The position numbers were made by a program, and so were the translations under genes. The notes under the pieces are model-generated. The model made no database searches. It saw nothing but the letters and a program-made list of their open reading frames with translations, and had not been told where the DNA came from. From Streptomyces sp. ICBB 8177 (GTDB lineage Bacteria; Actinomycetota; Actinomycetes; Streptomycetales; Streptomycetaceae), in the NCBI RefSeq assembly GCF_003144095.1, contig NZ_NSKH01000003.1:1-64000 (forward strand): a stretch of DNA of 64,000 nt, given 5' to 3'. This document shows positions 1-64,000 of the stretch, piece after piece (position 1 is the first letter of the stretch; each line of letters opens with the position of its first letter).

Positions 1-70
1 GGAAGCTAAGCCTTTCAGCGCCGATGGTACTGCAGGGGGGACCCTGTGGGAGAGTAGGACGCCGCCGAAC
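1..70 (+). rRNA. rrf: 5S ribosomal RNA, 3' part
   Basis: The window opens inside a 5S rRNA gene. The sequence matches the streptomycete 5S 3' half from memory: the stretch around CTAAGCCTTTCAGCG, then GATGGTACTGC, and the 3' end near GTAGGACGCCGCCGAAC. The 5' part lies outside the window, so the 16S-23S-5S operon must be just upstream on the same strand. The exact 3' end is uncertain by a few bases. Confidence 0.93.
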
Positions 71-78
71 AATTCTTC

Positions 79-124
79 AGCCGCTGGCCTGTGATGGTAT
101 TCCGTCACAGGCCAGCGGCTTTTT
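79..124 (+). terminator. Rho-independent terminator of the rRNA operon
   Basis: A perfect 16-bp inverted repeat (79-94 with 105-120) encloses a 10-nt loop and is followed by TTTTT at 120-124. It sits directly after the 5S rRNA, as expected for an rrn terminator. Confidence 0.9.
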
Positions 125-217
125 CGCGTTTTCATCATCCCTCGTTCATCCGCTGCTTCTCCCCAGATCGTCATGTGCCGCCAACCTGGCGGTCCCAACT
201 CGACTGGAGGTGCGGGC

Positions 218-1171
218 GTGAAGCCGAGCGGCAGCGTGATCGAGGGATCGTTGGTGGCCGCGTTCGAGCGCGAGGTCGCGGAGCTGGTGGGAGGCAGGAT
301 CTGCGTGGCGGTGGACGAGGGGCGGTCCGCCCTGGCGCTCGCGCTCTCCGCTCTCGGCGTGGCCCGCGGTGACGAGGTGGTCGTCCCCTCCTACGCCCCC
401 GTGGGCGCCGCGGACGCGATACGCCTGGTCGGCGCCGTCCCCGTCTTCGCGGACATCGACCCCGTGACGTACTGCCTGGACCCGGAAGCCGTGGCCGCCG
501 TGCTGTCTCCGCGTACCGTCGCCGTAGTGGCGGCCCATCAGTTCGGGCATCCTGCCGCGATGCGGGAGCTGGGGGAGCTGGCCGAGCGGCACGGGGTGGC
601 GCTGTTGGAGTACGCCTCCAGGGCCTACGGAGCCGCGCTGGACGGTCAACTCGTCGGCACCTTCGGCCTGATGGCGGTCTTCGGCTTCGGGGTCGCCACG
701 CAGGACGCGGAATTGGCCCGCAGGCTGCGCGGCCTGCGCACCGGAGACGCGGTGCCGGCGGAGGAATCGGCGGCCGTGGCGCGCGGCGAGCTCGAACGCG
801 TCGCCGGATTTACCGCCCGACGCCGGGCCAACGCCAGGGTCTTCGACTCCGCGCTGACCGGCGTCCTGCCCCCGCACGCCGCCGAGGGCACGCGGCACGT
901 CTACCAGCGCTACGTGGTCCGGGTTCCGGGCAACGGCCGGCCCGACCGGGACGCGTTCGCCAAGGCGCTGGCCGCCCGCGGGGTGGACGCGGCGGTCCCG
1001 GTGACCACCCCTGTGCACCGGTTGCCCGCGTACCGCAGCGGCGCGCACCTGCCGCACACCGAGCGCGCCGCCGCCGAGACCCTCTCGCTGCCGGTGCACC
1101 CGATGCTGACCGAACGCGAGGTGGAGCGCGTCGTCCAGGCCTGCAACGCGCTCGGCGGACTGCTGGGGTGA
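218..1171 (+). CDS. DegT/DnrJ/EryC1/StrS-family protein lacking the PLP lysine
   Basis: The 317-residue protein has the fold of sugar aminotransferases: an N-terminal helix region, a GDEVVVPSY motif, a PVFADIDP motif and a DegT-like HGVALLE-ASRAYGA segment. In family members that last segment is followed by a loop ending in the Schiff-base lysine (FSF-x4-K-N) and a glycine-rich turn. Here the chain goes directly from VFGFGV to ATQDAELARRLRGL, so about 13 residues including the lysine are absent, in frame. It is therefore probably not an active transaminase. The GTG at 218 was chosen because GGAGG (206-210) lies 7 nt upstream; an earlier in-frame ATG at 173 has no such site. It stands alone between rRNA and tRNA genes. 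Confidence 0.8.
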   Translation: MKPSGSVIEGSLVAAFEREVAELVGGRICVAVDEGRSALALALSALGVARGDEVVVPSYAPVGAADAIRLVGAVPVFADIDPVTYCLDPEAVAAVLSPRTVAVVAAHQFGHPAAMRELGELAERHGVALLEYASRAYGAALDGQLVGTFGLMAVFGFGVATQDAELARRLRGLRTGDAVPAEESAAVARGELERVAGFTARRRANARVFDSALTGVLPPHAAEGTRHVYQRYVVRVPGNGRPDRDAFAKALAARGVDAAVPVTTPVHRLPAYRSGAHLPHTERAAAETLSLPVHPMLTEREVERVVQACNALGGLLG

Positions 1172-1209
1172 GCTGGGCGGATGCGGTCCCGAAGCGCTCC
1201 CCGAGCGCT

Positions 1210-1239
1210 TCCAACGGGCTCGTACACCAGCCCGTTGGA
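1210..1239 (+). terminator. hairpin after the DegT-like gene
   Basis: An 11-bp perfect inverted repeat (1210-1220 with 1229-1239, 8-nt loop) starts 38 bp after the stop of the DegT-like gene. There is no U tract, which is usual for actinobacterial terminators. Confidence 0.6.
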
Positions 1240-1289
1240 CGGATTTCCGACTTGGCCGGGGAATGGGCTACGATCCTCTTCGTCGGCGC

Positions 1290-1365
1290 GCCCCAATAGC
1301 TCAGTCGGCAGAGCGTCTCCATGGTAAGGAGAAGGTCTACGGTTCGATTCCGTATTGGGGCTCCA
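1290..1365 (+). tRNA. tRNA-Thr (anticodon GGT)
   Basis: A full cloverleaf can be drawn. The acceptor stem is GCCCCAA (1290-1296) paired with TTGGGGC (1355-1361), followed by discriminator T and an encoded CCA (1363-1365). The anticodon stem TCTCC/GGAGA encloses the loop ATGGTAA with anticodon GGT at 1323-1325. The T arm contains GGTTCGATTCC. GGT reads ACC and ACT threonine codons. A TACGAT -10 box at 1269-1274 is a plausible promoter element. Confidence 0.97.
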
Positions 1366-1370
1366 GCGAA

Positions 1371-1407
1371 CGAAGGCCCTCACCGGTTCAACTGGTGGGG
1401 GCCTTCG
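1371..1407 (+). terminator. terminator after tRNA-Thr
   Basis: An inverted repeat with CGAAGGCCC at 1371-1379 and GGGCCTTCG at 1399-1407, plus partly paired inner arms, lies immediately after the tRNA gene. It can also serve the convergent phosphatase gene on the minus strand. Confidence 0.7.
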
Positions 1408-1459
1408 GCATGTTCGGAAGTTTCAGAGAAGGGGGGAAGCTGAAGCCCTCCCCCCTTCG

Positions 1460-4360
1460 TCAGTCGGCCTTGTGGCCCGAGACGCGCAGCGTCAGGATGG
1501 CCATGTCGTCCGAGGGCGCGTCCGCCGCGAAGCGCTCGACGGCACGCTGCACGCGGGCCGCGACGGCGCCCGCCGTCAGGCCGGTGCACTGGGCCAGGAC
1601 GTCCGCGAGACCGTCGTCGCCGAGCATGCGGGAACCCTCGCGGCGCTCGGTCACGCCGTCAGTGACGCACAGCAGCACGTCGCCGGTCTCCAGCCGTACC
1701 GTCTGCTCGTACAGCTCCAGGTCCTCCAGTACGCCCAGCAGCGGCTGCGGTTCCGCGGCCGGGTCCACCGTGCCGTCCTGGCGCAGGCGCAGCGGCAGCG
1801 GGTGGCCCGCGCAGACCACCTTGAGTTCAGCGCTGCCGTCCGGCTGCGGCCACAGCTCGCCGTAGAGCAGGGTCAGGAAGCGGCTGCGGGCGCCCTCGTC
1901 GAGGATGGCCGCGTTGAGCCGCTCCAGGACGGCGGGGCCGCTGAAGCCCTCGCGGGCGAGCAGGCGCAGCGCGTGGCGGGCGAGGCCGGTGACGGCGGCG
2001 GCCTCCGGGCCGGTGCCGCACACGTCGCCGATGGCGAAGCCCCAGCAGCCCTCGCGGATCGGGAAGAGGTCGTAGAAGTCGCCGCCGACCTCGTTGCCCT
2101 CGCCCTGCGCCTGGTAGATGACCTCGACCTCGACACCGGGGATCTGCGGCAACTCCGGGGGCAGCAGGCTGCGTTGGAGCGACTGGCTGATCGCGGTGCG
2201 CTCGGAGTACAGGCGCGCGTTGTCCAGGGCGAGCGCGGCGCGGCGGGAGAGGTCCTCGGCGAGTTCCAGGATCTCCTGGCGGAAGCGTTCGTCGGAGGGC
2301 TTGCCGAGGGTGAGCATGCCGATGACGCGGTTGCGGGCGACCAGCGGAAGGACGACCGTTTCTCCTCCGACGGCTGACGCCGTGGCGTGCGCGCCGGTGC
2401 CGGTGGCCGGGCGGCCCGCCTCGGCCAGGCCCAGGCTGCGCAGGGAGGCGCGCAGGGCCGTTGAGTTGGCGGCCCGGGAGGGCGCGGTCCAGGTGCGGGC
2501 GCCCGGGGTCGGGTCGGGGGAGGGCGGGTCGATGCGGGAGAGCAGGGCCTTGAGGCCGTCGATGCGGTCCTCGTCCTCGTGCAGGACGAAGGCGAGTTCG
2601 GGCTCCGACTGCTCGGCGATGGTGTAGACGGCGCACCAGCTGGCCAGCGTCGGCACCGTCATCTGGGCCATCAGCGCCAGCGTCTGGTCCCGCTCCAGCG
2701 TTCCGGCCAGCAGGTCGGAGGCCTCGACGAGGAACGACAGCGAGCCGCGCCGCAGCCGCTCCAGCTCGGTCAGCCGGGCGCTCTCGACGGCGAGCGCGAT
2801 CCGGTCGGCGGCGAACTGCAGCCGCAGCGCCTCCTCGTTGCCGTAGCGTCCAGGTGTCTCGGCGGCCACGCCCAGGGAGCCGGTGAGGCGCCCCTCGACC
2901 TTCAGCGGAACGGTGACGACCGAGCGCATCCCGGTGCCGGCCAGCAGCGGCACGGCGCCGGGGGCGGCGCTGAGGTCCTCGTGGACGGCGGGCATCCGGG
3001 CGCTGCCGTACCGGCCGGTGCCGGCCTCGACGGGGACGCGCGCGAAGCGCTGCCGGGAGGAGGGCAGGCCGGTGGAGGCGCGGACCTCCAGTTCCGTCTC
3101 GTCGTCGGTGGCGAGCAGCAGGTAGGCGGAGTCGCCGTCGAGCATGTCGCGGGCCCGCTCGACGGTGCGCTGGAGCAGCCCGTCGAGGTCGTCGGGGGCG
3201 GGTGAGCCGATGAAGACCTCGAAGGGGTCGGCGGCCTTGCCGCGGTCGGTGGGCACCGAGTCCTGCGCGGGCACCCTTACCGGGCTGGCCAGCACCGCGC
3301 GCTCGTGGTCGCGCACCAGCAGGCAGACGGTGGACGGCTCGCCGTAGGTGTCGCGGACCCGCAGGTGGGAGCCGTAGACCGGCTGGACCTTGCCGTCGGC
3401 GTCGCGGACGCCGTACGAACCCTCCCAGCGCGACAGGCGCAGCGCCTCGGCGAGGCCGAAGCCGGTGCCGGGGGTCTGCGGCCAGGCGGTCAGGTCGCCG
3501 AACGGCTCGCCGACCACCGTGCCCGCGGTGTGCCCGAACAGCGCCGCGGCGTCGTCGTTCCAGCTGGTGACGGTGGCGTCGTGGGCGACCTGGACGACGG
3601 CGACGCGGACCTGGCTGTCGGCGAGCGGCAGGGCGGCGGCGGGCAGCGCCGGGCCCGCGGCGCGGGTGCCCGCCGGGCGCTGCGGCAGGTCGAGCTGGAA
3701 CCACACCTGCTTGTGGGTGGCCGCGTACTCCACGCCCCAGCGGGCGGCGAGCGCCGAGCACAGGATCAGGCCGCGGCCGCCCTCGCGGTCGGGGGAGGCG
3801 GCGGCTTCGGGGGGCTCGTGCAGCGGCACCTCGCGCTCGGGGTAGCGGTCGGCGACCTCGATGCGCACGGCCGTCGGCAGGCGCAGGCACAGCACGTCGG
3901 CGGCGGTGCCGGCGTGCACGACGGCGTTGGTGACGAGTTCGCTGGTCAGGACGACCGCGTCGTCGACGATGTCGCCGAAGCCCCAGCCCTGGAGGGTGTC
4001 GCGGACGAAGGCGCGAGCGGCGGCGACCGAGCGTCCGATGGGCTCGAAGGTGGCGGCTGCCCGCGCGGTGATCACTTGGCTCCTCTTGTGTCGCTGGTCA
4101 CTCGTCGGCCGGTTGCCCGCGGCTGCGTCCTCGGCGTCGTCGCTGTGCGCGGTCCCCTCGTCGCCGTGCGCGTCGCCGTCGCGCCGGGGCGACGGTGGGG
4201 GCGGGTCGGCCGCCGCGGGGGGCGCAGGGACGGTCGGCGCGCTCTCGCCGGGCGCCGGTGCGCGCGATGGGCGGACGTGCGCCCGCGACGCCTCGGGACC
4301 GCCGTCGGCGGTCCCGGCCGGTGCCGGGAGACGTTCCCGTCCGGCGCTCTGCTCGCGCAT
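1460..4360 (-). CDS. multidomain SpoIIE-type PP2C phosphatase with anti-sigma-like ATPase, PAS and GAF domains
   Basis: The 966-residue protein is a cytoplasmic partner-switching regulator that likely dephosphorylates an anti-anti-sigma factor. A disordered Pro/Ala/Asp-rich stretch (about 1-95) precedes an RsbW-like HATPase (about 98-223, N box ELVTNAVVHA near 141-150 and a GGRGL turn). A PAS domain follows (about 250-358, with NDDAAALFG), then one or two GAF domains (about 395-720). The C-terminal SpoIIE/PP2C phosphatase (about 735-960) keeps the metal-binding aspartates in GGDFYD, GDVCGTG, TDGVTE and DDMAIL. ATG 4360 follows GGAGGG by 10 nt; an upstream in-frame TTG at 4411 is less likely. 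The gene is divergent from osaA. No transmembrane segment is seen. Confidence 0.92.
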   Translation of the reverse strand: MREQSAGRERLPAPAGTADGGPEASRAHVRPSRAPAPGESAPTVPAPPAAADPPPPSPRRDGDAHGDEGTAHSDDAEDAAAGNRPTSDQRHKRSQVITARAAATFEPIGRSVAAARAFVRDTLQGWGFGDIVDDAVVLTSELVTNAVVHAGTAADVLCLRLPTAVRIEVADRYPEREVPLHEPPEAAASPDREGGRGLILCSALAARWGVEYAATHKQVWFQLDLPQRPAGTRAAGPALPAAALPLADSQVRVAVVQVAHDATVTSWNDDAAALFGHTAGTVVGEPFGDLTAWPQTPGTGFGLAEALRLSRWEGSYGVRDADGKVQPVYGSHLRVRDTYGEPSTVCLLVRDHERAVLASPVRVPAQDSVPTDRGKAADPFEVFIGSPAPDDLDGLLQRTVERARDMLDGDSAYLLLATDDETELEVRASTGLPSSRQRFARVPVEAGTGRYGSARMPAVHEDLSAAPGAVPLLAGTGMRSVVTVPLKVEGRLTGSLGVAAETPGRYGNEEALRLQFAADRIALAVESARLTELERLRRGSLSFLVEASDLLAGTLERDQTLALMAQMTVPTLASWCAVYTIAEQSEPELAFVLHEDEDRIDGLKALLSRIDPPSPDPTPGARTWTAPSRAANSTALRASLRSLGLAEAGRPATGTGAHATASAVGGETVVLPLVARNRVIGMLTLGKPSDERFRQEILELAEDLSRRAALALDNARLYSERTAISQSLQRSLLPPELPQIPGVEVEVIYQAQGEGNEVGGDFYDLFPIREGCWGFAIGDVCGTGPEAAAVTGLARHALRLLAREGFSGPAVLERLNAAILDEGARSRFLTLLYGELWPQPDGSAELKVVCAGHPLPLRLRQDGTVDPAAEPQPLLGVLEDLELYEQTVRLETGDVLLCVTDGVTERREGSRMLGDDGLADVLAQCTGLTAGAVAARVQRAVERFAADAPSDDMAILTLRVSGHKAD

Positions 4361-4619
4361 CTCGCGGCACCCCTCCGCTGCCCAGGTGTACGCCCGGCCG
4401 TCGGCGGGCAACCGGATGCCAGGTTACTTACCCACCCAGGCGCCGTGTGCGCCGGTTGCGGGTGTTTTCCGTCGGATCGTTGTGGTCGCTCGTACGCGAT
4501 TCCGTGGCCGATGCGCTCGAACCGTTATGGCCGGACAGGTGCATGGTGAAACACTGGGAACGCCTTGGGCAGGGGCAAGAGCCAGGGCACGACGAGTACG
4601 ACCCTCCGGGAGGGACACG

Positions 4620-10058
<5,439 letters not shown>

Positions 10059-10350
10059 CGCGCCGGGCACGGACCGTGGAGCCTATGACGGTCCGGTGAC
10101 GAGTGCATGAGAGCGCGGTGAGATTGCGCCGCCGCGTCACTCGGCGTGCCCGCGAGGGTGTGAGAGTGCGTGATGCGGGGAACCTTCTGGTCTCCCGCTA
10201 CGTTTTTGCTACGTGCACAGTGACATGGCGGTGACAGGGTGTGGCGAACGACAGGGTGCGGCTACCATGACCGGCACAAGGACGGGCGGCGTTCAGGAGT
10301 CGTCCCTGGGGGCGGCGCCCGGCGTGATACCGGGTCGAGGAGGGCGGGCC

Positions 10351-11037
10351 ATGGTGCAGAAGGCCAAGATCCTCCTGGTCGATGACCGGCCGGAGAATCT
10401 GCTGGCGTTGGAGGCCATCCTCTCCGCGCTCGATCAGACGCTGGTGCGGGCATCGTCCGGGGAGGAGGCGCTCAAGGCGCTGCTCACCGACGACTTCGCG
10501 GTGATCCTTCTGGACGTGCAGATGCCCGGCATGGACGGGTTCGAGACCGCCGCGCACATCAAGCGCCGCGAACGCACCCGCGACATCCCGATCATCTTCC
10601 TGACCGCCATCAACCACGGTCCCCACCACACCTTCCGCGGCTACGCGGCGGGCGCGGTGGACTACATCTCCAAGCCGTTCGACCCGTGGGTCCTGCGCGC
10701 GAAGGTCTCGGTCTTCGTCGAGCTGTACATGAAGAACTGCCAGCTGCGTGAGCAGGCTGCGCTGCTGCGGCTCCAGCTGGAGCAGGGCGGCCAGTCCGGC
10801 GCGGCGGGCGGCAAGGAACCGGCCGGGCTGATCGCCGAGCTGTCCGCGCGCCTGGCGGCGGTCGAGGAGCAGGCGGAGGCGCTCACCAAGCAGCTCGACG
10901 ACTCCGCCGACGCGGCGGCGGTGGCGACCGCGGCGCACCTGGAGCGCAAGCTGACCGGGCTGCGGCGGGCGCTGGACGCGCTGGAGCCGGGCACGGACGG
11001 TGGCGGAAGCGGCCCGACGGTGCCGCCGCAGGGCTGA
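10351..11037 (+). CDS. osaB: OsaB-type response regulator (receiver plus coiled coil)
   Basis: The 228-residue protein has a receiver domain (about residues 1-125) with the acidic pair in LLVDDRPEN, the phospho-acceptor aspartate in VILLDVQMPGMDG, a conserved T in FLTAI and the lysine in YISKPF. A Leu/Glu/Ala-rich coiled coil follows (about 130-220). There is no DNA-binding domain, so output is presumably by protein interaction. It lies downstream of osaA on the same strand and is its likely relay partner; the S. coelicolor gene is needed for growth and differentiation at high osmolarity. ATG 10351 follows GAGGAGG (10337-10343) by 7 nt. The 292-bp gap after osaA suggests its own promoter. Confidence 0.92.
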   Translation: MVQKAKILLVDDRPENLLALEAILSALDQTLVRASSGEEALKALLTDDFAVILLDVQMPGMDGFETAAHIKRRERTRDIPIIFLTAINHGPHHTFRGYAAGAVDYISKPFDPWVLRAKVSVFVELYMKNCQLREQAALLRLQLEQGGQSGAAGGKEPAGLIAELSARLAAVEEQAEALTKQLDDSADAAAVATAAHLERKLTGLRRALDALEPGTDGGGSGPTVPPQG

Positions 11038-11282
11038 GGCCCCCGGCGGCTTCCCGTGCGCGGGCGGCTTCCCGTAGGAAGTCGGCTTGTCTCGCGCAGG
11101 CGTCGTGCGCTGACGAGGTGTCTTCGGGCGCGTCGGCGGGCGCCCGGTCGGCGGGCCCGTACTCCGTACGGGTGGGGTACTCGTTCCCCACACACGCTTG
11201 ACGGCGTGTCATCTCGACACGCCTGTACGGCGACACGAACGGGCGAAGGGTGCGCCTCGTAGGCCTCCCCGGCAAGCGGCGG

Positions 11283-11295
11283 TAACCTCGGCACC
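11283..11295 (+). promoter_or_regulatory. -10 box of a leaderless ftsK promoter
   Basis: TAACCT at 11283-11288 is followed by 7 nt and then the ftsK ATG. No Shine-Dalgarno sequence precedes the ATG. This geometry puts the transcription start at or next to the start codon. Confidence 0.55.
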
Positions 11296-14127
11296 ATGGC
11301 TTCACGTACGTCCGGCAAGGGCTCAAGCAGCGCTGCGGCGCCAGCGAAGCGCGCCGGGCGCACCAGCGGCACCGCGAAGAAGGCATCCGCACGCCCGGCC
11401 AAGAAGGCGGCGCCCGCCGCGCGGAGGGCGCCCGCGAAGAAGGCGGCCCCCAAGGCGGCGCCCAGGCCCGCCCCGAGTCCGACCAACGGCGTCTACCGCC
11501 TGATCCGTGCCGTCTGGCTGGGCTTCGCGCACAGCGTCGGCGCGGTCTTCCGCGGCGTCGGGCGCGGTGCCCGCGGCCTGGACCCGGCGCACCGCAAGGA
11601 CGGCCTCGCCCTGCTGCTGCTCGGCCTGGCACTGGTCACCGCCGCCGGCACGTGGTCCAACCTGAGCGGCCCGGTCGGCGACCTCGTCCAGATGATCGTG
11701 ACCGGCGCCTTCGGCCGCCTCGACCTGCTGGTGCCGATACTGCTGGTCGTCGTGGCGATCCGGCTGATGCGGCACCCGGAGCAGCCGGAGGCCAACGGAC
11801 GCGTCGTCATCGGCCTTTCCGCGCTGCTCGTCGGCGTCCTCGGGCTGGTCCACATCGGTTGCGGCGCGCCCGGCCGGGGCCAGGGCGAGGAGGCGATGCG
11901 CGCGGCGGGCGGGCTGATCGGCTGGGCCGCCTCCAAACCCCTGCTGTTCACCGTGGGTTCGGCGCTGGCGGTGCCGCTGCTGTTGCTGGTCGCCGTCTTC
12001 GGGCTGCTGGTGGTCACCGCCACGCCGGTCAACGCCATCCCGCGCAGGCTCCGCGAGGCCGGCACCCGCCTGGGGCTGTACGAGCCGCCGCTCGCCGAGG
12101 AGACCGCGGGCGCCGGGGGGCCGGTGCCGTACGGCGACGAGGGGGCCGAGGCGGAGCAGGACGCGGACGCGCCGGTGGCGCCCCGCGCCGCCTCCGCCCG
12201 CAGGGGCCGCCGCACCGCGCCCCCGTCCGACGACCCCGAGGCCATAGAGGTCGCCGAACTCGGCAAGCGCCGCAAGGGCCGCAAGGGGCAGGACCCCGAC
12301 GCCGCGACCGGCGGGCCGGCCGTACCGGACTTCACCAAGCGTGACCCGGACGCGGTCGACGTGGCCGCGGCGGCGGCCGCAGCACTGGACGGCGCGGTGC
12401 TGCACGGCGTCCACCCCTCGCCGGTCGTGGCGGACCTCACCAGTCGCATCAGGACCAAGGAGGCCGCCTCCGCCGCCACCGGCGAGGCCGAGGGTGCCCT
12501 CGACGCCTCGGGTGCGGTGCCCGCGGCCCGCGACGAGCGCCCGGGCGCCACCGACGGGCGCCCCGGCACCGTGCCCGACCTGACCAAGCAGCCGTCGCCG
12601 CCCCCGGCCGACGCGCTGCCGCCGCGCGCCGAACAACTCCAGCTGTCCGGCGACATCACCTACGCGCTGCCCTCGCTCGACCTGCTGGAGCGCGGCGGCC
12701 CGGGACGTACCCGCAGCGCCGCCAACGACGCCGTGGTCGCGGCGCTCAGCAACGTCTTCACCGAGTTCAAGGTGGACGCCTCGGTCACCGGTTTCAGCCG
12801 GGGCCCGACCGTCACCCGCTACGAGGTGGAGCTGGGCCCCGCGGTCAAGGTCGAGCGGATCACCGCGCTGGCCAAGAACATCGCGTACTCCGTCGCCAGT
12901 CCGGACGTGCGGATCATAAGCCCGATCCCGGGCAAGTCGGCCGTGGGCATCGAGATCCCCAACTCCGACCGGGAGATGGTCAAGCTCGGAGACGTGCTGC
13001 GCTCGGCCGACGCGGCGGGCGAGGACCACCCGATGACGGTCGGCCTCGGCAAGGACGTCGAGGGCGGCTACGTGATGGCCAACCTCGCCAAGATGCCGCA
13101 CGTGCTCGTCGCCGGCGCCACCGGCTCCGGCAAGTCGTCCTGCATCAACTGCCTGATCACCTCGATCATGGCGCGGGCCACGCCGGACGAGGTGCGCATG
13201 GTGCTGGTCGACCCCAAGCGCGTCGAACTGACCGCGTACGAGGGCATCCCGCACCTGATCACCCCGATCATCACCAACCCCAAGAAGGCCGCCGAGGCGC
13301 TGCAGTGGGTCGTGCGCGAGATGGACCTGCGCTACGACGACCTGGCCGCCTACGGCTACCGGCACATCGACGACTTCAACGCGGCGGTGCGCTCGGGCAA
13401 GGCCAAGCCGCCCGCGGGCAGCGAACGCGAACTGGCCCCGTACCCGTACCTGCTGGTGATCGTGGACGAGCTGGCCGACCTGATGATGGTCGCGCCGCGC
13501 GACGTCGAGGACGCGATCGTGCGCATCACACAGCTCGCGCGGGCGGCCGGCATCCACCTGGTGCTCGCCACCCAGCGGCCCAGCGTCGACGTGGTGACCG
13601 GCCTGATCAAGGCCAACGTCCCGTCCCGGCTGGCGTTCGCCACCTCCTCGCTCGCCGACAGCCGGGTCATCCTGGACCAGCCCGGCGCCGAGAAGCTCAT
13701 CGGCAAGGGCGACGGGCTGTTCCTGCCGATGGGCGCGAACAAGCCGATCCGGCTCCAGGGCGCGTTCGTCACCGAGGACGAGGTCGCGGCCGTCGTCGAC
13801 CACTGCAAGGCGCAGCTGACGCCCTCGTACCGGGACGACGTGACCGCGGGCGGCGGCCCCAAGAAGGAGATCGACGAGGAGATCGGCGACGACCTCGACC
13901 TGCTGTTGCAGGCGGCGGAGCTGGTGGTGTCCACGCAGTTCGGCTCGACCTCGATGCTCCAGCGGAAGCTGCGGGTGGGATTCGCCAAGGCGGGCAGGCT
14001 CATGGACCTGATGGAGTCACGCGACATCGTGGGACCGAGTGAGGGGTCCAAGGCCCGCGACGTCCTGGTCAAGCCCGACGAGCTGGACGGCGTGCTGGCG
14101 GTCATCCGGGGGGACGCCCAGGGCTAG
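11296..14127 (+). CDS. ftsK: DNA translocase FtsK/SpoIIIE
   Basis: FtsK is a septal DNA pump that clears chromosomes from closing septa, in Streptomyces during sporulation septation. The 943-residue protein has a basic Lys/Ala-rich N terminus (about 1-70), several hydrophobic segments (about 95-245), a variable acidic linker, and the RecA-like motor. The motor carries Walker [10 protein letters not shown] near residues 608-616 and Walker [13 protein letters not shown]. The C-terminal gamma winged helix (about 866-938, [16 protein letters not shown]) reads DNA polarity sequences. The length is normal for actinobacteria. It is followed by the RodZ-like gene on the same strand. Confidence 0.97.
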
Positions 14128-14468
14128 CCAGGCGGCTCGCCGTAGCCCGTTCGTGTCCGGCCCGATGCTCATCCGTAGTACCGGGGTACGGAGAGCGGGG
14201 CAACCCTTCCCGGTGTCGGCGCGTCAAATGGAGGCAGGGAAACCGCATATGGATCCCCCACGGAGCCATAGACGCCGACGGGGCGGGGAAGGCCCATGGA
14301 GGACCGTCGTCCGGCGTGGCGCGCGGTCCGCGACGGACGGCCCCGACATCGCACCGAGGAGGCGGCCCCTGATGGCGGACAAACCCCCACTGCCCGCTTG
14401 CCCCGCTTTCGCCGACCGCCCCTAGACTGAATTTCCAGCAGGTGGCTACACGTTTGAAAGGCGTCCCC
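14128..14468. other. ftsK to rodZ-like intergenic region
   Basis: This 341-bp gap holds no convincing gene. A TAGACT hexamer at 14423-14428 resembles a -10 box for the RodZ-like gene. A 17-codon ORF from ATG 14373 has a GAGGAGG site upstream, but nothing about the peptide is recognisable. Confidence 0.5.
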
Positions 14469-15302
14469 GTGTCCATCGGCAACTCACCGCCCGACGCATC
14501 TTCGACCCCCGACGCACCCCCTTCCGTACCCTCCGTGGGCCGTGCCCTGGCCCAGGGCAGGCTAGACGCCGGCCTGACCGTCGAGGCGATCAGCGCGGTC
14601 ACCCGGGTGCGGGCACCCATCGTGCACGCGATCGAGGGCGACGACTTCTCACGCTGCGGCGGCGACGTCTACGCCCGCGGCCACATCCGCTCGCTGGCCA
14701 AGGCGGTCGGGCTCGACCCGGCGCCGCTGATCGAGCAGTACGACGCCGAGCACGGCGGACGCCCCGCGCCGACGCCGGTCGCCCCGGTCTACGACAAGCA
14801 GAAGATCAGCGCCGAGCCGCGCCGCCCGAACTGGACGGCGGCCATGATCGCGGCGATCGTCGTGGTGGTCGGCTTCGTCGGCTTCACGATGTTCGACGGC
14901 GCGCGCGGCGGAGGCGGCCAGACGGTCGGCGCCCAGGCCTCGCAGAGCACCGCCCCGACCCCGGTGGCCTCGCACCCCGCCAAGCCTCCCACCGCGCCCA
15001 GCGCCGCCCCCAGCAACAGCCCGATCGCGGCGGCGCCCGGCAACAAGGTCGTCGTCAAGCTCACCGCCGACAAGGGCAAGAGCTGGGTGGCCGCCACCAA
15101 CGACGACGGCAAGTCGCTGTTCGAGGGCATGCTCGGCTCCGGCCAGTCCAAGACGTTCACCGACGACAAGCGGGTCTACCTGGTGATCGGCAACGCGGGC
15201 GCGGTCGACATGTTCGTCAACGGCAAGGACCTGGGGCCGGCCGGCTCGGACGGCCAGCTGGTGCGCACCGACTTCACGCCCGGCAACCCGCAGGCGGGCT
15301 GA
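14469..15302 (+). CDS. RodZ-like helix-turn-helix membrane protein
   Basis: The 277-residue protein has an N-terminal HTH_25-type domain (about 20-90, GLTVEAISAVTRVR and YARGHIRSLAKAVG). One transmembrane helix follows at about 120-142 (AAMIAAIVVVVGFVGF), then a Pro/Ala/Ser-rich linker and a C-terminal DUF4115-like beta domain (about 190-275). This is the architecture of the cytoskeletal RodZ family, which links MreB to the cell envelope; a RodZ role here is inferred. GTG 14469 follows GAAAGG by 7 nt; an in-frame GTG at 14442 is the alternative. The gene lies between ftsK and rimO in the same orientation. Confidence 0.82.
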   Translation: MSIGNSPPDASSTPDAPPSVPSVGRALAQGRLDAGLTVEAISAVTRVRAPIVHAIEGDDFSRCGGDVYARGHIRSLAKAVGLDPAPLIEQYDAEHGGRPAPTPVAPVYDKQKISAEPRRPNWTAAMIAAIVVVVGFVGFTMFDGARGGGGQTVGAQASQSTAPTPVASHPAKPPTAPSAAPSNSPIAAAPGNKVVVKLTADKGKSWVAATNDDGKSLFEGMLGSGQSKTFTDDKRVYLVIGNAGAVDMFVNGKDLGPAGSDGQLVRTDFTPGNPQAG

Positions 15303-15379
15303 CGACCGGGGAGGCGGGCGGGGGCCGGGGGTGCGCGGTGCGACGGGCCCTGGCGGGAAACGCGCGGGCGCGGACAAAG

Positions 15380-15391
15380 TAGGCTGAGCCC
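15380..15391 (+). promoter_or_regulatory. -10 box of a leaderless rimO promoter
   Basis: TAGGCT at 15380-15385 lies 6 nt before the rimO ATG, and there is no ribosome-binding site. This predicts a leaderless transcript for the rimO-pgsA-cinA run. Confidence 0.6.
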
Positions 15392-16912
15392 ATGCCCGAA
15401 CCCCGTACCGTCGCTCTGGTCACACTCGGCTGCGCGCGCAATGAGGTGGACTCGGAGGAGCTTGCCGGTCGTCTGGCGGCGGACGGCTGGCAGCTCGTCG
15501 AGGACGCCGCGGACGCCGATGTCGCCGTCGTCAACACCTGCGGCTTCGTGGACGCCGCCAAGAAGGACTCCGTCGACGCCCTGCTGGAGGCGAACGACCT
15601 CAAGGGCCAGGCCCGCACCCAGGCGGTCGTCGCCGTCGGCTGCATGGCCGAGCGGTACGGCAAGGAACTGGCCCAGGAGCTGCCCGAGGCGGACGGCGTG
15701 CTGGGCTTCGACGACTACGCGGACATCTCCGACCGGCTGCGCACCATCCTGTCCGGCGGCATCCACGCCTCCCACACCCCGCGCGACCGCCGCAAGCTGC
15801 TGCCGATCAGCCCGGCGGAGCGGCAGGGCCGGGGTGGCGCGGTGGCGCTCCCGGGACACGCGCAGGACGGCGAGGCCGCCGCCGTGACCGGGGCCGAGGC
15901 CGCGGCGCCGGTGGAGGTGCCCGACCTGCCCGAGGGCGTCGCGCCCGCGTCGGGCCCGCGCGCCCCGCTGCGGCGCAGGCTCGGGGGCGGCCCGGTCGCC
16001 TCGGTGAAGCTCGCCTCCGGCTGCGACCGGCGGTGCGCCTTCTGCGCGATCCCGTCGTTCCGCGGCTCGTTCATCTCCCGGCGGCCGTCCGACGTGCTGG
16101 GCGAGACCCGCTGGCTGGCCGAGCAGGGCGTCACCGAGGTCATGCTCGTCAGCGAGAACAACACCTCGTACGGCAAGGACCTGGGCGACATCCGCCTGCT
16201 GGAGACGCTGCTGCCGGAGCTGGCCGCGGTCGACGGCATCGAGCGCATCCGGGTCAGCTACCTCCAGCCCGCCGAGATGCGCCCCGGGCTGATCGACGTG
16301 CTGACCTCGACGCCGAAGGTCGCCCCCTACTTCGACCTGTCCTTCCAGCACTCCGCGCCCGGGCTGCTGCGGGCGATGCGCCGCTTCGGCGACACCGAGC
16401 GCTTCCTGGAACTGCTGGAGACGATCCGCGGCAAGGCGCCGCAGGCGGGCGTGCGGTCCAACTTCATCGTCGGCTTCCCCGGCGAGACCGAGGACGACGT
16501 GGCCGAGCTGGAACGCTTCCTCGGCGCCGCCCGCCTCGACGCCATCGGCGTCTTCGGCTACTCCGACGAGGAGGGCACCGAGGCCGCCGGCTACGACGGC
16601 AAGCTGGACGAGGACGAGGTGGCCGCCCGGCTCGCGCGGGTCTCCCGGCTGGCCGAGGAGCTGACCGCGCAGCGCGCCGAGGAACGCCTCGGGGAGACCG
16701 TGGACGTCCTGGTCGAGACGGTCGGCGGGGAGGACGGCGAGACCGTGGGCCGGGCCGCCCACCAGGCCCCGGAGACCGACGGCCAGACCCTGCTGACCTC
16801 GGGCGAAGGGCTGCGACCCGGCATGGTGGTGGCCGCCAAGGTGGTGGACACCGACGGCGTCGACCTCGTCGCCGAACCGCTGGGCGGCTGTACGGAGGCG
16901 GTGCGCGGATGA
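15392..16912 (+). CDS. rimO: ribosomal protein S12 methylthiotransferase RimO
   Basis: RimO is a radical-SAM enzyme that adds a methylthio group to an aspartate of ribosomal protein S12. The 506-residue protein has an N-terminal UPF0004 domain with the auxiliary cluster cysteines C14, C50 and C84. The radical-SAM motif C211-x3-C215-x2-C218 sits in [17 protein letters not shown], the RimO rather than MiaB form, and a C-terminal TRAM domain starts near 435. It carries about 50 extra Ala/Gly/Pro-rich residues (about 145-200) between the first domain and the radical-SAM core. The stop overlaps the pgsA start (ATGA). Confidence 0.95.
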
Positions 16913-17613
16913 CCGGAGTCCCCGCCTCGGCGGCGGGTGGCCACCGGCCGTCCGCCTCCACCCCCGCGCCGGCCCCCGACCACCTGGGCGACCGGGTGCC
17001 CCGGCCGGTGCGGCTGTGGAACGTGGCGAACGTCCTGACCATGGTCCGGCTGCTGCTCGTTCCCGGCTTCGTGCTGCTGCTGGTCCACGACGACGGACGC
17101 GACCCGGCCTGGCGCTCCTTCGCCTGGGCGGCCTTCGCCGTCGCGATGATCACCGACCTGTTCGACGGCGAACTCGCCCGGCGCTACGACCTGGTCACCG
17201 ACTTCGGCAAGATCGCCGACCCGATCGCCGACAAGGCCATCATGGGCGCCGCGCTCATCGGCCTGTCCGCGCTGGGCGACCTGCCCTGGGCGGTCACCGC
17301 GGTCATCCTCTTCCGCGAGGTCGGCATCACCCTGATGCGCTTCTGGGTGATCCGCCACGGAGTGATTCCGGCCAGCCGGGGCGGCAAGCTCAAGACCCTG
17401 ACCCAGGGCGTCGCGGTGGGGATGTACGTCCTCGTGCTCACCGGACCGCTGGCCTCGCTGCGCGCCTGGCTGATGGCGGCCGCGGTGGCGCTCACCGTGC
17501 TGACCGGGCTTGACTACGTACGGCAGGCGATCGTCCTGCGCCGCGCGGGTCTGGCCCGTCGGGCGGCGAGCCGCGCGGCCGAGGAGGCGGAGGAAGAGGG
17601 CGACGGGTCGTGA
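16909..17613 (+). CDS. pgsA: CDP-diacylglycerol-glycerol-3-phosphate 3-phosphatidyltransferase
   Basis: This integral membrane enzyme makes phosphatidylglycerol phosphate from CDP-diacylglycerol. The 234-residue protein contains the full CDP-alcohol phosphatidyltransferase signature: D83, D86-G87, A90-R91, G100, D104 and D108 with canonical spacing. Several hydrophobic helices surround it and the C terminus is Arg/Glu-rich. ATG 16909 overlaps the rimO stop by 4 bp and the gene's own stop overlaps cinA in GTGA, so the three genes are translationally coupled. The actinobacterial pgsA-cinA-clgR order supports the assignment; a related phosphatidyltransferase specificity cannot be excluded. Confidence 0.92.
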
Positions 17614-18290
17614 ACGAGGAACGCGGGGGTCGCGCGCAGCGGGACACGGCACCGGACGACGCGGACCCGGCCGGCGCGCGCGGCGCGGGCCCGACGGCCG
17701 CCGCGGCGGACGCCGTGGAGGGCGGCGCGGGCCTGGCCGCCGTCGCGCCGCCGTCCGTCGCGGCGGAGGCGCTCGCGCTGCTGGAGCGGCAGGGCGCGAC
17801 CCTGGCCGTGGCCGAGTCGCTCACCGGTGGCCTGGTCGCCGCCGTGCTCACCTCGGTCCCCGGAGCGTCCCGCAGCTTCCTCGGCTCGGTGACGGCGTAC
17901 GCGACCGACGTCAAGCGTGACGTGCTCGGTGTCGGCGGCGGACTGCTGGCGGCGCGCGGCGCGGTCGACCCGGTGGTGGCCCGCGAGATGGCGCAGGGCG
18001 TACGGGACCTGCTGGGCGCCCGCTGGGGCCTGGCCACGACGGGGGTCGCGGGACCCGATCCGCAGGACGGCAGGCCGGTCGGCACGGTCTACGTGGCCGT
18101 CGCCGGGCCGCACGGCGCGTCGGCCGCCGCGCTGAACCTGGAGGGCGACCGCGCCGCCATCCGCGCGGAGACCGTCTCGGCGGTGCTGGAGATGCTGGTC
18201 GTCGCGCTGACGGAGGCCGGGGAAGCACCGCCGGGCGACATCACGGCGAACGTCGCGGGGCAGGATACGGAACAGCACGGGCGGTTGTGA
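17610..18290 (+). CDS. cinA: CinA-family nicotinamide-nucleotide amidohydrolase (PncC)
   Basis: The 226-residue protein is the single CinA C-terminal domain, which deamidates nicotinamide mononucleotide to nicotinate mononucleotide in pyridine-nucleotide salvage. The family motifs are AESLTGGLVAA, PGASRSFLGSVTAYA, TGVAGPDPQDGRPVGTVY and a late RAAIRAETV helix. About 50 low-complexity residues precede the domain. The N-terminal molybdopterin-binding-like domain of longer CinA proteins is absent, as is common in actinobacteria. GTG 17610 overlaps the pgsA stop. Confidence 0.92.
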   Translation: MNEERGGRAQRDTAPDDADPAGARGAGPTAAAADAVEGGAGLAAVAPPSVAAEALALLERQGATLAVAESLTGGLVAAVLTSVPGASRSFLGSVTAYATDVKRDVLGVGGGLLAARGAVDPVVAREMAQGVRDLLGARWGLATTGVAGPDPQDGRPVGTVYVAVAGPHGASAAALNLEGDRAAIRAETVSAVLEMLVVALTEAGEAPPGDITANVAGQDTEQHGRL

Positions 18291-18399
18291 TGTTTGCAGC
18301 CCTTAGTGAACACGTCATCGCTCCCCGCACGGCCGATGCCCGAGGCGGTACGGTGGGGCGAGAAGCTCTTGGTTCCGCGGTCCGAGGAGGGAGGCACCG

Positions 18400-18768
18400 A
18401 TGATTCTGCTCCGTCGCCTGCTGGGTGACGTACTACGTCGGCAGCGCCAACGTCAGGGCCGCACTCTGCGCGAGGTCTCGGCATCCGCCCGGGTCTCGCT
18501 CGGCTACCTCTCAGAGGTGGAGCGCGGCCAGAAGGAAGCCTCCTCCGAACTGCTCTCCGCGATCTGCGACGCCCTGGACGTGCGGATGTCCGAGGTCATG
18601 CGCGAGGTCAGCGACGAACTGTCGCTCGCCGAGCTGGCGCAGTCGGCGGCCTCGGAGTCGGTTCCCGCGCCAGTGCGGCTGGAAACGATCACGCACGTGC
18701 CGGTGCCCGGCAAGCGTGTGACGATCAAGGCGCCACAGGCGAAGGCCGTGGACGTGGTCGCGGCCTGA
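18400..18768 (+). CDS. clgR: XRE-family transcriptional regulator ClgR
   Basis: ClgR activates clp protease and other proteostasis genes in actinobacteria. The 122-residue protein has one HTH_3 domain (about 14-70, TLREVSASARVSLGYLSEVERGQKE) and a C-terminal tail that ends in Val-Val-Ala-Ala. In Streptomyces the two C-terminal alanines mark ClgR and PopR for ClpP degradation. Its place directly after pgsA-cinA is the conserved position of clgR in Corynebacterium and Mycobacterium. ATG 18400 follows a GGAGGGAGG stretch. The 109-bp gap after cinA leaves room for its own promoter. Confidence 0.93.
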   Translation: MILLRRLLGDVLRRQRQRQGRTLREVSASARVSLGYLSEVERGQKEASSELLSAICDALDVRMSEVMREVSDELSLAELAQSAASESVPAPVRLETITHVPVPGKRVTIKAPQAKAVDVVAA

Positions 18769-18820
18769 TCGCCGCCTCCGCCGTTCTCGGCGCGTACGCT
18801 CCAGCGACTCGAAACGCTTC

Positions 18821-18870
18821 GGAAGCCGGGGCGTGGCAGGACGAACCCGTCCTGCCACGCCCCGGCTTCC
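18821..18870 (+). terminator. strong terminator after clgR
   Basis: A perfect 23-bp inverted repeat (18821-18843 with 18848-18870) has a 4-nt loop, AACC. It is the longest simple hairpin in the window and closes the rimO-pgsA-cinA-clgR stretch. Confidence 0.9.
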
Positions 18871-19022
18871 GTGTCTGCCGATCCGTCGTGTCCTGCCGCG
18901 TCCCCGGCATCCCTGTCTTGCGTCCGCACGCGTCACGAGGGGCCGCGGGTGATGTTTCAACGGCCGTGAGCGGGAAGACGTACCGTGGACAAATGGGGAC
19001 TTGACGCTCAGGAGGTTGGGGT

Positions 19023-19499
19023 ATGACTGTCGTGACGAGCACGCTCTCCGACGAGGCCCGGAAGATCACGGGGGACGCACTGCAGGGCGCGCTGGTCGAT
19101 CTGGTGGACCTGTCCCTCATCGCCAAGCAGGTGCACTGGAACATCGTCGGTCCGCGCTTCCGCTCGGTGCACCTGCAGCTCGACGAGGTCGTCACCACGG
19201 CCAGGACCTACGCCGACACCGTGGCCGAGCGCGCTTCCGCGATCGGCGTCTCGCCTGACGGCCGGGCGGAGACGGTGGCGAAGTCCAGCGCACTGCAGAC
19301 CGTGCGGGACGGCTGGATCAACGACAAGGACGTCGTCGACATCATGATCAAGGCCCTGTCGGCCGTGATCGCCAAGATGCGCGAGCGCATCCAGGCCACC
19401 GACGGCCCCGACCTGGTCTCCCAGGACATCCTCATCGGCCTCACCGCCGACCTGGAGAAGCACCACTGGATGTTCCAGGCGGAGAACACGACGGTCTGA
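19023..19499 (+). CDS. Dps-family ferritin-like protein
   Basis: The 158-residue protein is a DNA-binding ferritin-like protein that stores iron and protects DNA from oxidants. The ferroxidase signature is present as HWNIVGPRFRSVHLQLDEV, with a second acidic segment near KMRERIQATDGPDLVSQD and the terminal EKHHWMFQAEN helix. The N-terminal tail is short and only mildly basic. ATG 19023 follows AGGAGG at good spacing. It matches the position of dpsC in S. coelicolor, but which of the several Streptomyces dps genes it represents is inferred from context. Confidence 0.9.
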   Translation: MTVVTSTLSDEARKITGDALQGALVDLVDLSLIAKQVHWNIVGPRFRSVHLQLDEVVTTARTYADTVAERASAIGVSPDGRAETVAKSSALQTVRDGWINDKDVVDIMIKALSAVIAKMRERIQATDGPDLVSQDILIGLTADLEKHHWMFQAENTTV

Positions 19500-19827
19500 G
19501 GCCTGTTCGAGAGCCGGAGCCCGGAGCCTGAGAGGTTCGAGGCGCGCGGTCCGAGGTCTGAGCGAGGCGGGTTCGGACCTCGGCCCGGCGTCTGAGCGAC
19601 GCACGCCCGGGCCGGGGCTCGGGGCCGGGGCGGCCCGGCCGGGAGGCCTGACGGACGACATTCTGCGACCCACCGGCGCCACGTGCGCCGGTGGGTTGCT
19701 CCTATCGGGTGAAACCCTTGATGGGCGCGGGCCAAAGGGAGTGTCGATCACTCGTACGGGGAATCCATCCTCCTACGGAAGCCCTCCACGGGTTTCCACC
19801 ACACCCTCGGGGATGTGGGAGGCGGTC
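19500..19827. other. dps to small-protein intergenic region
   Basis: Apart from the terminator, this 328-bp gap has GAGG/GCCGG-rich low-complexity sequence (about 19505-19620) and a less GC-rich stretch (19697-19800) that may hold a promoter for the next gene. No gene was recognised. Confidence 0.5.
19668..19696 (+). terminator. terminator after the dps-like gene
   Basis: A 12-bp perfect inverted repeat (19668-19679 with 19685-19696, 5-nt loop) is followed by TTGCTCC. It lies 168 bp downstream of the Dps-like stop. Confidence 0.7.
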
Positions 19828-20157
19828 ATGAATGCCCGTCGTTCGATCCGTCTTACGTTCGCGGCTCTGCTGGGGCTGGCCTGGGTCTGCTCCGTGCTGA
19901 AGGTAGCCGCTCAGCCCTCGCACGCCGGCCCCGTCGAGCAGGGCCTCGCCGTCGGCGGCTGGACCCTCAGCGTCCTGCCGGTGCACGCGGCACCCCGCCC
20001 GCGCCGCTCCGCCGGCCCCCGCGCTCAAGCCGCCCGCGTACGGCGCCTGCCCACGCCGCGCGGCCCGCTGGCCCCGGTGGCACGGCCACGACCCCGTCCG
20101 GCCATCAACTGCCCGGCGGTGGCGGCCCGTTCTGGCAGGAGGGACACCAGTAGGTGA
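19828..20157 (+). CDS. small putative exported or membrane-anchored protein
   Basis: This 109-residue ORF starts with a signal-like segment: Arg-rich MNARRSIRLTF, a hydrophobic core AALLGLAWVCSVLKVA, then AQPSHA. The rest is Pro/Arg/Ala-rich and resembles no known domain. ATG 19828 has GGGAGG a few bases upstream. The last 53 bp overlap the 3' end of the opposing nei gene, so the true C terminus is in doubt. It may be a short species-variable secreted protein; function unknown. Confidence 0.45.
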   Translation: MNARRSIRLTFAALLGLAWVCSVLKVAAQPSHAGPVEQGLAVGGWTLSVLPVHAAPRPRRSAGPRAQAARVRRLPTPRGPLAPVARPRPRPAINCPAVAARSGRRDTSR

Positions 20158-20908
20158 CCCGCCGCTCGCCCACCGGCCCCTGCTGCGCGGTGCGCACCAG
20201 CGCACCACACCGCAGGCAGGGCCGGTGGGCGCGGTTGTAGACCCAGTGGGTGCGGCCGCGCCTGAGATCACCGGTGGTGATGTGGCCGTGCCGGGCCTTG
20301 TTGGCCTCCAGCAACTCCTGCGCCAGCACCACCATGCGGCCGGGGTCCCGCACCTCGCCCATCGGCGTCCATGGCGTCACGCCGCGCAGGAAGCACAGCT
20401 CCGACTTGTACACGTTGCCGATCCCGGCGAGGTTGCGCTGGTCGAGCAAGGCCTCGCCCACGGCCCGGTCCGGCTTCTCCAGCAGGCGGCGCACGGCTTC
20501 CGCCGGGTCCCAGTCCGGCCCGAGCAGGTCGGGTCCGAGGTGCCCGACCGCCGTGTCCTCCTGCGCGGTCTTCACCAGCTCCAGCACCGGCAACCGGTAT
20601 CCCACCGCGACCGAGTCGGCGTTGGCCAGGATCGCCCGGATCTGGTGCTGGGGGCTGCCGTGCCAGCGCTCACCGGTCGGGTAGACCCGCCACTGGCCGT
20701 CCATGCGCAGGTGGGAGTGGAGCGACCAGCCGCCCTCGACCCGTATCAGCAGGTGCTTGCCGCGCGGCACGACGTCATCGACCCGGCGGCCGGTCAGATC
20801 GGTCGTGGCCAGCCGCGGCACCCGCAGGTCGGTTCGCGTCAGCTCCCGCCCGGCGAGCGCCTGCCGCAACCGGCGGGCGGTCAGCCATACGGTGTCGCCT
20901 TCGGGCAT
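20105..20908 (-). CDS. nei: endonuclease VIII-type DNA glycosylase (Fpg/Nei family)
   Basis: The enzyme excises oxidised bases and nicks abasic sites. The 267-residue protein begins M-P-E-G-D-T-V-W; Pro2 (the nucleophile after Met removal) and Glu3 are catalytic. It has the helix-two-turn-helix (GIGNVYKSELCFL) and a C-terminal zinc finger with cysteines in CLRCG and CPSC. MPEGDTVW and the SHLRMDGQW motif resemble the mycobacterial Nei that also neighbours lhr. It lies on the same strand as lhr, 255 bp downstream, so the two are likely a DNA repair pair. Confidence 0.93.
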   Translation of the reverse strand: MPEGDTVWLTARRLRQALAGRELTRTDLRVPRLATTDLTGRRVDDVVPRGKHLLIRVEGGWSLHSHLRMDGQWRVYPTGERWHGSPQHQIRAILANADSVAVGYRLPVLELVKTAQEDTAVGHLGPDLLGPDWDPAEAVRRLLEKPDRAVGEALLDQRNLAGIGNVYKSELCFLRGVTPWTPMGEVRDPGRMVVLAQELLEANKARHGHITTGDLRRGRTHWVYNRAHRPCLRCGALVRTAQQGPVGERRVTYWCPSCQNGPPPPGS

Positions 20909-21163
20909 ACCTCCATTCTCTCGCGGTGTTTGCGCTCTGCAAAAGGCGGGCGGGCGCCCCTGCGCCCCTGTGCGCCAAGCCGGCCGTGGCCGGCTGCTTG
21001 GTGCACAGGGCGGCGCGGGGGCGGCGCGGTGGTCGCGCGGGTCGGGTCCGCGGGCGGGGGCCGTCGCTTCGGGGGTCGTCGCCCGGCTCCGGGGGCACAG
21101 CGCGCCGGCTGCCGTAGCGGCGGGGGCGTTGTCAGGTGCGCGGCTGGCCCGTCGGTGCGTCGT

Positions 21164-24100
21164 TCACGCCCGCAGGCGCAGCCCCCTCGGGGTCGCGTGG
21201 AAGCCGGCCGCCTCCAGGGCGCGGCCCAGGGAGGACGACAGCGCGGGCTCGCCGTTGACGCGCTCGACCGTGAGCCTGCCCAGGGCGCCTTCGCGCACGG
21301 CCGCCGACAACGCCTCCACGGCGGTCACCAGCCGAGGTGAGTCCGGCTCGCCCCAGGCCAGCAAGGTCTTGCCGCCCCGCTCGACGTACAGCGTCAACTC
21401 CCCGTCCACCAGGACCACGACGGCCCCCGCCTTCCGGCCCGGCTTGTGTCCCGCGCCGGAGGGCGCCTCCGGCCAGGGCAGCGCCGAACCGTAGGCGTTC
21501 GCCGGATCGGCGGCGGCCAGCACCACCGCACGGGGCGCCGCGGGGTGCGCCTCGGCCCGCTCGCGCGCGGTGTTGACCGCCCGCAGCCGGTCCACCGCGC
21601 CCTCCATCGCGAACTGCGCCGCGCCCAACCCCTCGACCACGTAGCCACGGCGCGCCTGCCCGGTCTCCTCGAAGGCGGACAGCACCCGGTAGACGGCGGA
21701 GAAGCCGCCCGCGACGCCCTCGGCCGCCACCGCGCCCCGGGTCACGACCCCGTGCCGGTCCAGCAGCGTGTGGCCCAGGGCGTGCGCCCGCAAGGTCGCG
21801 TCCGGCTCCCGCCCGGGCACCAGCGACCAGCGCCCGGCCATGGTCGGTGGCCCGCTGCGGGAGGCGGTCGGCCGGGGTATGCGGGTGCCGTACCGGGCCC
21901 GGGGGACGGCTCTGGGCGCCCGGTGCGCGGTCGAGCCCGCCGTCCGGCCCGATCCCAGCAGCGCCCGCAGCGGCAGCAGGGTGTCGTTGGTCAGCCGCCC
22001 CGACCACGTCAAGTCCCATACGGTGTCGGCTAGTTCCGGATCGGTCGCATCAGGGAGGGAGGACCGGACAGCCTCCGCTATCTGCCGGAAGAGCAGCCCG
22101 TAGCCGCTCGCCAGCGCGTCGAGCACGGCCCGGTGCAGGGGCGACAGTTCCAGGGGCTGCGGCTCCGGCAGCAGCAGAGGCGCGGTGTCGGCCGGATAGA
22201 GCGCGATCCAGCCGTCCTTCCCGGGCAGCGCGCCCGCCCCGGCCCACACCAGCTCTCCGGAGGACGTCAACTCGTCGAGCAACGCGGGGCTGTAGTCGGC
22301 CAGGCGGGACGGCAGGACCAGCCGCTCCAGCGCGGAAGCCGGCACCGCGGCACCCTGCAACTGCTCGACGGCCCGCAGCAACCCGTCCACTCCGCGCAAT
22401 GCCCGCGTGCCGACGTGCTGCCACTGGGGCAGGAAGGCGCCGAGCGCGGGCGGCGGCACGGGTTCCAGCTCGTGCCGCAGCGCGGCCAGCGAACGCCGCC
22501 GCAACCGCCGCAGCACGCCCGCGTCGCACCACTCGTGGCCAGCGCCCTCCGGCCTGAACTCGCCCTGCACCACCCGCCCGTCGGCCGCCAGCCGGTGCAG
22601 CGCGCCGTCCACCACCGCCGTACCCAAGCCGAACCGGGCGGCGGCGTCGGCCGCGGTGAACGGGCCGTGTGTGCGGGCGAACCGGGACAGCAGATCGCCC
22701 AGCGGATCCTTCACCGGCTCCGTGAAGGCCTCGGGCACGCCGACCGGCAGCGCGGTGCCCAGCGCGTCCCGCAACCGCCCGGCATCTTCGACGGCCGCCC
22801 AGTGCTCCGCCCCGGCGATCCGCACCCGGATCGCGCGCCGCGCCGTCTCCAGCTCCCGCACCCACCCGGACTGCGCGCCCCGGGCGGCCAGTTCTGCGTC
22901 GGTCAGCGGACCGAGCACCCGCAGCACGTCTGCGACGCCCTCCGCGTCCTTGACCCGGCGGTCCTCGGTGAGCCATTGCAGCTCCGACTCCAGCTCGGCC
23001 ATCACGTCGGCGTCGAGCAGCTCGCGCAGCTCCGCCTGGCCGAGCAGTTCTGACAGCAGCCGGGAGTCCAGCGACAGCGCGGCGGCCCGCCGTTCGGCCA
23101 GCGGCGAGTCGCCCTCGTAGAGGAACTGCGCCACATAGCCGAACAGCAGTGAACGGGCGAACGGCGACGGCTCCGGCGTCGTCACCTCCACCAGTCGGAC
23201 CGCTCGGCTGTCGATGTCGCCCATCAACTCGACCAGCCCCGGCACGTCGAACACGTCCTGGAGGCACTCGCGGACCGCTTCGAGCACGATGGGGAAGGAC
23301 CCGAACTCCGAAGCCACCTGGAGGAGTTGGGCGGCGCGCTGCCGCTGCTGCCACAGCGGGGTGCGCTTGGCCGGATTGCGGCGCGGCAGCAGCAGCGCGC
23401 GGGCGGCGCACTCGCGGAACCGGGACGCGAACAGCGCGGAGCCGCCGACCTGGTCGGTAACCACCTGCTCGACCTCGCCGTGTTCGAAGACGACGTCCGC
23501 GGCGCCCACCGGGCTCTGCTGCGCGTCGTACTCCGTGCCCGCGCGGAACGGGTCGGCGTCCAGCAGGTCCAGGCCCAGCAGGTCGGCGTCGGGCAGGCGC
23601 AGCACGATCCCGTCGTCGGCGTGCATGACCTGGGCGTCGAAGCCGTACCGCTCGGACAACCGGGCGCCGAGCGCCAGCGCCCAGGGGGCGTGCACCTGCG
23701 CGCCGAAGGGGGAGTGGACCACGATCCGCCAGTCGCCCAGCTCGTCCCGGAAGCGCTCGACGACGATCGTGCGGTCGTCCGGCACGTGGCCGCAGGCGCG
23801 GCGCTGCTCGTCCAGGTAGGCCAGCACGTTGTCCGCGGCCCACTCGTCGAGCCCGGCCGCCGCCAGCCGCTCGCGGGCCGCCTCGGGTGACAGGCCGCCG
23901 ATCTCCCGCAGGAACGCGCCCAGCGCGCGGCCGAGTTCGAGGGGGCGGCCCAGCTGGTCGCCCTTCCAGAACGGCAGCCTGCCCGGTACGCCGGGAGCGG
24001 GCGAGACCAGCACCCGGTCGCGAGTGATGTCCTCGATGCGCCAGGACGTGGTGCCCAGGGTGAACACGTCCCCCACCCTGGACTCGTACACCATCTCCTC

Positions 24101-25840
24101 GTCCAGCTCCCCGACCCGGCCGCCGCCCTTCTTCGGATCGGCACCCGCGAGGAAGACGCCGAACAGCCCGCGGTCCGGGATCGTCCCACCGGACGTCACC
24201 GCCAGCCGCTGCGCGCCCGGCCGCCCGCTGAGTGTGCCCGCCACGCGGTCCCACACCAGGCGCGGGCGCAACTCGGCGAAGGCGTCGGACGGGTAGCGGC
24301 CGGCCAGCATGTCGAGCACCGCCGTGTAGGCCGACTCCGGCAGCGCCGCGAACGGCGCGGCCCTGCGCACCAGTGCCAGCAGCTCGTCCACGTCCCAGGT
24401 GTCCACCGCCACCATGGCGACGATCTGCTGAGCCAGCACGTCCAGCGGGTTGGCCGGGACCCGCAGGGCCTCGATGGCACCCTGCCGCATGCGTTCGGTG
24501 ACGACCGCCGACTGCACCAGGTCGCCGCGGTACTTCGGGAAGACCACACCGGTGGAGACGGCGCCCACCTGGTGGCCGGCGCGACCGACACGTTGCAGCC
24601 CGGAGGCTACCGACGGCGGCGACTCGACCTGCACCACCAGGTCCACCGCGCCCATGTCGATGCCGAGTTCGAGGCTGGAGGTGGCGACCACCGCGGGTAG
24701 CCGCCCGGCCTTGAGGTCCTCCTCGACCAGGGCCCGCTGCTCCTTGGAGACCGAGCCGTGGTGGGCCCGGGCCAGCAGCGCCGGGGCACCCCTGGCCGCG
24801 CCCGCCTCGCCCATCAGCTCGGCGGGGGAGTGGTGTTCCGGCATCGCCTCGCCGGTGGCCCGCTCGTAGGCGATCTCGTTGAGCCGGTTGCACAGCCGCT
24901 CCGCGAGGCGGCGGGAGTTGGCGAAGACGATGGTGGAGCGGTGTGCCTGCACCAGGTCGGCGATGCGCTCCTCCACATGGGGCCAGATGGAGGGGCGCTC
25001 CCCGGCGTCCGAGCCGGGTGTACCGCTGTCGGAGACCGGAGAGCCGCCCAGCTCGGCCAGGTCCTCCACCGGCACGACGACCGACAGGTCGAAGTCCTTC
25101 TGCGACGGCGGCTGCACCACGGTGACCTTGCGCCCCGGCGACAGGAAGCGGGCGACCTCGTCCACGGGGCGCACGGTGGCCGACAGGCCGATGCGGCGGG
25201 CCGGGCGGTCCAGCAACTCGTCCAGCCGCTCCAGGGAGAGCGCCAGGTGGGCGCCGCGCTTGGTGCCCGCCACCGCGTGCACCTCGTCCAGGATGACCGT
25301 CTCGACCCCGCGCAGCGCCTCCCGCGTGGAGGAGGTGAGCATCAGGAACAGCGATTCGGGGGTGGTGATCAGGATGTCCGGGGGCTTGGTGGCGATCGCG
25401 CGGCGCTCCGCCGCCGGGGTGTCGCCGGACCGGATCGCGACCTTGACCTCGGGCTCCGGCAGCCCCAGCCGCACCGCCTCGTGCCGCAGCCCGGTCAGCG
25501 GACTGCGCAGGTTGCGCTCCACGTCGACGGCCAGGGCCTTGAGGGGGGAGACGTACAGCACCCGGCAGCGGCGCCTGGCCTCGGCCGGGGGCGGGGTGTG
25601 GGCGAGCCGGTCGAGGGCGGCGAGGAAGGCGGCCAGCGTCTTGCCCGAGCCGGTGGGCGCGACGACCAGCACGTCGGACTCCTCGGCGATGGCCCGCCAG
25701 GCTCCGGCCTGGGCGGCGGTGGGCGCGTCGAAGGCACCGTTGAACCACGCGCGGGTGGCGGGAGAGAAGGAGTCCAGGGCCGACACCGGAGCCTGCTCCC
25801 GCCCCGGACCCGGTGCCTTCGGCCGCTTCCCGTTCGACAT
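21164..25840 (-). CDS. lhr: large ATP-dependent helicase Lhr
   Basis: Lhr is a superfamily 2 3'-to-5' DNA helicase found in actinobacteria and induced by DNA damage in mycobacteria. The 1558-residue protein has Walker A VAPTGSGKT, a DEVH box (VILDEVHAV), SAT and motif VI (QRVGRAGHQVG), then the winged-helix and Lhr-core domains and the long Lhr C-terminal domain. The length is normal for full-size Lhr. Three in-frame ATGs (25870, 25849, 25840) are possible starts; 25840 is the conservative choice and none has a strong ribosome-binding site. Its neighbour nei suggests repair of oxidised DNA. Confidence 0.95.
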   Translation of the reverse strand: MSNGKRPKAPGPGREQAPVSALDSFSPATRAWFNGAFDAPTAAQAGAWRAIAEESDVLVVAPTGSGKTLAAFLAALDRLAHTPPPAEARRRCRVLYVSPLKALAVDVERNLRSPLTGLRHEAVRLGLPEPEVKVAIRSGDTPAAERRAIATKPPDILITTPESLFLMLTSSTREALRGVETVILDEVHAVAGTKRGAHLALSLERLDELLDRPARRIGLSATVRPVDEVARFLSPGRKVTVVQPPSQKDFDLSVVVPVEDLAELGGSPVSDSGTPGSDAGERPSIWPHVEERIADLVQAHRSTIVFANSRRLAERLCNRLNEIAYERATGEAMPEHHSPAELMGEAGAARGAPALLARAHHGSVSKEQRALVEEDLKAGRLPAVVATSSLELGIDMGAVDLVVQVESPPSVASGLQRVGRAGHQVGAVSTGVVFPKYRGDLVQSAVVTERMRQGAIEALRVPANPLDVLAQQIVAMVAVDTWDVDELLALVRRAAPFAALPESAYTAVLDMLAGRYPSDAFAELRPRLVWDRVAGTLSGRPGAQRLAVTSGGTIPDRGLFGVFLAGADPKKGGGRVGELDEEMVYESRVGDVFTLGTTSWRIEDITRDRVLVSPAPGVPGRLPFWKGDQLGRPLELGRALGAFLREIGGLSPEAARERLAAAGLDEWAADNVLAYLDEQRRACGHVPDDRTIVVERFRDELGDWRIVVHSPFGAQVHAPWALALGARLSERYGFDAQVMHADDGIVLRLPDADLLGLDLLDADPFRAGTEYDAQQSPVGAADVVFEHGEVEQVVTDQVGGSALFASRFRECAARALLLPRRNPAKRTPLWQQRQRAAQLLQVASEFGSFPIVLEAVRECLQDVFDVPGLVELMGDIDSRAVRLVEVTTPEPSPFARSLLFGYVAQFLYEGDSPLAERRAAALSLDSRLLSELLGQAELRELLDADVMAELESELQWLTEDRRVKDAEGVADVLRVLGPLTDAELAARGAQSGWVRELETARRAIRVRIAGAEHWAAVEDAGRLRDALGTALPVGVPEAFTEPVKDPLGDLLSRFARTHGPFTAADAAARFGLGTAVVDGALHRLAADGRVVQGEFRPEGAGHEWCDAGVLRRLRRRSLAALRHELEPVPPPALGAFLPQWQHVGTRALRGVDGLLRAVEQLQGAAVPASALERLVLPSRLADYSPALLDELTSSGELVWAGAGALPGKDGWIALYPADTAPLLLPEPQPLELSPLHRAVLDALASGYGLLFRQIAEAVRSSLPDATDPELADTVWDLTWSGRLTNDTLLPLRALLGSGRTAGSTAHRAPRAVPRARYGTRIPRPTASRSGPPTMAGRWSLVPGREPDATLRAHALGHTLLDRHGVVTRGAVAAEGVAGGFSAVYRVLSAFEETGQARRGYVVEGLGAAQFAMEGAVDRLRAVNTARERAEAHPAAPRAVVLAAADPANAYGSALPWPEAPSGAGHKPGRKAGAVVVLVDGELTLYVERGGKTLLAWGEPDSPRLVTAVEALSAAVREGALGRLTVERVNGEPALSSSLGRALEAAGFHATPRGLRLRA

Positions 25841-25870
25841 GCCACCCATCGTGCCTCGGACCACTGACAT

Positions 25871-26319
25871 CGGCCCGCGCCGCCGCCCGGCCTGTGGACA
25901 ACCCGCGCGGAAATGATCATGTGACTAGCCGTGGGTTTGCCTTTGGCGTGGGGAGGCGATCGCGGACGTGGCCTGCTCGGTCGCGCAGGTCGGGTGGTGG
26001 GCGGTCGGGTAGTCGCGGCTCGGGCGGTCATGCAATGGGTTCATGGGATCAGCGGAGTGAACGCGGCGCCGGCACCCCTCCGAACTGCCCGGGTCGATCT
26101 GCTCCGGGCCGGCTGCACAGGGCGAGCGCATGCGTAGGGAAGCGGGACCGCGGCGGGGCAAGCCAGGCGTGGGATCGGCTGCGGCGGGCGGGCGGACAGG
26201 GGTGGGGACCGCCCGGCGGGCCTGGTCGTGGAGGCGAGCCGTCCGGCCGCAAGAACGTACAAGACCAGGTGGCCGCCCCGCGCCCAGCGTCGGCCCGGGT
26301 GAACGCGCTGCTCTGCCCC
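25871..26319. other. intergenic region, no gene recognised
   Basis: About 450 bp between lhr and the decayed azlCD region. Open frames exist on both strands, but none has convincing codon usage, a start site or similarity I recognise. It may be further decayed sequence of the azl locus. Confidence 0.5.
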
Positions 26320-26780
26320 TCGATGATCCATCGGCGGCCACCGAGGCCGCCGAGCCCCGCTCCGCCGACGTCCGTGACGCTCTCGGTGCTGGATGGCCGT
26401 CGGCCTGCCCGGCTTCGCCCTCGGCGCCACGGTCGCAGGGGGGCGGGATCAGCGTGCCGCAGGACTGTGTGCCCCCGGCTGCCGGTCTTCATCGGCGGGC
26501 CGTAGTTCGCGCTGGTCGGTGCGCTCGGCGTGGGCGGTGCGCCGCTCGCCGTAGCCGGGGCGTTCACCCGTCCGCTTGGAGGTTGGGGACGTGGCGGGTC
26601 CGGCGGTCTTCCTCGCCCGGCTCGCGCCCATGGTCCGCGTGGGCGGGCCGGGAGCGCGCCACGGCCGCCACGGTCGCCGTGGCGGCGTTGGCGTGCGTGC
26701 TGCGGCTGCCCGCTGCGCCGGCCGCGCCCGCCGTGCTGCTCGTACGTCGTGACCGACGCGAGCGGGAGTGCACCCGGTGA
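26320..26780 (+). pseudogene. decayed azlC-like branched-chain amino acid exporter subunit
   Basis: Fragments resembling AzlC (the multi-helix permease subunit) are scattered over three frames. An N-terminal-like VRDALG piece (near 26368) runs into LPGFALGATVAG in another frame (near 26400). A C-terminal hydrophobic stretch, ATVAVAALACVLRLPAAP, lies near 26660-26710. The total is about 200 bp shorter than an intact azlC. The last frame ends in TGA at 26778-26780, overlapping a GTG start (GTGA), the usual azlC-azlD coupling. The identification leans on the clearer azlD remnant downstream. Confidence 0.45.
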
Positions 26781-27094
26781 CCACCTGGATCGCGCTCGGG
26801 CTCACGGCTGGATCGCGCTCAGGTTCACGGCGCTCGGTGCGTACGCCGTCAGACTGCTCGCCCCTACCCGTGCCCACCGGCTGCTGGAGCGACCACTGGT
26901 GCGAGGACTGGCCGCACCGGTGCCGGTCGCCCTGCTCGCCGCGATGACCGCGGCGCAGACCTGCACCACCGGCCGCCGCCTGGTGGTCGACGCGCGGGGC
27001 GCCGGGCTCGTCGCTTGCTGCTGCGCACGCATTCCTGGTGACCGTGGGGGTCGCCCTAGTGGTGACGGTGCGCGTGTGGCAGGTAGCGGGCTGA
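26777..27094 (+). pseudogene. frameshifted azlD-like branched-chain amino acid exporter subunit
   Basis: AzlD is the small partner subunit of the AzlCD exporter. The start GTG 26777 gives VTTWIALGLT; the frame then breaks at a 23-bp imperfect tandem duplication (26786-26808 and 26809-26831). The next frame reads FTALGAYAVRLLAP, LLERPLVRGLAAPVPVALL and GRRLVVDARGAGLVA, typical AzlD sequence. A second break near 27005-27040 restores the first frame, which ends AFLVTVGVALVVTVRVWQVAG and a stop at 27092-27094. Start and end frames agree while the middle is shifted, so the gene is intact in outline but cannot be translated. Confidence 0.72.
26786..26831 (+). repeat. 23-bp imperfect tandem duplication in azlD remnant
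   Basis: Two adjacent 23-bp copies (26786-26808, 26809-26831) begin TGGATCGCGCTC and end TCACGGC, with two differences. The length is not a multiple of three and accounts for the first frameshift. Confidence 0.85.
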
Positions 27095-27138
27095 CTCACG
27101 GCCCGCCGCGCGACGACGCCCGAGGTCTGCGTCACGCG

Positions 27139-28575
27139 CTACGGTGCGTCCGCGCCGGCATGGTCGTCGTCGAACGCGCCTACGCTGATGGCGCCCGCGG
27201 CGCGCCTGCGGCCGTCCTCGGTGCGGGTGAGCTCGGTGGTCACGTCGGTGCCCTCGGCAACCGCGGCCGACTCGGCCGCCGCCCACGAGAAGACGCCGCG
27301 CGCCATGGTGGACGACTCCGCCGCCGCCCGCTTCGCGTACACCGTGGCCCGCACCCTCGCGATGTCCCGGTCCTCGGGCGCGGCCAGGGCGGCGGCCTCC
27401 GCCAGGTGGCAGGCCAGCCGCAGCTTCCCCGCCGCCAGCAACGCGGTGGCCCGCCGCGCCAGTAGCGCGGCGCCGCCCGCCGCGTCGGCCAGCTCGGCGG
27501 CCAACTCGGCCTCGGGAGCGGGCTTGAGGTGCGCGGGATTCTGGTCGTACCAGCCGCCCCACAACCGCCACAGATTGCGCACCACGAACTCCGGCTCGTC
27601 GTAAGCGGGACGCAGGTAGGGCCTGTCCAGCAGCCCTTCCGGCACGCGTACCGTGTGCAGCACCTCGTCCAGGCGGCGGCCCTCGTTCATCAGGTCGCGC
27701 GTCTGGCGGCACAGCGACTCCAGGAGCTCGGCGGTGTCCCCGAGCGCCTGCCGTACGCGGTCGGCGCCGAGGATCGGCACGCCGTGCCCGGGCAGCAGGA
27801 CCTCGGCGTCCAGCTCCCGCATCGTGCGCAACGCCCGCGCCCATTCCACCGGATAGCGCTGCACCTTCTGCGGGTTGCCGGCGTTCGGCGAGTTCCAGAT
27901 GAACAGATCGCCCGTGCACAGGGTGCGCAGCTCGGGAATCCACACGTAGGTGTGATCGTCGGTCTCGCCGCGTGCGTGCGTCAGCTCGAACGTCAAGTCG
28001 CCTTGACGCAACGTGAAGCGGTCGCGGTACGAGGTGTCCGGATAGCGGTAGGTGGTCGGCCACTCCAGGGCCGGGACGCCGAACTGGCGCCGGTTGACCC
28101 AGGCGTTGTACCCGGCGGTCTCCGCGTAGCGGTCGAACCGCGCGGCGACCGCTTCGTGCGCGACCACCTCCGGTGCGGCGGCTCCCCGCTCCTTGGCGGC
28201 CGCGTCGAGGGCGAACACTCCGAAGGTGTGATCCACGTGCCCGTGCGTGTACACCACGGAACGCACGTCATGAGACGAGAACGCCCTCACCGCCGCAACG
28301 AGTTGGGCTCCGGTACGGAAGTCACCGGAGTCGACGAGCACGAGCCCGTCGCCGGTGTCGAAGACGCACACGTTCGCGAAGGCGGGAAAGAAGCCGGTCC
28401 GCTCACCCGTCCTGACCAGTTCGCAACCGGTGAAGGCGCCCGACATCTGCGTCGCAAGGGTCTCCTCGCCCTGCCACACGCGCTCGGCGTACGCGAGGTA
28501 GGCGCCGGTCAGGTCGTCCGCCGGCCCACCCGCGACAGGGGCGCCGTCGGGGCGGCTTTCGTTGTGCCGCGTCAT
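27139..28575 (-). CDS. metallo-beta-lactamase-fold hydrolase with alkylsulfatase-type dimerisation domain
   Basis: The 478-residue protein has an MBL domain (about 60-290) with the zinc motif H111-x-H113-x-D115-H116, a second-ligand region (THARGETDDHT), the aspartate in CTGDLFIW and the late histidine in LPGHG. A helical alkyl-sulfatase dimerisation-like region follows (about 330-440, VRNLWRLWGGWYDQNP). The C-terminal SCP2-like domain of SdsA-type sulfatases is missing, so the substrate is unknown. ATG 28575 has a very strong GGAGGAGGA site. It is divergent from a PucR-family regulator, which probably controls it. Confidence 0.88.
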   Translation of the reverse strand: MTRHNESRPDGAPVAGGPADDLTGAYLAYAERVWQGEETLATQMSGAFTGCELVRTGERTGFFPAFANVCVFDTGDGLVLVDSGDFRTGAQLVAAVRAFSSHDVRSVVYTHGHVDHTFGVFALDAAAKERGAAAPEVVAHEAVAARFDRYAETAGYNAWVNRRQFGVPALEWPTTYRYPDTSYRDRFTLRQGDLTFELTHARGETDDHTYVWIPELRTLCTGDLFIWNSPNAGNPQKVQRYPVEWARALRTMRELDAEVLLPGHGVPILGADRVRQALGDTAELLESLCRQTRDLMNEGRRLDEVLHTVRVPEGLLDRPYLRPAYDEPEFVVRNLWRLWGGWYDQNPAHLKPAPEAELAAELADAAGGAALLARRATALLAAGKLRLACHLAEAAALAAPEDRDIARVRATVYAKRAAAESSTMARGVFSWAAAESAAVAEGTDVTTELTRTEDGRRRAAGAISVGAFDDDHAGADAP

Positions 28576-28767
28576 AAGTCCTCCTCCTGGACGCCGCCGG
28601 CCATGGCCCTGGGCGGGCGGTCGGGACGCGTTCCGCCGTAGATCCTCCGCGCGTCGACCGGGCGCCGACAGAAGATCTCGTCACACCTCGCGCGGCGGAC
28701 TACTGTGACGGCTCACAACCACCGGAGCGAGGCTCCCGTCGCGAACCCGCTCCGTCGAGGAGGCGCG
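28576..28767. promoter_or_regulatory. divergent promoter region, MBL hydrolase and PucR regulator
   Basis: The 192-bp gap separates divergent starts and should hold both promoters and any operator for the PucR protein. Both genes have strong ribosome-binding sites next to it. I could not define a convincing operator palindrome. Confidence 0.45.
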
Positions 28768-30015
28768 ATGACGACGGTCCCCCCGCAGGACGGCGTGGCG
28801 TTCACCTACGAGTTGTCCGCCGCCGCCCGCGCCCTAGCGGCCCGCTGCGAACCACGCGTCAACGAGATCGCCCGTCGCATGTCCCGCGTCTCGTTCGAAG
28901 CGATACCCGGCTATCCCGAACTGCCCGCAGACATCAAGGACATCGAGGTCGCCGCCACCGCGCGGCACGGTCTGCGCCTTTTCCTGCGCCGGGTGCACGA
29001 CCAGCACGGCCGCTTCGGCGACTACGGACTGTTCCGCGAACGTGCCGCGCAGCGCGCCGAGGAGGGCGTGCCGCTGCATTTGCTGCTGCGTGCCCACGCA
29101 CTCGGTGCCTACATGCTGTGGCGGACGCTGCGCGAGGCCGCGCGGCCGGGCGAGGAGACGGCCCTCGTCGAGCTGTCCGGCTTCCTGCTCAGAGCCCAGG
29201 AAGGCATCGCGAGCGCGGTCGCCGAGACGTACCTCGACGAACAGGCCGCCCTGCTGGCCGAACGACGGGAGCACCGCCGCCTGCTGGTGCGCGGTCTGCT
29301 CGACGGCTCGCCGCTGCCCGACGCCGCGACGCAGCGCGCCCTCGGCCTGGACCGCGGGGCCCTCGTGCTCTGCCTGCGCACTCCGCGCGCCGCGCCCGCC
29401 CCCGGTTCCGCCAGTCCCGCTCCGGTGGCCGTACGGCGGCGTGGACGGCGCGTACAGACCGCGCTGGACCGGGCGTTCCGGACGGACGTGCTCGCGCTGC
29501 TCGACGATGAGGGCGGATACGCCGTCGTTCCTGCCCCTCCGGGCGCCGACGCTCCGCCAGAAGCGCCCGACGGTCTCGCCGAATCACTGGGTAAGGCATG
29601 CGGCGGCGAGGTGCGGATCGCGGCCGTCACGGCGGGCTGCGGCGCGGAGGTGGCGAAGGCCGCCAGGACCGCCGCTGAGGTCATACGGGTGGCGCGCGCG
29701 GGCGGCAGGCCCCCGGGGCTGCACCGACTGGACGACGTACTGCTGGAGTTCCACCTCTCACGGCGTGACGAGAGCAGCGGCCTGATCGCGGCGCTGCTCG
29801 ACCCGATCGCCGACCGCCCCGAACTGACCGAGACGCTCCGCACCTACCTGGAACACCAGCAGGACCGCCGTGCCACTGCCCGGCGGCTCGGCCTCCACCC
29901 CAACACGGTCGACAACCGGCTCGCCCGTGTCACCGCTCTCACCTCGCTCGACCTCGCCTCACCACGCGGCACGGCGCTGGCACTCGCCGCGCTGCTGCTG
30001 AGGGGGGAGGCCTGA
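28768..30015 (+). CDS. PucR-family transcriptional regulator
   Basis: The 415-residue protein has an N-terminal helical sensor-like region (about 1-170, RsbT-rd-like, with RFGDYGLFRERAAQ). A GGDEF-like central region follows (about 175-330), then a C-terminal PucR-type helix-turn-helix (about 355-412) with TLRTYLEHQQDRRATARRLG and HPNTVDNRLARV. PucR proteins are ligand-responsive activators of neighbouring catabolic genes. The divergent MBL-fold hydrolase is the obvious target. ATG 28768 was chosen over an in-frame upstream start at 28705 because GAGGAGG lies 5-7 nt before it. Confidence 0.92.
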   Translation: MTTVPPQDGVAFTYELSAAARALAARCEPRVNEIARRMSRVSFEAIPGYPELPADIKDIEVAATARHGLRLFLRRVHDQHGRFGDYGLFRERAAQRAEEGVPLHLLLRAHALGAYMLWRTLREAARPGEETALVELSGFLLRAQEGIASAVAETYLDEQAALLAERREHRRLLVRGLLDGSPLPDAATQRALGLDRGALVLCLRTPRAAPAPGSASPAPVAVRRRGRRVQTALDRAFRTDVLALLDDEGGYAVVPAPPGADAPPEAPDGLAESLGKACGGEVRIAAVTAGCGAEVAKAARTAAEVIRVARAGGRPPGLHRLDDVLLEFHLSRRDESSGLIAALLDPIADRPELTETLRTYLEHQQDRRATARRLGLHPNTVDNRLARVTALTSLDLASPRGTALALAALLLRGEA

Positions 30016-30114
30016 GGGCCAGGCCCCTGTCCCGCTCCGGTCGTCCGAGCCGAATACGCCACCCACGTGCTGAAAACGCCCGTATACGTACTGGAAACGG
30101 AACGTCCGCACGCG

Positions 30115-31065
30115 TCATGCGATGGGACGGCCGTAAGCGCGCAGGGTCAACAAGGCCTCGATCGTGAGGACGGGGCGCCACTCCATCCGTGGGGCGGCGG
30201 CCCACGGGCGCCGCCGCAACGGCCAGCCGCCGTCCGGCTGTTGGGAGCCGGTCAGGAAGTCGAGCGACCGATCGATCTCCGCGTCGGAGAACCACCGACG
30301 CCCCAGTGACTCCGGCGAACGGGCGAAGTCGTAGGCGAAAAATCCCTCCTCCGTGTCCTCCCGGGGAGTGCCCACGCCCGTGGCGCGGTCGCGACCCGGG
30401 TCGAGTACGGCGAGGCCTTGGTCGCGCACCAGCCGCCCCAGCCTGGCCGCCGCGGCCTCGGCACGCGCACGGTCCGGCACCGAGTCGAGGAAGGCGAGCG
30501 CCGCCAGCGCCTCGCCCGGGTGCGGCTTCTCCAGCGCGTCGACCGCCGCCCAGCAGCAGTCCGTCGCCCTGAAGAGCCACGCGTGCCACACACCGTTGCC
30601 GTGCAGCGCGCCCACGACCGGGCCGGTGGCGAGCAGACCTCCGGACGACCGGTCCGTCGCGGGGAACCACGGCGCGCGCGGGTGACCGGGTGGCGTCGGG
30701 CTCACCACCGGCAACGCACCGTCCGGGGTCGATACCGCCGTCAGATAGCGGCACAGGCGTTCCACGCGCTGCCCGCCGCACCGCCCGGCCTCGTCCAGGA
30801 GCCGCAACGCGTGGACGGCGTGCAGGGGTTGACTCGACGGGCCGCGCAGGTCGGGGTCCAGAGCGTGCCCGTAACCGTCGTCCTCGTTGCGGTACGCGAG
30901 CAGTGCGGTCTCCAACGCGTCGGCGTCGCCGTCCAGGAAGTGCAGCGCGAAGCGCCGCTGTTCGAGCACGCGCGCGGTCAGCCACACGAAGTGCCCGGCG
31001 CGCTCGAGCGCGGACCCCACGGGCCGTTCCGCCGTCTCGTTACGTCCTGCCACGTGTCCTGCCAT
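30115..31065 (-). CDS. alpha/alpha-toroid (prenyltransferase/terpene-cyclase-like fold) protein of unknown function
   Basis: The 316-residue protein shows repeated helical motifs typical of squalene-cyclase and prenyltransferase toroids: YRNEDDGYGHALDPDLRG near residue 58, LTAVSTPDGALPVV near 110, and a C-terminal FLTGSQQPDGGWPL near 285. The catalytic DXDD of cyclases and the zinc ligands of prenyltransferases are not evident, so it is more likely a binding or uncharacterised enzyme scaffold. No signal peptide is present. It converges with the PucR gene and is divergent from the next membrane protein gene. Confidence 0.75.
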   Translation of the reverse strand: MAGHVAGRNETAERPVGSALERAGHFVWLTARVLEQRRFALHFLDGDADALETALLAYRNEDDGYGHALDPDLRGPSSQPLHAVHALRLLDEAGRCGGQRVERLCRYLTAVSTPDGALPVVSPTPPGHPRAPWFPATDRSSGGLLATGPVVGALHGNGVWHAWLFRATDCCWAAVDALEKPHPGEALAALAFLDSVPDRARAEAAAARLGRLVRDQGLAVLDPGRDRATGVGTPREDTEEGFFAYDFARSPESLGRRWFSDAEIDRSLDFLTGSQQPDGGWPLRRRPWAAAPRMEWRPVLTIEALLTLRAYGRPIA

Positions 31066-31341
31066 GCGCGCACAGTAGGGCGCGCGCGTCGCGCTGCCTA
31101 CGGCTGCGACAAGGGTGCACCCGTACGGAGACGGCGCGGCGCGCGACGGTGGACGCGTGTCCGAAGCGCGATGCGCCGATGGCCGGGAGTCGCTGAAACC
31201 GATGCTGACGCTTACTGGTGAATGAGAGGATCAGACCGTGCCATGGTGCGGCCCGCACGCGAGAAGTCGTCAGGGCGGGTGACACGCCGTGGCGCTGGCC
31301 GGGCGTACGCCGCCGAACGCGAGCGGGGGGCCGCCTCGTCG

Positions 31342-32217
31342 GTGAACGACGGTCCTGTCGTTGTCCGCGCGGCTAGTGGGACGGTCACCTTGCGTTGGTA
31401 TCAGGAGCCTTGGATCGCGCAGTTCGCGTTACCCGCCGCCTCCTGCGCGGTCGTCACCTGGATCAGCCTGGTGCGACGGTTCACCGGCAAGGGCCGTCTG
31501 CTCGGCAGCCGCCAGTCGGTCGGCCTCGCGCTGTCGGTGACCGCGATGACCTGCGTGATCGCGCTGGGGACGGGCCTGCTGCTGCCACACGTGGCGCGGC
31601 TCCCTCCGGTCGCGGTCGGCCTGGTCGCGGGGGCGGGCGTGGCACCGAGGGGCCGCCGGGACGGCGACGTCGCCCAGCCGGTTGTGAAGGTCCTCACCCT
31701 CGGCGTCGCCTCGCTGCTCGAACGGCTCGAATACCGGCTGATCACCGACTACATGACGTGGGCCGACTCGTTCATGAGCGGCTTCAAGGAGCCACGGCAG
31801 CTGCGGATCTTCGCCCACGGCCTCAAACTGCACCTGCTCTCCCGCCACGAGGGCAACAAGGCGCTGGCCAAGGCCGTCAACGAGCGTCACGCGGAGGCGG
31901 ACGGCGCGATCGGCGCGGTCTTCGCCCTGCTCGACGCCCGGGCGAGGCGCGCCGGCAGCGGGATGCTGACCGCGCTCGACGGGCCTCAGGAGTGGCCGGG
32001 CGGCCAGCACGAGGAGGTCGAATACCTGCGAGCGTTCGGAACCGCGCTCGAACGGTGCAAGCAACTGCTGGCCCTGGCCCATGTGCACGGTCGACGTTCC
32101 GATACGGCCGCGCTGGAGGCGCTGCGCGACAACGTGGTCCCGCCGGACGGCTTCGGCTCGTCGTCCGTTCCCGCGCAGGGAGGGCTGTTCGGGCTGGTCA
32201 GGCAGGAGCGGGGGTAG
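31342..32217 (+). CDS. putative membrane protein of unknown function
   Basis: Residues numbered from GTG 31342 give a 291-residue protein. After GTVTLRWYQEPW come two hydrophobic segments (about 25-43 and 60-85), then a predominantly helical soluble part rich in charged residues (LLERLEYRLITDYMTWADSF, LRIFAHGLKLHLLSRHEG). No domain is recognised. The frame is open from ATG 31222, but those 40 extra codons are of mixed composition and no good ribosome-binding site favours either start. It reads toward a hairpin terminator shared with the convergent HTH gene. Confidence 0.65.
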   Translation: MNDGPVVVRAASGTVTLRWYQEPWIAQFALPAASCAVVTWISLVRRFTGKGRLLGSRQSVGLALSVTAMTCVIALGTGLLLPHVARLPPVAVGLVAGAGVAPRGRRDGDVAQPVVKVLTLGVASLLERLEYRLITDYMTWADSFMSGFKEPRQLRIFAHGLKLHLLSRHEGNKALAKAVNERHAEADGAIGAVFALLDARARRAGSGMLTALDGPQEWPGGQHEEVEYLRAFGTALERCKQLLALAHVHGRRSDTAALEALRDNVVPPDGFGSSSVPAQGGLFGLVRQERG

Positions 32218-32452
32218 GTGCCGCGCCGGCCGCCCGGTGCGGGTGCCCGGCGGCGGACCAGGTTCGGGGGGCGCGTGTGGTGCGGGGTGCGAAGTGTGCG
32301 TGCGTCCAGGCGTTGGTTTTCGGCCATCGGCTCACGCGGGTCACCGGCGGCCGCGTGCGCCACGAAGCGGTCGGCAGGTGGAGCGCCCGGTCAAAGGGGC
32401 CGGGACCGGGACCGGAACCGTCGGGGGCGGTCGCTCCAGGAGCACATCCCCA

Positions 32453-32495
32453 GGCGCCGACTCCTGAGGGAACGGGGCCCACAGGAGTCGGCGCC
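32453..32495. terminator. bidirectional hairpin between convergent genes
   Basis: A perfect 14-bp inverted repeat (32453-32466 with 32482-32495, 15-nt loop) lies between the membrane protein gene and the opposing HTH gene. The rest of the 311-bp gap (32218-32528) shows nothing else. Confidence 0.8.
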
Positions 32496-32528
32496 GTCAG
32501 AGAACTGTCGACCTGAATGTCGAAGTGG

Positions 32529-32840
32529 TCAGGAACCCGTCATGGCGTCGGCCATGGCGTCCGGCATGGAGCGGTCGGCGGCTCGCGGCGGGTCGAAGAA
32601 CTTGATCTCCACCCGCGCGCCGAGCGCTTCCGCCACGGAGGCCAGGGTGCGCACGGTGAGGTTCGCGTCACCGGACAGGATCTGACTGACACGTCCGGGG
32701 CTGACCCCCATGGCCTTGGCGAGGTCCGCCCTTGTCATCCCGCGCGCCGTGAGGAGCCCAGCGAGTTCCGCCGTGGCCTGCCGCGCCAGGCCGCCGCCCG
32801 GCGACTCGGTGCAGCCTTCGTCCTTCGTGAACCAGTTCAT
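32529..32840 (-). CDS. solitary XRE-type helix-turn-helix protein
   Basis: The 103-residue protein has a Cro/C1-type HTH (about 25-80): LLTARGMTRADLAKAMGV, SPGRVSQILSGDANLTVRTLASVAEALG. A short tail, VEIKFFDPP, follows. This profile is common in HigA-like antitoxins, but no adjacent toxin gene is present within several hundred bp on either side. ATG 32840 was chosen because the ORF extension upstream lacks a ribosome-binding site. Function unknown; a small repressor or an orphan antitoxin. Confidence 0.75.
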   Translation of the reverse strand: MNWFTKDEGCTESPGGGLARQATAELAGLLTARGMTRADLAKAMGVSPGRVSQILSGDANLTVRTLASVAEALGARVEIKFFDPPRAADRSMPDAMADAMTGS

Positions 32841-33137
32841 GCCCGACCCCCCAACCTCTTCCAACTCGCCGTTCCACGGCCCAGGTTGCCTTGATGACAG
32901 CATGCCACCTTTAGCTCTGACTAAAGGCCCGGTGGACGGAAAATCTCCCGGCGGAACGGCGACGAGGAGGGCGGGAACGTCGCTGACCTGGGCTGACGTG
33001 CCGGGCTGGGGTGGTGCGTCTCACAGAGTTCATCCCAATGGGCGGACTGTGCGAGTGGGCTGCGGGCGGGGGCGCGGACGTTGTCCTGCGGCCTCGGGTC
33101 CGGCATGGGCCCTGCTCGGAGGCGCGATACTGGGGGC

Positions 33138-33332
33138 ATGAAGTTGACGGTCTTCTGGCAGCGGATGCACGCGCACTTCGGCGAGGCGTACGCGGAGTCC
33201 TTCGCCCGAGATCACGTGATGTCCGAATTGGGTGGCCGGACCGTGATGCAGGCGTTCGAGGCGGGCTGGGAGGCGAAGGACGTCTGGCGGGCGGTCTGCG
33301 CGGCGGTCGACATCCCGGCCGACCGCCGCTGA
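33138..33332 (+). CDS. DUF3046 family protein
   Basis: This 64-residue protein begins MKLTVFWQRM and contains SFARDHVMSELGGRTVMQAFEAG and VWRAVC, the hallmark of DUF3046, a small actinobacterial family usually encoded just upstream of recA. Function is unknown. ATG 33138 is preceded by GATACT and only a few bases, so the message may be leaderless. It is 543 bp upstream of recA on the same strand. Confidence 0.9.
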   Translation: MKLTVFWQRMHAHFGEAYAESFARDHVMSELGGRTVMQAFEAGWEAKDVWRAVCAAVDIPADRR

Positions 33333-33730
33333 GCCCTGCGGGGCGTTACGGGGTCTTGAGGGGGTTTGGCAGGCGCTGCTGACGGAGGCCAGGCTCGGGG
33401 GCCAGGTCGGGCCGAGGGTGATTCCTTTGGTTCGGCGGCGGTTGTCCCGGACGTCCGACTCGCTGCTCCGGTGCTTGTGCTCGCCCGACCGGCCAACCGC
33501 CCGACCGCCCGACCGCCCGACCCACGCACCCGGCCTCGCGACCGCCCGACCCACGTCCCTGCGAGCGCCCAAGCTTATGGCGATGACCCGTCTCGCGGGC
33601 GGGGGCTCGGGGCCCCCCTCCGCCCGCGCGTTCTCGGGCCTTGAGCCTTGGGCCCAGCCGAACAATCGACCCCTCTCATGACCGCTCTGACCTGCAGTTA
33701 CTGAGTTATCCACAGGACTCGGCGGGTCGC
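33333..33730. other. DUF3046 to recA intergenic region with short repeats
   Basis: No gene is supported here. Three exact tandem copies of ACCGCCCG lie at 33496-33519, with scattered partial copies of the same motif to about 33550. The recA promoter follows at 33731. Confidence 0.6.
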
Positions 33731-33760
33731 TTGACACGGAATTCGAACATCCATTCTTAT
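33731..33760 (+). promoter_or_regulatory. recA promoter with SOS (LexA-type) box
   Basis: A consensus -35 TTGACA lies at 33731-33736, with a plausible -10 within 33753-33760 (TTCTTA). Between and over them is GAACATCCATTC (33745-33756), which matches the Cheo/LexA box known from streptomycete recA promoters. LexA binding here would block RNA polymerase. The recA start is about 110 nt downstream. Confidence 0.85.
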
Positions 33761-33875
33761 GGTCTGTGCCAGGCCGGTCGTGCCGGTCGGGACCTCCGTC
33801 GGGGCGCATTGTCAGTGGCAGGCGCTAGCGTCGGTGGACGTGAAGCGATCGACTCAAGCAAACCGGGTGGAAGCC

Positions 33876-34994
33876 ATGGCAGGGACCGACCGCGAGAAGG
33901 CGCTCGACGCCGCGCTCGCGCAGATTGAACGACAATTCGGCAAGGGTGCCGTCATGCGCCTCGGCGAGCGGCCCAACGAACCCATCGAGGTCATCCCGAC
34001 CGGGTCGACCAGTCTCGACGTGGCTCTGGGCGTGGGCGGTCTGCCGCGCGGCCGCGTGGTGGAGGTCTACGGGCCGGAGTCCTCCGGCAAAACCACCCTC
34101 ACGCTGCACGCCGTGGCCAACGCCCAGCGGGCCGGCGGAGCGGTCGCCTTCGTGGACGCCGAGCACGCGCTCGACCCCGAGTACGCCAAGAAGCTCGGCG
34201 TCGACATCGACTCCCTGATCCTGTCCCAGCCGGACAACGGCGAACAGGCGCTGGAGATCGTGGACATGCTGGTCCGCTCGGGCGCGCTCGACCTCATCGT
34301 CATCGACTCCGTCGCCGCCCTCGTGCCCAAGGCCGAGATCGAGGGTGAGATGGGCGACTCGCACGTGGGTCTTCAGGCCCGCCTGATGAGCCAGGCGCTG
34401 CGCAAGATCACCAGCGCCCTCAACCAGTCGAAGACCACCGCGATCTTCATCAACCAGCTCCGCGAGAAGATCGGCGTGATGTTCGGGTCGCCGGAGACCA
34501 CGACCGGTGGTCGCGCGCTGAAGTTCTACGCGTCGGTGCGCCTCGACATCCGCCGTATCGAGACCCTCAAGGACGGCACCGAGGCGGTCGGCAACCGTAC
34601 GCGCGTCAAGGTGGTCAAGAACAAGGTCGCCCCGCCCTTCAAGCAGGCCGAGTTCGACATCCTCTACGGCCAGGGCATCAGCCGTGAGGGAGGCCTGATC
34701 GACATGGGTGTCGAGCACGGCTTCGTCCGCAAGTCCGGTGCCTGGTACACCTACGAGGGCGACCAGCTCGGCCAGGGCAAAGAGAACGCCCGCAACTTCC
34801 TCAAGGACAACCCCGACCTCGCCGACGAGATCGAGAAGAAGATCAAGGAGAAGCTGGGCATCGGCGCCAGGACCGACGCCCCGGGCACGGAGCCCGGCGC
34901 GGACACTGCCACGGCTCCGGCAGCGGCAGCGGCGGCCGTCCCGGCTCCCGCGAAGGCGACCAAGGCGACCAAGGCCGCCGCGGCCAAGGCGTGA
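33876..34994 (+). CDS. recA: recombinase RecA
   Basis: RecA forms the strand-exchange filament and is the co-protease for LexA. The 372-residue protein has the standard N-terminal helix, Walker A GPESSGKT, Walker [11 protein letters not shown], loop L1 [19 protein letters not shown], loop L2 around [21 protein letters not shown] and the C-terminal domain. The final 40 residues are an Ala/Lys-rich extension ([14 protein letters not shown]) typical of Streptomyces. ATG 33876 follows GGGTGG; the longer open frame from 33759 covers the promoter and is not used. recX follows after 3 bp. Confidence 0.98.
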
Positions 34995-34997
34995 GCC

Positions 34998-35564
34998 ATG
35001 ACCCGGCGGGCTGAGAACGGCGGCGGGCCCTCCTCCTCGGGGGCGGAGCAGGGACCGCCACGCGATCCCGAGGAGCGGGCACGGGCGGTGTGCCTCCGCC
35101 TGCTCACCGGGACGCCCCGGACCCGCAAGCAACTCGCCGACGCCCTGCGCCGCCGGGAGATCCCCGAAGAGGTGGCGGAACACGTGCTGTCCCGCTTCGA
35201 GGATGTCGGACTGATCGACGACACGGCCTTCGCGGACGCGTGGGTGGAGTCCCGCCATCACAGCCGGGGTCTCGCCCGGCGCGCGCTCGCCCGGGAACTG
35301 CGCACCCGGGGGGTCGAGTCCGGCGTGATCGAGCGCGCGGTGGAGCAGCTCGACGCGGACCAGGAGGAGGCGACGGCCCGCGCCCTGGTCGACCGCAAGC
35401 TGCGCGCCACCCGAGGCCTCGACCGCGACCGGCGCATACGTCGCCTCGCGGGCATGCTCGCCCGCAAGGGATACGGGGAGGGGCTGGCCCTGAGGGTGGT
35501 CCGCCGGGCGCTGGAGGAGGAAGGCGAGGACGCGGAGTTCCTCAAGGGGTACCTGCCGGAGTAG
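34998..35564 (+). CDS. recX: regulatory protein RecX
   Basis: RecX modulates the RecA filament. The 188-residue protein has three tandem three-helix RecX repeats, with CLRLLTGTPRTRKQLADALRR near residue 35, FEDVGLIDDTAFADAWVESR near 70 and the late RIRRLAGMLARKGYG segment. It starts 3 bp after recA stops, so the two are co-transcribed and regulated by the SOS box. Confidence 0.96.
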   Translation: MTRRAENGGGPSSSGAEQGPPRDPEERARAVCLRLLTGTPRTRKQLADALRRREIPEEVAEHVLSRFEDVGLIDDTAFADAWVESRHHSRGLARRALARELRTRGVESGVIERAVEQLDADQEEATARALVDRKLRATRGLDRDRRIRRLAGMLARKGYGEGLALRVVRRALEEEGEDAEFLKGYLPE

Positions 35565-35614
35565 GCGCGCACCGGCCCTCGTCGATCGCTGAGGGACGGG
35601 AGGCGACAGTGACG

Positions 35615-36043
35615 TCAGTGGCCTTCGTGAGTGCCGTCCCGGAACGTGCTCGGCGGGGTGACGGGGAGACCCGCCGCGCGCCAGGACTGGAAGCCGCCTT
35701 CGAGGTCGGTGGCCCGGTGCAGGCCGAGCGCCTGGAGGGAGACCGCCGCGAGGCTGGAGGCGTAGCCCTCGTTGCAGATCACGACAGGCGTGATGTCGTG
35801 GTCCACCGCTTCCGGGAGGCGGTACGGGCATCGCGGGTCGAGGCGCCATTCCAGCTCGTTGCGTTCGACGACCAGGGCGCCGGGGATCGTGCCGTCGCGG
35901 TCCCGCAGAGCCGCGTAGCGGATGTCGACCAGCAAGGCGCCCTCCGCGGCGGCGGCCTGCGCCTGGTGGGCCGTCAGGCGGTCCAGGCCCTCGCGGGCCC
36001 GGGCCAGCAGTTCGTCGATGCCCAGGGGGCGAGGGAGGGTCAC
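35615..36043 (-). CDS. rhodanese-like sulfurtransferase
   Basis: The 142-residue single rhodanese domain has the active-site cysteine in VVICNEGYASS (about residue 90) and the substrate loop after it, with LLVDIRYAALRDRDGTIPGA as the N-terminal CH2A-like motif. It transfers sulfane sulfur to a thiol or cyanide acceptor. Two adjacent GTGs (36046, 36043) are possible starts; 36043 is chosen because it is better spaced from GGAGGA and overlaps the cysteine dioxygenase stop in GTGA, giving a coupled two-gene operon for cysteine and sulfur catabolism. Confidence 0.9.
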   Translation of the reverse strand: MTLPRPLGIDELLARAREGLDRLTAHQAQAAAAEGALLVDIRYAALRDRDGTIPGALVVERNELEWRLDPRCPYRLPEAVDHDITPVVICNEGYASSLAAVSLQALGLHRATDLEGGFQSWRAAGLPVTPPSTFRDGTHEGH

Positions 36044-36564
36044 CACTCCTCCGGGCGTTCGACGAGTTCGAGGCGCAGGACCTGACCACGCCTGCTGTAA
36101 CGGCGCATCAGGGGGAGCGGCGGATAGTAGGCGTGGACCGAGATCGCGTGGTGGTTGTCGGAGGCGTTGACGACCTGGTGGACGTGGTGCGGGCCGAAGG
36201 CGCGGCCCTGGCCGGGCGAAAGGCTGCGGACGCGGTCGACGTCGGTGGCGAGTTCGAGGGAGAGCCAGCCCGCGCCGGGCAGCGGTACGGAGACGGACTG
36301 CTCGGCGAGTTCGCCCGTTGCGGTGACGAACGCGCCACGGGAGCCGCCGTGGTCGTGCCAGCCCGTCTCGGCTCCCGGAGGCCAGCCGATGAGCCAGGCC
36401 TCGCTGCCGCCGGGACCCTGCAACCGCAGCCAGGTGCGGCCCTCAGGATCGAGCGGCAGGCGGCCGACGACGTCGGGGTCGGCGGCGGTACGGCGGGCGA
36501 AGTCAAGGAGTTCGTCGACGGTCGGCGCGGACGACGGCGCGGACGCGGAAAGGGTGTGCGGCAA
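36040..36564 (-). CDS. cysteine dioxygenase
   Basis: The enzyme oxidises cysteine to cysteine sulfinate with a mononuclear iron. The 174-residue cupin protein has the iron motif H70-x-H72 in GWHDHGGSRGAF and a second histidine cluster near 126-129 (PHHVHQVVN). The start is a TTG at 36564 with no clear ribosome-binding site, so the N terminus is not certain. It is the first structural gene of a minus-strand operon with the rhodanese. A cysteine-rich leader ORF and a hairpin precede it, which suggests cysteine-responsive control. Confidence 0.92.
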   Translation of the reverse strand: MPHTLSASAPSSAPTVDELLDFARRTAADPDVVGRLPLDPEGRTWLRLQGPGGSEAWLIGWPPGAETGWHDHGGSRGAFVTATGELAEQSVSVPLPGAGWLSLELATDVDRVRSLSPGQGRAFGPHHVHQVVNASDNHHAISVHAYYPPLPLMRRYSRRGQVLRLELVERPEEW

Positions 36565-36592
36565 AGGGGACCGTCCCGGTGATCGCGAAAGT

Positions 36593-36610
36593 GCGCGGAG
36601 AACTCCGCGC
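36593..36610 (-). promoter_or_regulatory. hairpin between the cysteine leader ORF and cysteine dioxygenase
   Basis: A perfect 8-bp inverted repeat (36593-36600 with 36603-36610, 2-nt loop) lies 29 bp upstream of the cysteine dioxygenase start and 26 bp after the leader stop. It could be the attenuator structure that responds to ribosome stalling on the leader. Confidence 0.5.
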
Positions 36611-36636
36611 GAGAAGGGTTCAGGAGAACTGGCGCG

Positions 36637-36723
36637 TCAACAGGACGGGCGACACACGCAGCCCGCGTAGCGGACGAGGTCCAGATGGACCCTCCGCACG
36701 AGGCGCAGTTGGGTGTCGGTCAC
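36637..36723 (-). CDS. cysteine-rich leader peptide (leaderless uORF)
   Basis: A 28-codon ORF, too short for routine ORF lists, reads V-T-D-T-Q-L-R-L-V-R-R-V-H-L-D-L-V-R-Y-A then GCVCRPSC and TGA. Cysteine codons cluster at the end (three of the last seven). The LVRR-VHLDLVRYAGCVC pattern matches the actinobacterial putative leader peptides found upstream of sulfur genes. In mycobacteria such polycysteine ORFs are leaderless and act as cysteine-responsive attenuators. Here GTG 36723 has no ribosome-binding site, and a -35/-10 pair predicts a transcription start at the GTG. The cysteine dioxygenase starts 72 bp downstream. Confidence 0.85.
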   Translation of the reverse strand: MTDTQLRLVRRVHLDLVRYAGCVCRPSC

Positions 36724-36730
36724 GTTTCGG

Positions 36731-36760
36731 AGTGAACCACGGGCTTCGCCGCAGGGTCAA
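36731..36760 (-). promoter_or_regulatory. promoter of the leader-cysteine dioxygenase-rhodanese operon
   Basis: On the minus strand, TTGACC (36760-36755) and TTCACT (36736-36731) are separated by 18 bp. Only 7 nt lie between the -10 and the leader GTG at 36723, so transcription should begin at the start codon. Confidence 0.65.
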
Positions 36761-36971
36761 CCAGGGGCGGTATCGGGCGAATCCTTGTCGCAGACACGCA
36801 TTCCGGCGCAGCACCTCCCCCCAGCCCCTGAGCCCCTAGCCACCGGTCCCCCCGAAGCCGCCCACGGAAGCCTCCCCCCGAAGCCGCCCCAGTCCCGAAG
36901 CCCGCCCGCACGAGCCTCGCACCTGCCCCGCCCAGGTCCCCGCACCGCAAGCCCCGCGCGGAGCCCCCGCC

Positions 36972-38780
36972 TCACCCGCCCCCACGTCGCTCCCCGCCGC
37001 TGCCGCTCGCGCCGGCCATGCCCGCGTCGGCGGACGTCGCGCCGTCCCGCGCGCCCCCGCTCGCCTCCCGGTCGCCCTGCGATGCCCGGTGGGGTGGAGG
37101 GCCGCCGCGGGCCAGGTCGGCGTAGGCGTACAGCTCCGCCGGCCGGCAGCCGGTCATCGCGCCGACGAGGTGGCCGTCGGGCCGCACCAGCAGCACGGTG
37201 TGCGCGGTGGCGCCCGGGTAGGACTCGGTGACCAGCAGTTCGGTGCGGGTCGGCAGGGCGGAGACGGCGGCCGACAGCTGCGGCATCAGCCCGGCGGTGA
37301 GCCAGTGGCGGCTCTCCCAGACCCCGGTGCCGGGAGCGACCAGGACGGCCAGCAGGTCGCGCCCGAGCCGGTCGCGAAGGCGCCCGCGCACGCCGTCCAG
37401 ATCGATGACCGGCACGTCGTCCACCATCTCCCCGGGCACCCCGGCGCCCGGCGCGACCAGCGGCGAAGGCGCCGTCTTGCCGCCGCGCGGCGCGGGCAGG
37501 ACCAGCGGGGAGCGGTCGTAGGCCGGGGGAGCGCCGAGCAGTCCGCGGCCGAAGGGGGCGTCGGTGAGGAGTTCGGCGTGGCGGTTCATCGGACCGGACA
37601 GCAGCGAGTGGCGCAGGGTGTGCCAGGCGCCGTTGGCCCGCAGCGGGGGCAGGGCCTGGTCGGCGGCGCGCAGCCGGGTGCCGACCGCGCCGCGGCGTTC
37701 CGCCTGGTAGCTGTCGAGCAGGACGTCGGAGGCGCCGTGGTGCCAGGCGAGGGCGAGCTTCCAGGCGAGGTTGTCGGCGTCGCGCAGTCCCTCCTCCAGC
37801 CCCTGGGTGCCCAGCGCGCCCAGCAGGTGCGCGGCGTCACCGGCCAGGAACGCCCGGCCGGTGCGCCACCGCCGGGCCAGCCGCTGGTGGACCGGATACT
37901 CGGACCAGCCCAGCAGTTCGTACGCCGGGATCGTGCCCTCGCACCAGGCGGACAGCGTGGCGCGGATGCGGGCCACCAGGCCGTCCGGGGTCAGCGGCGC
38001 CATGCCGGTCGGCAGGGACCAGTCGAGCCGCCAGACGCCGCCGGGCAGCGGCCGGGCGGTGGCCTCGGTGCCGCGTGCGCCGGGAGGATCGCGGTGCAGC
38101 AGCGCGGTGCCGGGTTCGGGCAGGGCGACGCGCAGGGCGGCGACGGCGTAGCGGTCGACGGCGGTGCGGCCGGGGAAGCGGACGTCGAGCAGTTTGCGCA
38201 CGGTGGAGCGCGGGCCGTCGCAGCCGACCAGGTACGAGCCGCGCCACCAGGTCTCAGGACCGCCCCCGGTGCCCCGGGTGTGGACGCTGACGCCGTGGTC
38301 GTCCTGTTCGACGGCGGTCAGGCGGCAGCCGTGCGCCACCGTGATCAGCTCCTGGCCGGCGAGTGCCTCGTGCAGTCCGTGGCGCAGTCGGTCCTGCGCC
38401 AGGTGCAGCGGAGAGGGCCCGGCGTCGACGGTCTCGGCCTCCTCGCCGGAGTCGTCCGCCACGCCCACCGCGCCCGCCGCCCCGCCCGCCACCAGGCCCG
38501 CGGTGTCCGGACCTGACGAGAAGACCGCCGTGCCGATCACCTGGCGCCGGCGCAGCGTCCGCCACGCCGTCCAGCGCGCGGCGTCGGTGTGCACGGCGGT
38601 GTAGCCGAGGCGGGCGAGCAGGTCGGCGGTGCGCGGGCGCAGGACGGCGGTGCGTTCCGCGCGCGGTTCGGCGCCCGGGCCCTCCTCGTCGAGCAGGACG
38701 ACGGGAACGTTGTGCCGGGCGAGGCAGAGCGCGAGGGACAGGCCGGTCGGCCCCGCCCCCGCGACGATCACCGGGTCCAT
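36972..38780 (-). CDS. FAD-dependent aromatic monooxygenase (PheA/TfdB type)
   Basis: The 602-residue flavoprotein has the N-terminal dinucleotide motif VIVAGAGPTGLSLAL, a DG-type motif around VGCDGPRSTVRKLL and the second FAD motif RAFLAGDAAHLLGALGTQGLEEGLRDADNLAWKL. A C-terminal thioredoxin-like domain (about 460-570) follows, as in phenol hydroxylase-type and rifampicin monooxygenase-type enzymes. The substrate cannot be read from sequence. ATG 38780 was chosen at the start of the FAD domain; an open frame continues to 38921 without coding character. It is divergent from a two-component system. Confidence 0.9.
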   Translation of the reverse strand: MDPVIVAGAGPTGLSLALCLARHNVPVVLLDEEGPGAEPRAERTAVLRPRTADLLARLGYTAVHTDAARWTAWRTLRRRQVIGTAVFSSGPDTAGLVAGGAAGAVGVADDSGEEAETVDAGPSPLHLAQDRLRHGLHEALAGQELITVAHGCRLTAVEQDDHGVSVHTRGTGGGPETWWRGSYLVGCDGPRSTVRKLLDVRFPGRTAVDRYAVAALRVALPEPGTALLHRDPPGARGTEATARPLPGGVWRLDWSLPTGMAPLTPDGLVARIRATLSAWCEGTIPAYELLGWSEYPVHQRLARRWRTGRAFLAGDAAHLLGALGTQGLEEGLRDADNLAWKLALAWHHGASDVLLDSYQAERRGAVGTRLRAADQALPPLRANGAWHTLRHSLLSGPMNRHAELLTDAPFGRGLLGAPPAYDRSPLVLPAPRGGKTAPSPLVAPGAGVPGEMVDDVPVIDLDGVRGRLRDRLGRDLLAVLVAPGTGVWESRHWLTAGLMPQLSAAVSALPTRTELLVTESYPGATAHTVLLVRPDGHLVGAMTGCRPAELYAYADLARGGPPPHRASQGDREASGGARDGATSADAGMAGASGSGGERRGGG

Positions 38781-39435
38781 GCCGCGCCTTCGGTTCGGCT
38801 CTGCGGACGCGTGCGGGCACGCGAGGATGCGGTGGCGGAGGCTGCCCGGCATTCGGTCACATAGCGTATGCAACCCACTGCCGGTGCGCGCGTCAAGCGA
38901 CGCAGGGCCGTTCACCGTCACGTGCCGCCGTCACCTGACGTAGGAGAGTCGCCCGGGCGAGTCGCCGCCGCACGGCGGCCAGTTCGCCCCGCACGCATCT
39001 TTGGTGACACTGCGTCACATGCACGACGATGTCCGGAGCCGGCCTGCGGTGCGGCCCGATGACCCGCCGAAAGCCCTGGCCATGGCTTGAACGCGCCGCT
39101 CCGCATCCCGGCGACTCTGCGCTACGCTGCGCGCACCTGGCGTGCCCGCTCCGGGGACCCTCTTGACGCAGCGCCTCGGAATCGGGGTGTATTCGTTGCC
39201 GCGGACACGTCGCGCGGACGGCGCGGTGACCGTACCGTACCCGGGTCCGCCCATTGCCGGAGCGCCGGACCGCCGGAGCACCGGAACCGTCGGCGCCCCG
39301 GAAGCGTCGCAAGCGCCGGGACCGCCCACGCCAGGCCCGGCCGTGCGACGCGGGCCGGACGACTGGTCGGACGATGACGTGGACCGCGGGACGAGACGTG
39401 ACCGCAAGACGAACGCCCTCACGGGAGGAGAGCCC
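38781..39435. promoter_or_regulatory. divergent control region, monooxygenase and two-component system
   Basis: This 655-bp region has no gene. On the monooxygenase side, CATAGCGTATG (38860-38870) is a short palindrome about 80 bp upstream of the start and TTGACG lies at 38896-38891 (minus). GTGAC-ACTGC-GTCAC (39004-39018) is a second palindrome. On the regulator side, TTGACG (39163-39168) precedes TGTATT (39188-39193). These are candidate operators and promoters only. Confidence 0.4.
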
Positions 39436-40149
39436 ATGCGGCTGTTGCTGGTCGAGGACGACGACAGGGTCGCCGCGGCGCTGTCGGCCGTACTCGCCAA
39501 GCACGGCATCGACGTCGCCCACGCGCGGGGCGGCGAGGAGGCGCTGCGGGCCCTGCTGCCGGACGACGGGCCGCCCTTCGACGTGGTCCTGCTCGACCTC
39601 GGACTGCCGGACCAGGACGGCTTCGAGGTGTGCAGCCGCATCCGGCGCGGCAGCCGGACCCCGGTGATCATGGTGACCGCGCGGGCCGACGTGCGTTCCC
39701 GCATCCACGGGCTCAACCTCGGCGCGGACGACTACGTGGTCAAGCCGTACGACACCGGTGAGCTGCTGGCCCGTATCCACGCCGTCAGCCGCCGCAGGGC
39801 CGCCGAGGACCGCGACCCGGCGAGGAGCACCGGCGGGACCGGGGCCGCGCGGCGCACCGTGCGCTTCGGCCCGGTCGCCATCGAGACCTCGACGCGCCAG
39901 GTCGTGGTGGACGGCACGCAGGTCGCGCTGACCCGCAAGGAGTTCGACCTGCTGGCGCTGCTCGCCCAGCGCCCGGGCGTGGTCTTCCGGCGCGAGCAGA
40001 TCATCAGCGAGGTGTGGCGCACCAACTGGGAGGGCACCGGCCGCACCCTGGAGGTGCACGTCGCGTCGCTGCGCGCCAAGCTCGGACTGCCCGCGCTGAT
40101 AGAGACGGTGCGAGGGGTCGGCTACCGGCTCGTCGTGCCCACCGACTGA
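39436..40149 (+). CDS. OmpR/PhoB-family response regulator
   Basis: The 237-residue protein has a receiver domain (1-118) with the acidic pair in LLVEDDDRV, the phospho-acceptor aspartate in VVLLDLGLPDQDG, a conserved T in MVTARAD and the lysine in YVVKPYD. A winged-helix output domain follows (about 135-235) with LTRKEFDLLALLAQRPG and VHVASLRAKLG. ATG 39436 follows GGGAGGAG by 5 nt. The kinase gene follows after 15 bp. The target promoters are unknown; the divergent monooxygenase and the downstream TAXI protein are candidates. Confidence 0.94.
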   Translation: MRLLLVEDDDRVAAALSAVLAKHGIDVAHARGGEEALRALLPDDGPPFDVVLLDLGLPDQDGFEVCSRIRRGSRTPVIMVTARADVRSRIHGLNLGADDYVVKPYDTGELLARIHAVSRRRAAEDRDPARSTGGTGAARRTVRFGPVAIETSTRQVVVDGTQVALTRKEFDLLALLAQRPGVVFRREQIISEVWRTNWEGTGRTLEVHVASLRAKLGLPALIETVRGVGYRLVVPTD

Positions 40150-40164
40150 CCGGCCCGCCCCGCC

Positions 40165-41586
40165 GTGCGCTCGCGTCTGCTGCCGCTGCTGCTGGTCCTG
40201 ATGGCCGCCGTGCTGCTCGCCCTCGGACTGCCGCTCGCCGCGAGCCTGGCCGCCGCACAGCAGCAGGACCTGATCATCGACCGGATCGACGACACCGCCC
40301 GGTTCGGCGCGATCGCGCAGTACGTGACCACGCGCGGCGACGAGGCGGACGGGACGGTCATCACCGACGAGGGCGAGCGCCTCGACACCCTGCGCTCGGA
40401 ACTCGCCCGCTACGAGGACCTGTACGGCATCAGGGTCGGCGTCTTCTACCGTGACGGCACCGCGATGGCCGCCGCTCCCCGTGGCTGGCGCTCCCCGCGC
40501 CAGGTCGTCGCCGAGGAGCAGTTCCAGGAGGCGCTGGCCGGGCGCCGCAGCCACAACCCCCCGCAGGTGTGGCCCTGGCAGGACAGCCGGATCACCGTAG
40601 CCTCCCCGATCGTGCAGGACGGCGACGTGGTCGCGGTCGTCCTCACCGACTCGCCGACCGGCGCGATGCGCTCGCGGATCCTGCACGGCTGGCTGCTGAT
40701 CGCGGGAGGTGAGCTGGCCGCGACCGCCGTCGCCGTGCTGGCCGCGATCCGGCTGACCGCCTGGGTGCTGCGACCGGTGCGGGTGCTGGACCGGGCCACC
40801 CACGACATCGCCACCGGCCGCATGGCCTCCCGGGTCGCGGTGGCCGGCGGCCCGCCGGAACTGCGGCGGCTGGCGCGTTCGTTCAACGAGATGGCCGACA
40901 ACGTCGAGGACGTCCTCGAACAGCAGCGGGCCTTCGTGGCCGACGCCTCCCACCAGCTGCGCAACCCGCTGTCGGCGCTGCTGCTGCGCATCGAGCTGCT
41001 GGGGCTCGAACTGCCGCCGGACAACGCCGAGATGGCCTCCGTACGCGAGGAGGGCAAGCGGCTCGCCACCGTGCTGGACGACCTGCTGGGCCTGGCGCTG
41101 GCCGAGCACACCGCCGCGGAGCCCGAGGCGACGGACGTCGGCGCGCTGGTCGCGGAACGCGTGACCGCCTGGCGTCCGGCCGCGGAACACGCCGGCGTCC
41201 GCCTCGTCCAGGAGGGCGAGCCGGCGGCGACCGCGTGGGCCGACCCGGTCGCGCTGTCCAGCGCCCTGGACGCGGTCGTCGACAACGCGGTGAAGTTCAC
41301 GCCCTCCGGCGGCGGCGTGCGGGTGACGGTGGCCGTGGACGGCGACACGCTCGCCGTCACCGTCGCCGACGAGGGACCGGGACTCACCGACGACGAACTC
41401 TGCCGTATCGGCGACCGCTTCTGGCGCAGCACCCGCCACCAGAACGTCGACGGCTCGGGGCTGGGTCTGTCCATCGCCCGGGTGCTGCTGGCTCAGGGCG
41501 GTGGCTCGATCGCGTACGCGCCCAACGTGCCGCACGGGCTGCGGGTGACGGTGAGCCTGCCGCGTACGGCACCTGGCGAGGGGTGA
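40165..41586 (+). CDS. sensor histidine kinase
   Basis: The 473-residue membrane kinase has an N-terminal transmembrane helix (about 5-30) and an extracytoplasmic sensor loop (about 31-168, with a DPFxxG-free, Arg/Tyr-rich sequence). A second transmembrane helix (about 172-192) precedes the HAMP domain (about 195-250). HisKA carries the phospho-acceptor histidine in ADASHQLRNPLSAL, and the HATPase has N box VVDNAVKF, DEGPGLT and GSGLGLSIARVL. GTG 40165 is assigned without a clear ribosome-binding site. It pairs with the regulator upstream and converges, 41 bp away, with a TAXI-type binding protein that may present its ligand. Confidence 0.93.
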   Translation: MRSRLLPLLLVLMAAVLLALGLPLAASLAAAQQQDLIIDRIDDTARFGAIAQYVTTRGDEADGTVITDEGERLDTLRSELARYEDLYGIRVGVFYRDGTAMAAAPRGWRSPRQVVAEEQFQEALAGRRSHNPPQVWPWQDSRITVASPIVQDGDVVAVVLTDSPTGAMRSRILHGWLLIAGGELAATAVAVLAAIRLTAWVLRPVRVLDRATHDIATGRMASRVAVAGGPPELRRLARSFNEMADNVEDVLEQQRAFVADASHQLRNPLSALLLRIELLGLELPPDNAEMASVREEGKRLATVLDDLLGLALAEHTAAEPEATDVGALVAERVTAWRPAAEHAGVRLVQEGEPAATAWADPVALSSALDAVVDNAVKFTPSGGGVRVTVAVDGDTLAVTVADEGPGLTDDELCRIGDRFWRSTRHQNVDGSGLGLSIARVLLAQGGGSIAYAPNVPHGLRVTVSLPRTAPGEG

Positions 41587-41627
41587 GGCGGCCGGCGTCC
41601 GTCACGGCTTCGCGGGCCCCGGTGCCG

Positions 41628-42614
41628 TCAGGGCTTCACCGACAGGTAGTAGCGCCTGGCGCCCTCGTGCAGCGGCAGCGGGTCGGTGAAGATCGCGGTG
41701 CGCAGGTCGACCTGCTGGGCGGAGTGCACGACCGCGCCGATGCGGTCGCGGCTGTCGATGACCGCCTCGGTGACCCGTTCCACCAGCGCGGCGTCGAGGC
41801 GGTCCGTGGTGATGAGTAAATTCGCCACCGCGATGGTCGGCACCGCCTCGGTGTTGTGCAGGTGGGCGTAGGCGTCGACGGGCATCACGGCGGCCCGGTA
41901 GTAGTCGGCAGCGGCGCCCAGTTTGTGCAGCGACTGCACCAGGTCGCCGAGCTGCACGAGTTTGACCGGGTAGCGCGAGGCCAGTTCCTGGACGGCGCCG
42001 GTGGGGATGCCGCCCGACCAGAAGAACGCGTCCAGCTTCCCCTGCTCCAGCAGCCCGGGCGCCGTGTCGATGCCGGCCGGGACCGCGGTGAAGTCCTTGC
42101 CCGGCGCCAGCCCGGCGGCCCGCACCAGACGCTCGGCGATCAGGTTCACCCCGGAACCGGCCTGTCCCATGCCGACCCGCAGCCCGCGCAGGTCGCGCGC
42201 CGAGGTCACCTTCGAGCCGGCCGGCACGATCAGCTGCATGTAGTCGTCGTACAGCCGCGCCACCGCGCGCAGCCGGGATCGCTGCGGCCCGTGGTAGTCG
42301 GCGACCGCGTCGGCCTGCGCGAACGTGAAGTCGGCGCGGCCCGAGGCCACGTAGTCGACGTTCTGCACCGACCCCTGCGAGGGCAGCAGGTGCACCGAGA
42401 CCCCCGGCAGGTACTTCGCCAGCACCGGGCCGAGCAGTTGCCCGTACTTGTCGTACACGCCGCTTCTGACGCCCGTGGCCACCGTGACCGAGGACTGGTG
42501 GAAGGCGGGACGGCCGGTCGGCAGCAGCCACCACAGCAGCAGGCCGACCGCCACCGCGCCGGCGAGCCCGGCCCGCACCGCGCGCCGCCTGGTGAACCTC
42601 CCGGAGAACCTCAT
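41628..42614 (-). CDS. TAXI-family solute-binding protein
   Basis: The 328-residue protein has an N-terminal signal or anchor ([23 protein letters not shown]). A TAXI-type TRAP solute-receptor domain follows, with [45 protein letters not shown] and [20 protein letters not shown]. No TRAP membrane subunits are encoded nearby, so a transport role is doubtful. Its convergent neighbour is a membrane histidine kinase, suggesting a receptor for a small acidic ligand or amino acid that feeds the kinase. The start is 68 bp from miaB, in the opposite direction. Confidence 0.88.
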
Positions 42615-42682
42615 GGGCCGCGATCCTGCCAGCCGTCACCTGGACGGGGGAAGGCCGACAGCACGTACCCTGGTGCATTGAG

Positions 42683-44164
42683 ATGAGCGCGAAGACATAT
42701 GAGGTGCGCACCTACGGGTGCCAGATGAACGTCCACGACTCCGAGCGGCTGTCGGGCCTGCTGGAGGACGCCGGGTACGTGCGGGCACCCAAGGACGCGG
42801 ACGGCGCCGACGTCGTCGTGTTCAACACCTGCGCGGTGCGGGAGAACGCCGACAACCGGCTCTACGGCAACCTCGGGCAGCTCGCGCCGAAGAAGGCCGC
42901 CCGGCCCGGGATGCAGATCGCGGTCGGCGGCTGCCTGGCGCAGAAGGACCGCGACACCATCGTCAAGAAGGCGCCCTGGGTGGACGTCGTCTTCGGCACG
43001 CACAACATCGGGCAGCTGCCCGTGCTGCTGGAGCGCGCCAGGATCGCCGAGGAGGCGCAGGTCGAGATCGCCGAGTCGCTGGAGGCGTTCCCCTCCACGC
43101 TGCCGACCCGGCGCGAGTCCGCCTACGCCGCCTGGGTCGCCATCTCGGTGGGATGCAACAACACCTGCACGTTCTGCATCGTCCCGGCGCTGCGCGGCAA
43201 GGAGAAGGACCGCCGCCCCGGCGACATCCTCGCCGAGGTCGAGGCGCTGGTCGCCGACGGCGTCGTGGAGATCACCCTGCTCGGCCAGAACGTCAACGCC
43301 TACGGCTCCGACATCGGCGACCGCGAGGCGTTCGGCAAGCTGCTGCGCGCCTGCGGCAACGTGGCGGGGCTGGAGCGCGTGCGGTTCACCTCGCCGCACC
43401 CGCGCGACTTCACCGACGACGTGATCGCGGCGATGGCCGAGACGCCCAACGTGATGCACCAGCTCCACATGCCGCTCCAGTCCGGCTCCGACACCGTGCT
43501 GAAGGCGATGCGGCGCTCGTACCGGCAGGAGCGCTTCCTCGGCATCATCGAGAAGGTGCGCGCCGCCATGCCGGACGCCGCCATCTCCACCGACATCATC
43601 GTGGGCTTCCCCGGCGAGACCGAGGAGGACTTCGAGCAGACGCTGCACGTGGTGCGCGAGGCGCGGTTCGCGCAGGCGTTCACCTTCCAGTACTCCAAGC
43701 GGCCCGGCACCCCGGCGGCCACCATGGGCGGCCAGATCCCCAAGGATGTCGTCCAGGAGCGGTACGAGCGGCTGGTCGCCCTCCAGGAGGAGATCTCCTG
43801 GGCGGAGAACAAGAAGCAGGTCGGACGCACCCGCGAAGTCCTGGTCGCCGAGGGCGAGGGCCGCAAGGACGACGCGACCCGGCGGCTGTCCGGCCGCGCC
43901 CCCGACAACCGCCTGGTCCACTTCGCGCCCCCAAAGCAGCCGGTGCGCCCCGGCGACATGGTGCTGGCCGACATCACCTACGCCGCCCCGCACCACCTGC
44001 TGGCCGAGCGGCCCGCGTACGGCGTCCGCCGCACCCCGGCGGGCGACGCGTGGGAGCGCCGCACGGCCGCCCAGGCCGCGCCGCAGGGCGTGATGCTCGG
44101 GCTGCCCACGATCGGCGCGCCGCGGCAGGCTCCGGCCCCGGCGGGCGGCTGCGGCTGCGACTAG
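42683..44164 (+). CDS. miaB: tRNA-2-methylthio-N6-dimethylallyladenosine synthase MiaB
   Basis: MiaB methylthiolates i6A37 in tRNAs that read UNN codons, after MiaA has prenylated them. The 493-residue protein has the UPF0004 domain (first cluster cysteine C13 in YGCQMN, then NTCAVRE and GGCLAQK). The radical-SAM motif C158-x3-C162-x2-C165 sits in [18 protein letters not shown], and a TRAM domain starts near 390. The C terminus is a Gly/Cys tail (GGCGCD). TACCCT at 42666-42671, 11 nt before ATG, suggests a very short 5' leader. Confidence 0.96.
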
Positions 44165-44199
44165 CGGCCGCGGGCGGCGGCCACGGCCGGGAGCCCCGA

Positions 44200-44212
44200 T
44201 AGGCTGGCCCGC
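44200..44212 (+). promoter_or_regulatory. -10 box of a leaderless promoter, extradiol-dioxygenase-like gene
   Basis: TAGGCT at 44200-44205 is followed by exactly 7 nt and then the ATG. No Shine-Dalgarno sequence is present. Confidence 0.6.
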
Positions 44213-44929
44213 ATGCTCGTCGCCGCCGCCGTAGTGCCGTGTCCGCCCCTGCTGGTGCCCGAGGTCGCGGCGGGCGCCGCACACGAGCTGGACGGCCTGC
44301 GTGCCGCCTGCGGGGACGCCGTGGGCGTGCTGGCCTCCGCCGCGCCCGACCGCCTGGTCGTGCTGGGCCCGGCCGAGCGCTGCGGGCGCGGTCCGCATCC
44401 GCAGGGCGCCACCGGGTCGTTCCGCGCCTTCGGGGTCCACCTGGACGTGACGCTCGGCGAGCAGCGTGGCTCCGCCGTGCCCGGCCGCTCCCTGCCGCCC
44501 TCGCTGGCGGTCGCCGCCTGGCTGCTCGCGCGGCACCGCTGGCAGGCCGCGCCCGTCGAAGGGCTGGGCGTCGGCGAACCACTGGCCCAGGAACAGTGCG
44601 CGCAGGTCGGCCGCGAGCTGGCGGCGTCAGCTGAACGCGTCGCGCTGCTGGTCGCGGGGGACGGCAGCGCCCGGCGCGGCCTGAAGGCCCCCGGCTACTA
44701 CGACGAACGGGCCGGTGCCTTCGACGCCCGTGCGGCCAAGGCGCTGGGCGAGGCCGACACCGCCGCCCTCGCCGCCCTGGAGGCCGATCTGGCCGGTGAG
44801 CTGCTCGCGTCGGGCCGCGCGCCCTGGCAGGTGCTGGCGGGCGCCGCCGAGGGCGCGGCGCTCAGCGGGCGGCTGCTGTACGACGACGCGCCCTACGGGG
44901 TGGGGTACTTCGTGGCCGCCTGGTCCTGA
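44213..44929 (+). CDS. class III extradiol dioxygenase subunit B-like protein
   Basis: The 238-residue protein has the LigB/AMMECR-like fold pattern: VVPCPPLLVPEV near residue 7, DRLVVLGP near 45, VALLVAGDGSARRG near 142 and the C-terminal YGVGYFVAAW. The usual metal histidine of the PHPPL motif is a cysteine here, so ring-cleavage activity is doubtful. It is conserved in actinobacteria between miaB and miaA; function is unknown, and a link to tRNA modification is possible only from context. Confidence 0.8.
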   Translation: MLVAAAVVPCPPLLVPEVAAGAAHELDGLRAACGDAVGVLASAAPDRLVVLGPAERCGRGPHPQGATGSFRAFGVHLDVTLGEQRGSAVPGRSLPPSLAVAAWLLARHRWQAAPVEGLGVGEPLAQEQCAQVGRELAASAERVALLVAGDGSARRGLKAPGYYDERAGAFDARAAKALGEADTAALAALEADLAGELLASGRAPWQVLAGAAEGAALSGRLLYDDAPYGVGYFVAAWS

Positions 44930-44961
44930 GCGGCCGCGGCGCGCGATCCCGGCCGTGCGAG

Positions 44962-45003
44962 CCGGGCAGCGCGAGGGCGACGATCCGGGCAGCGCGAGGG
45001 CGA
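44962..45003 (+). repeat. 19-bp direct repeat
   Basis: CCGGGCAGCGCGAGGGCGA occurs at 44962-44980 and again at 44985-45003. It lies in the gap after the extradiol-dioxygenase-like gene. Function unknown; perhaps a local duplication. Confidence 0.7.
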
Positions 45004-45118
45004 TCGGCGGTAGCGCGCCGGAAGGGTGATCCCGGCAGCGTCGTCGCCGTGGTGCCGGCCGGGCGGGACGGAACCCGTGGCGGGGCGGCACGCCGCCGCC
45101 AGGGTGTCCGCCCGGGGA

Positions 45119-45457
45119 CTACTGGCGGGCGCTCTCGCCCGTCTCGCTGTCCGCGGCCTCCCGCGCGGACGGCTGCTTGGGAATCCCGGCCGCCTCGCCG
45201 CCCGCCTCCGCCGGCTCCTCCTGCTCCGCCACCGCTTCCCGCTCCGCCCCCGCTTCCTCCGGCTCCGCCGCGGCCTCCGCCGTGCGCGGGGCCGTCGCCT
45301 CCTCGGCGCCGTCGTCGGCGGCGGCGCCGGCGACCTCTGCCGGGGCCTCCTCGTCGGCGGCGACGGCCGCCGCGGACTCCTGCGGCTGAGCGGTCACGGC
45401 CCGCTCCTCAGCGGCCTGCTGCCGCGCTCCACGACGGAACCATCCGAAAACACCCAT
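45119..45457 (-). CDS. small Ala/Glu-rich acidic protein of unknown function
   Basis: The 112-residue protein has a distinctive N terminus, MGVFGWFRRGARQQ, an Ala/Glu-rich low-complexity middle (about 20-85), and a more ordered-looking C terminus, IPKQPSAREAADSETGE. The amphipathic, basic start could bind membrane, and the rest is probably disordered. I recall similar short proteins at this place in other streptomycetes, which suggests it is a real gene. It is divergent from miaA, whose start is 125 bp away. No function can be assigned. Confidence 0.72.
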   Translation of the reverse strand: MGVFGWFRRGARQQAAEERAVTAQPQESAAAVAADEEAPAEVAGAAADDGAEEATAPRTAEAAAEPEEAGAEREAVAEQEEPAEAGGEAAGIPKQPSAREAADSETGESARQ

Positions 45458-45582
45458 GTACCTACTCCAGACCGTGCTCGTGCGGGGGAGAAATCCGTAT
45501 CTCCTCCCGAGGCAACGACCGAACGTGTGCCCCGTAACGCCGCTCGATCGGAGTGCGACCCGATATTTGGGAGACTGGGCAG

Positions 45583-46521
45583 GTGAACAAGGTCGTCCCT
45601 CCCCCCAGCGCTCCCCGCGTCATCGCCGTCGTGGGCCCGACCGCGGCCGGCAAGTCCGATCTGGGCACCGCGATCGCCCGCGCCCTCGGCGGCGAGGTGA
45701 TCAACGCGGACTCCATGCAGCTGTACCGCGGCATGGACATCGGCACCGCGAAGCTCACCGTCGAGGAGCGCGCCGGGGTACCGCACCACCTGCTGGACAT
45801 CTGGGACGTCACCGAGGCCGCCAGCGTCGCCGAGTACCAGCGGCTCGCCCGTGCCCACATCGACCGCCTGCTGGCCGAGGGCCGCACCCCGGTGCTGGTC
45901 GGCGGCTCCGGGCTCTACGTGCGCGCCGCGATCGACGTCCTGGAGTTCCCCGGCACCGACCCCGAGGTGCGCGCGCGGCTGGAGGCCGAGCTGGCCGAGC
46001 ACGGCAGCGGAGCGCTGCACGCCCGGCTCGCCGCCGTCGACCCGCGGGCCGCCGAGACGATCCTGCCCGGCAACGGCCGCCGCATCGTGCGCGCCCTGGA
46101 GGTCGTCGAGATCACCGGGCGCCCGTTCACCGCCAACCTCCCCGGTCACGAGTCGGTCTACGACACCGTGCAGATCGGCGTCGACGTGCCGCGCCCGCGG
46201 CTCGACGAACGGATCGCGCTGCGGGTGGACCGGATGTGGGAGGCCGGACTCGTGGAGGAGGTCCGCACGCTGGAGAAGGCCGGACTGCGCGAGGGCAGGA
46301 CCGCCTCGCGGGCGCTGGGCTACCAGCAGGTGCTGTCCGCGTTCGCCGGGGAGCGCACGCTGGACGAGGCGCGGGTCGAGACCGTACGCGCCACCAAGCG
46401 CTTCGCGCGGCGGCAGGATTCGTGGTTCCGCCGCGACCCCCGCGTTCACTGGCTGACAGCCGGCGGAGCGGAACTCGCAGAGCAGGCACTGACGTTGCTC
46501 GAACGAGCGGTCACAGCCTGA
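45583..46521 (+). CDS. miaA: tRNA dimethylallyltransferase MiaA
   Basis: MiaA transfers a dimethylallyl group to N6 of A37, the substrate later used by MiaB. The 312-residue protein has the P-loop GPTAAGKSDL near residue 17, the ADSMQLYRGMDIGTAK motif with the catalytic aspartate and base, PHHLLDIWDV, GGSGLYVRAAID and GRRIVRALEVVEITGRP. GTG 45583 was chosen because it starts the conserved region and has a GGGAG about 9 nt upstream; the open frame extends to 45553. Confidence 0.96.
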   Translation: MNKVVPPPSAPRVIAVVGPTAAGKSDLGTAIARALGGEVINADSMQLYRGMDIGTAKLTVEERAGVPHHLLDIWDVTEAASVAEYQRLARAHIDRLLAEGRTPVLVGGSGLYVRAAIDVLEFPGTDPEVRARLEAELAEHGSGALHARLAAVDPRAAETILPGNGRRIVRALEVVEITGRPFTANLPGHESVYDTVQIGVDVPRPRLDERIALRVDRMWEAGLVEEVRTLEKAGLREGRTASRALGYQQVLSAFAGERTLDEARVETVRATKRFARRQDSWFRRDPRVHWLTAGGAELAEQALTLLERAVTA

Positions 46522-46627
46522 TCACGTGATGGCCACGGGACGCCTCGCCAGGGCTTGACGGCCCCGGCGCCGTGCCATCATCGAGCAGCGAGTCACCGTG
46601 TCGGACGAGGTGGGAGGGCGTGTGGCG

Positions 46628-47299
46628 ATGGAGGCCGGCCCTCGCAACCGACCGCATCAGGACCAGCGCGACCGCCTCGACGGCGCGCGGCCCGGCCTGT
46701 CCCCCTACCCGGAACGCCACGCCGAAGCGGAAGGCGCCCACGGGGCCGGGGAACACGACGACCTGGACGGCCCGGGCGAGCCGGACGACGTACGCGACGC
46801 CCTCGACGGCGGTGACCTGGACGCCGAAGCACTCGCCCAGGACCCGCTCGGCGACGGTCCCCTGGCCGAGGACCCCCTCGACGACGGAGCCCTTCACGCC
46901 GACCCGCTCGGCGACGGCGGTCTGTCGGACGACGCGCCCGGCGAGGACGGTCCGCCCGCCACGCAGTCCTTCCTCGAACTGCGGCCCCCGCGACGGCTGC
47001 GCATCTGGCAGCTCATCCCCATCGTGGCGCTCGGCGCGATCGGCTCGCTGATGTTCGCCTTCCCGCTCGCCTTCGAGTTCGGTGACGGCGGACCGGTCGT
47101 CGCCATGCTCGGTCTGCTGCTGAGCTGCTGCTCCGCGGGCTGGGCGATCATGGCCGCCCGGCGCGTCGGCTACACCTGGCCAGGGTTGCCCGCGCGCGGC
47201 TCGGGTCAGCGGCCCGACTGGCGCTTCGTCGCCGGGTACACCGCGCTGGTGGCGCTCGTCGCGCTGCTCGCCGTGTGGCGCGTCGCCCGGCTGCGGTAG
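46628..47299 (+). CDS. membrane protein with acidic repetitive N terminus
   Basis: The 223-residue protein has a hydrophilic N-terminal half (about 1-110) with degenerate D-P-L-G-D-G repeats (four or so copies between residues 70 and 105). Three transmembrane helices follow (about 120-140, 147-168 and 196-215). No domain is recognised. ATG 46628 follows GGGAGGG by 9 nt; GTG 46598 or 46622 are alternatives. It lies between miaA and dapF on the same strand and its end is close to the dapF promoter. Confidence 0.75.
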   Translation: MEAGPRNRPHQDQRDRLDGARPGLSPYPERHAEAEGAHGAGEHDDLDGPGEPDDVRDALDGGDLDAEALAQDPLGDGPLAEDPLDDGALHADPLGDGGLSDDAPGEDGPPATQSFLELRPPRRLRIWQLIPIVALGAIGSLMFAFPLAFEFGDGGPVVAMLGLLLSCCSAGWAIMAARRVGYTWPGLPARGSGQRPDWRFVAGYTALVALVALLAVWRVARLR

Positions 47300-47354
47300 C
47301 CCCGCCACCGGCGTCCTCCGTACCCGCGGTACGACGTCCGCGCGCCCGGGACCG

Positions 47355-47367
47355 TACGATCGGACGC
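47355..47367 (+). promoter_or_regulatory. -10 box of a leaderless dapF promoter
   Basis: TACGAT at 47355-47360 lies 7 nt before the dapF GTG. There is no ribosome-binding site, so a leaderless message is likely. Confidence 0.55.
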
Positions 47368-48255
47368 GTGAACGACGCAGCGCAGGGCTTCGCCTTCCTC
47401 AAGGGACACGGCACCGAGAACGACTTCGTGATCGTCCCCGACCCGTACGGACGCATCGAGCTGACAGCGTCCGACGTCGCCCGGCTCTGCGATCGCCGGG
47501 CCGGGCTGGGCGCCGACGGGGTGCTGCGCGTGGTGCGCTCCGCCGCGCACCCGGAGGCCGCCCGGTGCGCGGACGAGGCCGAGTGGTTCATGGACTACCG
47601 CAACAGCGACGGCAGCGTCGCCGAGATGTGCGGCAACGGGGTGCGGGTCTTCGCCCGCCATCTGGAACGCGCCGGCCTGGTCGAGGCCGGTGACCTGGCG
47701 ATCGCCACCCGGGCCGGGGTGCGCCGCGCCCACATCGCCAAGCCCACCGCGGACGGCGCGCCCGGCGACATCACCGTCGAGATGGGCACCGCCGCGCTCC
47801 CCGGCGGCGAGGTCACCGTTAGCGTCGGCGAGCGTTCCTGGCCCGCGCGCAACGTCAACATGGGCAACCCGCACGCCGTGACCTTCGTCGCCTCCCTGGA
47901 CGAGGCGGGACACCTGCTGGAGGCGCCCGGCGTGGCCCCGGTGACCGCCTACCCGGAAGGCGTCAACGTGGAGTTCGTGGTCGACCGCGGCCCGCGCCAC
48001 GTCGCCCTGCGGGTGCACGAGCGCGGGTCGGGCGAGACGCGTTCCTGCGGCACCGGCGCCTGCGCCGTGATGGTCGCCGCCGCCCGGCGCGACGGCCTGG
48101 ACCCGGCGGTCACCGGCGAGCCCGTCACCTACGTCGTGGACGTGCCCGGCGGCCGCCTGGTGATCACCGAACGGCCGGACGGCCGGGTGGAGATGACCGG
48201 CCCCGCGGTGATCGTGGCCGAGGGCACCGTCGACATGGCGTGGCTGCGCGGATGA
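47368..48255 (+). CDS. dapF: diaminopimelate epimerase
   Basis: DapF converts LL- to meso-diaminopimelate for lysine; in Streptomyces LL-DAP is the peptidoglycan form, so this enzyme mainly serves lysine. The 295-residue protein has both catalytic cysteines: C88 in EMCGNGVRVFARHL and C227 in SCGTGACAVMVAA. The N-terminal FLKGHGTENDF motif and ERGSGETRSCG also match. GTG 47368 was chosen from the leaderless -10 geometry and the conserved start. Confidence 0.97.
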   Translation: MNDAAQGFAFLKGHGTENDFVIVPDPYGRIELTASDVARLCDRRAGLGADGVLRVVRSAAHPEAARCADEAEWFMDYRNSDGSVAEMCGNGVRVFARHLERAGLVEAGDLAIATRAGVRRAHIAKPTADGAPGDITVEMGTAALPGGEVTVSVGERSWPARNVNMGNPHAVTFVASLDEAGHLLEAPGVAPVTAYPEGVNVEFVVDRGPRHVALRVHERGSGETRSCGTGACAVMVAAARRDGLDPAVTGEPVTYVVDVPGGRLVITERPDGRVEMTGPAVIVAEGTVDMAWLRG

Positions 48256-48426
48256 CGTTGGAGCGGACGCGGCGGGTGTTCGGGTCCTGCGTGGACAGGT
48301 TCCCTCCAACGGGTGATCCATCTCACGCTGGGCGAGAGGCCGACAGCGGCGCGTGGTGGGCTCGATAGCATCAAGCACCGGCGCGGCATCCAGCCCGCCG
48401 CCGGTGAACGCTGCCGGAGGTGCCCG

Positions 48427-50634
48427 ATGAGCGCAGACAACGCGACCGACGCCGTGTCCGCCGCCGCCGTCACCCGGGGGAACGAGCGCAGGCGAGGGCT
48501 GTCCCGCATGGACCTGCGCAGGCTCGGCCGGGCCGCCCTGCTCGGGGCGACCGGCACCCGGGACCGCCTGCCCGACGCCATCGAGCACGTCGCCAAGGTG
48601 CACCGCGCCCACCACCCGCGCGCCGACCTCGACATCCTGCGCCGCGCCTACGTGCTCGCCGAGTCCTCGCACCGCGGCCAGATGCGCAAGAGCGGCGAGC
48701 CGTACATCACCCACCCGCTCGCCGTCACCCTGATCCTGGCCGAACTCGGAGCCGAGACAACGACGTTGACGGCATCTCTGCTGCACGACACGGTCGAGGA
48801 CACCGAGGTGACGCTCGATCAGGTGGGAGCGGAGTTCGGTGCCGAGGTGCGCTATCTCGTCGACGGCGTCACGAAGTTGGAGAAGGTCGACTACGGCGCG
48901 GCGGCCGAGCCGGAGACCTTCCGCAAGATGCTGGTGGCCACCGGCAACGACGTACGCGTGATGTCGATCAAACTCGCCGACCGGCTGCACAACATGCGCA
49001 CCCTCGGCGTCATGCGCCCGGAGAAACAGGCGCGCATCGCCAAGGTCACCCGCGACGTGCTGATCCCGCTCGCCGAACGCCTGGGCGTGCAGGCCCTCAA
49101 GACCGAGCTGGAGGACCTGGTCTTCGCCATCCTCCACCCCGAGGAGTACGCCCGCGCCAAGGAGTTGACGGCCGCCCACGCCGCGCTCCCCGATCCGCTG
49201 GAGCGGGTCGCCGACCAGGTGCGCGGCGTGCTGCGGGAAGCGGGCATCGCGGCCGAGGTGCTCATCCGCTCCCGGCATCTGCTGTCGGTGCACCGGGTAC
49301 GGATCAAGCGCGGGGGCGAGTTGGGCGGCAGCGACTTCGGGCGGCTGCTGGTGCTGGTCGGTGAGGACGCCGACTGCTACGCGGTGCTGGGCGAGTTGCA
49401 CACCTGCTTCACACCGGTGATCTCGGAATTCAAGGACTTCATCGCCGCGCCGAAGTTCAACCTCTACCAGTCGCTGCACACCGCGGTCGCCGACCGCGAC
49501 GGCGCGATCACCGAGGTCCTGGTCCGCACCCGGCAGATGCACCGGGTCGCCGAGGCCGGCGTCATCGCGCTGGGCAACCCCTACGCGCAGCAGCCCGCGC
49601 AGGGCGGGTCCGACGAGTCCGCGGCCTGCCAACTGTCCGGTGACCGCGTCGCGCCCGAGGGCGAGCGCGACGACCCCACCCGGCCCGGATGGCTCTCAAG
49701 GCTGCTGGAGTGGCAGCGCGACGCCTCCGACCCGGACACCTTCTGGACCGCGCTGCGCGACGAACTCGCCCAGGACCGCGAGATCACCGTCTTCTCCGCC
49801 GACGGCGGCACCATCGGCCTGCCCGCCGCAGCGACCTGCGTGGACGCCGCCTACGCGCTGCACGGCGAGGCCGCCCACTCCTGCGTCGGCGCCCGCGTCA
49901 ACGGCCGCCTGGTCTCGCTCGCCACCGCGCTGCGCGACGGCGACACCCTCCACCTGCTGATGGCGGCGGGCTCCACGCCGTCCGCCGACTGGCTCGACCA
50001 CGTGCGCACCCCCGCCGCCCGCATCGCCATCACCCGCTGGCTTACCGCCCATCCACCGCAGGGGGCGGCAGGGGCGGAGGCGCAGGACGCGGAGGCCGCC
50101 GACGCCGAGTGCGCCCAGATCGTGCCCGCGCACGCCGCCGCGGTACGCCCCGGGAACGCCGACGGGGCCGTCGAGCCGGTCGCGGTGACCGACGTACCCG
50201 GCGCGGCCGTACGCCTCGCCCGCTGTTGCACGCCGGTGCCGCCCGACGCGGTCACCGGCTTCGTCATTCGCGGCGGGGCGGTGGCGGTGCACCGCGACGA
50301 GTGCCCGGCCGTGGCCCGCATGCGCTCGGCGGGGCGCGTGCCGCAGGCGGTCAGCTGGCGCGGGGGAGCACCCGCCGCCGGGTACCGGGTCACGCTGCGT
50401 GCCGAGGCGCTGGGCCGCCCGCGGCTGCTCGCCGACCTGACCGAGGCCATCTCCGGCGAGGGCGTGGGCATCGTCTCCGCCGCCGTCGAGCCGCCGCAGG
50501 AACAGCGGGTCCGGCACACGTACACCATCGAACTTCCCGAGCCCGCGGCCCTCCCCGACCTGATGCGCGCGATGCGCCGGGTGCCCGGGGTCTACGACGT
50601 CTACCGCACCCAGCGCCAGGCCGCGACGGCCTGA
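48427..50634 (+). CDS. rshA: RelA/SpoT homologue RshA, probable (p)ppGpp hydrolase
   Basis: The 735-residue protein has a complete HD hydrolase domain (about 60-240): HRGQMRKSGEPYITHP, the catalytic HD in LLHDTVEDTE and LADRLHNMRTL. The synthetase domain (about 250-390) is partial. The usual RPKxxxSIxxK segment is replaced by RSRHLLSVHRVRI, with the loop lysine replaced, though FKDFIAAPKFNLYQSLHT and EVLVRTRQMH remain. TGS (about 450-520) and C-terminal ACT (about 655-735) domains follow. It probably degrades ppGpp; synthesis is doubtful. It corresponds to rshA of S. coelicolor by position. ATG 48427 follows GGAGG by 6 nt. Confidence 0.9.
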   Translation: MSADNATDAVSAAAVTRGNERRRGLSRMDLRRLGRAALLGATGTRDRLPDAIEHVAKVHRAHHPRADLDILRRAYVLAESSHRGQMRKSGEPYITHPLAVTLILAELGAETTTLTASLLHDTVEDTEVTLDQVGAEFGAEVRYLVDGVTKLEKVDYGAAAEPETFRKMLVATGNDVRVMSIKLADRLHNMRTLGVMRPEKQARIAKVTRDVLIPLAERLGVQALKTELEDLVFAILHPEEYARAKELTAAHAALPDPLERVADQVRGVLREAGIAAEVLIRSRHLLSVHRVRIKRGGELGGSDFGRLLVLVGEDADCYAVLGELHTCFTPVISEFKDFIAAPKFNLYQSLHTAVADRDGAITEVLVRTRQMHRVAEAGVIALGNPYAQQPAQGGSDESAACQLSGDRVAPEGERDDPTRPGWLSRLLEWQRDASDPDTFWTALRDELAQDREITVFSADGGTIGLPAAATCVDAAYALHGEAAHSCVGARVNGRLVSLATALRDGDTLHLLMAAGSTPSADWLDHVRTPAARIAITRWLTAHPPQGAAGAEAQDAEAADAECAQIVPAHAAAVRPGNADGAVEPVAVTDVPGAAVRLARCCTPVPPDAVTGFVIRGGAVAVHRDECPAVARMRSAGRVPQAVSWRGGAPAAGYRVTLRAEALGRPRLLADLTEAISGEGVGIVSAAVEPPQEQRVRHTYTIELPEPAALPDLMRAMRRVPGVYDVYRTQRQAATA

Positions 50635-50760
50635 GCCCCCGCGATCCCGCGCGGCTCACCGCCACTCGCCGGATCCCGCCTGACCCGATCGGATGCGGGC
50701 GGCCGTGCCCCAGGCGCGTCACGCCCCCGCGCCGCGCGCCCCGCTGATAGCCGTGGACGC

Positions 50761-52203
50761 ATGACCGGATCCGCCGCACGCCGGGCCGCCGCCACCGCCG
50801 CCGCGCTCCTCGCCGCCGCCGTCCTGACCGCCGCCCAGCTGCCGCAGCCCCCGCAGCCCGGGATCGGCGACCGGCTCTACCCGCGGGTCGGCGACCCCCG
50901 CTACGACGTCACCGCCTACGACCTGGCCTTCGACTACCGCGGCGCCGGCCGGCCGCTGGACGCGGTGACCCGGATCCACGCCCGCGCCAGGACCGCGCTC
51001 ACCGGCTTCCACCTGGACTTCACCCACGGCGCCGTGCGCTCGGTCGCCGTCGACGGCGCCCCCGCCCGCTTCCGGCTGTCCGGCGGGCGGCTGCTGGTCA
51101 CGCCCGCGCACCGGATCCCGCGCGGCGGCCTGCTGGACGTCACCGTCCGGCACACCAGCGACCCGAGCGGGCCCGCCGACGACGGCGGCTGGGTGCGCAC
51201 GCCGGACGGGCTGGCCCTGGCCGACCAGGCGGAGGCCGCCCGCCGGGTCTTCCCCTGCGACGACCACCCCTCCGACAAGGCCCGCTTCACCTTCCACGTC
51301 ACCGCGCCGCGCGGCTACACGGTGGTGGCGAACGGACTGCCCGTCGGACGGCCGCACGCCACCGCGGGCGGCGTCACCTGGACGTACCGCACGCAGCACC
51401 CGATGGCCACGGAACTGGCCCAGATCTCCATCGGCCGCTCCGCCGTCCTGCGCGCGAGAGGCCCCGAGGGGCTGCCGGTGCGTGACGTGGTCGGCGCGGC
51501 CGACCGCACCCGGCTGGCCGCCCGCGCCGCGCTGGTACCCGGCCAGATCGCCTGGATGGAGCGGCAGGTCGGCCGCTACCCGTTCGAGACGTACGGGATC
51601 CTCAGCGTCGACACCCCCACCGGTTTCGAGCTGGAGACCCAGACCCTCTCGCTCTTCGAACGCCGCGTCCTGCTCGCCCCGGCGTCCTACGCGGCCCCGC
51701 TGATGGTGCACGAGTTGTCGCACCAGTGGTTCGGCGACAGCGTCACCCCCGCCGACTGGTCCGACCTGTGGCTCAACGAGGGACACGCCACCTGGTACGA
51801 GTGGCGCTACCGGGCCGAGGTCGAACACGGCCCCTCCCTGGAGCAGCAGGCCCGTACCGCCTACCGCCGCGACGCCGCCAACCGCGCCGACGACGGGCCG
51901 CCCGCCAGGCCCAAGCTCCCCGGCCCCGGCCAGCTGGGCATCTTCCGCGACAACGTCTACGACGGCGGCGGCCTGGCGCTGTACGCGCTGCACCAGGAGA
52001 TCGGCGACCGCGCGTTCCGCGCCATGGAGCGCGCCTGGGTCGCCCGCTACCGCGACGCCAACGCCACCACGGCCGACCTCATCGCGCTCGCCTCCCGGGT
52101 CAGCGGCCGTGACCTGCGCGGATTCCTCACCGCGTGGCTCTACGGCGACCGCACCCCGCCGATGCCCGGGCATCCGGACTGGCGCACCGACCCCGCCCGG
52201 TAG
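50761..52203 (+). CDS. secreted M1-family zinc metallopeptidase
   Basis: The 480-residue protein has a signal peptide (about 1-25, Ala-rich core) and an M1 N-terminal beta domain (about 40-230). The catalytic domain carries the zinc site HELSHQWFG (first His near 317), with the third ligand in NEGHA 18 residues on. The GAMEN-like motif is replaced by TPTGFELETQ, as in the short secreted bacterial M1 enzymes. It lacks the long C-terminal helical domain of aminopeptidase N. The gene stands alone; TAGCCG lies 7 nt before ATG, so it may be leaderless. Confidence 0.9.
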   Translation: MTGSAARRAAATAAALLAAAVLTAAQLPQPPQPGIGDRLYPRVGDPRYDVTAYDLAFDYRGAGRPLDAVTRIHARARTALTGFHLDFTHGAVRSVAVDGAPARFRLSGGRLLVTPAHRIPRGGLLDVTVRHTSDPSGPADDGGWVRTPDGLALADQAEAARRVFPCDDHPSDKARFTFHVTAPRGYTVVANGLPVGRPHATAGGVTWTYRTQHPMATELAQISIGRSAVLRARGPEGLPVRDVVGAADRTRLAARAALVPGQIAWMERQVGRYPFETYGILSVDTPTGFELETQTLSLFERRVLLAPASYAAPLMVHELSHQWFGDSVTPADWSDLWLNEGHATWYEWRYRAEVEHGPSLEQQARTAYRRDAANRADDGPPARPKLPGPGQLGIFRDNVYDGGGLALYALHQEIGDRAFRAMERAWVARYRDANATTADLIALASRVSGRDLRGFLTAWLYGDRTPPMPGHPDWRTDPAR

Positions 52204-52374
52204 CAAACCCGGGTGACGGGCAAGCCGCGCCGTGCGACCATCGTGCGGGCGACGACGCGGGGCGGGCGCGGGAATCCACCGGGCCCGCCGTACGTTGTTT
52301 CCCTCGACGGGGCTTGCCGGCACACGCCGCCCGGTCCCGTCCCGTTCCGCAGTTCCCGCTGACCGAAGGATCCA

Positions 52375-53883
52375 ATGACCCACTCCACCCCCTCCTCCTC
52401 CTCCTCCGCATCCGCCGAGCGCCGGCGTCTTCAGGCGAACGCCCGGGCGAACGCCCTCATGGAGGAGGACGTCGCGTGGAGCCTTGACATCGACGGCGAA
52501 CGCGACGGCGACCAGTTCGACCGCTCCGAGCGCGCCTCGCTGCGCCGGGTCGCCGGGCTCTCCACCGAGCTGGAAGACGTCACCGAGGTCGAGTACCGGC
52601 AGCTGCGCCTGGAGCGCGTCGTGCTGGTCGGCGTCTGGACGGACGGCACCGTGGAGGACGCCGAGAACTCCCTCGCGGAGCTGGCCGCGCTCGCCGAGAC
52701 CGCCGGCGCCCTCGTCCTCGACGGCGTCGTCCAGCGCCGCGACAAGCCCGACCCGGCCACCTACATCGGCTCCGGCAAGGCCAACGAGCTGCGCGACATC
52801 GTCGTGGAGACCGGCGCCGACACCGTGGTCTGCGACGGTGAGCTGAGTCCCGGCCAGCTGATCCACCTGGAGGACGTCGTCAAGGTCAAGGTGGTCGACC
52901 GCACCGCCCTGATCCTCGACATCTTCGCCCAGCACGCCAAGTCCCGGGAGGGCAAGGCGCAGGTCTCGCTGGCCCAGATGCAGTACATGCTGCCCAGGCT
53001 GCGCGGCTGGGGCCAGTCGCTGTCCCGGCAGATGGGTGGCGGTGGCTCCGGTTCGTCCGGTGGCGGCATGGCCACCCGTGGTCCCGGTGAGACCAAGATC
53101 GAGACCGACCGGCGCCGCATCCGCGAGAAGATGGCGAAGATGCGCCGGGAGATCGCGGAGATGAAGACCAGCCGCGACCTGAAGCGCAAGGAACGCAAGC
53201 GCCACCAGGTCCCGTCGGTCGCCATCGCCGGATACACCAACGCGGGCAAGTCCTCCCTGCTCAACCGGCTCACCGGCGCGGGCGTGCTGGTGGAGAACGC
53301 GCTGTTCGCCACCCTGGACCCGACCGTGCGCCGGGCGGAGACCCCCAGCGGCCGCCTCTACACCCTGGCCGACACCGTGGGCTTCGTCCGCCACCTGCCG
53401 CACCACCTCGTCGAGGCGTTCCGCTCCACGATGGAGGAGGTCGCCGACGCCGACCTGATCCTGCACGTGGTCGACGGCTCGCACCCGGCGCCGGAGGAGC
53501 AACTGGCCGCCGTCCGCGAGGTGTTCCGCGACGTGGGCGCGCTGGACGTGCCGGAGATCGTGGTGGTCAACAAGGCCGACGCGGCCGACCCGCTGGTCCT
53601 GCAACGGCTGCTGCGCCACGAGAAGCACGCGATCGCGGTCTCCGCGCGCACCGGCGAGGGCGTCGCCGACCTGCTCACCCTCATCGACGACGAACTGCCG
53701 CGCCCGGCGGTCGAGATCGAGGCGCTCGTGCCGTACACGCAGGGGGCGCTGGTCTCCCGGGTGCACGCGGCGGGCGAGGTGCTGCGCGAGGAGCACACCG
53801 CCGAGGGCACCCTGCTGACCGCGCGGGTCCACGACGACCTGGCGGCCGAGCTGGAGCCGTACGGGCTCGCCGCCCGGCGCTGA
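52375..53883 (+). CDS. hflX: GTPase HflX
   Basis: HflX is a ribosome-associated GTPase that splits stalled ribosomes under stress. The 502-residue protein has the HflX N-terminal domain with PDPATYIGSGKANEL and VVCDGELSPGQLI, a GGGG/S-rich linker (MGGGGSGSSGGGMATRGPGETKIE), a coiled coil, and the G domain. The G domain carries GYTNAGKSS (G1), DTVGFVRHLPHHLVEAF (G3), NKAD (G4) and SARTGEG (G5). ATG 52375 is preceded by GAAGGA. Confidence 0.96.
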   Translation: MTHSTPSSSSSASAERRRLQANARANALMEEDVAWSLDIDGERDGDQFDRSERASLRRVAGLSTELEDVTEVEYRQLRLERVVLVGVWTDGTVEDAENSLAELAALAETAGALVLDGVVQRRDKPDPATYIGSGKANELRDIVVETGADTVVCDGELSPGQLIHLEDVVKVKVVDRTALILDIFAQHAKSREGKAQVSLAQMQYMLPRLRGWGQSLSRQMGGGGSGSSGGGMATRGPGETKIETDRRRIREKMAKMRREIAEMKTSRDLKRKERKRHQVPSVAIAGYTNAGKSSLLNRLTGAGVLVENALFATLDPTVRRAETPSGRLYTLADTVGFVRHLPHHLVEAFRSTMEEVADADLILHVVDGSHPAPEEQLAAVREVFRDVGALDVPEIVVVNKADAADPLVLQRLLRHEKHAIAVSARTGEGVADLLTLIDDELPRPAVEIEALVPYTQGALVSRVHAAGEVLREEHTAEGTLLTARVHDDLAAELEPYGLAARR

Positions 53884-53913
53884 CCGCCCGGAGGCGACAG
53901 ACGCCTTGAACGA

Positions 53914-53950
53914 CGACGGGCCCGCACCCTCTCGGGGTGCGGGCCCGTCG
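53914..53950. terminator. bidirectional terminator, hflX and protease
   Basis: A perfect 16-bp inverted repeat (53914-53929 with 53935-53950, 5-nt loop) lies between the convergent hflX and serine protease genes and should terminate both. Confidence 0.88.
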
Positions 53951-53975
53951 CGTCGGTCCAACGGCGGCCGTACGC

Positions 53976-55157
53976 CTACCGGCCGGCGAACTTCTCGCTG
54001 ATCGCGTCGAAGACGCCCTGCGCGACCGAGCCGAGGCGCGGGCCCGCCAGCCAGGAGTTGTCCGCCGGGCCGATCGAGGTGTTCGACACCAGCGCCAGTT
54101 GCCCGTCGGGCTCCTTGGCGAACCAGCCGCCGCCCGACGAACCCCCGGTCATCGAGCAGCCGATGCGGTACTCGGTGGGCGCCGCCGGATCGAGCGACAG
54201 CCGCCCCGGCTTGTCGACGCAGTCGAACATCCGCTGCCCGTCGTAGGGCGGCGCGGCCGGGTAGCCCCAGGCACCGAGTGAGGACATGGCCGTCGCCGAG
54301 GGCGCGTCGAACCACACCGGGAGCGCCGCTCCGACCGTCTCCTGGAGCGACTTGCCGCCGCCGTTCTCCGGCTTCACGTGCAGGATCGCGAAGTCGTAAG
54401 GGGAGCCGCTGCCGCCGGTCTCCGCGCCGGTGGAGATCCACTGGCTGGAGGTCTGCGCCCAGTCCGCCCACCACACGCCGTACGGGGCCACCTCGGACTC
54501 CGGCGCGTTCTGCGTCTGGACGGCGGACAGACCGTCGTCGTTGTAGGACGGCACGAAGGCGATGTTGCGGTACCAGCCGCCCTTCGCGCCGGAGTGCACG
54601 CAATGGCCCGCCGTCCACACCAGGTCGGACTTGCCGGGGTGTGCCGGGTCCTCGACGACCGTGCCGGAGCAGACCATCGGGCCGCTGGGACTGTCGAAGA
54701 ACACCTTGCCGACCGGCGCCGCGTTGGCGTGGTACGGCGTCGGCACCGCCTGCGCCTGCTTCCTGGCCGGGGCCGGGTCCGTGACGCCCTGGTCCTGGCC
54801 GACACCGGTGGGTACCTGGTCGGGGCTGTCCTTGGCCTCACTCATGCGCGACGGCTTCCACAGGTCCTTGATGACCGGGTTGGCGAAGTCGGCCGCCTGG
54901 CGCGCCCAGTGGTCCCACTTCTTCCAGTCGCCCTGCTTCCACTTGCGCAACTCCTGCAAGCTGGTGGGCAGATCGCTCGGCAGGTGCGGGCCGGTGGTGG
55001 CGGACGTGGTGGAAGAGGGGGCCGTCGCGGCCGGACTCGGCTTGGCGTCGGCGCTGCTGCCGTCGGGCCCGCAGGCGGTGGCCGACGCGGCGACGAGCGC
55101 CGTGACGGCCACCGCCGCGAGGGCCGACCGGCGAATTCGCGCCCGGATGCGTGGCAT
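53976..55157 (-). CDS. lipoprotein trypsin-like serine protease
   Basis: The 393-residue protein has a lipoprotein signal: a basic N terminus, a hydrophobic core and the lipobox ATAC with the cysteine at about residue 29. After a Ser/Thr/Pro-rich linker and a helical pro-region (about 65-140) comes a chymotrypsin-fold domain (about 145-390). The triad residues are His in TAGHCV, Asp in YDFAILHV and Ser in MTGGSSGGGW. It is predicted to be exported and anchored at the outer face of the membrane. The target is unknown. ATG 55157 has GGGGGA upstream. Confidence 0.9.
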   Translation of the reverse strand: MPRIRARIRRSALAAVAVTALVAASATACGPDGSSADAKPSPAATAPSSTTSATTGPHLPSDLPTSLQELRKWKQGDWKKWDHWARQAADFANPVIKDLWKPSRMSEAKDSPDQVPTGVGQDQGVTDPAPARKQAQAVPTPYHANAAPVGKVFFDSPSGPMVCSGTVVEDPAHPGKSDLVWTAGHCVHSGAKGGWYRNIAFVPSYNDDGLSAVQTQNAPESEVAPYGVWWADWAQTSSQWISTGAETGGSGSPYDFAILHVKPENGGGKSLQETVGAALPVWFDAPSATAMSSLGAWGYPAAPPYDGQRMFDCVDKPGRLSLDPAAPTEYRIGCSMTGGSSGGGWFAKEPDGQLALVSNTSIGPADNSWLAGPRLGSVAQGVFDAISEKFAGR

Positions 55158-55571
55158 TGGGTCTGTCCCCCTGTGTGCGGCGCCGCACGCTGTGAGGAGG
55201 CCGCCGCTCGCTACTCGTTTGTCATGGCCCCGGCTGGGGCGCTCCCATGATGCCGGTGCGGTTGAGGACGGAGCGCGGCGGGGCTGTGGTTCCCGTGTGA
55301 GGGATCACCGGGAGGCGGACGGGCGCGTGCGGGGGCGCACACCTCGTCGGGCGCACGCGTCGCGCGCGCCGCGCACTCGCGTTCGCGCCCTGAACGAATC
55401 GGAATCCCGCCCGTTGCCGATCAATCGCCGTCGCGTTGATACCGAGGGGGAGTCCCGGTCGGCGCAGGCCCGGTCCGCGGGCCCTCCGTCGTCACAGTCG
55501 TCAGCGTCGTCGAAGTCGTCAGCGTCGTCAGGGTCGCCGAGTACGCCGACCCACCCGGGAGGTAACGCCTC
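55158..55571. other. divergent intergenic region, protease and siderophore-type cluster
   Basis: This 414-bp region has no supported gene. It includes a GTCGTC-rich stretch (about 55490-55545) with imperfect direct repeats of GTCGTCAGCGTC. I looked for a DmdR/IdeR-type iron box in front of the aminotransferase and did not find one. Confidence 0.5.
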
Positions 55572-57152
55572 GTGGCCGGACCGCCGTCCATCGCCCCGTC
55601 ACCGCCGCACGGCGGACCGTCCGCTCACGGGGACGACACCGGCGGCGCCCCGCCCACGCGTCCGGGCGGGACCGGCGAAGCTCCGTCCGCCTCGTCCGCG
55701 TCCTCCGGCCCGGGTGCCGCGTCCGCCCCGGACGTCGAGGCCATGGGCGACGCGCGGGGCCCCGGGGACGAGGCGGCGGGCGAGGGCATCCTGCGCAGGC
55801 AGGCGGCCCGCGAGTCCGCCGCCCGCACCTACGCGCGCTCGCTGCCCATCGTCCCGGTCCGCGCCCGGGGGATGACCGTCGAGGGCGCCGACGGCCGCCG
55901 CTACCTCGACTGCCTGTCCGGCGCCGGATCGCTGGCCCTCGGCCACAACCACCCGGTCGCGCTGGAGGCGATCCGGTCGGTCCTCGACTCCGGCGCCCCG
56001 CTGCACGCGCTCGACCTCGCTACCCCGGTCAAGGACGCCTTCACCACCGCCCTGTTCGAGACCCTGCCGCCCGCGCTGGCCGATCGCGCGAAGGTGCAGT
56101 TCTGCGGCCCGGCCGGCACCGACGCGGTCGAGGCCGCGCTGACGCTGACCCGCACCGCGACCGGCCGGCACGGCCTGCTCGCCTTCTGCGGCGCGTACCA
56201 CGGCATGACCGGCGGCGCGCATGCCGCGAGCGGCGGCACCGCGGCCCGCCCGCCCGCCGCCGCGACCGGCGTGACGCGGCTGCCGTATCCGTACGACTAC
56301 CGCTGCCCGTTCGGCGTCGGGGGGCGGCAGGCCGCCGAGTTGTCCGCCCGGCTCACCGCCAACCTGCTGGACGACCCCGCCGGCGGCGTCGAACCCCCAG
56401 CCGCGATGCTGGTCGAACCGGTGCAGGGGGAGGGCGGGGTGGTGCCCGCGCCGGACGAGTGGCTGCGCCGGATGCGGGAGATCACCGCCGCGCGCGGCAT
56501 CCCGCTCGTCGCCGACGAGGTGCAGACCGGCGTCGGTCGCACCGGCGCCTTCTGGGGCACCGACCACAGCGGCGTCGTGCCCGACGTGATGGTGATGTCC
56601 AAGGCGATCGGCGGTAGCCTGCCGCTCGCCGTCATCGTCTACCGCGACGACCTCGACGTCTGGGAGCCGGGCGCCCACGCGGGCACCTTCCGCGGCAACC
56701 AGCTGGCGATGGCGGCGGGCACGGCCACGCTGCGGTTCGTCACCGCCAACCGGCTCGCCGAGCGCGCCGGTTCGGTCGGTGCCCTCATGCTCACCCGGCT
56801 GCGCTCGCTCGCCGCACACCACCCCTGCGTCGGCGACGTCCGCGGTCGCGGTCTGATGATCGGCGTGGAACTCGTCGACGCCGAGGCGGAACGCGACGAG
56901 TACGGCGCGCTGCCGGCGGACCCGCGACTCGCCGCCACGGTGCGGGCCGAGGCGCTGCGCCGCGGCCTGATCGTCGAACTCGGCGGCAGACACGGTGCGG
57001 TCGTACGGCTGCTGCCCCCGCTCACCATCACCGACGAACAGGCCGAAGCGGTCCTGGACCGGCTGGCCGACGCCATCGACGCGGCCGAACGGGCCGTCCG
57101 GCGCGAGCGCCGCGCGGCGGACCCCACCCCCTGCGACGGAGCCCAGCGATGA
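55572..57152 (+). CDS. class III aminotransferase, diaminobutyrate-2-oxoglutarate transaminase family
   Basis: The 526-residue PLP enzyme has about 65 low-complexity residues and then a class III aminotransferase: YLDCLSGAGSLALGHNHP, the FCGPAGTDAVEAAL pyridoxal-phosphate motif, VEPVQGEGGVVPAP, VADEVQTGVGRTG and the Schiff-base lysine in VMSKAIGGSLPLAV. The family makes 2,4-diaminobutyrate or related diamine precursors of carboxylate siderophores. GTG 55572 follows GGGAGG by 9 nt. Its stop overlaps the start of the IucA/IucC gene in ATGA, so the genes are coupled. Confidence 0.92.
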   Translation: MAGPPSIAPSPPHGGPSAHGDDTGGAPPTRPGGTGEAPSASSASSGPGAASAPDVEAMGDARGPGDEAAGEGILRRQAARESAARTYARSLPIVPVRARGMTVEGADGRRYLDCLSGAGSLALGHNHPVALEAIRSVLDSGAPLHALDLATPVKDAFTTALFETLPPALADRAKVQFCGPAGTDAVEAALTLTRTATGRHGLLAFCGAYHGMTGGAHAASGGTAARPPAAATGVTRLPYPYDYRCPFGVGGRQAAELSARLTANLLDDPAGGVEPPAAMLVEPVQGEGGVVPAPDEWLRRMREITAARGIPLVADEVQTGVGRTGAFWGTDHSGVVPDVMVMSKAIGGSLPLAVIVYRDDLDVWEPGAHAGTFRGNQLAMAAGTATLRFVTANRLAERAGSVGALMLTRLRSLAAHHPCVGDVRGRGLMIGVELVDAEAERDEYGALPADPRLAATVRAEALRRGLIVELGGRHGAVVRLLPPLTITDEQAEAVLDRLADAIDAAERAVRRERRAADPTPCDGAQR

Positions 57153-59008
57153 CCGCCCACCCCTCGACGCCGTCGCCGAACGGCGCCACCCGCACCCAGC
57201 CCACCCCCTCGGTGCCCGCGCCCCGGGCCGCCGGGGACGACCCGCTGGAGCAGCCCGGCGCCCACGCGGCGGCCGACGCGGCCACCACCGAGAACCTGCT
57301 GCGCTGCTGGGTGCGCGAGACCGGCCTGCGCCCCGAGGACGGCGACGGCACGGCCACGTCCGCCACCGGCCTCGTCCTGCGCGTCCCGCTGGCGGCGACC
57401 GGCATCGTGCTGCGGGTGCCGGTGCGCCACTGGTCGCTCGCCGGCACCCACCGCTTCGGCCCGCCCACCGTCGAGGGCGTCGCCTCCGAGGCCTGCCTGG
57501 ACGCGGTCACCCTCGGCGCGCTGCTCGCCCGGGAGTCCGGTGCCGCACCGGCCGACGGTGCCGATCTGGCCGCCCGGATCGCCGACTCCGTGCGCCGCAC
57601 CGCGCTGTTCCTGGAGGAGCGCAGGGCCCGGCCCGCGCCACCGGCGGGCACCACCGCGTTCCTCGACGGCGAACAGGCGCTGCTGCTCGGCCACCCGCTG
57701 CACCCGACGCCCAAGAGCCGCGAGGGATTCACCGACGCCGAGGCCCGCGCCTGGTCACCGGAGACGCGCGGGTCGTTCGCGCTGCACTGGATGGCCGTCG
57801 ACCGCTCCGTGCTGGCCACCGACTCCGCGTGGACGCAGCGTGGCAGGCCGGTGCCCGCCGCCCGGATCACCGCCCAACTCGCGGGCCGCGGGCCCCGGTT
57901 GCCGGAGGGAACGGTGGCGTTGCCGGTGCACCCCTGGCAGGCCCGCGAACTGCGCCACCGGCCCCAGGTGCGGGCTCTGGTGGAAGCCGGGCTCCTGCAC
58001 GACCTCGGGCCGCACGGCGACCCGTGGTTCCCCACCTCTTCGCTGCGCACCGTGCACCGGCCCGGCGCCCCCGCGATGCTCAAGCTGTCGCTCGCCGTAC
58101 GGGTCACCAACTCCCGCCGGGAGAACCTCCGCAAGGAACTCGTGCGCGGCGTCGAGGTGCACCGGCTGCTGCGCGGCGGCCTCGCCGCCCAGTGGCACGC
58201 CGTCCACCCGCGTTTCGACATCGTGCGCGACCCCGCCTGGCTCGCCGTCGACACCCCGGACGGCGAACCGGTGCCGGGCCTGGACGTGGTGCTGCGCCAC
58301 GCGCCGTTCGGCGACGGGGACGACGTGTACTGCCTGGCCGGGCTCACCGCGCCCCGGCCCCGTCCCGACCGCCCCGCGACCGAACTGCGTTCCCGACTGG
58401 CCGAGTTGACCGCCCGGCTCACCGCGCGCACCGGCCGTCCCGGCGCGGCGGTGGCCACCGAGTGGTTCCTGCGCTATCTGGACGCCGTGATCCGGCCGGT
58501 GCTGTGGCTGGACGGCGAGGCAGGCGTGGCGCTGGAGGCCCACCAGCAGAACACCCTGGTCGTGCTGGACGGCGAGGGCTGGCCGGTGGGCGGCCGCTAC
58601 CGCGACAACCAGGGCTACTACTTCCGCGAGTCGCACCGCGCGGCGCTGGCCGCCCGGCTGCCCGGCATCGGCGAGGTCAGCGACACCTTCGTGCCCGACG
58701 CCGTCGCGGACGAGCGCTTCGCGTACTACCTGGGCGTCAACAACGTGCTCGGCCTGATCGGTGCCTTCGGCGCGCAGGGACTGGCGGACGAACGCGTGCT
58801 GCTGGCCGCGTTCCGCCGCTTCCTGGCCGAACGCGCCCGCTCCGGGGCCTCGTCACTTCCCGAACTCCTGCTGCACAGCCCGGTGCTGGGCTGCAAGGCC
58901 AACCTCCTGACGAGGGTCCGCGGTCTCGACGAACTCGTGGGCCCGGTGGCCACCCAGTCCGTCTACGTCACCATTCCCAACCCACTGGCCGCCACCGCGG
59001 CGGCGTGA
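57149..59008 (+). CDS. IucA/IucC-family siderophore synthetase
   Basis: The 619-residue protein is an NRPS-independent siderophore synthetase that condenses a carboxylate with an amine or hydroxylamine using ATP. The central domain contains LLLGHPLHPTPKSREGF, LPVHPWQ and FPTSSLRTVHRP-like segments with KLSLAVRVTNSRREN. A C-terminal FhuF-like region (about 425-600) has EAHQQNTLV and RDNQGYYFRES. ATG 57149 overlaps the preceding stop. It lies with an aminotransferase and an acetyltransferase in a compact operon. Confidence 0.94.
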   Translation: MTAHPSTPSPNGATRTQPTPSVPAPRAAGDDPLEQPGAHAAADAATTENLLRCWVRETGLRPEDGDGTATSATGLVLRVPLAATGIVLRVPVRHWSLAGTHRFGPPTVEGVASEACLDAVTLGALLARESGAAPADGADLAARIADSVRRTALFLEERRARPAPPAGTTAFLDGEQALLLGHPLHPTPKSREGFTDAEARAWSPETRGSFALHWMAVDRSVLATDSAWTQRGRPVPAARITAQLAGRGPRLPEGTVALPVHPWQARELRHRPQVRALVEAGLLHDLGPHGDPWFPTSSLRTVHRPGAPAMLKLSLAVRVTNSRRENLRKELVRGVEVHRLLRGGLAAQWHAVHPRFDIVRDPAWLAVDTPDGEPVPGLDVVLRHAPFGDGDDVYCLAGLTAPRPRPDRPATELRSRLAELTARLTARTGRPGAAVATEWFLRYLDAVIRPVLWLDGEAGVALEAHQQNTLVVLDGEGWPVGGRYRDNQGYYFRESHRAALAARLPGIGEVSDTFVPDAVADERFAYYLGVNNVLGLIGAFGAQGLADERVLLAAFRRFLAERARSGASSLPELLLHSPVLGCKANLLTRVRGLDELVGPVATQSVYVTIPNPLAATAAA

Positions 59009-59029
59009 ACCACGAGGAGGGCGCCGACG

Positions 59030-59848
59030 ATGCCGCCCACTGACGCAAGGACCGGCGAGGCAAGGGCCGGCGACGTCGCAAGGACCGACGGACGGGGCGC
59101 GGAAGGGCGGGGGGCCGACGGGGAAGGGGACGCGGGCGGGACGGGTTCCGGCACGTCCGCGGTGGCAGGCGGGTGCGAGGACACGCTCGACCTCGACCTG
59201 CACGCTCCCGTCCCGCTCCCCTCCGTCCCCGTGCCCTCCGCCGCCGCTCCGGCGGAGCCTCCTGATCCCGGCGGCGACGACCCGCTGGACGGCGTCGCCG
59301 GCTGGGGGCCGGCGACCACGCCGCTCGGCGCCTTCCACCTCGTCCCCGTCGAGGTGGAACGGGACCTCGCGCTGCTGACCGGCTGGATGAATGATCCGGC
59401 CGTCGCGGAGTACTGGCACCTCGCGGGCCCGCCCGGCACGACCGAGGCCCACCTGCGCGCCCAGCTCGACGGCGATGGCCGCAGCGTCCCGTGCCTGGGC
59501 GTGCTCGACGGGACGCCGATGAGCTACTGGGAGGTCTACCGCGCCGACCTCGACCCGCTCGCCCGCTACTACCCGGCCCGCCCCCACGACACCGGCCTGC
59601 ACCTGCTGATCGGCCGCATCGCCGACCGCGGCCGGGGCACCGGCGCGGTGCTGCTGCGGGCGGTCGCCGACCACGTGCTGGACCGCCGCCCGTCCTGCGC
59701 CCGCGTGGTCGCCGAGCCCGACCTGCGCAACACCGCGTCGGTGGCCGCGTTCCTCGCCGGCGGCTTCCGCTTCGCCCTGGAGACCGAACTGCCGGACAAG
59801 CGCGCGGCTCTCATGATCCGCGAGCGGGCGCTGCGCGAGCTGCTCTGA
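59030..59848 (+). CDS. GNAT acetyltransferase of siderophore type (AlcB/IucB-like)
   Basis: The 272-residue protein has about 95 Gly/Asp/Pro-rich residues and then an Acetyltransf_8-type GNAT domain: LTGWMNDPAVAEYWHLAGPP, MSYWEVYRADLDPLARYYPARPHDTGLHLLIG, RGRGTGAVLLRAVADHVL (acetyl-CoA loop) and NTASVAAFLAGGFRF. Relatives acetylate or acylate N-hydroxylated diamines in hydroxamate siderophores. It follows the synthetase after 21 bp and ends the cluster. Confidence 0.92.
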   Translation: MPPTDARTGEARAGDVARTDGRGAEGRGADGEGDAGGTGSGTSAVAGGCEDTLDLDLHAPVPLPSVPVPSAAAPAEPPDPGGDDPLDGVAGWGPATTPLGAFHLVPVEVERDLALLTGWMNDPAVAEYWHLAGPPGTTEAHLRAQLDGDGRSVPCLGVLDGTPMSYWEVYRADLDPLARYYPARPHDTGLHLLIGRIADRGRGTGAVLLRAVADHVLDRRPSCARVVAEPDLRNTASVAAFLAGGFRFALETELPDKRAALMIRERALRELL

Positions 59849-59960
59849 CGGACCCGGTCGTCGGCGTGCGAGGGCGCGGGGGCCGGTCACCGGCGTGCGT
59901 GACCGTCATCGTTCGAACGCGGCGACCGCTGTCAGTGGGTCCGCGTAGGGTGGGACACCT

Positions 59961-62051
59961 ATGACCAAGCCCGCCCTCACCGAACTCCTCCACGCCGCCG
60001 TGACAGCGGTCGGCGGCGTGGAACGCCCCGGCCAGGTCACGATGGCCGAGGCCGTCGAGACCGCCGTGAACGACGGTTCCCACCTGCTGGTCCAGGCCGG
60101 CACCGGCACCGGCAAGTCGCTCGGCTACCTCGTGCCGGCGCTGGCGCACGGCGAACGCGTCGTCGTCGCCACCGCGACCCTCGCCCTCCAGCGCCAGCTC
60201 GTGGAGCGCGACCTGCCGCGCACCGTCGAGGCGCTCAGGCCGCTGCTGCGCCGAGAGCCGCAGTACGCGATGCTCAAGGGCCGCTCCAACTACCTCTGCC
60301 TGCACCGCCTCCACGAAGGGGTGCCCAGCGACGAGGACGACGGGCTGTTCGACCCGGTGGAGCAGATGGGCGGACCGACCAGCAAACTCGGCAAGGACCT
60401 GGTGCGGCTGCGGGACTGGGCCGACGAGACCGAGACCGGCGACCGCGACGCGCTCACCCCTGGTGTCTCCGACCGCGCCTGGGCGCAGGTGTCGGTGACC
60501 TCGCGCGAGTGCCTGGGCGCGAGCAAGTGCGCCTACGGGGCCGAGTGCTTCGCCGAGGCCGCCCGCGAGCGGGCCAAGCTCGCGGACGTCGTCGTCACCA
60601 ACCACGCGCTCCTCGCGATCGACGCCATCGAGGGCGCTCCCGTCCTGCCGCCGCACGAGGTGCTGATCGTCGACGAGGCCCACGAACTGGTCTCCCGGGT
60701 GACCGGCGTGGCCACCGGCGAGCTGACCCCCGGCGGTGTCAACCGCGCGGTCAAGCGCTCGGCCCGGCTGGTCAACGAGAAGGCCGCCGACGCGCTCCAG
60801 ACCGCGTCCGAGGGCTTCGAGCGCCTGATGGAGCTGGCGCTACCCGGCCGCCTGGAGGAGATCCCGGAGGACCTCGCCTACGTACTGGCCTCGCTGCGCG
60901 ACGCCTGCCGCCTGGTGATCACCGCGCTCGGCGACGTACGGGACAAGTCCGTCCAGGACGAGGACGCGGTGTACAAGCAGGCCCTGGCCGCCATCGAGAA
61001 CGTGCACGGCGTCGCCGAACGGCTGCTCGCGGGCTCGGAGTACGACGTGGTGTGGTGCGAGCGGCACGACCGCTTCGGCGCCTCGCTGCGGGTCGCGCCG
61101 CTCACCGTGGCCGGGCTGCTGCGCGAGAAGCTGTTCACCGAGCGGTCGGTCGTGCTGACCTCGGCCACCCTCAAGCTCGGCGGTGACTTCAACGGGGTCG
61201 CGGCCTCGCTGGGGCTGGCGCCGGAGGGGACCGAGGGGGAGGACCTGCCGGTCTGGCGCGGCACGGACGTCGGTTCGCCGTTCGACTATCGCAAGCAGGG
61301 CATCCTCTACGTCGCCCGCCATCTGTCGCAGCCCGGACGCGAGGGCGGACGGACCGACATGCTGGACGAGCTGGCCGAGCTGATCCAGGCGGCCGGGGGC
61401 CGCACCCTCGGGCTGTTCTCCTCGATGCGGGCCGCGCAGGCGGCGGCCGAGGCGCTGCGCGGGCGGCTGGACTTCCCGATCCTGCTCCAGGGCGAGGAGA
61501 CGCTCGGCGAGCTGATCAAGACGTTCGCCGGCGACGCGGCCACCTGTCTGTTCGGCACGCTGTCGCTGTGGCAGGGCGTCGATGTGCCGGGCCCCAACTG
61601 CCAGTTGGTGGTGATGGACCGCATTCCGTTCCCCCGGCCGGACGACCCGCTGATGAGCGCGCGGCAGAAGGCGGTGGAGGAGAAGGGCGGCAACGGCTTC
61701 ATGTCGGTCGCGGCCACCCATGCCGCGCTGCTGATGGCGCAGGGCGCCGGGCGGCTGGTGCGGGCGAGCGGCGACCGGGGGGTGGTCGCCGTCCTCGACC
61801 CCCGGCTGGCCAACGCGCGGTACGGCGGATTCCTGCGCTCGTCGATGCCGGAGTTCTGGTACACCACGGACCGCGCCCAGGTCCGCCGCTCCCTGGCGGC
61901 CATCGCGGCGGCGGCGGACGCGGCGGAGAGGCCGGAGGCGACGATCTCGGCCGTCACGTCCGGCGTCACGGCGGAGGCGGCCGAGACCGCGGGGGCGGCC
62001 GAGACCGCGGAGGCGGCCGAGACCGCGGGGGCGGCGGCGGACGCGTCGTAG
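59961..62051 (+). CDS. dinG: DinG/XPD-family ATP-dependent DNA helicase
   Basis: The 696-residue iron-sulfur helicase has Walker A VQAGTGTGKSLGY near residue 45, the four-cysteine cluster region (NYLCLHR, then CLGASKCAYGAEC, about 115-195), the DEAH box in LIVDEAHEL near 238, and motifs V-VI (LWQGVDVPG, QGAGRLVRASGDRG). It acts on R-loops and G-quadruplexes and during repair. The C terminus ends in an Ala/Glu repeat (AETAGAAETAEAAETAG). TAGGGT (59946-59951) lies 9 nt before ATG with no ribosome-binding site, so it may be nearly leaderless. It converges with lexA. Confidence 0.94.
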   Translation: MTKPALTELLHAAVTAVGGVERPGQVTMAEAVETAVNDGSHLLVQAGTGTGKSLGYLVPALAHGERVVVATATLALQRQLVERDLPRTVEALRPLLRREPQYAMLKGRSNYLCLHRLHEGVPSDEDDGLFDPVEQMGGPTSKLGKDLVRLRDWADETETGDRDALTPGVSDRAWAQVSVTSRECLGASKCAYGAECFAEAARERAKLADVVVTNHALLAIDAIEGAPVLPPHEVLIVDEAHELVSRVTGVATGELTPGGVNRAVKRSARLVNEKAADALQTASEGFERLMELALPGRLEEIPEDLAYVLASLRDACRLVITALGDVRDKSVQDEDAVYKQALAAIENVHGVAERLLAGSEYDVVWCERHDRFGASLRVAPLTVAGLLREKLFTERSVVLTSATLKLGGDFNGVAASLGLAPEGTEGEDLPVWRGTDVGSPFDYRKQGILYVARHLSQPGREGGRTDMLDELAELIQAAGGRTLGLFSSMRAAQAAAEALRGRLDFPILLQGEETLGELIKTFAGDAATCLFGTLSLWQGVDVPGPNCQLVVMDRIPFPRPDDPLMSARQKAVEEKGGNGFMSVAATHAALLMAQGAGRLVRASGDRGVVAVLDPRLANARYGGFLRSSMPEFWYTTDRAQVRRSLAAIAAAADAAERPEATISAVTSGVTAEAAETAGAAETAEAAETAGAAADAS
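61976..62029 (+). repeat. 18-bp tandem repeat at the dinG 3' end
   Basis: About three copies of an 18-bp unit of the form GCGGCCGAGACCGCGGGG encode Ala-Ala-Glu-Thr-Ala-Gly/Glu at the helicase C terminus. Copies differ at one position (G or A). Confidence 0.8.
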
Positions 62052-62104
62052 AGCGCGCGGGAGGCCGCTGGGCACCGAGGGCGCGGGACGCCTCGTAGGG
62101 CACC

Positions 62105-62180
62105 GAGGACCCGCGCACACGACAGGCGCGCAGGACCTGCGCACACGACAGCCCCGCAGGGTCTGCGCGCACACGACAGG
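62105..62180 (+). repeat. imperfect 27-bp direct repeats
   Basis: Three adjacent units of about 27 bp each contain GCGCACACGACAG (at about 62113, 62140 and 62168). They lie between dinG and the terminator; function unknown. Confidence 0.7.
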
Positions 62181-62211
62181 ACCCCGGAACCGGCGCGAGG
62201 TTCCGGGGTCC
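62179..62211. terminator. bidirectional terminator, dinG and lexA
   Basis: A perfect 12-bp inverted repeat (62179-62190 with 62200-62211, 9-nt loop) separates the convergent dinG and lexA genes. Confidence 0.85.
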
Positions 62212-62224
62212 CGTGCGAGGCCGG

Positions 62225-63040
62225 TCAGACCCGCCGCAGCACCGCCACGACCTTGCCCAGGATGGTGGCGTCGTCGCCGGGGATGGGCTGGTACGCGGAG
62301 TTGTGCGGAAGCAGCCACACATGGCCGTTCTCCCGCTTGAAGCGCTTGACGGTGGCCTCGCCCTCGATCATCGCGGCCACGATGTCGCCGTTCTCCGCGA
62401 CCGGCTGGCGGCGGACCGTCACCCAGTCGCCGTCGCAGATCGCGGCCTCGATCATCGAGTCGCCGACCACCTTGAGCACGAACAGCTCGCCGTCGCCCAC
62501 CAGTTGACGCGGCAGCGGGAAGACGTCCTCCACGGACTCCTCGGCCAGGATCGGCCCGCCCGCCGCGATTCGCCCGACCAGCGGGACGTAGGACGCGGAC
62601 GGCTTGCCCGTGGTGTCCGTGGGCTGGGTGTGCGTGGTGTCCGAGCCGCGGACCTCGTAGGCGCGCGGCCGGTGCGGGTCGCGCCGCAGGAAGCCCTTGC
62701 GCTCCAGCGCCATCAGTTGGTGCGCCACCGACGAGGTGCTGGACAGGCCCACCGCCTGGCCGATCTCCCGCATGGAGGGGGGGTAGCCGCGGCGCTGGAC
62801 GGAATCCCGGATGACCTCGATGACCCTGCGCTGGCGGTCGGTGAGCCCGGAACTGTCGGCACGGATCCCGGGTGGACGACCGGGCAACGCGCGTGCCGGC
62901 TTGGAGGTTTCGTCATTCACCGGGCTCATCGGATTCACTGGGCTCACTGAGGTAACGGAAGTCATCTGTGTCATGGCGTCGAGCCGGTCCTGGGAGCGGT
63001 CCTGGGCGGTGATGGTGGCACTGTCTGCGGTGGTGGTCAC
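62225..63040 (-). CDS. lexA: SOS repressor LexA
   Basis: LexA represses SOS genes until RecA-stimulated self-cleavage. The 271-residue protein has a variable Ser/Thr/Pro-rich N-terminal extension (1-60), a winged helix (about 65-125, [21 protein letters not shown]) and the peptidase domain. The cleavage site is Ala160-Gly161 in RIAAGGPI, the nucleophile Ser195 in VVGDSMIE and the base Lys232 in EATVKRF. The 35- and 37-residue spacings equal those of E. coli LexA. GTG 63040 has GAGAGGGG about 6 nt upstream. Confidence 0.98.
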
Positions 63041-63101
63041 GGCGGCCCCTCTCTGGTGTTCTCCCTAGTGAGACAACGGTAGTTGGTTTCGAAAGGTTGC
63101 G

Positions 63102-63117
63102 CCAAACACACGTTCGA
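63102..63117 (-). promoter_or_regulatory. LexA (SOS) box upstream of lexA
   Basis: On the minus strand the 16-mer reads TCGAACGTGTGTTTGG, close to the actinobacterial SOS consensus TCGAAC-N4-GTTCGA (12 constrained positions, 9 matching). It is about 62-77 bp upstream of the lexA start and fits autorepression. Confidence 0.82.
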
Positions 63118-63602
63118 GTGAAAATTCACGAATCCGCTGACACGATCAAGCTACTGGGTGTAGCTCGCCGAATTGCCCTTTGGGGAATTCCGTGATTGCA
63201 CCGAGATTCGCCGTTGACGCTCCTGTTGTCGTCCCCGGCGCGTCTCCCGCGCCCGTACCGGGTCCATCATCCCCGCCCGCGCGGCGCACGAGTGCGGCAC
63301 CCCCACCGCCACCGCGCGTGGCGAACGCGCCGAGTGACGAAGTCCGGGATGCGCGAGGCCGCGTCGGGAGGGCCGGGGCCGCCGCCGCACTCGTCGTCCG
63401 CGCAGCCGCTTCGCGTCCGTCATACGGCCGAGTCGCCGTCGCGCCGGAGCGTGGACCGCCGGGCTTCCGGGCCCCGACGCGTTCCGCTCCCGCCGCCGCG
63501 GGCCCGTCGCCCCCTGCCCGCCCGCACACCGTACGCCCGCCTCGCGTAGGCTCGCAGGCGCCGCGCCGTGGCGACACGCGCAGGTGCTCCTCGCTCGCAC
63601 AT
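63118..63602. other. lexA to nrdR intergenic region
   Basis: The divergent gap contains the lexA promoter at one end and the NrdR boxes at the other. The middle (about 63220-63600) is Pro/Arg-coding-like GC-rich sequence with open frames on both strands but no convincing gene. No cobalamin riboswitch signature was seen. Confidence 0.5.
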
Positions 63603-63648
63603 CCCACATCTAGTGGTTTGATGTCCGGCGTCGGCCTACAGGTTGTGG
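63603..63648 (+). promoter_or_regulatory. tandem NrdR-type boxes upstream of nrdR
   Basis: Two related 14-mers, CCCACATCTAGTGG (63603-63616) and CCTACAGGTTGTGG (63635-63648), are offset by exactly 32 bp. Their reverse complements share CCAC-W-A-N2-TGT-N-GG. Paired boxes about three helical turns apart are the known arrangement of NrdR operators. They lie 135-180 bp upstream of nrdR. Confidence 0.65.
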
Positions 63649-63782
63649 TCCCGGGGGCGTCATCGCCCAGCGGATCGCCTATGCTTGGGGCTGTGTTCGC
63701 AGGGGCCCCTGAGGTCTCTGTGACGCTTGGGTCATACCGTGCGGCGGTGACGCGTGCGGCCGGAGGGTGAGGAGGGAATCAG

Positions 63783-64000
63783 ATGCACTGCCCCTTCTGC
63801 AGGCACCCCGACAGCCGTGTGGTCGACAGCCGCACCACGGACGACGGCACGTCGATCCGGCGTCGTCGCCAGTGCCCCGACTGCGGCCGGCGCTTCACGA
63901 CCGTCGAGACGGCGTCACTCATGGTGATCAAGCGCAGCGGGGTCACCGAACCCTTCAGCCGCGACAAGGTCATCGCCGGTGTCCGCAAGGCCTGCCAGGG
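63783..64000 (+). CDS. nrdR: transcriptional repressor NrdR, N-terminal part
   Basis: NrdR represses ribonucleotide reductase genes in response to dATP/ATP. The 72 complete codons in the window encode the zinc ribbon (CPFC near the start and CPDC about 28 residues later, in QCPDCGRRF) and the start of the ATP-cone ([25 protein letters not shown]). ATG 63783 follows GGAGGGA. The gene runs off the window; the reductase gene nrdJ would be expected next. Confidence 0.96.

Follow-up and report, generated by a model that had tools for sequence, protein, structure and literature searches.

A conserved leader peptide with an invariant UGU codon precedes the cysteine dioxygenase-rhodanese operon of Streptomyces and is a candidate cysteine-tRNA sensor

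Introduction

Polycysteine leaderless short open reading frames (ORFs) of mycobacteria, which are of the Ms5788A type (NCBIfam NF042933), are reported second-hand (Canestrari 2020) to attenuate translation according to cysteine availability. Candidate cys leader peptides have also been described in Mycobacterium, Propionibacterium and Bifidobacterium (PMC1262725), and several leader peptides of Streptomyces lividans are transcribed leaderless, some of them without a clear terminator (PMC8079986, available excerpts). The table of eight S. lividans leader peptides in those excerpts calls none cysteine-dependent and places none before a cysteine dioxygenase (CDO) gene; the metL peptide, which contains cysteine, is called methionine-dependent. 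Among the matches listed in a search of the open-access literature, none deals with a cysteine leader of Streptomyces or with one before CDO.

Here we describe a leader ORF which lies ahead of a CDO-rhodanese operon in the window, meaning the whole stretch of 64,000 nucleotides analysed. Like the mycobacterial polycysteine leaders it is short, contains cysteine, probably has a leaderless start and carries the core RR.[VI]D..R.....C; poly-Cys leaders from relatives in the class (L203, L205, L206) also have TGT at the core position. Unlike them it lacks a run of cysteines, its target is annotated as cysteine-degrading and its score against NF042933 is below threshold (18.2 bits, cut-off 45). It shares with the leaders of PMC1262725 the cysteine codons by the stop and the absence of an obvious intrinsic terminator, but those leaders, in the portions of the paper available, have runs of cysteine codons and belong to cys and cbs operons, and no Streptomyces cys leader is named there. 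Of the features noted in S. lividans, a leaderless transcript is predicted for the leader in the window, and a clear terminator is lacking there too. The new parts are a single invariant UGU codon and an anti-Shine-Dalgarno sequence built of leader codons, the kind of mechanism being known from mycobacteria.

Results

The locus and its promoter

The features of the locus are listed in Table 1. The 28-codon minus-strand ORF ending in GCVCRPSC and the -35/-10 pair with 18-bp spacing, both described in the initial annotation, were recovered, and the pair gains weight from comparison with relatives: of 140 distinct upstream sequences, 133 have TTGAC 35–37 nt ahead of the leader start and 124 have a TGsTnnAsT block starting at -17 to -15. 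Because the position of TTGAC is conserved to this extent, the sequence makes a leaderless transcript from the leader GTG likely. A generic sigma-70 promoter scan did not report the TTGACC/TTCACT pair. Many CDO loci also have, ahead of the -35 element and about 43–47 nt from the leader start, a recurrent, moderately conserved GTGAC block that is perhaps a transcription-factor site.

Table 1 Features of the leader-CDO-rhodanese locus and positions of related leaders in the same genome.
Feature	Coordinates	Strand	Remarks
-35 element TTGACC	36755..36760	minus	sequence; TTGAC conserved in relatives' upstreams
-10 element TTCACT	36731..36736	minus	18-nt spacer, then 7 nt to GTG; predicted transcript start at the GTG
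Leader ORF VTDTQLRLVRRVHLDLVRYAGCVCRPSC	36637..36723	minus	28 codons, GTG start, C-terminal end GCVCRPSC
Core Cys codon TGT	36652..36654	minus	proposed sensor; TGT in 155/155 CDO leaders
Anti-SD CCGUCCUG	36641..36648	minus	within last leader codons; pairs with CDO SD in predicted fold
Apical 8-bp hairpin of sequestering structure	36593..36610	minus	perfect inverted repeat; predicted fold
CGCG and UCA segments	36580..36587	minus	predicted to pair with CGCG (36636-36633) and UGA (36639-36637) at leader stop
CDO Shine-Dalgarno (SD) CGGGACGG	36571..36578	minus	6 nt ahead of TTG start
CDO family protein	36040..36564	minus	174 aa, TTG start; Pfam CDO_I 138.5 bits
Rhodanese-domain protein	35615..36046	minus	overlaps CDO end; Pfam Rhodanese 49.3 bits
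Other NF042934 leader	G000:C17:152018-152071		
Other NF042934 leader	G000:C22:225064-225108		
Other NF042934 leader	G000:C20:163107-163157		
Other NF042934 leader	G000:C11:303325-303375		
Other NF042934 leader	G000:C24:241642-241689		
Other NF042934 leader	G000:C17:608199-608252		

A rhodanese match was found downstream of CDO in 137 of the 144 loci with room for one. The solved chains nearest to the window's CDO (8qfl-8qfr) and the CDO of B. subtilis are both distant from it. The gene next upstream of the leader (38921-36972, minus strand) encodes a FAD-binding protein (PF01494, 162 bits) and ends about 250 nt before it. A scan of positions 36400-36900 for intrinsic terminators found none, so that nothing in this interval corresponds to a trp-type transcription attenuator; the inverted repeat at 36593-36610 was rejected as a terminator on the absence of a U run. 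A search of positions 35500-37500 with the Rfam covariance models gave 0 matches up to E 1, on which an Rfam riboswitch was rejected.

Conservation of the leader

We compared the leader to known families and to related genomes. It matches the whole of the NCBIfam profile NF042934 (positions 1–19 of 19) with 28 bits, narrowly over the cut-off of 27; in the genome search the leader scored 26.5 bits, or 27.1 with its neighbours. NF042934 is titled 'putative leader peptide' (cis_reg_atten) and names no mechanism in the entry as shown. Seven leaders in this genome scored over the cut-off, the window's included. The other six precede SsuE (an FMN reductase, whose match is over its own cut-off), an arylsulfotransferase, a sulfite/nitrite reductase-type protein, a ThiS-like protein followed by what we read as a CysM-like ORF, a rhodanese and an SsuC-like permease. 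To judge by these sequence matches, the targets look sulfur-related or of assimilation type. The arylsulfotransferase is an unusual target for such a leader. Neither of the other two CDO genes of this genome (L265, L266) has the leader motif within 700 nt.

A family-wide search covered 61 genomes, of which the 38 strongest CDO loci were read and weaker or partial matches left out. A related leader was found ahead of 28 of the first 30 loci and, after the addition of 8 more and with two divergent leaders counted, ahead of 36/38 including the window's locus (35/37 without it), and this association of leader and CDO is not due to chance. A pattern scan of named genomes, which required Cys at codon -2 and allowed TGC as well as TGT at the core position, found at least 119 leader loci; CDO lies downstream in 115 of these and the other four end 38–161 nt after the leader stop. 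The 80 titles among the matches listed belong to Streptomyces, Kitasatospora, Actinacidiphila and Streptantibioticus, with one 'Actinobacteria bacterium'. Across a sample of the class, 79 of 118 genomes had a leader match at E 1e-4. By-eye comparison of 41 class genomes outside the family with CDO_I genes found no same-strand leader directly before CDO among the leader matches listed, which reach down to about E 1e-5; genome G171 has a leader about 400 nt from a CDO gene, on the opposite strand.

CDO leaders carry 1–4 cysteine codons and no cysteine run, and the window's leader has no adjacent cysteine codons. The description of the leader as cysteine-rich in the initial annotation is thus apt in part, as 7 of the 155 CDO leaders read hold one cysteine codon alone, in a count that begins 22 codons ahead of the core. 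Among 41 leaders with distinct peptides the residues R-13, D-9, R-6 and C0 never vary, and they are encoded there by five, two, four and one codons respectively. Y-5, G-3 and C-2 are typical of the CDO subgroup, part of which also has the anti-SD tail; codon -2 is Cys in 27/36 CDO leaders of the family set and in 17/41 leaders of mixed classes. Divergent leaders before CDO were also seen (L048, L049, also L043 and L045), of which L048 and L049, the remaining two of the 38 loci, are Cys-rich small ORFs outside the pattern, the motif of L048 being shifted.

An invariant UGU codon

The core cysteine codon is TGT in 155/155 CDO leaders read (128 distinct sequences) and in 73/73 non-redundant leaders of all classes, poly-Cys ones included, although the leaders are related sequences and these counts do not represent independent events. 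Elsewhere in these 73 leaders cysteine is encoded by TGC in 99 cases and by TGT in 18, and UGU is also rare in the genes of the window (TGC 112, TGT 12). Six loci fetched with NF042934 or NF042933 gave no motif and were left out of the 73; two of them are CDO leaders with M before D, and these read TGT. The divergent L048 departs from the rule, with TGC at the core position and TGT one codon earlier; it and L049 do not have the core pattern and are outside the 155.

The base which follows the core UGU is almost always a base other than G: C in 33, T in 7 and G in 1 of the 41 leaders distinct by peptide, and C in 103, A in 21, T in 4 and G in 0 of the 128 distinct CDO leaders. G follows 58 of the 124 cysteine codons in the window's genes. 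The tRNA predictions, made on 58 stretches that take in the 63 tRNA matches of the genome, gave GCA as the only anticodon for cysteine, so UGU should be read by wobble. Wobble reading probably makes UGU the slower cysteine codon. With UGU at the regulatory position and UGC at most other cysteine positions, hungry ribosomes would pile up at UGU, and the conserved R-13, D-9 and R-6 may assist the stall from the exit tunnel.

Complementarity between the leader tail and the CDO Shine-Dalgarno

Following the core cysteine codon, CCGUCCUG (36648-36641) is complementary to CGGGACGG (36578-36571), with one G-U pair. We looked for such complements by comparing the 18 nt that follow UGU with the last 20 nt ahead of the CDO start in 150 loci, as 5 of the 155 have no usable CDO start (four end early, the fifth is L179). 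Perfect complements of at least 8 nt were found in 90/150, compared to 0/148 with the region -45 to -25, 1/150 with an earlier part of the leader and 0/150 with the stretch after the stop. The mean duplex energy for 98 loci with the CRPSC tail was -17.2 kcal/mol, versus -9.1 ± 2.6 for tails shuffled from 20 of these loci. NGGACGG lies within 26 nt of the CDO start in 123/150 loci, and in 109 of these 123 the predicted probability of tail-SD pairing exceeds 0.5; for the window it is 0.99999. The predicted fold of the window's locus (-83.3 kcal/mol, z -3.35) was equalled in stability by 0 of 200 shuffles. At the leader stop it pairs UGA with UCA and CGCG with CGCG; the hairpin at 36610-36593 caps the structure. 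This 8-bp hairpin, which the initial annotation placed between leader and CDO, is present as a perfect inverted repeat, and is not a separate element but the tip of the fold which is predicted to sequester the SD.

Synonymous positions inside the helix are fixed (Pro CCG 99/106, Ser TCC 106/106), whereas the Arg codon just outside it varies (CGC 51, CGT 41, CGG 10, CGA 4). For comparison, the genes of the window use CCC 387 and CCG 593 times, and TCG 284 and TCC 329 times. We also analysed covariation in 50 aligned leaders out of 121 prepared loci. Here 88.4% of cells were paired, compared to 30–50% when the arms were slid, but there was no excess over shuffles (the pairing was reached by 311/500 and the covariation score by 127/500), and both helix arms are nearly invariant. 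An anchored count in 123 loci reached 951 paired cells, barely above the highest value among 1000 shuffles (950). RNAalifold favours a different consensus, where the tail pairs with GCGGG within the leader and compensatory change is absent. Covariation as proof of the tail-SD helix is thus not supported.

The tail is confined to part of the family. RPSC, RPSR or RPSF was found in 14/36 CDO loci of the family sample; a looser tail rule, which defines the class of 127 loci used below, also admits L040 and L051 and brings this to 16/36. Tails ending TAAR form SD duplexes no better than shuffles (-11.6 vs -13.4). CDO leaders of this kind, without an anti-SD tail, include L023, L024, L026, L027, L029, L030 and L122; the CDO SD of L027/L122, CAGGGTGGTAACCC, could self-fold beside the start, possibly as a different read-out.

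Computed effect of a stalled ribosome

A stalled ribosome was modelled as a 27-nt mask with UGU in the A site. In the window, opening the CDO site is computed to cost 15.9 kcal/mol without the mask and 8.2 with it, and across the 127 loci with this tail type the mean falls from 15.6 (free) to 11.5 kcal/mol, with a drop of at least 2 kcal/mol in 93 loci and a rise in 4. With a control mask placed 36 nt earlier, 11 of the 127 loci fall and 15 rise. The step occurs as the A site moves between 6 and 3 nt before UGU, and a stall at the cysteine codon two codons earlier (UGC in the window) gives no opening (16.1 vs 15.6 kcal/mol free). A mask at the leader stop codon also opens the site (10.5 kcal/mol); a ribosome there would be expected to open it but to leave.

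None of 23 CDO loci with other tails opened by 2 kcal/mol at UGU. As RPSC, RPSR and RPSF tails are also limited to the minority of family-sample loci given above, the predicted read-out by unmasking of the SD is specific to a clade. Among the leaders of all classes, 17/66 open by at least 2 kcal/mol and 3 close (7 of the 73 have no downstream gene call), so it is not common to all leader classes either. Sequestration by the tail as a general property of every leader of the family was rejected on the TAAR duplexes, the all-class opening and the other tails.

Discussion

We consider that a translation attenuator which senses cysteine-tRNA probably controls the CDO-rhodanese operon. The proposal in the initial annotation of a leader of the cysteine-attenuator kind, probably with a leaderless start, is supported by the conservation described above. 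We infer the following course of events from the sequences and the computed folds. Transcription would start at the leader GTG, so ribosomes would load on the 5' end. While cysteine-tRNA is plentiful, they would finish the leader and leave, CCGUCCUG would pair with CGGGACGG and the operon would be off, with the apical hairpin and the extra base pairs around the leader stop adding to the sequestration of the SD. When charged tRNA-Cys is scarce, a ribosome would wait with UGU in its A site and cover the anti-SD, so that the CDO site opens and the operon is on. Reinitiation after the leader was considered and appears unlikely, as the spacers between leader and CDO are long and variable.

The sign of the response follows from the computation in which a ribosome stalled at UGU unmasks the CDO SD, and CDO should be on when cysteine-tRNA is scarce. 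In this model the sign is most likely that of the assimilation genes, and of the mycobacterial attenuators as reported second-hand. The initial annotation had argued that, for genes which break down cysteine, the sign should be reversed; this found no support, as the same family precedes assimilation-type genes and the modelled stall opens the CDO site. The paradox from which that argument set out is real. The benefit of inducing a cysteine-degrading enzyme under cysteine scarcity is not obvious, and this counts against the attenuator reading.

That difficulty would disappear if a TnaC-like arrest were at work, in which the nascent chain with R-13, D-9, R-6 and C0 would sense abundant cysteine or a sulfur metabolite and the arrested ribosome would unmask CDO, switching it on in excess and giving it a sensible role. 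The four residues are invariant, yet the R and D codons vary synonymously, as for a function at the level of the peptide, and some leaders have a single cysteine. Two papers on growth on feathers report cdo induction on cysteine-rich keratin: in a feather-degrading Streptomyces two CDO genes were up 50- and 8-fold, and in another feather-grown strain both CDO genes were up at 96 h, none of them being matched to the recA-linked CDO in the accessible text of these studies. In the second study, however, sulfate-reduction genes were up together with CDO. Arrest is also at odds with the presence of the same leader family before assimilation-type genes in this genome, with second-hand reports of related mycobacterial leaders as attenuators responding to cysteine availability, and with the preference for UGU, which indicates decoding rate. 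We regard it as unlikely. It is very improbable that the leader is translated with no regulatory effect on CDO and that its complementarity to the SD merely results from codons and an SD sequence which are conserved for other reasons: covariation not above shuffles would fit this, but the length of the complement exceeds that in three control regions, synonymous sites are frozen within the helix and free just outside it, and UGU is invariant.

Two further readings keep a response to cysteine shortage and alter how it is read out. The first cysteine codon might turn the switch into a band-pass, in which severe starvation would stall ribosomes at UGC, with the site closed, and moderate limitation, with UGC read and UGU slow, would open it. 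The mean opening costs in the 127 loci (16.1 kcal/mol when the A site lies 6 nt short of UGU, 11.5 at UGU) and the cysteine at codon -2 in most CDO leaders of the family set agree with this. That cysteine is not special to CDO, however, as it also occurs in leaders of mixed classes, and the separation may be small because one tRNA serves both codons, so we think a band-pass rather improbable. Control might also lie at the level of transcription, with Rho-dependent termination after the leader being blocked by the stalled ribosome instead of the SD being sequestered. The leader stop and the CDO match lie anywhere from 58 to 440 nt apart, many leaders have no tail-SD pairing, and a Rho mechanism is proposed for mycobacterial cys leaders in the available part of PMC1262725; the SD of the window is directly sequestered in the predicted fold, which makes Rho a doubtful explanation here.

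Beyond the attenuator at this locus, we tentatively suggest, with somewhat more doubt than belief, that a single-codon sensor sets an actinobacterial sulfur regulon. An invariant, wobble-read UGU, held at a fixed distance behind the R-13/D-9/R-6 chain and hardly ever followed by G, would gauge cysteine-tRNA by its decoding rate rather than by a cysteine run; the Streptomycetaceae would have wired a cysteine-catabolic operon into this system, the window's clade using the last leader codons as anti-SD. If this is true, the choice between UGU and UGC at a single codon should set the expression of a whole group of sulfur genes. Lack of cysteine would then induce the CDO-rhodanese operon, whose role would have to be reconsidered. 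Possible roles would then include the scavenging of sulfur from other thiols, the supply of sulfite and the release of nitrogen. The more than 100 natural leaders in Streptomyces and its relatives provide a ready set for studies of codon-specific stalling.

From the gene order near recA, we take SCO5772, annotated as 'putative cysteine dioxygenase', to be the counterpart of the window's CDO. The homologue of SCO5772 in S. venezuelae, Sven_5427, is reported in the accessible text to be more than 5-fold up under nitrogen starvation in a GlnR-dependent manner. Nitrogen may thus act on the operon through transcription, and cysteine-tRNA through translation.
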